A stretch of 38,486 bases of DNA. It comes from an uncultured SAR86 cluster bacterium (GTDB taxonomy: Bacteria > Pseudomonadota > Gammaproteobacteria > Magnimaribacterales > D2472). Positions 1 to 38,486 of the stretch are shown in pieces (position 1 is the first letter of the stretch; every line of letters starts with the position of its first letter). Where the stretch lies: NCBI GenBank assembly GCA_902558375.1, contig CACEDQ010000010.1, positions 1 through 38,486 of the forward strand. The letters run 5' to 3'. A model generated the notes under the pieces. That model was not told the DNA's origin. It searched no databases and worked only from the letters and a program-made list of their open reading frames with translations. A program made the position numbers and the translations under genes.

Positions 1-1416
1 AAATAGTATCTGCCCATCTTTTTCTTGTGTCTCTTCATGCCCTTTACCCAAAATAACTAAACAGTCCTCTTTTTTAATTAAATTTGTTCCATGAATAATA
101 GCTGCTTTTCTATCTTCAATTACATCAATTTTGCTTTCACTTTTATTGTTTACAATGGCATCAGATAAAATTTCACTAAACTCTTCATTTCTAGAATTGT
201 CAGATGTAAATATTACCCTTTCAGCATATTTCAAAGCAGCATTAAGCATTAATGGTCTCTTTGATCTATCTCTATTACCTCCACAACCAAAAACAACAAC
301 CAAATTATCAAAAAAATCTTGCAATGACGATAGAAATAAAAGAAACCCTTCTGGATTATGCGCGTAATCAATAATTATATTTGCAGGAATATCTTTTATA
401 AAATCGCTCCTGCCTTTAGGAAGTTTTAGAAAGTCCAATTTATTGATCTTATTTTTATCAAATTTTGATAAACCAGCAGAACAAATGGCAAAAATTAAGT
501 TAACTATATTGAACTTTGGAAAAATAGATGTCTCAAATTGATATATTGAATCACCTTTTTCATTCTTCTCGATTATTTTGAATAATGATTTTTTGAAAGA
601 ACATTCAAGAATTTTGTAACATAGATCAGTAGAAGAATTATTAGAAACTTTTATTAGAGAGCTATCTTCAATGAATATATTAGGGTTCTCATTTAAAATT
701 TTATGGTTGATAAATTTACTTTCAGATTCAGTACTAAAAATTTTTAATTTACTTTGTGCATAGTTTTCAATGTTTTTATGATAATCAAGATGATCAGATC
801 CAATATTTAATATAGATGAAGATTTAAAATATTTGATATTCTCTAATCTATTCTGATCCAACGCATGTGAGGATATTTCAATACAAACTGCGATATTATT
901 TTTGATTTTATAAAAATTAAATATTTCAAATAATTCAAAAATATCAGGCGTTGTTTTTTTTGATATAGATTGATCTAATGGATTGGTATCATATTGAGTT
1001 CCAATAGTACCTATATATATCGAGCTATAGCCTTTTTTTGTGAGTAGTTGGTGGCATAAGTATGCTGACGTTGTTTTGCCATTTGTTCCTGTAAATGCAT
1101 AGTAATTATGGCTATTGAGATTGTTAATTTTATAGAAAGCTTCCAGAACTTTAAAAATCTTCTCATCACCACTAGATTGAAGATCTTTTACATAAATAAT
1201 ATTTTTATTTGATGAACAAAAATTTTTATCGTTATGAATAGCTAATTTTGCTCCTTTTTCAAAAGCTTCTTCTATATATTTGCTTCCATGATTTTGTGTT
1301 CCTTGTAAAGCAAAAAAAACAGAGCCCTCTTCTACTTTGTCAGTTGTGTTTGTAATACTCGAAATTTCTATTTCATTAGGGAATTGAATGCCAAGTATTT
1401 GTGCTAATTTATTCAT
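1..1416 (-). CDS. murE: UDP-N-acetylmuramoyl-tripeptide synthetase MurE (3' end cut by window edge)
   Basis: ATP-dependent cytoplasmic Mur ligase that adds the third stem-peptide residue (meso-diaminopimelate in Gram-negatives) to UDP-MurNAc-L-Ala-D-Glu. The frame is open from the ATG at 1416 to position 1, giving 472 residues of an expected 480-500, so only the C-terminal tip is missing. I can read the P-loop GTNGKTT (residues 110-116), the DHLDYH motif, the C-terminal-domain motif DYAHNPEG and GKGHEETQ near the end. The diaminopimelate-recognition motif, usually DNPR, reads DNSR (residues 406-409); the Asn and Arg are kept, so meso-DAP is still the likely substrate. The start overlaps the ftsI stop by 8 nt, indicating translational coupling in the dcw operon. 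The rest of the cluster (murF, mraY and so on) would follow outside the window. Confidence 0.95.
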   Translation of the reverse strand, partial: MNKLAQILGIQFPNEIEISSITNTTDKVEEGSVFFALQGTQNHGSKYIEEAFEKGAKLAIHNDKNFCSSNKNIIYVKDLQSSGDEKIFKVLEAFYKINNLNSHNYYAFTGTNGKTTSAYLCHQLLTKKGYSSIYIGTIGTQYDTNPLDQSISKKTTPDIFELFEIFNFYKIKNNIAVCIEISSHALDQNRLENIKYFKSSSILNIGSDHLDYHKNIENYAQSKLKIFSTESESKFINHKILNENPNIFIEDSSLIKVSNNSSTDLCYKILECSFKKSLFKIIEKNEKGDSIYQFETSIFPKFNIVNLIFAICSAGLSKFDKNKINKLDFLKLPKGRSDFIKDIPANIIIDYAHNPEGFLLFLSSLQDFFDNLVVVFGCGGNRDRSKRPLMLNAALKYAERVIFTSDNSRNEEFSEILSDAIVNNKSESKIDVIEDRKAAIIHGTNLIKKEDCLVILGKGHEETQEKDGQILF

Positions 1417-3028
1417 CCTCTAAATAACCCAAATAATTTAAAGAACTTTCAGCAACTTCTGCAAATAGAGGTGCGGCAATCATGCCACCTGAATATGCGT
1501 TTAGTCCAGGATCCTCAATTGATACGAATATTGTTAATGATTTCTCTGATAGAGGAGCAATACCAACAAAAGAAGCGCGATACAAATCTTCAGCGTAACC
1601 TGATCCTGATCTAATCCTATGCACAGTTCCAGTTTTTCCACCCTGAGTAAATCCATCTATTTTTGCTTTCTTACCAGTACCAAACTCCACAACTTTTTTT
1701 AAAGCGTCTAAGGTGTGATTAGCTGACTCTTTTGAGATAACTCTCTTATGTGTTACCTCGTCATTTACAAGTAGTTTAAAATCTTTACGAATTCCCTTAT
1801 TTGCAAAAGTTGAATAAGCAGATGTAATTTGATACGGGCTTACTGTGAAGCCATACCCATAGCCCATGCTGGCGAGCTCTCTATCTGAAACCTCTTCTTT
1901 ACTATTAATTAAACCAAAAGCTGCTGATGGGAAGTTGATTGATATTGGTTTACTAAAACCAAAATTATAGTAATTGGCCATCAAAGCATCATATCCCAAC
2001 CCTAATGCAATTTTGGATGCTCCAACTTGGCTTGAATGAGCAATAATTTCTTTAGGAGTTAACTGAACATAATTTTTTGTGTCAGAAATAATCTTCTCAC
2101 CTAATTGCAAACGTCTTGGCAACTCCATTAATTCATCAGGATTGATAACACCCTCATCAACAGCTTTCGAAAAAACTATAGGCTTTATAACAGATCCTAG
2201 CTCATATGCATCAACTAGAGCCCTGTTCTTTTGAATTGCCCTGTTTGGGTTGTTGGGGTTATATGAGGGATAGCTCGCTATTGCTAGTACTTCTCCGCTT
2301 AAATTATCAAATACCAACACTGTTCCTGCTTTAGCTTTATTTTTTACTATAGCTTCAACTAAATATTTATATGAATAAAACTGAATAGTTGAATCAATGG
2401 TTAAGACTATGTCTTGGCCTTTAATTGATTTTTCAATCTCAATAGGTTTTGAAATAATTTCCTGTTTTGCATTTTTATAAAATTTTTGTTTTCCAATCTT
2501 TCCTGAAAGCATCGAATCATAACTTTTTTCTAGTCCTTCTTGTGCTCTATCCTTTCCATAAAAACCAACAAGCGGTGCAATCTGTTCACCTAAAGGATAA
2601 TGTCTGCTTTGGCGTATTTCTAACTCTAATTCATTAAAATTAAGACCTTTAATAATTGACTGCTCTTCAGCAGTTAAACCTTTTTTAAGAAGAGTTTTCC
2701 TCTTAAAAGGCTCAATAATAGAAATATCCTCATCTATCTCCATAAGGTCTTTAAGCTTAAGAAATTTGTCAATATTTAAACCCTTTAAAGCATATAAGTC
2801 ATAATTAATAATCGAAACCGCTAGCGGAAACTTGTTTCTGTCATATATCGCTCCTCTAACAGGATTAATTTCTCTATATTTTATATATCTTTTTTTTCCT
2901 TCATTTTGCAAAAAAAGACTGTCTTCGACTTGAACTAATATAATCTTATAAACAACAGCAAAGATTGCCCCAACAAGACAAAAGCATGTAACGAATAGTC
3001 TCCAGTTTATAAAATTAATTTTTTTCAT
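1409..3028 (-). CDS. ftsI: Peptidoglycan D,D-transpeptidase FtsI (PBP3)
   Basis: Septal class B penicillin-binding protein that cross-links peptidoglycan at the division site with FtsW. It has 539 residues, close to the usual 550-590. A single N-terminal membrane anchor spans about residues 10-32, followed by the dimerisation/pedestal domain and the transpeptidase domain. The nucleophile motif SxxK is SVIK (S279-K282) and the third motif is KTGT (465-468). Two departures stand out: the SxN motif reads SSQ (332-334), and the residue before the GS of the SxxK motif is Leu where Pro is common (ELGSVIKP). The start lies 14 nt inside ftsL and the stop overlaps murE by 8 nt. Identity is firm from motifs and context; the effect of the altered motif is unknown. 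Confidence 0.96.
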   Translation of the reverse strand: MKKINFINWRLFVTCFCLVGAIFAVVYKIILVQVEDSLFLQNEGKKRYIKYREINPVRGAIYDRNKFPLAVSIINYDLYALKGLNIDKFLKLKDLMEIDEDISIIEPFKRKTLLKKGLTAEEQSIIKGLNFNELELEIRQSRHYPLGEQIAPLVGFYGKDRAQEGLEKSYDSMLSGKIGKQKFYKNAKQEIISKPIEIEKSIKGQDIVLTIDSTIQFYSYKYLVEAIVKNKAKAGTVLVFDNLSGEVLAIASYPSYNPNNPNRAIQKNRALVDAYELGSVIKPIVFSKAVDEGVINPDELMELPRRLQLGEKIISDTKNYVQLTPKEIIAHSSQVGASKIALGLGYDALMANYYNFGFSKPISINFPSAAFGLINSKEEVSDRELASMGYGYGFTVSPYQITSAYSTFANKGIRKDFKLLVNDEVTHKRVISKESANHTLDALKKVVEFGTGKKAKIDGFTQGGKTGTVHRIRSGSGYAEDLYRASFVGIAPLSEKSLTIFVSIEDPGLNAYSGGMIAAPLFAEVAESSLNYLGYLEDE

Positions 3029-3299
3029 TAGTGGTGGTTTTAATTATGGTCTTAGGCTTCCTTTTAACCATGCCAAGCTCTTCCTTAGCAATGCGCTCAA
3101 TGTAAGCAGGTGAATTATTGGTATATGACTGAGTAATTAGTTTTATATTTTTATCTTTAAATGATTCATGCTCTTTAATTAGGTTTTCTTGATTGTTATT
3201 TAATCTATTTATTTCAAATGAAAGTTTAATTTTTTCAAGACTGAGAAAGATGATAGAAAATAACATCAAAATTAATATTGAGTTTTGTTTATTGGTCAT
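3015..3299 (-). CDS. ftsL: Cell division protein FtsL
   Basis: Small bitopic inner-membrane protein that forms the FtsQLB complex and activates FtsWI at the septum. It has 94 residues with a very short cytoplasmic start, one membrane helix at about residues 8-24, then a charged, heptad-like periplasmic coiled-coil stretch (about 27-60) and a tail containing the IAKEELGM-type sequence common in FtsL. Sequence conservation in this family is low, so the call rests on size, topology and its position between rsmH (4-nt overlap) and ftsI (14-nt overlap), which is the canonical order. Confidence 0.9.
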   Translation of the reverse strand: MTNKQNSILILMLFSIIFLSLEKIKLSFEINRLNNNQENLIKEHESFKDKNIKLITQSYTNNSPAYIERIAKEELGMVKRKPKTIIKTTTNEKN

Positions 3300-4189
3300 A
3301 ATTTTTTAAACACTCTCATGATTGCACTTCTTGATCTATTGTTTAGTTCAATCTCTTTAGCAGATGGCCTTACCTTTTTTGCTATACATTCAAATTCTTT
3401 AAATTCTTCATTATTTATTGGTATATCTTTGGGATAATTTTTTATTTCAGCTTTAAAAAAATTTTTAACAATATTATCTTCCAAAGAGTGAAAAGAAATA
3501 ACCACAACGATCCCATTTTTTTTGAGTAAACTCTTTGCATGAATTAAAGAGTCTGATAGCTCAATCAATTCATCATTTAAATGAATTCTTAATGCTTGAA
3601 ATGATTTTGTAGCTGGATGAATTTTATTTTTTCTATCTGGATATATATCCTGAATAAGGTTTGCTAGCTGCAATGTTGAATCAAAAGTATTTTTATTTCG
3701 ATATTCTACAATATTACGTGCAATCAACTTTGCATGCTTTTCATCTCCATATTTATATAAAACTTCTTTAATATCATCTTCAGTTGCTTTATTGATCCAG
3801 TCCGCTAAAGGTTTTCCTTTTTTTGTATCAAACCTCATATCAAGAGGTCCATCATGTCTAAAACTAAATCCCCTAGAAGCATCATCGAAATGAGTTGAGC
3901 AAGTACCCAAATCATATAGAATTCCATCTACTGAATCTTTACTAAAATATTTATTAATGTTGCTAAATGAATCATGAATGATCTTAAAGTTAGTATTTTC
4001 AATATTGTTTGCATGCTGAATGGCATCATTATCTTTATCAAAAGAAGTTAATTGAGAATTGGAGGAAATTGTTTCTAAAATTTTTTGCGTATGACCGCCG
4101 CGACCATAAGTGCAATCTATGTAACTGCCTTCTTTTTTATGAACTAAAAAATCTACTGACTCTTCCAGTAAGACTGGAAAATGAAGCAT
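3296..4189 (-). CDS. rsmH: 16S rRNA (cytosine(1402)-N(4))-methyltransferase RsmH
   Basis: SAM-dependent methyltransferase (formerly MraW) that modifies C1402 in the ribosomal P site. It has 297 residues, slightly short of the usual 310-315. The SAM-binding GRGGHT is at residues 29-34, and the family signature around residues 91-121 is present (LYDLG, then GFSFRHDGPLDMRFD). The C-terminus has the typical SFHSLEDNIVK and RPSAKEIELNNRSRSA segments. It begins 1 nt after the ftsZ stop, which is not the standard neighbour (normally mraZ precedes rsmH directly), and overlaps ftsL by 4 nt. Confidence 0.96.
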   Translation of the reverse strand: MLHFPVLLEESVDFLVHKKEGSYIDCTYGRGGHTQKILETISSNSQLTSFDKDNDAIQHANNIENTNFKIIHDSFSNINKYFSKDSVDGILYDLGTCSTHFDDASRGFSFRHDGPLDMRFDTKKGKPLADWINKATEDDIKEVLYKYGDEKHAKLIARNIVEYRNKNTFDSTLQLANLIQDIYPDRKNKIHPATKSFQALRIHLNDELIELSDSLIHAKSLLKKNGIVVVISFHSLEDNIVKNFFKAEIKNYPKDIPINNEEFKEFECIAKKVRPSAKEIELNNRSRSAIMRVFKKL

Positions 4190-4190
4190 C

Positions 4191-5300
4191 TTAATCTACT
4201 TGTTTTCTCATAAAAGTTGGCACATCAAGGAAATCAATTTCCGCTGCAGACGATGTGCCACCTTTTTGACTTGTTTGTTCTTTATTCAATCCAACAGGAT
4301 TTAATTGCATTGATGGCTGATTATCAATGACTAATTTTGGGGCTCTTTGATCAACACCAGTGGCCACAATAGTTACCAGTAGATCATCTTTTACCGAGTC
4401 ATCATATACAAGTCCATAAATTATATTTGCATCCTCATGAACAATTTCTTCTACAATATCAGCAACTTCTGCCTGATCGCCCAAGGTTGGTTTTGCTGCA
4501 GTAATATTAACTAAGACACCTCTTGCATTTTTTAGATTAATATCTTCAAGTAATTCACTTCTTACAGCTTGAGTAGCTGCAGCTTCTGCTCTATTTTTGC
4601 CACTTGCTCTTCCTGTACCCATCATTGCAATGCCTTTTTCAGACATGACAGTTTTTACATCAGCAAAATCGACATTGATATGTCCTTTTTTTAAGATGAT
4701 ATCTGATATGCCTTGAACAGCACCTTTTAATACATCATCTGCTTTAGCAAATGCATCCTGCATAGCTGTATCTTCACCTAAAATCTCATATAACTTTTGA
4801 TTTGGAATAGTTACAAGACTGTCAACCTCTTCAACAAGAGCAGCTAAGCCTTTTTCAGCTGCAGTCATTCTTTTTTTACCTTCAAATTTAAACGGTTTTG
4901 TAACAACAGCAACTGTAAGTGCTCCCAAATCTTTAGCAATAGATGCAACTACTGGGGCTGCTCCAGTTCCGGTTCCACCACCCATACCGGCAGTTATAAA
5001 AATCATATCAGCTCCAACTAATAATTCTTCTATCGCAGCTCTATCGCTTTCAGCAGCTTTTCTTCCAACATCTGGATTTGCTCCGGCTCCAAGCCCTTTT
5101 GTCAAACCATTACCAAGTTTTAATGTTATTGCTCCATCCGCCATTGAAAGAGCTTGAGTATCTGTATTAGCGCAAATAAAGTCTACTCCTTCAATATTAT
5201 GATTAATCATATGAATAACAGCATTTCCACCAGCGCCTCCAACACCTACAACTTTAATCTTTGCGTTTTCTACTGCTTGCCCTATTACTTCAAAATTCAT
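4191..5300 (-). CDS. ftsZ: Cell division GTPase FtsZ, relocated to second place in the dcw operon
   Basis: Tubulin-like GTPase that forms the Z-ring. It has 369 residues. The tubulin signature GGGTGTGA is at residues 107-114, preceded by the N-terminal GVGGAGGNAV nucleotide-binding loop. The C-terminus ends in a conserved tail peptide of the FLDVPTFMRKQ type (about 357-367) that binds FtsA/ZipA, so the gene is full length. A good Shine-Dalgarno AGGGG lies 6-7 nt before the ATG. It sits 12 nt behind mraZ and 1 nt before rsmH, whereas in the standard dcw cluster it is last, after ftsA. This placement makes it the second gene of the MraZ-controlled transcript. Confidence 0.98.
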   Translation of the reverse strand: MNFEVIGQAVENAKIKVVGVGGAGGNAVIHMINHNIEGVDFICANTDTQALSMADGAITLKLGNGLTKGLGAGANPDVGRKAAESDRAAIEELLVGADMIFITAGMGGGTGTGAAPVVASIAKDLGALTVAVVTKPFKFEGKKRMTAAEKGLAALVEEVDSLVTIPNQKLYEILGEDTAMQDAFAKADDVLKGAVQGISDIILKKGHINVDFADVKTVMSEKGIAMMGTGRASGKNRAEAAATQAVRSELLEDINLKNARGVLVNITAAKPTLGDQAEVADIVEEIVHEDANIIYGLVYDDSVKDDLLVTIVATGVDQRAPKLVIDNQPSMQLNPVGLNKEQTSQKGGTSSAAEIDFLDVPTFMRKQVD

Positions 5301-5312
5301 TTTTATCCCCTG

Positions 5313-5780
5313 TTAAAAAGACATTGATTTAATGCTCTCTGGAAGAACTACATCTAAAATTTCTGTTGCTAATGATCCACCAGTTTGTCTCATTTCCCAA
5401 TTAGAAACATTCCATATTTCAAATTTATTACCCATGCCAATTAATGAGATCTGCTTTTCATTAATCAATTCTGCATACTTTCTTAATTCAGATGGGATTA
5501 AAACTAGCATTCTTCCATTTGGATCAAATTCCGTAACACTTGCATTACCTAAGATAGTCCATTGTAGATTTCTTACAATTGGATCAAGTCCTTGAAGAGA
5601 TTCTAATTTTGAAGAAATTTCTAACCATTGAGACTTAGGATATATTTTTAATGATGGGTATTGTGGATCTTTGGTTATAACAATTTGAGTTTCATTTTTT
5701 TGAATAAAACTGGCCCGATATTTAGCAGGTATTGCTAATCTACCCTTTTGATCAAGCGAAACTGTGTTAAAACCATACAT
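5313..5780 (-). CDS. mraZ: Transcriptional regulator MraZ
   Basis: AbrB-fold DNA-binding protein that represses the dcw operon by binding direct repeats before its own gene. It has 155 residues (usual about 145-155). Both DxxxR motifs are visible, DQKGR (10-14) and DPNGR (86-90), each followed by the hydrophobic strand of the swapped-hairpin fold. The start is fixed by homology (the family opens with about nine residues before the first DxKGR) and is an ATG at 5780 with no usable Shine-Dalgarno; the predicted transcription start lies within 1-2 nt of it. First gene of the division operon. Confidence 0.96.
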   Translation of the reverse strand: MYGFNTVSLDQKGRLAIPAKYRASFIQKNETQIVITKDPQYPSLKIYPKSQWLEISSKLESLQGLDPIVRNLQWTILGNASVTEFDPNGRMLVLIPSELRKYAELINEKQISLIGMGNKFEIWNVSNWEMRQTGGSLATEILDVVLPESIKSMSF

Positions 5781-5787
5781 GGATTAA

Positions 5788-5840
5788 AATATATAGCCTT
5801 TTTACACACTTTGCAACACATTTACACACTTTTTCACACT
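5788..5840 (-). promoter_or_regulatory. MraZ operator (four 10-bp direct repeats) overlapping the dcw promoter
   Basis: Read on the minus strand, four consecutive 10-base blocks (5840-5831, 5830-5821, 5820-5811, 5810-5801) carry GTGTG, GTGTG, GTGTT and GTGTG in the same register. MraZ boxes in other bacteria are TGGG/GTGGG-type repeats with the same 10-bp period, so this is very probably the autoregulatory operator with a changed core. A sigma-70-type promoter lies across it: -35 TTGCAA (5816-5811), 17-nt spacer, -10 TATATT (5793-5788). The start point would fall at about 5781, next to the mraZ ATG, implying a leaderless mRNA. Confidence 0.75.
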
Positions 5841-5862
5841 ATATAAATGATATAAAAAAGTT

Positions 5863-6191
5863 GAGTTGGTTTATAAGCCGGATTCTGTTGAAGATGATCA
5901 TCTATCTTGATACTGTGTTGCCACAATATTCTAGCAACCTACCCAAATCCTAAGCGAGCAACTTAAAAGGATTTCTATTTGGTCTTGCTTCGGGCCGGGG
6001 TTTACAATGCCTTAACTGTCTCCACTTAAGCGGTGAGCTCTTACCTCACCATTTCACCCTTACCAAAAATATTGGCGGTATACTTTCTGTTGCACTTTCC
6101 GTAGACTCACGTCTCCCAGGTGTTACCTGGCGCCCTGCTCTATGAAGTCCGGACTTTCCTCTAACTAAGTTAGCGATCATCCAACCAACTC
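5863..6191 (-). ncRNA. rnpB: RNase P RNA (bacterial type A)
   Basis: Catalytic RNA of ribonuclease P, which matures the 5' end of tRNAs. On the minus strand the conserved type A blocks appear in order: GAGGAAAGTCCGG (P4 region), GGCGCCAGGTAA, GGTAAGGGTGAAA with GGTAAGAGCTCACC, GACCAAATAG, and the 3' block ACAGAATCCGGCTTAT. The ends are set by helix P1: GAGTTGGTT at 6191-6183 pairs with AACCAACTC at 5871-5863. About 329 nt, slightly shorter than E. coli. A T-run on the transcribed strand (5859-5854) follows the 3' end. It lies between rsmI and mraZ, the arrangement also found in Pseudomonas. Confidence 0.97.
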
Positions 6192-6197
6192 GTGGCT

Positions 6198-6226
6198 ATT
6201 ATAAATAGTTTTTAGATAGATGCTAA
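6198..6226 (-). promoter_or_regulatory. Promoter of rnpB
   Basis: Perfect -10 TATAAT (6203-6198), 17-nt spacer, -35 TTAGCA (6226-6221; four of six match TTGACA). The -10 is six nt before the deduced RNA 5' end at 6191, exactly where a start point is expected. The -35 overlaps the rsmI stop codon. Confidence 0.75.
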
Positions 6227-7047
6227 TCAAGTTCTAGCAATTGTTTATAAACATCTCTTTTATTTTCTTTGGTAATCATAGATATCAGCTTTGCGGCATC
6301 TTTTGGTGGCATATTCTCTAAAAATGCTTTTTGTATTTTTTTATCTAATTTTGTGTATTTAATTTCCGCGGAACTGCCTTCTATCACAATGACAAACTCA
6401 CCTTTTAAAACTAATTCATCACTATTAATCTTCTCTATCAATGACGCTATCGTTCCTCTCTCTATGGTTTCATGAATTTTAGTCATTTCTCGACACAGTG
6501 AAATCTTGTTATGTTGAGAGTGCTCTTCAAACAAATATTGAATTGTTTCAGGGAGTCTTTTTCCTGATTCAAAAAGAATTATTGTTTCAGAGTACTTCTT
6601 TAAAGATTTTATAAATTCAACTTTTTGTTTCTTCTTTTTGGGCACAAAACCTAAAAAAGTGAAACTTGATGTTGGAAGTCCTGATAAAACAACTGCATTG
6701 ATTATTGAAGATGGTCCTGGAATGTGGCTAAAATTAATTTTGTGGTTTATGCATTCTTGTATTAGGTGATATCCAGGATCAGATATTGCTGGAGTGCCTG
6801 CATCGCTGATAATTGCTATTTCTAAATTTTGATCTTCGATAAGTTTTTTAATAATAATATTTGTAACCTTTTTTTCATTGTGCTCATGAAAAGAAGAACA
6901 TTTAGATCGACAATCAATAAAATTTAATAATTTTTTTGCATTTCTTGTATCTTCTGCAAAAATATAATCTGCACTTTTTAGAGCTTCAATTGCTCTAAGT
7001 GATATATCATTTAAATTACCTATTGGTGTTGAAATTAAATTTAACAT
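6223..7047 (-). CDS. rsmI: 16S rRNA (cytidine(1402)-2'-O)-methyltransferase RsmI
   Basis: SAM-dependent tetrapyrrole-methylase-fold enzyme (formerly YraL) that methylates the ribose of C1402, the same nucleotide whose base RsmH modifies. It has 274 residues. The N-terminal signature STPIGNLNDIS, AEDTRN, the FHEHNE segment and the glycine-rich ISDAGTPAISDPG are all present. The start is ATG at 7047. It is divergent from the LpoA-like lipoprotein with a 17-bp gap, the same pairing as yraL/yraM in E. coli, and it ends in the rnpB promoter. Confidence 0.96.
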   Translation of the reverse strand: MLNLISTPIGNLNDISLRAIEALKSADYIFAEDTRNAKKLLNFIDCRSKCSSFHEHNEKKVTNIIIKKLIEDQNLEIAIISDAGTPAISDPGYHLIQECINHKINFSHIPGPSSIINAVVLSGLPTSSFTFLGFVPKKKKQKVEFIKSLKKYSETIILFESGKRLPETIQYLFEEHSQHNKISLCREMTKIHETIERGTIASLIEKINSDELVLKGEFVIVIEGSSAEIKYTKLDKKIQKAFLENMPPKDAAKLISMITKENKRDVYKQLLELD

Positions 7048-7064
7048 TTTTTAAAGAATTAAAT

Positions 7065-8030
7065 ATGTTTAAACAAAGCTTAACATTTATTACTGTATTT
7101 TTATTAGCTATCCTTTCAAGCTGCGCTGGATCTGATAATAATTTCAAGAAAAATTTTTTAACTGAAAATGATATTAGAGAAACTCTGAGAAAAAATGAAT
7201 TAAAACTAAATTATTTAACAAATGATAAGAATAAAGAATATTTTATATCTTCGTTATTAGAGTCAGGCTATAAATTTAATATTGTTTTTGATGGCGATGG
7301 AAAAAAGCTTAGAGATAGATTAACAGAATCTAATCTTTCATTTTTTTGTAATAGTTTTTTAGATGATCAGTTATATCATCTCGAAAATATACTTTTTTAT
7401 AATAATAATTCTAAAGAAAAGCTTTTAGTTGCATTCAGCAATGAATATGAAAATAGAATAAATACTTTAGAGGAAAAATATCCTGAAGTTAGATTTTTTT
7501 TAATAAGCAATAACTTTGATGCCTTTTCACAGAAAATAACAGGAATTGAATCAAGTTTGAAAAGACTAAATGGTCTGGAATCATTAGATAGAAATATCAC
7601 TATTAATCATAACCCAAGAGAAAGAAAAGATTTTAATAAGATCTTTTTCTTAACTAGCTATGATATTGGTAAAAGTCTTGTTCCAATTTTTAGAAGTTAT
7701 TTAATAAATACTGAATTTTATTCAACTACTGAACTATTAATGGGAGCATCTTCATTAAAAGAACTTAATGATTTTGAAAATGTAATAATTCCTGTACCAA
7801 ATTACCTTTTTAAAGAAATTTCATTAAATAAAGATATTAAAAGTATTGAGGATGAGTTGAATAAGGCATTGATTGAAGACCTTATTTTAGCTGAAGGTAT
7901 ATATCAAAGTAACATTAGCAACATTAATATGATGTTTAACTCAGGAATTTCAAGAGTCTCAAAAGGACAATGTATTAATAGAACCCTTCCTTTATGGAAA
8001 GTATCTCCAGATACAACTAATCCTCTTTAA
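7065..8030 (+). CDS. LpoA-like outer-membrane lipoprotein (C-terminal domain only)
   Basis: LpoA is the outer-membrane lipoprotein that activates the peptidoglycan synthase PBP1A. From the ATG at 7065 the protein has 321 residues and begins with a lipoprotein signal ending at the lipobox LSSC (Cys about residue 20). An upstream in-frame start would bury the signal and is rejected. The C-terminal half contains a segment resembling the periplasmic-binding-protein fold of LppC/LpoA (region around KIFFLTSYDIGKSLVPIF) and a closing IxRxLPxW-like sequence. The large N-terminal TPR domain of E. coli LpoA (678 residues) is absent. Divergent rsmI supports the assignment because yraL/yraM are neighbours elsewhere. 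The call is moderate: similarity is weak and context carries weight. The 3' end overlaps sspA by 14 nt, tail to tail. Confidence 0.62.
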   Translation: MFKQSLTFITVFLLAILSSCAGSDNNFKKNFLTENDIRETLRKNELKLNYLTNDKNKEYFISSLLESGYKFNIVFDGDGKKLRDRLTESNLSFFCNSFLDDQLYHLENILFYNNNSKEKLLVAFSNEYENRINTLEEKYPEVRFFLISNNFDAFSQKITGIESSLKRLNGLESLDRNITINHNPRERKDFNKIFFLTSYDIGKSLVPIFRSYLINTEFYSTTELLMGASSLKELNDFENVIIPVPNYLFKEISLNKDIKSIEDELNKALIEDLILAEGIYQSNISNINMMFNSGISRVSKGQCINRTLPLWKVSPDTTNPL

Positions 8031-8628
8031 GATCCCTCTCAAGGGAAGATAAACTATCTAAAAATCCAGATCTTTTAAATACTTCTTTTTGATAATCTAA
8101 GAGAGGTTTTAAGTGTCTGTTAACAGGAAGCTTAATGCCTATAGAAGGAAGTCTCCAAAGAATAGGTGCAAAGCAACAATCTACAAGAGTAAACTCATCG
8201 CTCATAAAAAATTTGAATTCTTTAAAAGTTGGAGCAATTGAAGATATTTCATGCAAGAGCTCTTCTCTCAACTTTAATAACTCTTTTTCGGGAAGCTCTC
8301 CTGCTATTAATGTGTCTACAATTGGGCACCATTCTCTGTCTATGCGTAACATTAAAGTTCTGCTGTTTGCCCTTGCCACGGGATATACAGGAAGCAGTGG
8401 CGGGTGTGGAAACCTTTCGTCTAAATATTCCATCATTACTGAAGGATCATGGATTGCAAGTTCTCTGTCAACGAGAATTGGCAACTTATGATAAGGGCTT
8501 ATTGAAAGAATATCTTCAGGAGTTTCTTCAGGTTTAGCCTCATGAATTTCAGCAGTAATATCTTTTTCAGCTAATACAATTCTAACTCTTTGGCTATAAT
8601 GGTCATCTCTGTCTGAATATAAAATCAT
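8017..8628 (-). CDS. sspA: Stringent starvation protein A (RNA-polymerase-associated, GST fold)
   Basis: GST-fold protein that binds RNA polymerase and helps survival in starvation and acid; it has no known catalytic activity. It has 203 residues: thioredoxin-like N-domain (about 1-78) with QRVRIVLAEKDI, the LPILVDRELAIHD strand, and the SspA hallmark MEYLDERFPHPPLLPVYPV (68-86), then an all-helical C-domain. A strong Shine-Dalgarno AGGGGA lies before the ATG. It follows petC by 13 nt as in many gammaproteobacteria, but sspB, normally next, is missing; a convergent lipoprotein gene runs into its 3' end. Confidence 0.93.
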   Translation of the reverse strand: MILYSDRDDHYSQRVRIVLAEKDITAEIHEAKPEETPEDILSISPYHKLPILVDRELAIHDPSVMMEYLDERFPHPPLLPVYPVARANSRTLMLRIDREWCPIVDTLIAGELPEKELLKLREELLHEISSIAPTFKEFKFFMSDEFTLVDCCFAPILWRLPSIGIKLPVNRHLKPLLDYQKEVFKRSGFLDSLSSLERDLKED

Positions 8629-8641
8629 ATCATTCCCCTAA

Positions 8642-9478
8642 TTATTTATGATAATCCTTGTGGTACTCTCTATAGAGCAAGGCTGAAAGTGCAGTAAAAA
8701 TTAAAAAATAAAAAATTACGTACCAACCCATTCTTTCTCTTTGGGCTTTAGCTGGTTCGCCGACATATACAAGAAAGTTGGTTAGGTCATAGATTAAGCT
8801 GTCAAACTCTTCTTTATTTAGTTCACCTGAGCCCTCATCTACTTTTAGATATCCACACTTTTCTTTAGTTATGGTATTACCAAAATTGTCTCTTTTTTCA
8901 CCACCATTTTTTGCAATAACTGGAACATCTTTACAAACCAACTTTTGATTTCCTTGCAAAGCCATCAAAACATTAGGCATTGCAGTTCCAGGATAGACTA
9001 AATTATTAACTCCATACTGTTTAGACGCGTCCTCATAATATGCTCTTAGGTATGAGTATATCCAATCGTCTCCCCTTACTCTGCTTACCAACGTAAGATC
9101 TGGAGGAGCAACACCAAACCACTGTGCCGATTGTTCTTTTGACATAGATCCAACCATCAAATCACCAGGCTTTATAGATTTATCAAAGACAAGATTATCA
9201 AAAAATATTTCTTCTGGTATTTGAAGATCTGTAGATACTCTGCCCCATCTTGAATATTGAAGTGAATGACAACCATAGCAATAATTTAAAAATGTTGATG
9301 CACCCCTTTGAAGTGAAGCCATATCATTTAAAGAATATTTAAATTCATCACACTCACCATAATCTTTACATGGTCCACCTTCAGCTGCATCTATACTGTT
9401 GATAGATATTAACAAGCCAAGAACAACAAAAAATCTGCTGAGCTTAATATTCAAAATGTTTAATTGCTTTTCAATCAT
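8642..9478 (-). CDS. petC: Cytochrome c1 of the bc1 complex
   Basis: Membrane-anchored c-type haem subunit of ubiquinol-cytochrome c reductase, passing electrons from the Rieske centre to soluble cytochrome c. It has 278 residues. An N-terminal signal sequence (about 12-32, ending near DAAEGG) precedes the haem site CYGCH (67-71); the axial Met is in PGTAMPNVLM. A C-terminal membrane helix (about 252-270, YVIFYFLIFTALSALLY) anchors it. The start overlaps the petB stop as ATGA (4 nt). Confidence 0.96.
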   Translation of the reverse strand: MIEKQLNILNIKLSRFFVVLGLLISINSIDAAEGGPCKDYGECDEFKYSLNDMASLQRGASTFLNYCYGCHSLQYSRWGRVSTDLQIPEEIFFDNLVFDKSIKPGDLMVGSMSKEQSAQWFGVAPPDLTLVSRVRGDDWIYSYLRAYYEDASKQYGVNNLVYPGTAMPNVLMALQGNQKLVCKDVPVIAKNGGEKRDNFGNTITKEKCGYLKVDEGSGELNKEEFDSLIYDLTNFLVYVGEPAKAQRERMGWYVIFYFLIFTALSALLYREYHKDYHK

Positions 9479-10692
9479 AGTCGTTTTGGTACTTCTAATG
9501 TCTTTTCATATTTTGTATAAATTGGCATTAATAAGAAAAATGCAAAATAAATTACCGTACAAATTACACTCATTGTTTTTCTTACTTCAGTAACACTGAC
9601 AGTGCCCAAATATCCTAAAGTTATAAAGCTAATACCAAATAAGGCTAAAGCTACTTTGCTGTATATGCCTTTATATCTAATTGATGCAACTTTACTTTTA
9701 TCCAACCATGGCACTACAAATAAAATTGCAACTGCTGATCCCATAACAATCAATCCACCTAATTTATCTGGAACAGCTCTCAACATCGCATAATATGGAG
9801 AGTAGTACCAAACAGGAGCAATATGTTCTGGAGTTACTAGCGGATTAGCTTCTTCAAAGTTTGCCATTTCAATAAAGTAGCCACCTCCTTCAGGGAAGAA
9901 GAACATAATAATTGCAAATACTGTCATGAAAACACCAATACCAACTAATGCATTTAAGACTTTATATGGAAAGAAAGGAACACTATCTAAGGGAACACCG
10001 TCATCATCTAAGTGTTCTTCAATATCAACACCTTCAGGATTGCCTGCTCCAACTTCATGTAATGCTACTAGATGTAAAAAAACTAAAGCTATAAGAACTA
10101 GAGGTAATGCAACAACATGCAGAGCGAAGAATCTAGATACTGTTATACCAGATATATAATAGTCACCTCTAATCCATAATTCTAAGGATTCTCCTATGTA
10201 TGGTATGGCTCCAAACAGAGAAATAATAACCTGAGCACCCCAATATGACATTTGACCGTAAGGAAGAACGTATCCTAAAAATCCTTCTGCCATCATTGCT
10301 AGATATATTGTGCATCCAAAAATCCAAACCAACTCTTTGGGTTTTTGATATGAGCCATATAACAAACCTCTAAACATGTGGAGATACACAACAGCAAAAA
10401 ACATTGATGCACCTGTGGTGTGCATGTATCTTATAACCCAGCCATAATCAACATCACGCATAATATATTCTATTGATGCAAATGCTTCCTCTTCAGTATT
10501 TGAATAAGGCATTATTAACCATATTCCAGAAACAATTTGGATAATTAATACGACAGATGCCAATGCTCCAAACAGATACCAAAAGTTAACTTTTGAAGGA
10601 ACTGGATGCTTCGATAAGTGTCTTTCAAATGTATTGGATACAGGCAGTCTGCTGTTAACCCAACCAAATAATTTTCCAACCATTTCGCTCAT
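9475..10692 (-). CDS. petB: Cytochrome b of the bc1 complex
   Basis: Eight-helix inner-membrane subunit carrying two b haems and both quinone sites. It has 405 residues. Paired histidines for the haems are visible in helix B (RYMHTTGASMFF then YLHMFRG) and helix D (ALHVVALPL then FLHLVALHEVG). The Qo-site motif reads PVWY rather than the mitochondrial PEWY; PVWY is what I recall for beta/gammaproteobacteria and is not taken as a defect. Start and petA stop share one base; the stop overlaps petC by 4 nt, so petABC are tightly coupled. Confidence 0.97.
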   Translation of the reverse strand: MSEMVGKLFGWVNSRLPVSNTFERHLSKHPVPSKVNFWYLFGALASVVLIIQIVSGIWLIMPYSNTEEEAFASIEYIMRDVDYGWVIRYMHTTGASMFFAVVYLHMFRGLLYGSYQKPKELVWIFGCTIYLAMMAEGFLGYVLPYGQMSYWGAQVIISLFGAIPYIGESLELWIRGDYYISGITVSRFFALHVVALPLVLIALVFLHLVALHEVGAGNPEGVDIEEHLDDDGVPLDSVPFFPYKVLNALVGIGVFMTVFAIIMFFFPEGGGYFIEMANFEEANPLVTPEHIAPVWYYSPYYAMLRAVPDKLGGLIVMGSAVAILFVVPWLDKSKVASIRYKGIYSKVALALFGISFITLGYLGTVSVTEVRKTMSVICTVIYFAFFLLMPIYTKYEKTLEVPKRL

Positions 10693-11276
10693 TAGGCTGT
10701 TCCTCCGTCTTCACCGATTGTTAAAATTGAGCCATCAAAAAAATGAGGAGGTACTGGAAGATTGGTTGGTGCAGGAACACCTTTATAAACTCTTCCAACC
10801 ATATCAAACATTGACCCATGACAAGGACAAAAGAAACCCCCAGCCCAAGATGCATCCCATGGCTTTGGCTCTACTTCAGGATGGTATTTAGGAGAACATC
10901 CTAAATGGGTGCAAACTCCTACCATAACAGTGTATTCACTACTTTTTGATCTGGTTGGATTTTGACCTTTGTATGGCTCTTCAATTTGGTCAGAATTTGG
11001 ATCAGCCAATTTAGGTAAAGCTGAATCGATATTCTCTAAACTTTCTTTAGTGTGACGAACAACAAATACTGGCTGCTTCCTCCATGCTACTTGAATTTGT
11101 TGTCCATATTGCATCTTAGATACATCTAATTTAACAGATGCTCCTGCTGCTTTTGCTTTAGCGCTTGGGTTCCAAGCAGCGATAAATGGAGTAGCCGCAA
11201 AAGGAATACCTGATAAACCAACTGCGCTTGTTAAACCTATTAAAACCTTTCTTCTAGTATTGTCTTTTTCTTGCAT
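10692..11276 (-). CDS. petA: Rieske iron-sulfur protein of the bc1 complex
   Basis: [2Fe-2S] subunit that takes the first electron from ubiquinol at the Qo site. It has 194 residues. An N-terminal twin-arginine start (TRRKVL, 8-13) leads into a hydrophobic segment (about 12-35) that serves as Tat-dependent membrane anchor. Cluster ligands sit in CTHLGC (122-127) and CPCHGS (150-155). An AAGG Shine-Dalgarno lies about 6 nt before the ATG at 11276. It has its own extended -10 promoter in the 82-nt gap after rpsI. Confidence 0.97.
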   Translation of the reverse strand: MQEKDNTRRKVLIGLTSAVGLSGIPFAATPFIAAWNPSAKAKAAGASVKLDVSKMQYGQQIQVAWRKQPVFVVRHTKESLENIDSALPKLADPNSDQIEEPYKGQNPTRSKSSEYTVMVGVCTHLGCSPKYHPEVEPKPWDASWAGGFFCPCHGSMFDMVGRVYKGVPAPTNLPVPPHFFDGSILTIGEDGGTA

Positions 11277-11320
11277 TAGACCTTTGTGTGCTTTGACTTT
11301 AGTAATAAAAAAACCAGCGA

Positions 11321-11329
11321 ATTATACCA
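11321..11329 (-). promoter_or_regulatory. Extended -10 promoter of petABC
   Basis: The minus strand reads TGGTATAAT (11329-11321), a TGn-extended perfect -10. No good -35 is seen, which is common for extended -10 promoters. The start point would be near 11314, leaving a leader of about 38 nt that contains the petA Shine-Dalgarno. This separates petABC from rplM-rpsI transcription. Confidence 0.6.
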
Positions 11330-11358
11330 CTAATTTATAAGAAAAAATTTGAAAAAAA

Positions 11359-11751
11359 TTAACGTTTTGAAAACTGCTTACTTTTTCTTGCCTTAACTAG
11401 ACCAGGTTTCTTTCTTTCAACTTTTCTAGGGTCTCTAGTAAGCAAGCCTGCACTTTTAAGTTGTGGTCTTAGTTCTTCATCATACGAAATAAGAGCTCTA
11501 GAAATACCATGTCTAATTGCTCCTGCCTGTCCAAAACTACCACCACCCTTAACTTTAATATTGATGTCAACCTTGTCTGTTAATTCGGTCATTTCAAGAG
11601 GTTGCATAACCAACATTTGAGCAACCTTACGTCCAAAATATACATCTAAATCTCTGTCATTAACTTTTATGTTACCTTTTCCAGATGAGAGATATATTCT
11701 TGCTGAAGATGTTTTTCTTCTGCCTGTAGCATAATGTGTTTCTGTAGTCAT
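11359..11751 (-). CDS. rpsI: 30S ribosomal protein S9
   Basis: Small-subunit protein whose basic C-terminal tail reaches the P-site tRNA. It has 130 residues from the ATG at 11751. The N-terminus [15 protein letters not shown] and the C-terminal [17 protein letters not shown] are typical, with the universally conserved terminal Lys-Arg. A longer in-frame start five codons upstream is rejected because the family begins just before YATGRRK and the chosen ATG forms an ATGA overlap with the rplM stop. Confidence 0.98.
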
Positions 11752-12182
11752 AAAGATGGATTCCATTCAATTGGCTGTTGCGATTCATGGTCATGAACTG
11801 GGCCGCTAAAAACTTTTAATTTTTTTATCATAGCTTTACCAAGTTTATTTTTTGGTAACATTCCTTTAACAGCTTCTTCTATAATTCTTTCTGGAAACTT
11901 TTCATTCATCTCCCTAAAAGTTTTTGTTTTAAGTCCACCTGGGTATAAAGAATGTGTATGATATTTCTTGTCAGTGTATTTTGCGCCTGTAACCTTAATT
12001 TTCTCAGCATTGACGACAATAACATAATCACCACCATCAGTATGTGGAGTAAAAGTTGGTTTATCTTTTCCTCTAATTTTGTCAGCAATTTTTGTAGATA
12101 GTCTTCCTAAGATTTTGTCAGAAGCATCAACTACATACCATTGTCTTTCAATATTTTCTTTCTTAAGTGAGAATGTTTTCAT
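11748..12182 (-). CDS. rplM: 50S ribosomal protein L13
   Basis: Early-assembling large-subunit protein. It has 144 residues from the ATG at 12182, whose MKTFS start matches the family; another ATG two codons upstream (12188) is possible. Conserved segments [28 protein letters not shown] and [12 protein letters not shown] are present. It is first gene of rplM-rpsI, with a 4-nt overlap to rpsI. In E. coli L13 represses this operon; a short leader palindrome is present here (12196-12211), but a regulatory role is only a guess. Confidence 0.97.
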
Positions 12183-12195
12183 AATCATATTTTTC

Positions 12196-12234
12196 TAAGA
12201 TGCGAATCTTAATGTTTAGAACAAAAATTAGCAA
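12196..12234 (-). promoter_or_regulatory. Possible rplM promoter with a small palindrome
   Basis: On the minus strand TTGCTA (12234-12229), a 17-nt spacer and TAAGAT (12211-12206) form a modest sigma-70-like promoter. The -10 is the first arm of a 6+4+6 palindrome (TAAGAT, four-base loop, ATCTTA; 12211-12196). If the start point lies near 12199 the palindrome is operator DNA rather than leader RNA. Both matches are only four of six per hexamer. Confidence 0.3.
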
Positions 12235-12252
12235 TATTTAGTGAATAAATAT

Positions 12253-13284
12253 TTAAATTAAATACTCATTTGTTTGCATTTCTATTAACCTACTAAGACA
12301 TCTTTCCCATAAAATTTTTAACTTTGTATCTTTATATAGTTCTTGATTTTCTATCTCATTAAGAAAGAATTTAATTTTAGTTTTATCTCGATAACATATA
12401 TCAATAAAAGAAATAAATCTTCTAACAATATCAGCTGAATCATCGTTGCACTTTATGAAATCACTAAGAAATATCCAATCATTATTTCTTGAAATCTCTA
12501 TATAGTCTCTGTTGCCATTGGGTTCGCTAAAAAATTCAGAAAAAGATATCCAAATAAAATTTTTACTATTACCTTTGCATGAGAAGTTGCGGCCGTTAAC
12601 CTTAAAAAAATTTTTCTTAAAATCTACGTTTTGAAAATTATTATTAATAAGATCTTTGATATCATTTTTTGAAAAAGAGACCTTATTTTTTCCCTCATTA
12701 AGGTTGACTATATTCAATGTTCTGTAATCAATGAGGCTATTTAGCTCATGGATATATAAAAAATTCTGTAAATTCTTCATTGAATCAATAAATTTTTTTC
12801 TTTGTAAGCCATTTTTATATAGATTATCTGGATGTGAATTTGAGGTGATATATAAATATATACCTCCCTCAATTAATTTCTGAAGAATGTTTCCAATAAT
12901 CATTGCATCTGCAATATCTTCTACTTGAAATTCATCAATAAAAATTACTTTATATCTTTTGCATATGAATTTTGAAATCTCATCAATGGGATTTTTTTTA
13001 CCAGAATACTGAGAAAACATATCATGGATGAAGTGCATAAAATCTATGTAATGAAAATATTTTTTAGCTGAACTTAAACTTTCAAAAAAAGACTTAGCAA
13101 TCAATGTTTTGCCTCTTCCAACTTTACCCCATATGTAAAATCCATTTATGTTATGTTTATCTCTAATGGAAAATAATTTTTTTTCTTTTGGAGCATATTT
13201 ATCCATAAACATAAGCATATCTAATTGAGCCAAATCAAGCTCAACGCCTTGGTTTTTTAAATTATCAATGATATTTTGAGTCAT
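12253..13284 (-). CDS. zapE: Cell division ATPase ZapE (AFG1 family)
   Basis: AAA-type ATPase associated with the Z-ring under stress; the mitochondrial homologue AFG1/LACE1 is involved in respiratory-protein turnover. It has 343 residues from the ATG at 13284. Walker A is GKVGRGKT (53-60), Walker B VIFIDEFQV (113-121) with the family FQVEDIADAM, followed by a TSN sensor segment and NGLQRKKF. A TTG seven codons upstream is rejected. The neighbours rplM-rpsI downstream and a degS-type protease divergent are as in E. coli. Only 6 bp separate its start from that of degS, so promoters must lie inside the opposite genes. Confidence 0.93.
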   Translation of the reverse strand: MTQNIIDNLKNQGVELDLAQLDMLMFMDKYAPKEKKLFSIRDKHNINGFYIWGKVGRGKTLIAKSFFESLSSAKKYFHYIDFMHFIHDMFSQYSGKKNPIDEISKFICKRYKVIFIDEFQVEDIADAMIIGNILQKLIEGGIYLYITSNSHPDNLYKNGLQRKKFIDSMKNLQNFLYIHELNSLIDYRTLNIVNLNEGKNKVSFSKNDIKDLINNNFQNVDFKKNFFKVNGRNFSCKGNSKNFIWISFSEFFSEPNGNRDYIEISRNNDWIFLSDFIKCNDDSADIVRRFISFIDICYRDKTKIKFFLNEIENQELYKDTKLKILWERCLSRLIEMQTNEYLI

Positions 13285-13290
13285 ATAATT

Positions 13291-14280
13291 ATGAATTTTA
13301 TACAAAGATCTAAAATAAACTATTTATTTGTTATTTTAATAACAATATTTTTATCATGGCAATTTTTCTCAACTGATAAAAATAAATTTATTTCTGCCAC
13401 AAATAACTCTATTGAATCTGTGGTTACAATACATTCTTATAATAATCGTGCTTATACAAATAACAATGTTGGCTCTGGGGTTGTTTTTTCTGAAGATGGT
13501 TACATTGTTACAAACTTTCATGTCATTTCTGGTAACCAATTCACAAAAGTGAAGCTAAATAATGGCCAGGAGTACGAGGCTAATTTAATTGGGGGTGATA
13601 GAAATGCTGATATTGCAATTTTAAAAATAAACACTACCAACTCGCTGAAACCAATTAAAATCTCCGATAGTAATGATCTTAAAATAGGAGATAAAGTCCT
13701 AGCCATTGGTAACCCCTATGGTATTGGAATTTCTGTTTCAAGTGGAATAGTTAGTGCTACTGGAAGAGATTACGGTAACCCATATTTAGAATTAATTCAG
13801 ACTGATGCAGCAATAAACCCAGGAAATTCTGGGGGAGCATTAATTAATGAAAATGGTAATTTGATTGGTATCAATACAAAAATATTTTCTAGAACAGGTG
13901 CCTATCAAGGACTTGGTTTTGCCATTCCATCAAATATTGTTGTGCAAATTGCATCAGAACTCATAAAGTATGGAAAAATAAGATCTGGATGGATAGGTAA
14001 CTTTAGAGTAGCTCCAATAAGGTTAATATTAGAAAATAAATTTGTTAATGGTCTGAGAATAGTTGAAATTGATAATTATGGTCCCCTTTTTGAAAAAGGC
14101 GTGAAAATAAACGACATCATTATAAAAATAAATGATGAGCAGAGTAATTGGAATACCCTCACCTCTTCACTTAAGTTTGCAAGTTTAGGTAATGATATTA
14201 AATTCAATGTCTTAACTTCTAATAATAAATCCAAGATTATAGTAATCAGTTCAAAGGAAATTATAGAGTTAGCTAGGTAA
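13291..14280 (+). CDS. degS: Membrane-anchored DegS-like periplasmic serine protease
   Basis: HtrA-family protease that in E. coli senses misfolded porins through its PDZ domain and cleaves RseA to release sigma-E. It has 329 residues. An N-terminal uncleaved membrane anchor (about 11-25), trypsin-like domain with catalytic triad His77 (TNFHVI), Asp107 (ADIAIL) and Ser180 (GNSGGAL), then a single PDZ domain (about 232-320). One PDZ plus an anchor fits DegS rather than DegP/DegQ. The loop between GGAL and GFAIP is shorter than in E. coli DegS. No RseA or RpoE is in this window. The ATG at 13291 is used; an upstream TTG would lie inside zapE. Its 3' end overlaps murA by 12 nt. Confidence 0.88.
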   Translation: MNFIQRSKINYLFVILITIFLSWQFFSTDKNKFISATNNSIESVVTIHSYNNRAYTNNNVGSGVVFSEDGYIVTNFHVISGNQFTKVKLNNGQEYEANLIGGDRNADIAILKINTTNSLKPIKISDSNDLKIGDKVLAIGNPYGIGISVSSGIVSATGRDYGNPYLELIQTDAAINPGNSGGALINENGNLIGINTKIFSRTGAYQGLGFAIPSNIVVQIASELIKYGKIRSGWIGNFRVAPIRLILENKFVNGLRIVEIDNYGPLFEKGVKINDIIIKINDEQSNWNTLTSSLKFASLGNDIKFNVLTSNNKSKIIVISSKEIIELAR

Positions 14281-15528
14281 CCTAATAATGTTTGCGCCTA
14301 AATAATTTAGCTTTTCTTCAATACGTTCATAGCCTCTATCAATATGATATATCCTATCAACTTTTGTTTCACCTTCAGCACAAAGGCCTGCTAATATTAA
14401 GCTAGCTGAAGCTCTTAAATCTGTAGCCATAACCTCTGCTCCGTATAACCTATCTACCCCTTCAATCGTAGCCTGATTTCCATTTATATTGATGTTGCAA
14501 CCCATTCTGTTTAGTTCTTGAACATGCATAAAACGATTTTCAAATACAGTTTCATAAATATTAGAAACTCCATCCGCTATTGAATTAATTACTGAGAATT
14601 GGGCCTGCATATCAGTAGGAAATTCGGGAAAAGGAGCTGTTGTAATATCTACCGGTTTTGGCTTGTCTCTTAACATTTCAAGGGAAATTGAGTTTTCATT
14701 TGTGTTTACTATAGCGCCAGCTTCTTTAAGCTTGTCGATAACTTTTTTTAGTCTATTAGGATTTATTCCATTTATAGTTATTTTTCCCTTTGTAACAGCA
14801 GCAGCAGCTAGATATGTTCCAGCCTCAATCCTATCAGCAGGTATACTGTGCTCTGTTCCAGATAGTTTATTTACGCCTTCTATCACTATTTTATCAGATC
14901 CGGCCCCTTCAATCTTAGCGCCCATCTCATTCAAAAATTCTGCTAAATCAATAATTTCTGGTTCTCTTGCAACATTTGTTAATTCTGTAATACCCTCAGC
15001 TAAACAAGCTGCCATCATAATATTTTCTGTGCCGGTTACTGTGACACCATCAAATTTAATTTTTGCCCCAACTAATTTTTTTGCACTTGCTTCAATATAG
15101 CCATTTTTTAATGATATTTTTGCACCAAGCTGTTCTAATGCATCCAAGTGATAATTAACGGGTCTGCTACCAATAGCACATCCACCTGGTAGTGCAATTT
15201 TTGCTTCACCATATTTAGCAACCAATGGTCCTAAAACAAGAATTGATGCTCGCATTGTTTTAACTAGTTCGTATCTGGCCTCTTTTTCTTTTATATTATT
15301 TGTTGAGATTGTAAAATCCATATTTTCGTTTAACAAAATTTCACAACCCATCGATCCCAATAACTCAAACATTGTTGTTATATCCTGAAGATAAGGGAGA
15401 TTTTTAAGGACTATACTTTCATCTGAAAGAATAGTTGCTGCTATCATTGGAAGGGCAGCATTTTTAGCACCTGAACATGAAATAGTCCCATTCAAAGGAA
15501 TTCCACCATTTATTAATAATTTTTCCAT
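14269..15528 (-). CDS. murA: UDP-N-acetylglucosamine 1-carboxyvinyltransferase MurA
   Basis: First committed step of peptidoglycan synthesis: enolpyruvyl transfer from PEP to UDP-GlcNAc in the cytoplasm. It has 419 residues, the standard length. SGAKNAALP carries Lys22, and the catalytic Cys117 lies in GGCAIGSRP, the site alkylated by fosfomycin, so this form should be sensitive. The C-terminal DLRASASLILAGL and DRGYERIEEKL segments are typical of the EPSP-synthase fold. The start directly follows the ibaG stop with no gap. Confidence 0.97.
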   Translation of the reverse strand: MEKLLINGGIPLNGTISCSGAKNAALPMIAATILSDESIVLKNLPYLQDITTMFELLGSMGCEILLNENMDFTISTNNIKEKEARYELVKTMRASILVLGPLVAKYGEAKIALPGGCAIGSRPVNYHLDALEQLGAKISLKNGYIEASAKKLVGAKIKFDGVTVTGTENIMMAACLAEGITELTNVAREPEIIDLAEFLNEMGAKIEGAGSDKIVIEGVNKLSGTEHSIPADRIEAGTYLAAAAVTKGKITINGINPNRLKKVIDKLKEAGAIVNTNENSISLEMLRDKPKPVDITTAPFPEFPTDMQAQFSVINSIADGVSNIYETVFENRFMHVQELNRMGCNININGNQATIEGVDRLYGAEVMATDLRASASLILAGLCAEGETKVDRIYHIDRGYERIEEKLNYLGANIIRLPS

Positions 15529-15747
15529 TTATTTTGCCCGAGTTTCAATGCTCAATGCATGTAGTGCACCACTTTCAAATTGTTTTTTAAGTGGCATTAA
15601 AACCATTTTATGTTGTTGAATTAAGTTACAACCTTCAAAGGAAGATGAGATAACTATTAATTTAAGATTGCATTCACTTCCATCAAAAAAACATTCAGCA
15701 TCAGGAATTTCATCGAGAATAATCTCCTTAATTAAACTCTTATCCAC
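15529..15747 (-). CDS. ibaG: BolA-family protein IbaG
   Basis: Small BolA/IbaG (YrbA) protein; relatives bind [2Fe-2S] clusters with monothiol glutaredoxins. It has 72 residues with the class-II KH-like fold. The C-terminal helix/strand GALHALSIETRAK carries the conserved His, and a Cys is present in FEGCNLIQQHKMV. The start codon is GTG at 15747, overlapping the mlaC stop by 8 nt. The mlaC-ibaG-murA order matches E. coli, apart from the missing mlaB. Confidence 0.9.
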   Translation of the reverse strand: MDKSLIKEIILDEIPDAECFFDGSECNLKLIVISSSFEGCNLIQQHKMVLMPLKKQFESGALHALSIETRAK

Positions 15748-16375
15748 TTATTCCTGCATCTCCAGCATCAGATACCCATCCTTCAATTGTTCTTTCAATA
15801 TCACCACCATTTTTATTTGCCAGTGCCTTAAATTGATTTCTAAAAGTAAGGCCTAAATTTACTCCATTGACGATAATATTAACTATTGACCATGTGTTGT
15901 TTTTATTTTTTCTTAATTTATATGAAATGGGATAACTGCTACTGCCGGTATTGAGTTTCTGTTGAACTTCTATTGATGATAAATTCTGAAAATTTTCTTT
16001 CATTACAGGAAAGATTGTTGTAATAGTTTGATCATCCCATTGAGCCAATGTTTCCGAATATGTATTAAGTAGTGAGTCTTTAAAAATTTCAACAAATGCG
16101 TTTCTTTGAGCTGGCGTTGCTGATAAGTAATATTTTTTTCCCATAACACTTGCTGCAACTCTTTTAAAATCAATCATAGGTTCAAATATTTCTTTTATTT
16201 TTGATTCATATAAATCTCTATTTTCTTCAAATAATGATTTGTTATCTTTTAGAGCCATAACCATTTTTTGTGAATTATTTTCTATGAAGATGTATGGATT
16301 CTCTTCTGAGATTAGATTAATTGAGTTAAGAAGAATAACCGATAAAAATAATAATTTTTTAAAAGTCTGTAACAT
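15740..16375 (-). CDS. mlaC: Periplasmic phospholipid shuttle MlaC (Ttg2D family)
   Basis: Soluble lipid carrier moving phospholipids between the outer membrane and the MlaFEDB ABC complex. It has 211 residues. N-terminal signal peptide (about 5-24), then the Tol_Tol_Ttg2 fold with FEPMIDFKRVAASVMGKKYY, the ATPAQRNAFVEIFKDSL segment and WSIVNIIVNGVNLGLTFRNQF, all family hallmarks. The mlaF, mlaE, mlaD and mlaB genes that normally precede or follow it are absent, and kdsD lies directly upstream in the opposite direction. The promoter places the start point at the ATG itself. Confidence 0.9.
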   Translation of the reverse strand: MLQTFKKLLFLSVILLNSINLISEENPYIFIENNSQKMVMALKDNKSLFEENRDLYESKIKEIFEPMIDFKRVAASVMGKKYYLSATPAQRNAFVEIFKDSLLNTYSETLAQWDDQTITTIFPVMKENFQNLSSIEVQQKLNTGSSSYPISYKLRKNKNNTWSIVNIIVNGVNLGLTFRNQFKALANKNGGDIERTIEGWVSDAGDAGISG

Positions 16376-16381
16376 TGTTCT

Positions 16382-16390
16382 ATTATAGCA
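16382..16390 (-). promoter_or_regulatory. Extended -10 promoter of mlaC-ibaG-murA
   Basis: The minus strand reads TGCTATAAT (16390-16382), a TGn-extended perfect -10 six nt from the mlaC ATG. The expected start point therefore coincides with the first base of the start codon, predicting a leaderless mRNA. No convincing -35 is present. Confidence 0.6.
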
Positions 16391-16429
16391 TTTAGAAGAT
16401 AATAAAAATTGAGTAAATCCTCTAAAAAT

Positions 16430-17392
16430 ATGAAAAAATTTGATTACATTAAGTCAGCAAAAAGAACATTTAAAATTGAAGCAGATGCCATAAAAGATTT
16501 ATCTTCGCAAATTGATAAGAATTTCACACTTTTATGCGAATCTATTAGATTCAGCGAGGGTAAGTTTATTATTATGGGTGTTGGTAAATCAGGTCATATT
16601 GGTCAAAAAATCTCTGCAACACTTTCTAGTACTGGAACTGGCTCTATATTCATTCATCCAACTGAAGCAGCTCATGGAGATATGGGGCTGATTAGCAAGA
16701 AAGATATAATTTTTTTAATATCAAACTCAGGGGAGACTGATGAAATTATTAATATCCTTCCTTCGCTTAAGAGGTCTTCTAAAAAGCTTATTTCATTAAC
16801 AAGTAATCCAAAGTCAACCATTGCTAAGACTTGTGATATTTCAATTGTTATAAAATCAGAAGAGGCATGCCCTCTTGATCTAGCTCCAACATCCTCGACT
16901 ACATCAGCACTTGCATTTGGTGACGCGCTTGCAATAGCTTTGCTTGAAGCAAAAGGTTTTACAAAAAAAGATTTTGCATCGTCACATCCAGCAGGAAAAC
17001 TTGGAAAAAAGCTCATAACTCAAGTAAAACACCTGATGCACACAGGTAAAGATATTCCTAAAGTATCAATGGGCACTAACTTATCTGATGCTTTGATAGA
17101 AATTACAGCTAAAAATCTTGGGATGACTTTGGTTACTAGCAGAAATAAAGTTATTGGTATTTTTACAGATGGGGATTTAAGAAGGTGTCTAAATCAGAAA
17201 ATTGATATTAATAAAACAATTATTAAAGATGTTATGACCAAAAAATTTAAAACAATCGAAGAAGAATCATTAGCAATCGATGCGGCAGAAGTCATGGAAA
17301 ATAATAAAATTTTTACGCTTGTAGTTATGAATAAAAATAAAAATGTAGGTGTTTTATCAATGCATGACTTGATTCAAGCAAGGATTTTATAA
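16430..17392 (+). CDS. kdsD: D-arabinose 5-phosphate isomerase KdsD
   Basis: Converts ribulose 5-phosphate to arabinose 5-phosphate, first step of Kdo synthesis for lipopolysaccharide. It has 320 residues: a SIS domain (about 30-185) with GVGKSGHIGQKI, HPTEAAHGDMG and CPLDLAPTSSTT, followed by a tandem CBS pair (about 205-320). The ATG at 16430 puts eight residues before the conserved SAKRT, matching the family; a TTG at 16409 is the alternative. It heads the kdsD-lptA-lptB-rpoN-mgtE run. kdsC, which usually follows, is missing. Confidence 0.95.
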   Translation: MKKFDYIKSAKRTFKIEADAIKDLSSQIDKNFTLLCESIRFSEGKFIIMGVGKSGHIGQKISATLSSTGTGSIFIHPTEAAHGDMGLISKKDIIFLISNSGETDEIINILPSLKRSSKKLISLTSNPKSTIAKTCDISIVIKSEEACPLDLAPTSSTTSALAFGDALAIALLEAKGFTKKDFASSHPAGKLGKKLITQVKHLMHTGKDIPKVSMGTNLSDALIEITAKNLGMTLVTSRNKVIGIFTDGDLRRCLNQKIDINKTIIKDVMTKKFKTIEEESLAIDAAEVMENNKIFTLVVMNKNKNVGVLSMHDLIQARIL

Positions 17393-17815
17393 TTGCAAGT
17401 TCTTAAAATAAAAATCTTTTTTATCGCCTGTTTGAGTTTTAGCTATTCTGTAAATGCTGAATTTAAAGGTAAAAATATAATTATTAATTCAGGTATTGTT
17501 TCTATAGAAAAGAATCAAAATAAAGTTTTCTTTGAAAATGGTATTAGTATTAAATCTGATGAATTTAAAATTGAAGCAGATAAGGCTACCTATGATAATT
17601 CAAGCAAAATTACAACGGTTTTTGGAAATCCTGCTACTATAAAATCTTTAACAGAAGATAACTTATATACTGGAAGTGCTGACCTTATTACTTTTACCGA
17701 AACAAATAGAATCAAGCTAATCGGTAATGCTTTTATTAAATTTGATGACGTTAATGTTTCTTCAAAAGAAATTATATTTAATGCTAAGGATGGGAAAATC
17801 TTGTTAGATAAATAA
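17393..17815 (+). CDS. lptA: LptA-like lipopolysaccharide bridge protein
   Basis: Periplasmic beta-jellyroll protein that forms the LPS bridge from LptC to LptD. It has 140 residues, short against 175-185 in E. coli. Signal peptide with cleavage after SVNA (about residue 22), then the OstA-like repeats (FKIEADKATYDNSS, the GNPATI segment, ADLITFTETNRIKLIGNAFIKF). The start is TTG at 17393, directly after the kdsD stop; no ATG exists before the signal peptide, so TTG is required. lptC, normally between kdsC and lptA, is absent. LptC and LptA share a fold, but position before lptB and the OstA repeats favour LptA. Confidence 0.85.
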   Translation: MQVLKIKIFFIACLSFSYSVNAEFKGKNIIINSGIVSIEKNQNKVFFENGISIKSDEFKIEADKATYDNSSKITTVFGNPATIKSLTEDNLYTGSADLITFTETNRIKLIGNAFIKFDDVNVSSKEIIFNAKDGKILLDK

Positions 17816-17817
17816 TT

Positions 17818-18531
17818 ATGCTCTCACTTAAAAATATAAGTAAATCAATTAGGAACAAGCGAATAGTCAAAGATATTAGTTTTGAAGTATTGCTTGGACA
17901 AATATGTGGTTTATTAGGTCCTAATGGAGCAGGTAAAACTACAACATTTTATTTAATAGCAGGACTTATTAAATCTGATTCAGGTGAAATTTTATTAGGA
18001 GACGAGGATGTATCGAATATTCCAATGCATAAAAGATCAAAAAAAGGAATTAAATATCTTCCCCAAGAACCATCAATTTTTCAAAATTTAACTGTTTATG
18101 AAAATCTGCTTGGATTAGCAGAGCTATCTTTTTCAAATAAAAAAGATTTAGATTTATTTTTAGAACAATCTATTGATGAATTTAAATTATCAAAAATATT
18201 AAGCCTCAAAGGCAGACAGCTGTCAGGTGGGCAAAGAAGAAAAGTTGAGATAGCCAGAACACTTGCATCAAACCCAAAGATAATATTATTAGATGAGCCT
18301 TTTGCAGGAATTGACCCTATAGCAATTGAAGAAATTAAACAAGTTCTAGTGAAATTAAAAAATAAAAATATTGGCATACTCATAACAGATCATAATGTAA
18401 GAGAGTCTTTAGAAATTTGTGATCAAGCAATTGTAATTAATGACGGTAAGGTTATTGCTGAAGGCAATAAAGAATTATTAATAAATAATGAAATTGTCAA
18501 AAAGGTATACCTTGGCGATATGTATAGTTAA
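17818..18531 (+). CDS. lptB: LPS export ABC transporter ATP-binding protein LptB
   Basis: Cytoplasmic ATPase of LptB2FG, which extracts LPS from the inner membrane and drives it along the Lpt bridge. It has 237 residues. Walker A GPNGAGKT (34-41), ABC signature LSGGQRRKVEIARTLA, Walker B IILLDEPFAGIDP and the H-loop TDHNVRE are intact; GQRRKVEIAR is characteristic of LptB. It follows lptA by 2 nt and precedes rpoN by 2 nt, the classic order. lptFG are not in this window. Confidence 0.96.
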   Translation: MLSLKNISKSIRNKRIVKDISFEVLLGQICGLLGPNGAGKTTTFYLIAGLIKSDSGEILLGDEDVSNIPMHKRSKKGIKYLPQEPSIFQNLTVYENLLGLAELSFSNKKDLDLFLEQSIDEFKLSKILSLKGRQLSGGQRRKVEIARTLASNPKIILLDEPFAGIDPIAIEEIKQVLVKLKNKNIGILITDHNVRESLEICDQAIVINDGKVIAEGNKELLINNEIVKKVYLGDMYS

Positions 18532-18533
18532 TA

Positions 18534-19811
18534 ATGGCAATTTCACTTTTAAAAGAATTCAAACAAAAGCAAAAAATTTCATTAACGCCTCAGCTTAAAA
18601 AATCTATTGACTTGCTCCAACTCTCTAGATACGAATTAATACAAAAGATTGAGCAAGAAATTGAAATTAACCCTTTTATTGAAAAAGAAATAGCTGAAGA
18701 TTATGAATTTGATGAACAATATAATAATGATTCAGATTTTGACTTCAACATAGCTGCAACTGAAAATTTAAGAGATTCGCTTATAAATCAAATTAATGAT
18801 TTAAATTTAGATGAGTTTGAAATAGAAATAGCTCATACAATAATTGAATGTATTGATGAATCTGGTCAATTGGTTGAAGAGCTTTCAGATATACAATCTA
18901 TGATTACCAAGAATACATCAATACAAACAATTGAAGAGATACTTTTAAATGTTATTCATGGTTTGGAACCGGTTGGAGTTGGATTTAGAGATTTTAAAGA
19001 ATGTATAAAAATTCAGATAGAAAAAAAAGATTTCGATAAAAAGATTAAAAAGCTATGTCTGCTAATTTTAAATCAAAACCAATCTGAGAATCTCAAAGAA
19101 ATAATTCATACTTTTAAAAATAATGGCTATGAAGAAAGTGAGATCCATCAAGCAATGACAGAAATAAAGTCATGTGATCTAAGCCCAGGTTTAAGCTTTG
19201 AGAATACTAATTATATTATTCCTGATTTGAAGATAGAGCATGGGCATGAATCTATGTCAGTGAATTTTATAGAGGATAGTTTTCCTAAATTACAAATTGA
19301 TAAAAGTCTTATTGAAAAAACATCAGCACAACTTAAAATTAATCCTAATAAAAAGTTGTTAGAAAAAATTCAAGACGCTCGCTGGCTTCTGAGTTCGGTA
19401 AAAAAAAGAAATGAAACAGTCATAAAGGTTGGTAAATTAATATGCAACAAACAAATATCATTTTTGCAAGATAACCCATTAAAAATTAATCCTCTAACAA
19501 ATAAAAATCTATCAGATGAACTTGGGCTTCATCCTTCTACCGTTTCAAGAATCCTAAGATCTAAGTATATTGATACCCCTAAAGGCATTTTACCTCTAAA
19601 GTCTTTATTAGTTTCGTCAGTTTCAAAAACTCGAGATGTCACTCCTATTCAATTGATGCAATTAATTAAATCAATTATTGAAGACGAAAAAAAACCAAAA
19701 AGTGATAATAAAATAGCTATTGAACTTAATAAGCGAGGGTTTAATTTAGCAAGAAGAACAATTACTAAATATCGTAAAAAGATTAACATTCCATCATCTA
19801 GAAACAGGTAA
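18534..19811 (+). CDS. rpoN: RNA polymerase sigma-54 factor RpoN
   Basis: Alternative sigma factor that recognises -24/-12 promoters and needs AAA+ activators. It has 425 residues, somewhat below the common 470-500. Region I (about 5-50) has the Gln/Leu-rich LTPQLKKSIDLLQLS. The core-binding domain and the HTH (DELGLHPSTVSRILRSKYI) are present, and the RpoN box reads ARRTITKYRK (406-415). All needed parts are there, so it looks functional. The hpf and ptsN genes that usually follow are replaced by mgtE. No -24/-12 promoter or activator was recognised here. Confidence 0.95.
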   Translation: MAISLLKEFKQKQKISLTPQLKKSIDLLQLSRYELIQKIEQEIEINPFIEKEIAEDYEFDEQYNNDSDFDFNIAATENLRDSLINQINDLNLDEFEIEIAHTIIECIDESGQLVEELSDIQSMITKNTSIQTIEEILLNVIHGLEPVGVGFRDFKECIKIQIEKKDFDKKIKKLCLLILNQNQSENLKEIIHTFKNNGYEESEIHQAMTEIKSCDLSPGLSFENTNYIIPDLKIEHGHESMSVNFIEDSFPKLQIDKSLIEKTSAQLKINPNKKLLEKIQDARWLLSSVKKRNETVIKVGKLICNKQISFLQDNPLKINPLTNKNLSDELGLHPSTVSRILRSKYIDTPKGILPLKSLLVSSVSKTRDVTPIQLMQLIKSIIEDEKKPKSDNKIAIELNKRGFNLARRTITKYRKKINIPSSRNR

Positions 19812-19833
19812 TATAACTATAAGTTGAAAAATT

Positions 19834-21177
19834 ATGGAAATTCAGCAAGAAAAAGAAAATTATTTAGATCTACTTCTTGATAGTGATATCGACTTAACTC
19901 ACGATGAAGTTAAAAATTTACTAAACAAACTTTCCTCCTCTGAAATAGCTCATGCTCTAGAGTCATCACCTCCAAAACAAAGAAAACTGCTTTTCTCGTT
20001 GCTTGAAACAGATATAGAGGGAGATGTTCTAGCAGATCTTGGAGAAGAAATACAACAGGATCTAGTTTCAAATATTTCAAATGATGAATTAGTAGAAGCT
20101 GTAAAAGAATTAGAAACAGATGAAACTGTAGATATTCTTCAAAATTTACCGGAAGCAAGAATGAATACTGTTCTGTCTAAAATGTCATATAGAGACAGAA
20201 AAAGAATTGAAGTTGGGCTTAATTATCCAGAAAATACAGCTGGAGGATTATTAAATACAGATGTTATAAGTGTTAGACCTAATCACACCATAGAAGTTGT
20301 GCTTAATTATCTTCGAAACCAAGATAATCTTCCAGATAATACAGATAAAATTTTTGTTGTAGATAAAGAAGATAAATATATTGGAGAATTGGCGATTGGA
20401 AAAATAATTACCTGCAAACCAAATTTAATTGTAAAAGAAGTTATGCAAACAAATATCGCTCCAATATCAGCAAATCAAAATGATAAAGAAGTTGCCATAA
20501 TATTTGAAAGAAATGACATAATCTCATCTGCTGTAATTGATGAAAGTGGTAAGTTAATTGGCAGGATTACAGTTGATGACGTTCTTGATGTTATTAGAGA
20601 AGATGCTGATCAAAACTTTCTTGGGATGGCAGGTATAGCTGAAGATACATTTGCTCCACCTGGCAGAGCTGCAAAAAGTCGTGTCTTTTGGTTAAGTATG
20701 AATTTACTAACAGCATTTATAGCCTCAATGACCATCAATGTATTTCAAGATGTCTTAACTCAAATCGTGTATTTAGCAATATTAATGCCTATTGTCGCTA
20801 GCATGGGCGGTGTTGCGGCAACTCAAACACTAACAATAGTGTTAAGAGGTCTGACATTAGAACAAATTAATTCTTCAAACATGAGATGGCTGTTAAAAAG
20901 AGAACTAGCAGTATCTATTTTAAATGGTTTAGTTTTATCAATCCTTGTTGGCGCAGTGACATATCTTTGGTTTGACGAACTTGTTCTATCGTTACTTATT
21001 TCTTTTGCATTAATAATAAACTTAGTAAGTTCAGTAGTTGCTGGAGTGTTTGTTCCACTAATCTTGCGAAAATTTAATCAAGATCCAGCTATATCAGGAA
21101 GTGTTGTTGTAACTACTGTTACAGATGTTGTAGGTTTTTTATCTTTTCTAGGACTTGCAACAATTTTTTTAATTTAG
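19834..21177 (+). CDS. mgtE: Magnesium channel/transporter MgtE
   Basis: Mg2+-gated inner-membrane magnesium channel. It has 447 residues: an N-terminal superhelical domain (about 20-125), two CBS domains that sense cytosolic Mg2+ (about 130-255, with PENTAGGLLNTDVISV), a plug helix, and about five membrane helices (285-447) containing the family signature MPIVASMGGVAATQT. It starts 22 nt after rpoN and may be in the same transcript. The stop overlaps the convergent yhdP-like gene by 9 nt. Confidence 0.94.
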   Translation: MEIQQEKENYLDLLLDSDIDLTHDEVKNLLNKLSSSEIAHALESSPPKQRKLLFSLLETDIEGDVLADLGEEIQQDLVSNISNDELVEAVKELETDETVDILQNLPEARMNTVLSKMSYRDRKRIEVGLNYPENTAGGLLNTDVISVRPNHTIEVVLNYLRNQDNLPDNTDKIFVVDKEDKYIGELAIGKIITCKPNLIVKEVMQTNIAPISANQNDKEVAIIFERNDIISSAVIDESGKLIGRITVDDVLDVIREDADQNFLGMAGIAEDTFAPPGRAAKSRVFWLSMNLLTAFIASMTINVFQDVLTQIVYLAILMPIVASMGGVAATQTLTIVLRGLTLEQINSSNMRWLLKRELAVSILNGLVLSILVGAVTYLWFDELVLSLLISFALIINLVSSVVAGVFVPLILRKFNQDPAISGSVVVTTVTDVVGFLSFLGLATIFLI

Positions 21178-23508
21178 TCTTTTTATTTTTGGCTCGTCTA
21201 TTAAACCATTAACATCAAAATTAATTGTGGTAGCATTTTCAATAGAATCCTCAAATAATTTTTCCAAAACAACTGTGCCTGCTATTGCTGGTATGCCACC
21301 AAATATAGCTGCATACCAGGGCATATTTTCTGAAATCTTTAATCTCATGGATAGATCAAGATTTAATTCATTTAATTCTCCACCCTGATCTTTAAGAATC
21401 TCACCAGACCATTTCATGCTCGCTTCATCTGTTTCAAGAATAACTGGCTTAGTAATTAGTGCCCTATTTTTACCTATAATCATTTCACCAGATGCTCTAT
21501 TAATATTTAGCAATCCATCAGAGGCGTCATCTAGACCATCAACTATTCCATTAAGATTTAATATTCTTAATGCTCTTAAAAAAGTAGATTCTGGAATTTC
21601 TCTATCTGGGTTTAAGTCTTTAATCAAAAAATCCAATTTACCTTCCAAATTAGTTAAGGTCTCTAAGCTATTCCATTGAATATTTAAATCTGACCTTAGA
21701 AATTCAAAATTATATTTTGTCAGTCCATCAAAATATTTTGATGAGTTATCTAATCTGTATTTTCCCTTAATTTTATAAAGATCAAGCTTATTGTTATAGC
21801 TAATATATGCCTTTTCATTGTCTTGACCTGAACCAATTACAAGTTTTTCACTATCAACTTTAATATTATCTAATGTCAAAATATTTTTATTTTTTAGTAA
21901 ATAAAAATCAATATTATTAATTAAGTTACTTCCTGCTTGGATTCTTTTGCCAATAAATCTTAGATTAATATTCTCTACATTTTTAGTTGAACCAAATTCA
22001 ATGCTCTTTAAGTTATTAAAATTAAACTGAGAATCTTTTAAATCAACTTTGATAAAATTTGTATCATCTATATTAATTTCTCCGTTAAGATTATCACCTG
22101 AGGCGATGATTTTGATTTGATTTTTAAAAGTAGTATCAAAATAAACATTTGTAAATTGGTTGTCAAAAATACTAAATCTTTTAGATTTAATTTTTATAGA
22201 CTTTAAGTTGTTGTTATCATTATTTGTAGAATCTATTGAAATACTTGAAAAATCAAAACTATTTAAATTTAAATATATATAAAGTCCATCATTGTGTTTA
22301 TTGTTATTTAATTTATCTTTAAATGCGTCTCCATAAGAGAAAAAACCATTTCCTGATGAATGTATGGATGCATGCATTAAATTATTTTTTATTTTATAAG
22401 TTGGATTAGAAATATCTTCAATATAAATCGATGTGCTTAGCTTTTTATTTGAAGTTTTATTAATTTCATCAATACTAGAGTAAATCTTTGTGTTGCTTAG
22501 GTCTGAATACAATTCCGCAGAAAATTTATTATCTGAATACTTGATTGTTGATAAAAATACCTCGTTTCCACTCATACTAAAATAGGGATTTTTATCAATA
22601 ATTTTATCCATTGTTATTGCTATTTCAGTTCTTATGGAAGCTTTATCGTTAGCATATGAAAGACTTCCAAGTATTTTTTGATCTGGTAAATCAGATTGAA
22701 ATAGTCCATATAAGCTATTATTAAAACTTGAATAAAGAGTTGTTTGAATATTTTTTATTTTAAATCCAGTTTCTGTGGTGATATTGGTGTCATAAAATTT
22801 CAGCCTATCCAGCCTTCTTGATTTATTTGTTTTAAAATCAAAAAAACCCTTTGTATCAAAATCTAATTTAATAGAATAATTTTTTAACGAGCTAAGATTT
22901 ATTCTATCTATTCTTGCAATCACTTTATTATCAATTTCGTGAGAACTTGTGTAAAAAACTTTCTTGTTGTTGATGTCTATAAGAGATTTTATATTTTTAT
23001 ATGGATATGAATTGAGATTACCATTTTTTAATAAAATTTTAATGCTTGATAATCCAGCTAAAATATTAAAATCTTCTGAAGAAAGATTAAATTCATTGTT
23101 GGAAATTTTAAGGTTCTTGCCATTTATTGAAAATGAAGATGATAATCCTTCGTTAGAGCTTTCAGCTATTGTTATCGAGCGAATCTCAAAATTAGTTAAA
23201 TATAATGACCGACTTTTTAATGTTTTAAAAATATCAAAACCTATATTGAGCTTAAATATATTTAAAGCTTCTTTATTATCTTGATTAAAGATTTGTAATT
23301 CTTCAATTTCAAAATTTGGTTTAAAAAAACTATTATTAGATACGACTGAATTAGTATTTAAAGAATATTCATATATCAAAAATTTATCTATGAATTTTAA
23401 TGTTTTATTGGGCTTAAATATTACAAAAGAATATACGCTAAAGAAAAAAATAATAACCATAGATATTACAAAAAAAAGATATAAAAAATACTTTTTATAA
23501 CTTCTCAT
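21169..23508 (-). CDS. YhdP-like AsmA-family lipid-transport protein (short)
   Basis: YhdP, TamB and YdbH are AsmA-like bridge proteins that carry phospholipid to the outer membrane. From the ATG at 23508 (1 nt after the mreD stop) it has 779 residues; an in-frame ATG nine codons upstream is less likely. One N-terminal membrane anchor (about 7-28) is followed by a long, beta-rich, Lys/Asn/Ser-rich region and a C-terminal segment with LNLNGIVDGL, GEMIIGKNRALI and MPWYAAIFGGIPAIAG resembling the YhdP/DUF3971 C-terminus. E. coli YhdP has about 1266 residues, so the bridge here would be much shorter. Position after mreD fits, since yhdP follows mreBCD-maf-rng in E. coli; maf and rng are missing here. 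Confidence 0.7.
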   Translation of the reverse strand: MRSYKKYFLYLFFVISMVIIFFFSVYSFVIFKPNKTLKFIDKFLIYEYSLNTNSVVSNNSFFKPNFEIEELQIFNQDNKEALNIFKLNIGFDIFKTLKSRSLYLTNFEIRSITIAESSNEGLSSSFSINGKNLKISNNEFNLSSEDFNILAGLSSIKILLKNGNLNSYPYKNIKSLIDINNKKVFYTSSHEIDNKVIARIDRINLSSLKNYSIKLDFDTKGFFDFKTNKSRRLDRLKFYDTNITTETGFKIKNIQTTLYSSFNNSLYGLFQSDLPDQKILGSLSYANDKASIRTEIAITMDKIIDKNPYFSMSGNEVFLSTIKYSDNKFSAELYSDLSNTKIYSSIDEINKTSNKKLSTSIYIEDISNPTYKIKNNLMHASIHSSGNGFFSYGDAFKDKLNNNKHNDGLYIYLNLNSFDFSSISIDSTNNDNNNLKSIKIKSKRFSIFDNQFTNVYFDTTFKNQIKIIASGDNLNGEINIDDTNFIKVDLKDSQFNFNNLKSIEFGSTKNVENINLRFIGKRIQAGSNLINNIDFYLLKNKNILTLDNIKVDSEKLVIGSGQDNEKAYISYNNKLDLYKIKGKYRLDNSSKYFDGLTKYNFEFLRSDLNIQWNSLETLTNLEGKLDFLIKDLNPDREIPESTFLRALRILNLNGIVDGLDDASDGLLNINRASGEMIIGKNRALITKPVILETDEASMKWSGEILKDQGGELNELNLDLSMRLKISENMPWYAAIFGGIPAIAGTVVLEKLFEDSIENATTINFDVNGLIDEPKIKRLN

Positions 23509-23509
23509 T

Positions 23510-23983
23510 TTATGTTTTGAAGATAGCCATAACATTAATTCTCAATAAAGATATTGTAATAAATAATACGGTATTAAATATAAGGCTTATTAAAAGCACT
23601 GCATATGAAAAGTTCTCCAAATTCATAAATATTTGAGTAATGCCAATATAAAAGAAAGATGAGACGCTAAAAAATAAACATATCTGAAAAAATGAGAACA
23701 GCTTAAATGTATTTGAATAACTATTTATTAAATATGCCATTAAACAAAATAGAGCAGAATTTAAACCAAATGGTGCATCTGAAATAATATCAACAAATAA
23801 TCCAATTAAAAAAATATAGAAAGGATTGATATTTGTTTTAGATTTATACAAAAACATTGAGAAAAACAAGAAAGTTATAGGCAAATTAATGAAAGCTTTA
23901 ATTAAATAAGGAGATAAAAAACTTTCACATATATTTGCTATAAAAATAATTAGGAGTAATTTTATTGATTGTGTGAACTTCAT
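23510..23983 (-). CDS. mreD: Rod shape-determining protein MreD
   Basis: Integral inner-membrane protein of the elongasome. It has 157 residues and is almost entirely hydrophobic, with about five membrane helices. The short PFGLNSALFCLMAYLI segment is typical of the family. It overlaps mreC by 4 nt (ATGA). The call relies on hydropathy plus operon position, and both fit well. Confidence 0.9.
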   Translation of the reverse strand: MKFTQSIKLLLIIFIANICESFLSPYLIKAFINLPITFLFFSMFLYKSKTNINPFYIFLIGLFVDIISDAPFGLNSALFCLMAYLINSYSNTFKLFSFFQICLFFSVSSFFYIGITQIFMNLENFSYAVLLISLIFNTVLFITISLLRINVMAIFKT

Positions 23984-24813
23984 TTTGTCCCCAAAACTCC
24001 GAGAATATTTGAATTGATTGGATTAGCAATTAAACCAATATCAAACTTTACAGTTTTATTATCTATCTCTTTTATGTCGATTACCTCACCTATAAGAATG
24101 CCTTTAGGATATATGCCACCCATTCCTGATGAGAAATATTTTTGACCGATTTCAACTCCGTTCTGCCATAATAATTTGCTGAAAGTGCATGATATGACGC
24201 CCGGCTTTCCAGAACCACTAGCATTACAGTAGTGATCCTTTGAATATACTGGTATTACATGTTCTGTATCTGTGAGAAGCATTACTTCACTTGCGATGTT
24301 TTCAAAAATAACCTGACCAATGATTCCTGTTTCATTTATCACAGGATTGCCAACAAAGTTGATATTATTTTGATCTAAGCTCTTAATAATTATTCTGTGC
24401 TTGCTACAACAATAATATTTTTCTAAATCAAAATATTTAATCTTTGCTATGTGAAATGGCTTATTTATATTATTTAATTTTAAAATTTTTTTTATCAATT
24501 CGTCATTAGAAAAAAATTTAGAATCATTTGAAATAAGAAAATTTGATATCTTAATATTGTCTAATTCGGTTCTTAAAACCCTAATTTCATTTCTTAAAGT
24601 AGATTTATCTTTTGTAACATCATAAAGATATTTAAAAGGCTCTACTGTAATATTTTTTAAAATATAAGTAGATGATATTAAAAATGATTTATATGAATTT
24701 TTTATGCCTTCGAAAGGTTTATATTTTATATCGACATATATTAATGACAGTGACATCAAAAATGATATCAAATATAAAATTCTTAAGCCTGAAGTGGGTG
24801 TCACCCTTGACAT
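23980..24813 (-). CDS. mreC: Rod shape-determining protein MreC
   Basis: Bitopic periplasmic scaffold of the elongasome that activates PBP2/RodA. It has 277 residues. N-terminal membrane helix (about 10-26), coiled coil (about 65-95, with LRNEIRVLRTELDNIK), then two beta-barrel domains with NPVINETGIIGQVI, VMLLTDTEHVIPV and YPKGILIGEVIDI. It lies 5 nt after mreB. Confidence 0.94.
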   Translation of the reverse strand: MSRVTPTSGLRILYLISFLMSLSLIYVDIKYKPFEGIKNSYKSFLISSTYILKNITVEPFKYLYDVTKDKSTLRNEIRVLRTELDNIKISNFLISNDSKFFSNDELIKKILKLNNINKPFHIAKIKYFDLEKYYCCSKHRIIIKSLDQNNINFVGNPVINETGIIGQVIFENIASEVMLLTDTEHVIPVYSKDHYCNASGSGKPGVISCTFSKLLWQNGVEIGQKYFSSGMGGIYPKGILIGEVIDIKEIDNKTVKFDIGLIANPINSNILGVLGTK

Positions 24814-24818
24814 TTGAT

Positions 24819-25868
24819 TTATTCAGAAGAAAGGAGGTCTATATTATATTTGTCCATTATTTCTAACGCTTGACCACCGCCTCTAGCAACGCAGGTTAAA
24901 GGATCCTCGGCACAAATTACAGGTATGCCAGTTGAGCTTGATATAAGCTTGTCAAGATCTCTCATGAGTGCTCCACCACCAGTAAGCACAATACCTCTCT
25001 CAGCAATATCAGCTGCAAGTTCAGGTGGAGAAAGCTCTAGCGCATTTCTAATTGCGCGAACTATCCCATACAACGGATCTTTCATAGCTTCAAAAATCTG
25101 TTCACTGTTTATAGTAAAAGTCTCAGGGATTCCCTCTGCAAGATTTCTGCCGGTTATCGACATTTCAAGTTTCTCTGATTCAGAAGTTGCGCAACCAATA
25201 GTATATTTAATTTTTTCAGCAGTTGACTCCCCAATTACACAGCCATAATTTCTTCTTATCCATGAAGTAATGGACTCATCCATTTTATCTCCACCAATTT
25301 TTACAGATTCTGAGTATACAACCCCATTTAAAGATAGAATTGCAATTTCAGATGTGCCACCTCCAATATCAACTACCATATTTCCACTAGCTTCTTCTAC
25401 TGGAAGGCCTGCTCCTATAGCTGCAGCCATAGGCTCCTCAATTAATTTTACGTCTCTTGCTCCAGCACCAAGAACAGATTCTCTAATGGCTCTTCTTTCA
25501 ACTTGAGTTGACCTACAAGGCACACATACCAATACTCTTGGACTAGGTTTTATGAATCTTTGTTCATGAACTTTTGCTATGAAGTGTTGTAGCATTTTTT
25601 CAGTAACCTGGAAGTCAGCAATAACACCCTCTGAAAGAGGACGAATTGCTTTTATATTTCCAGGAGTCCTACCCAACATTTTTTTAGCTTCTGTCCCGAC
25701 GGCTACCACAGTCTTTTGCCCTCTTGCCTCTCTTATTGCAACAACAGATGGCTCATCAAGAACAATCCCGACATCTTTTGTGTAAATAAGAGTATTTGCT
25801 GTACCCAAATCGATTGAAAGGTCGTTTGAGAAGTAACCTCTTATAGTTTTAAAAATATTGAATTCCAC
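24819..25868 (-). CDS. mreB: Rod shape-determining actin homologue MreB
   Basis: Bacterial actin that guides lateral wall synthesis. It has 349 residues. Nucleotide-binding motifs: [10 protein letters not shown] (phosphate 1), [13 protein letters not shown] (phosphate 2) and [13 protein letters not shown] (adenosine). The N-terminal amphipathic start matches the membrane-binding helix. The start codon is GTG at 25868 with Shine-Dalgarno AGGG about 6 nt upstream. It is divergent from gatC with a 79-bp gap, the same arrangement as in Pseudomonas. Confidence 0.98.
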
Positions 25869-25929
25869 ACGTTTCCCTAAAATATATATAAATAATTATT
25901 AAGTTGGGTTAATATCCCCTCATCTAAAA

Positions 25930-25935
25930 TATAAT
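25930..25935 (+). promoter_or_regulatory. -10 element of the gatCAB promoter
   Basis: A perfect TATAAT lies 12 nt before the gatC ATG. The start point would be near 25942, leaving a leader of about six nt, too short for a Shine-Dalgarno, and none is seen. The -35 is weak: TTGGGT is present, but with a 19-nt spacer. Confidence 0.45.
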
Positions 25936-25947
25936 AATATCCTATAT

Positions 25948-26229
25948 ATGGACAAGAAAACAGTTTCAACTATAGCTTACTTATCAAGACTATCTCTAAA
26001 CGAGAAAAATGAGGATAAAATCACCAAAGATCTTGAAAATATTATTAAATTTGTTGATCAATTAAATGAAGCTGATACTAAGAATATAGAACCATTAGCC
26101 AGTCCGCTTGAAAAAACTGCTAAAACTAGAATAGATAATGTTACTGCTAAAAATAGAAAAGAGGTTTTCCTTGAAAGATCTCCAAAGTCTAATGAAGACT
26201 ATTTCTTAGTTCCAAGAGTTGTAGAATGA
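25948..26229 (+). CDS. gatC: Asp-tRNA(Asn)/Glu-tRNA(Gln) amidotransferase subunit C
   Basis: Small subunit that wraps around GatA and stabilises the GatCAB complex. It has 93 residues. The N-terminal [12 protein letters not shown] helix, the middle EPLASPLE motif, and the C-terminal YFLVPRVVE are all canonical. It overlaps gatA as ATGA. Its presence implies indirect formation of Gln-tRNA and/or Asn-tRNA. Confidence 0.96.
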
Positions 26230-27677
26230 GTGTTCAATACAAAACTATAAAAGAGCTAAAGAATATGCTCAATGAAAAAGAAATTTCTTATACAGAACTC
26301 ATACAAGAAACTTTTTTAAATATTAAAAATAATTCTGAATTAAATGCATTTATAACCCTCAACGAAGAGGAATCTCTTAAAAAGGCAAATAACTTAGATA
26401 ATAGTCCTGGTTCAGGCTCATTAAATGGAATACCAATTGCCCAAAAAGACCTTTTTTGCACAAAAGATCTTAAAACTACATGTGGATCTAACATGTTATC
26501 AAATTTTGTACCTCCATATTCTGCAACCGTCATTGAGAACCTTGAAAATGCTGGTTGTATCTCTGTAGGTAAAACAAATATGGATGAATTTGCTATGGGT
26601 TCATCAAATGAAACAAGTTTTTATGGCAATGTTCAAAACCCATGGGGTGAAAATTTGGTTCCTGGAGGAAGCTCAGGAGGTTCAGCTGCAGCCATTGCAG
26701 CTGGAATAGTTCCTGCTGCCTCTGGTACTGATACAGGAGGATCTATAAGGCAACCAGCTTCTTTGTGTGGGATATCAGGATTAAAACCAACTTATGGAAG
26801 AATTTCTAGATGGGGAATGATTGCATTTGCATCTAGTCTAGACCAAGCTGGCCCAATGGCGAGAACAGCTGAAGATTGTGCATTGCTCCTCAATGAAATG
26901 TGTTCTCATGACGAAAAAGATACCACTTCGATTGATGAAGCGGTACCTGACTTTACTGAAAACTTAAATTCTTCTATTAAAGGTTTAAAAATTGGTCTAG
27001 TGAAAGAGTTCGATTTATCAAAGCTAGACAATAATGTAGTTAAGGTTTTTGAAGAATCAAAAAAACATTATGAATCCTTGGGTGCAGAATTTATTGAAAT
27101 ATCACTACCTAATATATCTTTATCAGTCCCTACCTATTATGTTGTTGCTCCAGCAGAATGCTCATCAAACTTATCAAGATTTGATGGCGTTAAATTTGGA
27201 AAAAGATGTGACAACCCAAAAGATCTTGAAGAGCTCTATATAAAAACTAGATCAGAAGGTTTTGGAGACGAAGTAAAAAGAAGAATATTAATTGGTTCTT
27301 ATGTTCTCTCTGCTGGTTTTTATGATGCTTATTATAAAAAAGCTCAACAAGTTAGAAGGCTTATAAAAAATGATTTTGATTCTGCATTTAAAAATGTAGA
27401 CATCATTATGTCTCCTACCACCAGAGGTGCTGCATTTGAGGTTGGATCAAAAGGCGACGATCCAATTCAAATGTACTTAGAAGATTTGTTTACAATTCCA
27501 GCAAACCTAGCTGGCCTCCCTGCCATGTCTATTCCAAATGGTATGGTTGATAGTAAACCAATTGGATTACAGTTAATTGGAAACTTTTTAGATGAGAGTA
27601 GACTGCTTCAAGCAGCTCACAACTTCCAAATATCAACAGACTGGCATCTAAAAACACCTACAGGCAATAAATCATGA
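26226..27677 (+). CDS. gatA: Asp-tRNA(Asn)/Glu-tRNA(Gln) amidotransferase subunit A
   Basis: Amidase-signature glutaminase that releases ammonia from glutamine for transamidation. It has 483 residues. The Ser-cisSer-Lys triad is visible: Lys74 (IAQKDLF), the cis-Ser in [10 protein letters not shown] (about 149) and the nucleophile Ser173 in [11 protein letters not shown]. Overlaps gatC and gatB by 4 nt each, which should give equal subunit expression. Confidence 0.98.
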
Positions 27678-29101
27678 GTTGGGAAACAGTAATAGGATTA
27701 GAAATTCACGTTCAGCTTTCTACTGATTCAAAACTTTTTTCTGGTGGATCAACAAGTTTTGGAGCAGAACCAAATACTCATGTAGACTTAATTGATTTAG
27801 GATTGCCAGGAGTGTTGCCTGTTGCAAATAGAGGGGCGTTTCATAAAGCAATTCGTTTCGGCTTGGCGACAAATGCTGAAATAAATCAAACATCAACTTT
27901 TGATAGAAAAAATTATTTTTATCCAGATCTTCCTAAAGGTTATCAAATTACTCAAATGGCTCTGCCAATCGTAGGAAAGGGATCAATTAAAATAGAAGTA
28001 GATGGTGAAGAAAAAATTATTAATATTACCAGAGCTCATCTTGAAGAAGATGCTGGTAAATCTATTCATGATCTCTTTGATGGTGAAACAGGCGTTGATT
28101 TAAACAGAGCTGGAACACCTTTGCTTGAAATTGTTTCTGAGCCTGAGATTGCAAATGCAAAAGAGGCGGTTGCTTATTTTAAAGCAATACGACAAATTGT
28201 TACTTTTCTTGATATATGTGATGGAAATATGGCTCAAGGATCAATGAGATGCGATGTAAATGTATCTGTAAAAAAATCAGATGATACCGAACTTGGAACT
28301 AGAGCTGAAATTAAAAATATAAACTCATTTAAATTTATTGAAAAAGCTATTAACTTTGAAATTGATAGACAAATTAGAATTTTAGAATCTGGTGATTCAG
28401 TTGTTCAAGAAACGCGCCTTTATGACAGTGTAAAGAATGAAACTAGATCAATGAGATCTAAAGAAGAAGCAAATGATTATAGGTACTTTCCATGCCCAGA
28501 CCTTCTTCCGGTTGTAATTTCTGATAATGAACTTAAAGAGATTAAAGACAACCTTCCTGAGCTTCCTGATGAAAAAGAAAGAAGATATGTTGAAGAATCA
28601 AATCTGGATTCTTCTGAGGCAAAAATTATTGCCTCATCAAAGACAATGGCAAACATGTTTGAGGGAGCTTGTTCAAAAACTAATGATTCAAAACTGGTTG
28701 CCAATTGGCTTGTCGGTGATATTAGCGCCCTTCTAAACAAGGATAATATAGATTTACAGGAATCAAAGCTAACTTCAGATAATTTTGCTTTATTGATAGA
28801 AAGAATATCTGATAAAACTATATCAGGAAAAATAGCGAAATCTGTTCTTGAGGAAATATGGGAAACTGGTAATGATGTGGATGCAATTATTGAAAGCAAA
28901 GGACTAGTTCAAATTCAGGATGAATCGCTTCTTGAAAAAATTGCACAAACAATAATTGATGATAATCCATCACAAGTCGAGGCTTTTAAAGGCGGTAAAG
29001 ATAAACTATTTGGCTTCTTTGTTGGACAAGTAATGAAAGAAACTCAAGGTAAAGCAAACCCTCAAAGCGTCAACGAAATACTTAAAAGACTTTTAAGTTA
29101 A
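27674..29101 (+). CDS. gatB: Asp-tRNA(Asn)/Glu-tRNA(Gln) amidotransferase subunit B
   Basis: Kinase and transamidase subunit that activates the misacylated tRNA carboxylate and accepts ammonia from GatA. It has 475 residues. The N-terminal signature [46 protein letters not shown] and MRCDVNVSV form the catalytic cradle; the tail domain ends [16 protein letters not shown], the tRNA-binding YqeY-like end. Last gene of gatCAB; its stop is 2 nt from the convergent hydratase stop. Confidence 0.98.
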
Positions 29102-29103
29102 AA

Positions 29104-29565
29104 CTATAGAATATACATAGCAAGAGTTTCTGCAATATACGCAGGTTTTTCGACTCCTTTGATTTCCATGGTAACTTTAGTTTTAGCAAGAAATTGGCCT
29201 GGATTTTTTTCAGTAATATCCATGCATTCTGTTCTTATTCTGACTTCAGAACCTACAGGAACAGGACTTAGAAAGCGAACTTTATCTAAGCCATAATTTA
29301 AGCCCATCTTCATACCTTCGATTACAAGACCCATTCCTTGGGAAATAGGTATTCCAGCGGCTAAAGATAGTGATAAGAAACCATGAGCAATGGTTGAACC
29401 AAATATTGGTTTTGCTGCTTCTGAATCAACATGAATAAACTGATTATCAAGAGTAGCTTCAGCAAATTTGTTTATTTGCTCTTGATCAATTGTTATCCAA
29501 TCTGATACACCTATTTCAGTTCCGATAACAGAATCTATTTCTGAGGGTTTAATTATTTTAAGCAC
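29104..29565 (-). CDS. MaoC-like hotdog-fold enoyl-CoA hydratase/dehydratase
   Basis: It has 153 residues with a single hotdog fold of the MaoC/NodN type. The hydratase dyad is visible as Asp40 and His45 in DNQFIHVD, followed by AHGFLSLSL, the conserved glycine segment. Such proteins hydrate (R)-enoyl-CoAs in fatty-acid or polyhydroxyalkanoate metabolism; NodN-type members often have unknown substrates. The start codon is GTG at 29565 with a GGAG Shine-Dalgarno inside the end of the acyl-CoA ligase gene, so the two are translationally close and probably act on related acyl chains. Confidence 0.85.
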   Translation of the reverse strand: MLKIIKPSEIDSVIGTEIGVSDWITIDQEQINKFAEATLDNQFIHVDSEAAKPIFGSTIAHGFLSLSLAAGIPISQGMGLVIEGMKMGLNYGLDKVRFLSPVPVGSEVRIRTECMDITEKNPGQFLAKTKVTMEIKGVEKPAYIAETLAMYIL

Positions 29566-29566
29566 G

Positions 29567-31183
29567 TTATTTCTCCATGTAGTAATTAGTATATTCGTCT
29601 CTCAATTCAAATTTTTGTAATTTTCCAGTAGCTCCATGCGGCAATTCTTTTAGAAAAATAATTTCATCAGGCAGCCACCACTTTGCAACTTTTGATTCTA
29701 AGAAGTCTAAAATTGATTGTTTTTCAATTGGCTCTCCACTATTAGTTACGATAAATAATATTGGTCTTTCATCCCATTTAGGATGCGGAATTCCTACAAC
29801 ACAGGCTTCAGCAACCTCTGGGTGTCCCACGGCTGCATTTTCAAGATCTATTGAACTAATCCATTCGCCGCCTGATTTTATTACATCTTTAGCTCTATCT
29901 TTTATGGTCATATAGCCATCTTGATCAAGAACAGAAATGTCACCGGTATCGAACCATCCATCTTTATCGACAGCATCTTTTTCAGCTTTGAAATACTTTT
30001 GCAACACCCATGGTCCTCTAACCAGTAAGTGTCCTTGAGATTCACCATCTTTAGGTAATTCATTTCCTAAATCATCAACAACTTTTAGTTCAATACCATA
30101 CATTGGTCTTCCCTGTTTTAATTGAACAGCATATCTGTCCTCTTTGCTCATCTTTTTCATTTCTTCAGTAAGGAAGTTCGATGTTCCTAATGGACTCATT
30201 TCAGTCATTCCCCAACCCTGAATAACATTAACATCGTGAACTTCATCAAACTCTTTTAGGATAGCTAAAGATAATGCTGAACCACCAATAACAGTATTTT
30301 TAACCGAATTTAAGATCTTGTTATTGTCTCTGCAATAACTTAAAAGACCCATCCATACTGTTGGCACACCAAAAGCAAGGGTAACTTCCTCTTTTTCAAT
30401 TAAATCATATAGAGGCTCTCCTTCCATTTGCATACCAGGCATAACAAGTTTAAGACCAAACATTGGTGCAAAGTATGGCGTTCCCCAAGCAAGAACATGG
30501 AATAGTGGTACAACCATTAAAATTGATTCATCTGGACTAATAGTTAGTCCTGTTAGAGCTGCTTGGGCATGCAGTATATTTGATTTATGAGCATACAAAA
30601 CTCCTTTTGGGTTACCAGTCGTTCCTGATGTGTAACACAAACCACAGGCTGCATCATCATCCATAGCCGGCCATTCATAATTCTCATCGCCTGATTCAAT
30701 ATATTCCTCATAAGAAATAGCATTTTTTAGGTCTGTTTCTGGCATTTCTGATTGATCGCAGAGAATGATATATTTTTCCACACATCCAAGCTGATCTTTT
30801 AAAGCTTCCATCATTGGTATAAAAGGTGTTTCAACAAAAATTATCTTATCTTCAGCATGATTGATAATATAAACAGCTTGTTCTGGGTGAAGTCTAAAAT
30901 TTAGGGTATGAGTGATTGCTCCCATGCCTGAAATTCCATAATACATTTCTAGATGTCTATATGTATTAAGGGCCAAAGTTGCTAAAACATCACCTTTTTT
31001 ATAACCATCTTTCTCAAGAGCTGAAGCTAGCTTTCTTGATCTAATGCAGACCTCTTTATAATTAGTTTTATGAATTTCACCAGAAACCATTCTGCTGACT
31101 ACTTCTTGTTCTGGATAAATGTTTTTAGCGTGTTCGATTATGCTTGCAACATTTGGAGTCCACTTTTGCATGTCACTGATCAT
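29567..31183 (-). CDS. Medium/long-chain acyl-CoA ligase (AMP-forming; AlkK/DmdB-like)
   Basis: Adenylate-forming enzyme that activates a carboxylic acid to its CoA thioester. It has 538 residues. A3 P-loop YTSGTTGNPKG (184-194), A5 motif GWGMTEMSPLG, A7/A8 WFDTGDISVL and DRAKDVIKSGGEWIS, and the A10 catalytic Lys in GATGKLQK near the end. The sequence most resembles the group annotated as medium-chain ligase AlkK or 3-methylmercaptopropionyl-CoA ligase DmdB; motifs alone cannot fix the chain length or substrate. AGGGG Shine-Dalgarno 6 nt before the ATG. A MaoC-like hydratase follows after 1 nt. Confidence 0.9.
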   Translation of the reverse strand: MISDMQKWTPNVASIIEHAKNIYPEQEVVSRMVSGEIHKTNYKEVCIRSRKLASALEKDGYKKGDVLATLALNTYRHLEMYYGISGMGAITHTLNFRLHPEQAVYIINHAEDKIIFVETPFIPMMEALKDQLGCVEKYIILCDQSEMPETDLKNAISYEEYIESGDENYEWPAMDDDAACGLCYTSGTTGNPKGVLYAHKSNILHAQAALTGLTISPDESILMVVPLFHVLAWGTPYFAPMFGLKLVMPGMQMEGEPLYDLIEKEEVTLAFGVPTVWMGLLSYCRDNNKILNSVKNTVIGGSALSLAILKEFDEVHDVNVIQGWGMTEMSPLGTSNFLTEEMKKMSKEDRYAVQLKQGRPMYGIELKVVDDLGNELPKDGESQGHLLVRGPWVLQKYFKAEKDAVDKDGWFDTGDISVLDQDGYMTIKDRAKDVIKSGGEWISSIDLENAAVGHPEVAEACVVGIPHPKWDERPILFIVTNSGEPIEKQSILDFLESKVAKWWLPDEIIFLKELPHGATGKLQKFELRDEYTNYYMEK

Positions 31184-31226
31184 ATTTTTCCCCTAATAAA
31201 TTGTTGATATAAATTATATAAGAAGG

Positions 31227-31240
31227 AACAATGAATTGTT
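31227..31240. promoter_or_regulatory. Perfect inverted repeat between divergent acyl-CoA ligase and nitroreductase
   Basis: AACAAT, two bases, ATTGTT form a perfect 14-bp dyad in the 79-bp divergent gap, and a further TTGTT lies at 31201-31205. It could be an operator shared by the two transcripts. In this AT-rich background a 14-bp dyad can arise by chance, so confidence is low. Confidence 0.25.
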
Positions 31241-31262
31241 AATAAAAAATAGATAAGTAATT

Positions 31263-31928
31263 ATGGACATTAAAGAACTTATAAAATCACGATATTCTGT
31301 TAGAAGCTTCACTAATGAGGTAATAGATATTGAAACTATCAAAGACATACTAGAGATTTCTAGCTGCGCTCCTTCTGGGGGTAATATTCAACCATGGAAA
31401 ATTTATGTTGCAACTAATAATGCAAAAGAAAAGCTTGTTGAAAAAGCTCTTGCTAACTATGACAATGGCGTTCAAGAAAAAATAGAATACGATATATATC
31501 CTAATCCATTGGACGAAGAGTATAAAAAAAGAAGATCGGAATGTGCAAGGAATATGTATACAGCTTTGTCTATTAAGCAAGATGATATTGAATCAAGACT
31601 TTCGCAAATAAGAGAGAATTTTAAGTTTTTTGGTGCTCCGGTTGGAATGATAGTTACTATTGATAAATCATTTGCTGAGAATGGATGGGGGCACGTTGGA
31701 ATGTTTATTCAAAATATATGTTTAAGTGCTGTTGAGCGTGGTATGGGAACTTGCCTTCAAGAATCTTGGTCAATATATCCAGAAACTGTTAAAGATATTC
31801 TTAACATTCCAGATAGCGAGGTTGTCTGGTGTGGGATTGCATTAGGCTATCCAAATAAAGAGCATCCAATAAATAACTATAGAACATCAAGAGAATCTAT
31901 AGAAAAATTTGTAACTTTTATTGAGTGA
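31263..31928 (+). CDS. Nitroreductase-family FMN oxidoreductase
   Basis: It has 221 residues of the nitroreductase fold, which forms FMN-bound homodimers and reduces nitro-aromatics, quinones or other electron-poor substrates with NAD(P)H. The N-terminal SRYSVRSF and SSCAPSGGNIQPW segments bind the FMN phosphate and ring; the C-terminal WCGIALGYPNKEHPINNYR is the family end. The physiological substrate cannot be read from the sequence. selO starts 6 nt downstream, suggesting a two-gene unit. Confidence 0.9.
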   Translation: MDIKELIKSRYSVRSFTNEVIDIETIKDILEISSCAPSGGNIQPWKIYVATNNAKEKLVEKALANYDNGVQEKIEYDIYPNPLDEEYKKRRSECARNMYTALSIKQDDIESRLSQIRENFKFFGAPVGMIVTIDKSFAENGWGHVGMFIQNICLSAVERGMGTCLQESWSIYPETVKDILNIPDSEVVWCGIALGYPNKEHPINNYRTSRESIEKFVTFIE

Positions 31929-31934
31929 AGTAAT

Positions 31935-33401
31935 TTGAAACTTGTACTACAAAATACCTTTTTAGAGAGTATTGGTGAAATGTGCAAAAAGAGTTTTGCG
32001 TCTCCAGCACCAGCGCCTGAATTACTCATATTCAATAATTCACTTGCAGAGGAGTTAAATTTAAGTTCCTTAGCAAAGGATCAAACCAAATGTATCGAGA
32101 TATTTTCAGGAAGAAAATCTTTACAAAGTTCTCAGCCTATAGCTCAAGCATATTCCGGTCATCAGTTTGGTCACTTTAATCCTGCACTTGGCGATGGAAG
32201 AGCTTTGTTGCTTGGTGAAGTTGTAAATACTAATGGTGAGCTTAGAGATATTCAATTAAAAGGATCTGGACCAACACCATTTTCAAGAAGAGGAGATGGT
32301 AAATCTGCATTAGGACCAGTGCTAAGAGAGTATCTAATCAGTGAAAGTATGCATGTCTTAGGCATTCCGACAACACGAGCCCTTGCTGCAATTAAAACTG
32401 GTGAAAATGTTCAAAGAGAACAGGAATTACCTGGAGGCATAATGACAAGAGTTGCCTCCAGTCACATTAGAGTTGGAAGTTTTGAATATGCATACAAGTC
32501 TAAAAATCAGATGTTAATTAAAGACTTAGCTGATTACTCAATAAATAGACACTTTCCTGAAACCGCAGAAGTAGAAAATCCCTATCTTGCTTTTTTTGCA
32601 GCAGTTTGTAATGAGCAAGCATCATTAGTTGCAAATTGGATGAGTATTGGATTTATTCATGGAGTCATGAACACTGACAACATGACTGTTTCTGGAGAAA
32701 CTATTGATTATGGTCCTTGTGCATTCATGGATGCCTATGATCCTTCAACAGTTTTTAGCTCAATAGACAAAAATGGAAGATACTCATATGGAAACCAACC
32801 AAAAATATTAACTTGGAATTTAACCAGGCTGGCTGAAACATTAATTCCTCTAGTTCATAAAGATCAGAATGAAGCAATCAAGCTTTTAACAGAGGTGCTC
32901 CAGTTAATTAAGCCCGTATATACAAGTTACTGGCTTTCTTCTATGAGGTCTAAAATTGGCTTATCAAAAGAAGAGCAAGATGATATTAATTTAATATCTC
33001 AGCTATTAAATCTTATGAAAACTAATAATGTTGACTTCACTTTATGCTTTAGATATCTCTCAAAAGCACTTGTTGGTGACATTAAAAGTATTAAAAATCT
33101 TTTTAAAAATGATATAGCATTCGATGACTGGATGACATTATGGAAAGAAAGAGTCTCGCAAGAAAGTATATCTGATGAAAAAATTGCATCTTCAATGAAT
33201 GCAGTCAATCCATTATATATTCCAAGAAATCATAAAGTTGAGGAAGCTTTAGAGGCAGCAGTTTTTAATAATAATATGAACCCTTTTTTAAAACTTCATG
33301 ATATTTTAAAAAATCCTTACGACGAAATTAAAGAATTTCATGAATATGAAAAGCCAATTAAAAATTCTTCGGTGAGATATAAAACTTTCTGTGGTACTTA
33401 A
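31935..33401 (+). CDS. selO: SelO/YdiU protein adenylyltransferase
   Basis: Pseudokinase-fold enzyme that AMPylates protein hydroxyls and is linked to redox stress. It has 488 residues. Family blocks: YSGHQFGHFNPALGDGRA, KGSGPTPFSRRGDGKSAL, REYLISESMHVLGIPTTRAL, the metal-binding NTDNMTVSG and DYGPCAFMD. The C-terminal Cys in TFCGT aligns with the conserved Cys (Sec in vertebrates). The start is TTG at 31935; the first ATG would delete 16 residues of the N-terminus. Its stop is 3 nt from the convergent HD-domain gene. Confidence 0.94.
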   Translation: MKLVLQNTFLESIGEMCKKSFASPAPAPELLIFNNSLAEELNLSSLAKDQTKCIEIFSGRKSLQSSQPIAQAYSGHQFGHFNPALGDGRALLLGEVVNTNGELRDIQLKGSGPTPFSRRGDGKSALGPVLREYLISESMHVLGIPTTRALAAIKTGENVQREQELPGGIMTRVASSHIRVGSFEYAYKSKNQMLIKDLADYSINRHFPETAEVENPYLAFFAAVCNEQASLVANWMSIGFIHGVMNTDNMTVSGETIDYGPCAFMDAYDPSTVFSSIDKNGRYSYGNQPKILTWNLTRLAETLIPLVHKDQNEAIKLLTEVLQLIKPVYTSYWLSSMRSKIGLSKEEQDDINLISQLLNLMKTNNVDFTLCFRYLSKALVGDIKSIKNLFKNDIAFDDWMTLWKERVSQESISDEKIASSMNAVNPLYIPRNHKVEEALEAAVFNNNMNPFLKLHDILKNPYDEIKEFHEYEKPIKNSSVRYKTFCGT

Positions 33402-33404
33402 TTT

Positions 33405-33962
33405 TTATACAAATGGCTTTGGTTCTTTTGAAAAAATCTTTTCAATCATAGGTACAAAATATTCTAAGGATTTAGTTTTATACTCTGGATCAAAAGATTT
33501 CTGATCCCAGTTAGCACAAAAATCAATACAGTCTTGATAATATGGATGGTCCTTATATTCATCTCTTAAATTTCTATCCTTGTCATAATGATGCATCCAG
33601 TAATAACCTTGGAACAAACCATGATTAAGAACTATCCAATAATTTTTTTCGCTTATATAAGGCCTTAAGAGTGCTGCAGAGACCTGAGAATGATTAGACG
33701 GTGAAATTACATCGCCAATATCATGAAGAAGAGCGCAAACAATAGTTTCAGTATCAGCTCCGTCTTCCTCTGCTCTTGTAGCCGTTTGGAGACAATGTTG
33801 TAATCTGCTAATTTTATAGGGCGACTCTCCATCCATCATCTTCAACCATTCAATAACTCTAGAAACTAAGTTTCTTTCATTTTCTGAATCGTGGATTGAT
33901 ATAAGGTCATAATCATCCCTTGTTCCTTTGTCCATAGATGTGAACTCAACTTTTTTAGTCAA
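33405..33962 (-). CDS. HD-domain mixed-valent diiron oxygenase candidate (PhnZ/TmpB-like)
   Basis: It has 185 residues with one HD domain. PhnZ and TmpB are HD-fold diiron oxygenases that cleave C-P bonds of alpha-hydroxyphosphonates to a carboxylate and phosphate. All six iron ligands can be placed: His56 (LQHCLQ), His80-Asp81 (LLHDIG), His91, His114 (VLNHGL) and Asp153 (NWDQKS); the spacing His56 to His80 (24) equals that of PhnZ H34 to H58. The PhnZ lid has Tyr at -10 and Glu at -7 relative to the first His; here Glu46 is at -10 and Tyr49 at -7. The start is TTG at 33962, chosen because AAGGAG lies 8 nt upstream; an ATG at 33935 is weaker. It follows the dioxygenase by 1 nt. Substrate unproven; a phosphohydrolase is the alternative. 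Confidence 0.7.
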   Translation of the reverse strand: MTKKVEFTSMDKGTRDDYDLISIHDSENERNLVSRVIEWLKMMDGESPYKISRLQHCLQTATRAEEDGADTETIVCALLHDIGDVISPSNHSQVSAALLRPYISEKNYWIVLNHGLFQGYYWMHHYDKDRNLRDEYKDHPYYQDCIDFCANWDQKSFDPEYKTKSLEYFVPMIEKIFSKEPKPFV

Positions 33963-33963
33963 T

Positions 33964-35052
33964 CTAATTACTCCTTTGAGACTGATACAAGACTAGATTA
34001 TTCTCAATGTTATCCATTTCATAGTAAGCATCTTGAAGGTGACGCTTTCCATCTGGTTTAAATTCCTGTCTACCATGAAGGACTCTGTGAGCAGAAACTA
34101 AAAGTATATGACCAGACTCTAATCTAAATTTTGATTTGTATTTATCACTATTCACTCTTGAACATAATTCATGATAAGCCCTGTAGAATAAATCTACATT
34201 TTCTAAGTTAGGATTTATCATTTGCATTAATTGATTTGAGTATCTAAAACCGACTACTTCTTTCTTTGAATTTAATCTAATGATTGGTTCAATAGCATAA
34301 GTTTCATTGTCTTCATCGAATTCTCTAAAAGGCACGGAGAAATTACATAAAATTTCAAAAAAATGTGGGTGCTGTTCTTTTAAATCGTTTAAAACTGAAT
34401 AACCATCAACAATCATTGATTCTCCACCCTTACAATCATTAACTAGCATATGAAGAGCTTGAACACTTGGTGGCCATGTATAACTTGCAAAGTCATTATG
34501 AGGCGGAACCTCAAGTGAAGTATGGGCTATGTTATATACATGTCCGTCTATAGAAACATTGTGAATTCTTTCAAATAAAACTTCTCTGATTGGACCAAGT
34601 CTAGGCGCAAGATTTTCTAAAGAGTTTGGAGTGGATGGTGCATTTTTAATGCATATTGCACCCTTAGTAATAAAATTAGTAAAGGCATCAATTGCAACAT
34701 TTTTATTATCTATAAACTCATTCCAATCGTAATATTCTGGAATAAAATCATTAGTCCATAAAATCTTTTCAGGCTTTCTAGATTTATTCAAATTTTCAAG
34801 TTCTGAAATATTTATAGATGTTTCGTGATTATCAGGCCATTCGATAATTACTATATCTTTATCAATAACAACTTTTTTTGGTTTTAAATCAACTGAAACT
34901 GCATTTAACATAAATCTTTTTTCTTGAGTTTCTTGAACTCTGCATTGATCACAGGAGCAGTTATCTCTTATCCACAAATATGGAAGATTATATTGGTCTT
35001 CTTTATTCTTGATGATTTTTAATGAGCTTTCATTCATCGTAAAATCTAACAT
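33964..35052 (-). CDS. Gamma-butyrobetaine-hydroxylase-like Fe(II)/2-oxoglutarate dioxygenase (TmpA-like candidate)
   Basis: It has 362 residues. The N-terminal GBBH-type zinc domain (about 15-95) shows LWIRDNCSCDQCR with Cys32, Cys34 and Cys37. The TauD-fold catalytic domain has the iron facial triad His185 and Asp187 (PPHNDFASY) and His326 (AHRVLHGRQEF), with the 2-oxoglutarate Arg nearby. Relatives hydroxylate quaternary-amine substrates: gamma-butyrobetaine, trimethyllysine, and in TmpA 2-(trimethylammonio)ethylphosphonate. Pairing with an HD-domain oxygenase gene 1 nt downstream favours a TmpA-like role over carnitine synthesis. GGGGGTAG Shine-Dalgarno before the ATG at 35052. Function is inference from family and context. 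Confidence 0.75.
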   Translation of the reverse strand: MLDFTMNESSLKIIKNKEDQYNLPYLWIRDNCSCDQCRVQETQEKRFMLNAVSVDLKPKKVVIDKDIVIIEWPDNHETSINISELENLNKSRKPEKILWTNDFIPEYYDWNEFIDNKNVAIDAFTNFITKGAICIKNAPSTPNSLENLAPRLGPIREVLFERIHNVSIDGHVYNIAHTSLEVPPHNDFASYTWPPSVQALHMLVNDCKGGESMIVDGYSVLNDLKEQHPHFFEILCNFSVPFREFDEDNETYAIEPIIRLNSKKEVVGFRYSNQLMQMINPNLENVDLFYRAYHELCSRVNSDKYKSKFRLESGHILLVSAHRVLHGRQEFKPDGKRHLQDAYYEMDNIENNLVLYQSQRSN

Positions 35053-35082
35053 TTTCTACCCCCAAAGAAATAAAGAATCTAA

Positions 35083-35115
35083 AAGAATAATATTCTTAAA
35101 AAACAGCTAGAGCAA
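35083..35115 (-). promoter_or_regulatory. Candidate promoter and dyad operator of the dioxygenase/HD operon
   Basis: On the minus strand TTGCTC (35115-35110), a 17-nt spacer and TATTAT (35092-35087) form a promoter with a five-of-six -10. The -10 lies inside a 15-bp dyad, AAGAATA, one base, TATTCTT (35083-35097). The dyad is too AT-rich to be a strong terminator for prmC upstream, and its overlap with the -10 suits a repressor site. Confidence 0.4.
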
Positions 35116-35122
35116 TAAATTT

Positions 35123-35950
35123 TTATGCCAATCTTGCGGTTGTTATTCTAGGTTGAGATTGATGGTCTTTTATCAAATATATATTTTGAAAGCCTGATTC
35201 AATTAAAATATTTTCTATATTCATAGATTGATTATATCCATGTTCAAAAACTAAAATACCATTAGGGCTTAGGACATTTTTTGCTTGCTTGGTTATGGTT
35301 TTAAAATCTTTTAGCCCATTATCATCAGCAACTAATGCTTTTATGGGTTCATATTTAAGATTTTCTAAATGAGGGTCTGAAGGTGCTATATATGGAGGAT
35401 TGCTCACTAGAATGTTTATAGTTCTATCTTGTATGCAATTTAGCCAATCTGAATTAATTAAATAAAAGTTATCTAATAATTTATTTTTTTTATTAATTTG
35501 TGCGACCTCTATTGCATCAAGAGAATAATCAATGCCATAAACTGTAACACTCGGATTATATTTAGCTATTGATATTCCTATACAACCAGATCCTGTTCCA
35601 GCATCTAAAATTTTCATTCCAGCTTTTAAATTTAAGCCATTAATATAATCAACAAGCAATTCTGTCTCAGGTCTTGGAACTAAAACACGACGATCAACAT
35701 AAAAATCATCTTTATAGAAAGATGTGTTTTGCAAAATATAATCTAGAGGAAATCCTTGGCTTTTTAAATCAATAAATTCTTTAATTAAATTTTCTTCTTT
35801 GTTTGAAAGTTTATATTCATCTAAAAAAATAGATGCATCACTTAATCCCAGTCTATCTTTCAAGAAAAATATTAGTTCTTTAGAAATGTTGCTCTCATTT
35901 GGCAATATTTCATTAATATTCTTTATGTAAAAACTAAGATTAGAAGCCAA
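35123..35950 (-). CDS. prmC: Release factor glutamine N5-methyltransferase PrmC
   Basis: SAM-dependent enzyme that methylates the GGQ glutamine of RF1 and RF2. It has 275 residues: helical N-domain, VPRPETELLV, SAM loop DAGTGSG (116-122) and the catalytic NPPY (184-187) of SNPPYIAPSD. The start is TTG at 35950, immediately after the prfA stop; there is no ATG before the SAM domain, so TTG is required. Its substrate RF1 is encoded directly upstream. Confidence 0.95.
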   Translation of the reverse strand: MASNLSFYIKNINEILPNESNISKELIFFLKDRLGLSDASIFLDEYKLSNKEENLIKEFIDLKSQGFPLDYILQNTSFYKDDFYVDRRVLVPRPETELLVDYINGLNLKAGMKILDAGTGSGCIGISIAKYNPSVTVYGIDYSLDAIEVAQINKKNKLLDNFYLINSDWLNCIQDRTINILVSNPPYIAPSDPHLENLKYEPIKALVADDNGLKDFKTITKQAKNVLSPNGILVFEHGYNQSMNIENILIESGFQNIYLIKDHQSQPRITTARLA

Positions 35951-37024
35951 TTATTCTGATTCAAGTTGAGATAGCATTGCTAACTGATTCTCTGCTAATA
36001 GTGCATCACAAATAGATTTAATATCTCCATCCATAATTTGATCCAAATTATGTTGTGTTAACTTAATCCTATGATCTGTCATTCTGCCTTGTGGAAAGTT
36101 ATATGTTCTAATTTTTTCACTTCTGTCTCCAGTACCAACTAATATTTTTCTTTCACTGGCAATACTTTCTTGCTGACTTTCAATTTCTGCCTGTTTTAAT
36201 TTTGAGACCAATAGCGAAAGTGCCTTTTCTTTATTTTTGTGCTGAGATCTGCCATCTTGGCACTCAACAACAAGCCCACTGGGAATATGTGTTAATCTCA
36301 CAGCAGAATCAGTTTTATTAACATGCTGGCCTCCTGCACCAGAGGCTCTAAATGTATCTACTCTTAAGTCATTCTTATCGATTTGAATATCTTGAATTTC
36401 TTCAACTTCAGGAAGTATTGCAACAGTACATGTTGAGGTATGTATTCTTCCTTGAGATTCAGTTTCAGGAACTCTTTGTACCCTATGGACGCCCGATTCA
36501 AATTTTAATACTTTGAATACACTTTTACCGTTTAATTGAGCAACGACTTCTCTAAGACCTCCCTGCTCTGCTTGTTTAATATCAATCACGTCAACATTCC
36601 AGCCCTCTCTTTCTGCAAGTCTTGAATACATTCTAAATAAATCGCCAGCAAAAATTCCTGCTTCATCACCTCCAGCTCCTGCTCTTATTTCAAGAAATGC
36701 AGAGCCATCATCTGCGGAATCTTTTGGTAATAACATTAATTTTAATTCTTGTTCTAATTTATCTGGTTTGTCTAATGATTCTTTTAATTCTTCTTCAGCA
36801 AGGCTTTTTAAATCTTCATCACCTGATTCAAGAATTTCATTTGCATCATTTATAGCACCAAGAACATTATTATATTCATCAAACTTATCAACAATTGGTT
36901 TTAAATCTGCAAACTCTTTGTTAAGCAGAGTATAGTTATCCATATCTTTAATAGTCTCTGAATCTATTAATAGCTTCTGAATTTCTTCAAGCCTATCCTT
37001 GAGTTTGGAAAGCTTTGCTTTCAT
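35951..37024 (-). CDS. prfA: Peptide chain release factor 1
   Basis: RF1, which ends translation at UAA and UAG. It has 357 residues from the ATG at 37024 (E. coli 360). The stop-codon-reading PxT motif is PET in RVPETESQGRIHTS, and the catalytic GGQ is in SGAGGQHVNKTDSA (about 231-233). Upstream ATGs at 37036 and 37066 would extend it; 37024 is preferred because MKAKLSKLK matches the family N-terminus and it begins 4 nt after the hemA stop. Confidence 0.97.
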   Translation of the reverse strand: MKAKLSKLKDRLEEIQKLLIDSETIKDMDNYTLLNKEFADLKPIVDKFDEYNNVLGAINDANEILESGDEDLKSLAEEELKESLDKPDKLEQELKLMLLPKDSADDGSAFLEIRAGAGGDEAGIFAGDLFRMYSRLAEREGWNVDVIDIKQAEQGGLREVVAQLNGKSVFKVLKFESGVHRVQRVPETESQGRIHTSTCTVAILPEVEEIQDIQIDKNDLRVDTFRASGAGGQHVNKTDSAVRLTHIPSGLVVECQDGRSQHKNKEKALSLLVSKLKQAEIESQQESIASERKILVGTGDRSEKIRTYNFPQGRMTDHRIKLTQHNLDQIMDGDIKSICDALLAENQLAMLSQLESE

Positions 37025-37028
37025 TGAA

Positions 37029-38261
37029 TCATGCATTATTAATATATCTTTTAAACATTGATTCAATCACATGGTTGTCAATATTTTGAATATCTAGCAC
37101 TTCATCTAGGGAGTTATCATCATATTTAATTATTGAAAGATTCATAATCATTTGCTTAAGGTCTTCTGCAGACTTAAATCTTTCAATTTCTTCATCTGAA
37201 AGCTGATCTAAAAACGTTTCTAATTTTATTTGAACTTTATCTTTGTAGATTTTTTCATGAATTGATTTAAGGGCAGTTTGAGATTCAAGCACAATTATAT
37301 TAAGAGCTTTCTCAGCCTCTATTACTCTTTGGCCATAGTTGTCTTGAGTAATTTTTTCTATGTCGTCAATTGAAAATAGATATGCTTGCTCAATATTCTT
37401 TATTTCTTCTTCAATATTTCTTGGGACTGCCAAATCAATCAACAGCATTGGTTTATTTTTACGAACTCTAAGTGCATTTTCTATTGAGCCTTTACCAATT
37501 AATGGCAAATCAGCAGCAGCTGAAGCTATCACAATATCTGCAAACTCTAATTGTCTATGCAAAGTATTTAAAGACGATGGAACTATCTCATGATCGTTAT
37601 TTATTTTTATTATTTTTTTACTTCTATTGACTGCTCGGATATTAGTTATGCCTTTTTTAATAAGTTCATTAATAATAGCATGCGCTAGAGAGCCGGCCCC
37701 AAGAACAAGAACATTTTGATTTTCAGGTTCTTCAAAGATATTTTTAACCAAATTTAATGATAATCCGCTGACAGATAAAGGATTTAAACCTATATCTGTT
37801 TTTGTTCTAACTTTTTTAACTATTTCAATAGCTTTTTTTGTGTAATTTATCAGTTTTGATTTAGCAACATTTTTAATAGCTGCAATTTCTATAGCTTTTT
37901 TAAATTGTCCTAATATTTCTTGCTCACCAAGCACTTGTGAGTCTATCCCTGATGCAACCTTACACATATGTATTAGTGCATCTTGGTTCTCTAAAATATA
38001 AAAACTTTCTTTATGAATATGATTTATTTCAAAAAAGGATAAGGTTTCTTTAAGAATATCCCCTATTAACCCAGGATCTGCTAAAAAATAAACCTCTGTT
38101 CTGTTGCAAGTGGACATACCAAAAAATGAATCAATCTTATCTTTAAATTTTTCTTTTAAAAAAGTATTTAATAAAATCTGATTAGACTCATTTATAATAA
38201 ATTGTTCTCTTTCAGAAACATTTGAAGTTTTATGATTTATGCCAAATAACTGTAATTCCAT
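37029..38261 (-). CDS. hemA: Glutamyl-tRNA reductase
   Basis: Reduces Glu-tRNA(Glu) to glutamate-1-semialdehyde with NADPH, the first step of C5-pathway haem synthesis. It has 410 residues. The catalytic Cys52 lies in STCNRTEVY; CKVASGIDSQVLGEQEILGQ is the family signature. The NADPH loop VLGAGSLAHAI and the C-terminal dimerisation helix complete it. The hemA-prfA-prmC order is as in E. coli. Its start overlaps the divergent lolB start. Confidence 0.97.
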   Translation of the reverse strand: MELQLFGINHKTSNVSEREQFIINESNQILLNTFLKEKFKDKIDSFFGMSTCNRTEVYFLADPGLIGDILKETLSFFEINHIHKESFYILENQDALIHMCKVASGIDSQVLGEQEILGQFKKAIEIAAIKNVAKSKLINYTKKAIEIVKKVRTKTDIGLNPLSVSGLSLNLVKNIFEEPENQNVLVLGAGSLAHAIINELIKKGITNIRAVNRSKKIIKINNDHEIVPSSLNTLHRQLEFADIVIASAAADLPLIGKGSIENALRVRKNKPMLLIDLAVPRNIEEEIKNIEQAYLFSIDDIEKITQDNYGQRVIEAEKALNIIVLESQTALKSIHEKIYKDKVQIKLETFLDQLSDEEIERFKSAEDLKQMIMNLSIIKYDDNSLDEVLDIQNIDNHVIESMFKRYINNA

Positions 38262-38486
38262 TATAAAAAAATTTTTTTATGCCTTAATTCTTTGCATAAC
38301 TGTTTCTTGTAGTACTATTAAAAAAGATAAAGAATACAGCATATATTCAGGAAAATTGTTAGTTGAATCCATGGATACCAAACCAATTTCACTTAATATA
38401 GTCATAAACTTATCTAGACAAGAATCTATTATACAGCTTAAGAAGCCTTTTTATGGAAATGTATTAGTAATTAAGGCTGGGAAGAA
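38239..38486 (+). CDS. lolB: Outer-membrane lipoprotein receptor LolB (N-terminal part, cut by window edge)
   Basis: LolB accepts lipoproteins from LolA and inserts them into the outer membrane. From the ATG at 38239 the open frame runs off the window (82 codons). A lipoprotein signal KKFFYALILCITVSC ends at Cys24. The mature part has YSIYSGKLLVES and IQLKKPFYGNVLVIKAGK, which match the LolB pattern of an early 'G-K-L-V' strand and a later 'L-x-x-P-x-G' turn. hemA/lolB are divergent neighbours in E. coli. The start overlaps hemA by 23 nt; no other ATG precedes the signal peptide. The lipobox has Thr at -3, which is unusual. Confidence 0.75.
   Translation, partial: MPNNCNSIIKKFFYALILCITVSCSTIKKDKEYSIYSGKLLVESMDTKPISLNIVINLSRQESIIQLKKPFYGNVLVIKAGK

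Follow-up and report, generated by a model that had tools for sequence, protein, structure and literature searches.

Two adjacent genes of a SAR86-like bacterium encode a GBBH-like (gamma-butyrobetaine hydroxylase-like) Fe(II)/2-oxoglutarate dioxygenase and an HD-domain protein, and we give a probability of roughly 0.5 to the reading that they form an O2-dependent module that hydroxylates a quaternary amine and then cleaves it, probably at a C-C bond, into the glycine-betaine pool. Both genes lie on the minus strand of the 38,486-nt stretch of DNA analysed here (hereafter the window), and their host, at 1.0 Mb, agrees with the streamlined marine bacterium that the original prediction had pictured. 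The dioxygenase gene (362 aa, subtype I; positions 33964..35052) is the first of the pair and is followed by the HD gene (185 aa, TTG start; positions 33405..33962), whose product is a predicted mixed-valent diiron oxygenase distinct from PhnZ and TmpB. A gap of 1 nt separates the dioxygenase stop codon (33964-33966) from the TTG start codon (33960-33962). The HD gene has its ribosome-binding site, AAAGGAG (33971..33977, minus strand), within the dioxygenase gene, 8 nt ahead of the TTG, which suggests that translation of the HD gene is coupled to that of the dioxygenase. The flanks of the pair, both in the window and in the closest genus-mates, hold prmC-like and selO-like genes, and betaine genes are not nearby.

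The dioxygenase matched two Pfam domains, GBBH-like_N (PF06155, 1.3e-8) and TauD (PF02668, 1.2e-32). Its zinc ligands C32, C34 and C37 (Cys-rich codons at 34942..34959, minus strand) and H76 (codon at 34825-34827, minus strand) align with C38/C40/C43/H82 of human GBBH, and its iron ligands H185, D187 and H326, an HxD...H triad, align with H202/D204/H347 of the same enzyme; the motifs F-x-R-I-H ... Y-N-[IV]-A-H-T ... P-H-N-D-F-A-S-Y are present in most type I dioxygenase rows. GBBH was the top-scoring of three curated models, though all three scores fell short of their cut-offs: 229.1 of 414.75 bits for GBBH (TIGR02409), 209.5 of 400 for TmpA (NF049936) and 172.1 of 268.3 for trimethyllysine hydroxylase (TIGR02410). 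The trimethylammonium cage of human GBBH, described as Y177, W181, Y194 and Y205 (PMC4497603), is replaced in the alignment by F160/H164/H177/F188, so the substrate of the window dioxygenase may not bear a trimethylammonium group. GBBH Asn191 is retained as Asn174, a position at which trimethyllysine hydroxylase is reported to have Asp231 (PMC7764450), and GBBH Asn292 has become Ser272. A plain GBBH is ruled out by the score, the cage and the Asn292 replacement, a plain trimethyllysine hydroxylase by the score and Asn174, and TmpA membership by the 209.5 bits. The original prediction had named firm grouping with true butyrobetaine hydroxylases as grounds for giving it up; besides scoring below the TIGR02409 cut-off, the dioxygenase fell on a branch separate from GBBH in a tree that drew long-branch warnings and represented GBBH by a single, long-branched human sequence. 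The predicted structure fits GBBH and TmpA equally well (TM 0.90 and 0.91, respectively).

For the HD protein, Pfam returned a general HD domain only (5.6e-7). Its ligands H56, H80, D81, H91, H114 and D153 occupy invariant columns in a 50-sequence family alignment and align with the diiron ligands listed for PhnZ (H34/H58/D59/H80/H104/D161; PMC7916636), and the protein carries the H...HD...H...H...D set that is described as marking HD diiron oxygenases of the MIOX/PhnZ/TmpB class (PMC8177086). The original description of a zinc- and HxD...H-bearing dioxygenase 1 nt from an HD protein with six diiron ligands was correct in both coordinates and residues. In structural comparison, the AlphaFold model of the HD protein (pLDDT 96.1) was closest to PhnZ (Z 17.7, 152 aligned, rmsd 3.3 Å) and TmpB (Z 16.8, 154 aligned, rmsd 3.1 Å), followed by MIOX (Z 11.6, 138 aligned, rmsd 3.2 Å), which is weak by itself because a Z under about 13 can reflect a common helical arrangement, as the comparison tool warns. 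The best entry outside the HD oxygenases reached Z 8.6, and by its predicted fold the protein groups with HD oxygenases and not with HD hydrolases, as had been proposed. Single-sequence matches in the PDB were PhnZ and TmpB, with no others, and no match to MIOX by sequence was found at E up to 1.

Membership of the pair in TmpA/TmpB or PhnZ, towards which the original prediction leaned, is not supported. Against the curated PhnZ/TmpB models TIGR03276, NF049941 and NF052439, the HD protein scored 48.7 of 214.6, 39.6 of 300 and 29.9 of 300 bits, respectively, whereas a true TmpAB locus recovered by the same searches (L059) passed both the TmpA (590.6 of 400) and TmpB (350.1 of 300) models, and a further control (L066) just missed the latter (290.8 of 300). 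The TIGR03276 cut-off was reached in none of 274 genomes, the best six standing at 174-210 bits. Of the residues that characterize PhnZ, Y24/E27 form its YxxE loop (PMC8177086), and roles for His62 and Arg158 are described in PMC7916636. Glu27, His62 and Arg158 were found in 6/6 Phn-HD-type rows, all six of which fall under the TIGR03276 cut-off and two of which (L164, the gene of L059, and L163, that of L066) are covered by the TmpB scores above, versus 0/104 rows of the window HD family; the window protein has Tyr49, D84 and A150 at these positions. The Phn-HD-type rows also fell on their own side of the HD tree (SH-aLRT 100), a quick tree in which long branches meet and the inner order is rough, built from 104 rows after near-identical ones were removed from 140 HD reading frames (one, L110, is labelled there as lacking the dioxygenase solely because its HD gene splits into two frames; the dioxygenase is present). 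PhnZ or TmpB membership is ruled out by the cut-offs, the substrate-site residues and the clade. Among the matches listed from the open-licence literature, judged by title and abstract opening, no described function for this HD family was recognised, and the large family currently carries no annotation beyond HD-domain protein or phosphohydrolase.

In a genome scan, 51 of 80 related loci had a GBBH-like gene as the immediate upstream neighbour of the HD gene, and the pair was present in at least 13 of 61 relatives, so the pairing is not chance; the two-gene oxidative module and its co-occurrence across genomes, both anticipated, are supported. Carriers include SAR86, SAR92, Woeseiaceae, SAR324 and actinobacterial MAGs, together with SAR11, where a second dioxygenase branch is used, and the pair also occurs in marine strain HTCC2207 (L077); in the tree, two separate dioxygenase branches recurrently pair with the HD family. 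Among 23 type I/Ib pairs, the dioxygenase and HD distances correlate (Mantel r 0.83, 0/5000 permutations as high), with species relatedness still contained in this value. The HD gene stands without a dioxygenase in 28/80 loci, three of which (L136, L140 and L141) had a short upstream stretch of 359-590 nt, and the dioxygenase is therefore not essential to HD function; at a further locus (L092), a 52-residue dioxygenase relic lies upstream of the HD gene. When 28 genomes (27 HD-only, leaving aside L084, plus the relic genome) were searched for a dioxygenase elsewhere, five had any match (best 103 bits, 29% identity); one of these is simply the L092 relic, and another, L149 from the L141 genome, groups with TmpA in the tree. 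A single MAG (L115) carries the pair as one fused reading frame, a weak case that may be a deletion or misassembly, since by eye about 25 joint residues are missing relative to the separate genes. No relative was found on the viral contigs in two scans, which detect close relatives only.

The neighbourhoods of related loci, counted with marker thresholds set by hand, point to betaine metabolism. SoxA/SoxB or FAD-GcvT genes occur near the HD gene in 23/57 non-SAR11 loci (9/28 type I loci, 13/28 HD-only loci and the relic locus), and the SAR11 loci carry carnitine dehydrogenase in 17/23 and BKACE in 18/23. SoxB was found in 16 of the 57 non-SAR11 loci, and 15 of the 16 scored at least 600 bits. 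A search of 24 of these genomes, together 71.6 Mb, gave 20 SoxB rows at that score, from which we calculate that SoxB would fall in about 0.5% of 16.5-kb stretches drawn at random; because of the kinship among the loci, we attach no p-value to this comparison. On another contig, the window's own genome carries an 85%-identical FAD-GcvT fusion gene. None of eight demethylation markers was found in 18/28 type I loci, several of which are short. The MttB-family (261 of 525) and MtgC-like (196 of 370) neighbours are under their curated cut-offs, which leaves room for a methyl donor other than glycine betaine in those operons. DmdA-like genes of SAR86 are likewise under the cut-off (394 and 269 of 410), and true SoxB was not found in the SAR86 genome of L071 (best E 2e-7). 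A PhnD-family match (TIGR01098) was found in 0/61 relatives, compared with 8/14 control genomes, a search that concerns PhnD-type transporters and includes many incomplete genomes; none of the annotated neighbours of related loci had a phosphonate gene as its best match. Judged from these genes, the neighbours favour betaines more than phosphonates, which supports the betaine yield originally suggested. A role of the HD enzyme as a general choline dehydrogenase substitute is not supported, as BetA exceeded its cut-off in 6/14 genomes without the dioxygenase (the relic genome included).

Among other explanations, a route from gamma-butyrobetaine or carnitine is possible but doubtful: the dioxygenase would make a carnitine-type alcohol that the HD enzyme cleaves to glycine betaine and a C2 acid, taking over from carnitine dehydrogenase and BKACE. 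The dioxygenase does score best to GBBH and keeps its Asn191, HD-only operons could take environmental L-carnitine directly, and carnitine dehydrogenase matches (E up to 1e-60) are found in 3/13 type I-pair genomes versus 10/14 dioxygenase-less genomes, the relic genome included (Fisher p 0.02, relatedness uncorrected). However, only 2/28 genomes exceed the carnitine dehydrogenase cut-off, and the genomes are incomplete; the dioxygenase falls well short of the GBBH cut-off, and both the cage and Asn292 are altered. In SAR11, substitution cannot be the whole role of the pair, as those loci also carry carnitine dehydrogenase and BKACE. We regard as quite improbable a scheme in which the SAR11-type pair serves a trimethyllysine route (3-hydroxytrimethyllysine to a gamma-butyrobetaine precursor) and the window pair takes another substrate, be it an amino acid or a sulfonium compound. 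The type II dioxygenase of SAR11 (L113) and that of a plasmid (L002) show Asp where GBBH has Asn191, like trimethyllysine hydroxylase, and aldehyde dehydrogenase and carnitine-to-glycine-betaine genes adjoin the SAR11-type pair; yet L113 scores lowest to the trimethyllysine model (186 of 268.3) and highest to TmpA (346 of 400), and the window type has Asn in place of Asp.

That the pair is a divergent TmpAB, hydroxylating 2-trimethylaminoethylphosphonate or another phosphonate and cleaving its C-P bond to phosphate and glycine betaine, we consider unlikely. PhnZ and TmpB are the nearest solved relatives of the HD protein, the TmpA fold fits the dioxygenase as well as GBBH does, the paired dioxygenases of SAR11 L113, plasmid L002 (347.5 bits) and actinobacterial L101 (244 bits) score best to TmpA, all below 400, and a glycine-betaine product would account for the demethylation neighbours. 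The window proteins nevertheless stand far from the control locus in both models, and the sub-cut-off scores, the replaced PhnZ residues and the PhnD result among the relatives make phosphate release, as originally proposed from a quaternary amine, less likely than C-C cleavage; the original caution that the substrate may be something other than a phosphonate was well placed. Least probable is that the HD protein is a phosphohydrolase merely cotranscribed with the dioxygenase: Pfam gives the general HD domain and much of the ligand pattern is common to HD hydrolases, but the structural gap and the PDB matches led us to reject this assignment, against which the repeated association with two distinct dioxygenase branches also argues.

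In the C-C-cleaving module that we prefer, the Fe(II)/2OG dioxygenase would, as its family suggests, hydroxylate an unactivated carbon of a small quaternary-ammonium compound or related methylated zwitterion. The HD protein, whose fold and ligands place it in the class with a mixed-valent diiron centre, would then take a hydrogen atom from the new CH-OH carbon, so that the adjacent bond, most likely C-C, is oxidatively cleaved and the carbinol carbon becomes a carboxylate. Glycine betaine would be the most likely product, or else a close N-methylglycine, and either could enter corrinoid-dependent demethylation, FAD-GcvT fusion demethylases and sarcosine oxidase; the HD enzyme alone may act on a substrate that already bears a hydroxyl. 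What the analysis shows directly is the pair, with its ligands, predicted fold, recurrence and neighbourhoods, and from these we infer the oxygenase activity, the bond cleaved, the substrate and the product.

Such a module would work like TmpAB without being TmpAB. It shares with TmpA/TmpB the gene order and fold pairing, a GBBH-like Fe/2OG dioxygenase followed by an HD diiron oxygenase, and a likely betaine product, but differs in its zinc ligands (absent in TmpA), in scores far below the equivalog cut-offs, in lacking the E27, His62 and Arg158 equivalents and in related loci whose genes serve betaine demethylation instead of phosphonate use. PhnY belongs to the PhyH type and is not GBBH-like, and the original statement that PhnY/PhnZ and TmpA/TmpB pair exactly these two families therefore suits TmpA/TmpB better than PhnY/PhnZ. 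TmpA/TmpB of Leisingera caerulea are described as converting 2-trimethylaminoethylphosphonate to glycine betaine and phosphate (PMC10574752, PMC8177086), and PhnY/PhnZ as acting on 2-aminoethylphosphonate, with fungal PhoF as a fused form (PMC10574752). The hydroxylate-then-cleave logic is that of PhnY/PhnZ, the HD fold is nearest to PhnZ, the L115 frame weakly recalls PhoF, and the HD protein is set apart from PhnZ by its score and by the tree. To GBBH (BBOX), the dioxygenase is alike in fold, zinc site, Fe triad and Asn191, and unlike in score, cage, Asn292 and branch. MIOX, an HD diiron oxygenase whose reaction breaks a C-C bond (PMC8177086), matches in fold at Z 11.6 but not in sequence, and the window HD protein is smaller. 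The neighbouring SoxA/SoxB or FAD-GcvT genes resemble corrinoid glycine-betaine demethylation (MtgB/MtgC with sarcosine oxidase), and the main text of a report on this route in marine bacteria (PMC12478193) does not contain the terms 'HD domain', 'TauD' or 'phosphohydrolase'.

More tentatively, and at rather less than even odds, these proteins may represent an undescribed HD diiron oxygenase family that cleaves the C-C bond next to a hydroxyl in betaine-type osmolytes and feeds glycine betaine to demethylation, with two separate GBBH-like branches recruited to supply the hydroxyl. If so, a large family annotated just as HD-domain protein or phosphohydrolase would gain a function, and such genes should not be counted as phosphonate degraders. 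The pair would also be a second widespread 2OG dioxygenase/HD oxygenase pairing, in abundant streamlined marine bacteria, that takes this chemistry beyond C-P bonds. In the sea, glycine betaine, carnitine, DMSP and other methylated zwitterions serve as important currencies of carbon and nitrogen, and SAR86, SAR11, SAR92, SAR324 and Woeseiaceae would have in common a cofactor-light, O2-driven entry route to glycine betaine.

On the minus strand of the window, a gene for a 362-aa GBBH (gamma-butyrobetaine hydroxylase)-like Fe/2OG dioxygenase (33964-35052), recognized by its reading frame and family match, is followed after 1 nt by a TTG-initiated reading frame for an HD protein of 185 aa (33405-33962), just as originally observed, and the AAAGGAG site for the second gene, read from the sequence, lies inside the end of the first. 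Upstream are genes that we take from their sequences to be prmC-, prfA- and hemA-like, and downstream is a convergent gene, presumably selO-like. The genome is 1.0 Mb and given as 72% complete, and the nearest named loci are from SAR86 (98% for the HD protein; best 80 of at least 533 loci in the genome-collection scan).

The HD protein scored far below cut-off against all relevant NCBIfam models (Phn-HD 48.7, TmpB 39.6, and PhnZ1 29.9 bits). A single-sequence search of the PDB matched PhnZ and TmpB only, and a 20-sequence HD profile found the same two, then weaker matches to other HD proteins. The predicted model (pLDDT 96.1) resembled PhnZ (Z 17.7), TmpB (16.8), and the HD diiron oxygenase MIOX (11.6), with Z 8.6 for the best entry outside the HD oxygenases; Foldseek likewise ranked PhnZ and TmpB at the top. 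All six metal ligands are kept across the family (104 rows, one with a gap at the first ligand), and the modelled fold and these ligands put the protein in the predicted oxygenase class. PhnZ residues Glu27, His62, and Arg158 were present in 6/6 Phn-HD-type control rows versus 0/104 rows of the window family, which has residues of its own: Tyr/Phe at 49 (101 of 104), Arg53 (102), Asp84 (100), Asn90 (98), and Gln118 (104). In a quick tree, the window protein fell in a 45-row clade (SH-aLRT 98) of 25 paired rows and 20 labelled unpaired, one of which (L110, a Porticoccaceae-type locus) is actually paired, and the six Phn-HD-type rows were separate (SH-aLRT 100, on long branches). Among 274 genomes of the class, none reached the TIGR03276 cut-off of 214.6; six scored 174-210 bits, and the next score, 41 bits, belonged to the window protein's family. 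Of the TmpAB-type controls, L059 exceeded both cut-offs (590.6 and 350.1) and L066 was slightly under for TmpB (290.8 against 300).

The dioxygenase matched GBBH-like_N and TauD in Pfam, and its NCBIfam scores were all well below cut-off (GBBH 229, TmpA 209.5, and trimethyllysine dioxygenase 172 bits). In the PDB it matched human GBBH (6e-40) and TmpA (1e-27), to which its predicted model (pLDDT 93.3) was equally similar (TM 0.90 and 0.91). Alignment shows intact zinc and iron sites and a conserved Asn174; human GBBH Asn292 is replaced by Ser272, and the cage positions of the human enzyme are F160, H164, H177, and F188. In 14 type I rows, His177 and Phe188 each occurred in 13, with SAR324 locus L143 deviating at both, and the remaining compared positions were identical in all 14. 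With this altered cage, the substrate of the window enzyme may even lack a trimethylammonium group. Phylogenetically, type I and the actinobacterial type Ib clustered together (100/100) and separately from TmpA, human GBBH, and a second SAR11 dioxygenase. A second clade (99/95) held SAR11 type II, plasmid gene L002, and the convergent L063 and L064 genes, all adjoining HD-family genes; the HD family thus has partners from two dioxygenase branches. In favour of a phosphonate role, TmpA was the best-scoring model, below cut-off, for the paired SAR11, plasmid, and actinobacterial dioxygenases.

Co-occurrence of the pair in other genomes, proposed as a check, was borne out. Among the best 80 of at least 533 confirmed loci, kept for pairing and neighbour counts, the HD gene was immediately preceded by a GBBH-like gene in 51 (28 type I or Ib and 23 SAR11 type II) and by a relic in one (L092); the remaining 28 had neither. 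Type I/Ib hosts in this set were SAR86, SAR92, Porticoccaceae, Woeseiaceae, SAR324, and actinobacterial MAGs; the distances of the two proteins correlated (r 0.83, 23 pairs), a pattern that common descent of the genomes would give too. An HD-family match was found in 41/61 relatives; the pair was seen in 13 genomes among 30 fetched HD loci, and the other 17 (47-51% identity) had no GBBH-like gene in ~1.5 kb of flanking sequence per side. Of the 274 genomes sampled from the class, 25 had an HD match, 4 of them weak. At L092, the 160 nt that immediately precede the HD gene (at 8001) hold a 52-residue relic of the dioxygenase C-terminus, which suggests that the dioxygenase was lost and the HD gene retained. 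At L115:6960-8507, a single 515-aa frame fuses both proteins, with residues absent at the joint.

The pairing implies a hydroxylate-then-cleave logic, in which the dioxygenase would act first and the HD oxygenase second. Membership in TmpAB failed every test made (scores under the model cut-offs, PhnZ residues in 0/104 rows, a separate clade); the window pair would act in the manner of TmpAB without belonging to it. PhnD-family matches occurred in 0/61 relatives (control positive in 8/14 genomes), and a phosphonate-pathway gene was never the best match among annotated neighbours of related loci. Because the PhnZ residues are replaced and the PhnD family is missing, a C-P bond is a less likely target than a C-C bond.

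Operons of the same kind often have the HD gene but no dioxygenase gene, and no close dioxygenase copy was found elsewhere in 28 such genomes (27 HD-only, 1 relic; best 103 bits); the HD enzyme must therefore also have a different source of the hydroxylated compound, for instance the environment itself. One candidate compound is carnitine, as carnitine dehydrogenase matches occurred in 3/13 type I genomes versus 10/14 without the dioxygenase (p 0.02, uncorrected for relatedness), although the cut-off was passed in only 2/28 genomes and SAR11 has both the HD pair and the carnitine dehydrogenase system. The SAR11 island around the pair includes a second GBBH-like gene (313 bits, cut-off 414.75), carnitine dehydrogenase (395 bits, cut-off 414; in 17/23 SAR11 loci), BKACE, aldehyde dehydrogenase, and acetoacetate-CoA ligase; L113:430-8549 and equivalent Pelagibacterales loci look like an island leading from gamma-butyrobetaine via carnitine to glycine betaine, next to the pair.

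Plasmid pF045_1 of Pseudomonas aeruginosa (L002, 1094-10826) carries a pair together with choline dehydrogenase and aldehyde dehydrogenase genes and one for a choline-type binding protein; an 837-aa double CaiB-type CoA-transferase gene lies close by. A larger HD family (L023-L039 and plasmid loci L003-L010; ~35-50% identical), with no GBBH-like neighbour and with annotated plasmid neighbours that include class II aldolase, alpha/beta hydrolase, and sterol desaturase genes, may comprise additional oxygenases acting on different substrates.

The HD gene of Woeseiaceae and related MAGs, whether paired or alone, is often flanked on one side by a corrinoid-activation (RACo) gene and on the other by FAD-GcvT fusion and soxB/soxA genes; MttB-family, MtgC-like, and methyltetrahydrofolate methyltransferase genes precede this group. 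Scores exceeded the cut-offs for SoxA, SoxB, and the methyltetrahydrofolate methyltransferase but not for the MttB-family and MtgC-like proteins, so this operon may itself draw methyl groups from a different betaine. At L071, a SAR86 locus, the genes around the pair encode an FAD-GcvT fusion, a DmdA-like protein (below cut-off), S-(hydroxymethyl)glutathione dehydrogenase, and formate-THF ligase, in clusters shared with L072; a search of the L071 genome found no true SoxB, and the window genome has an 85%-identical FAD-GcvT fusion elsewhere. A conserved 276-293-aa protein is encoded near the pair (L071:5400-6263; mates in L072, L075, and L078), and its L071 copy had no Pfam or NCBIfam match. 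Porticoccaceae-type loci (L079, L080, L085, L110) share a gene set after the pair, comprising an ABC transporter (L079 copy), a ~606-aa protein (L079 copy without NCBIfam match), and a ~144-aa protein. In SAR324, L143 has the pair followed by PhyH and Rieske genes (the latter best matching GbcA, far below cut-off, at 162 bits against 670), and a BKACE gene occurs at L142. Among the best 80 of at least 533 loci, SoxA/SoxB/FAD-GcvT markers occurred in 9/28 type I, 13/28 HD-only, 1/1 relic, and 0/23 SAR11 loci. Against a betaine-demethylation setting, all eight demethylation markers were absent in 18/28 type I loci, including the window's nearest relatives (L067-L069). Overall, the neighbourhoods of this gene pair point to glycine betaine.
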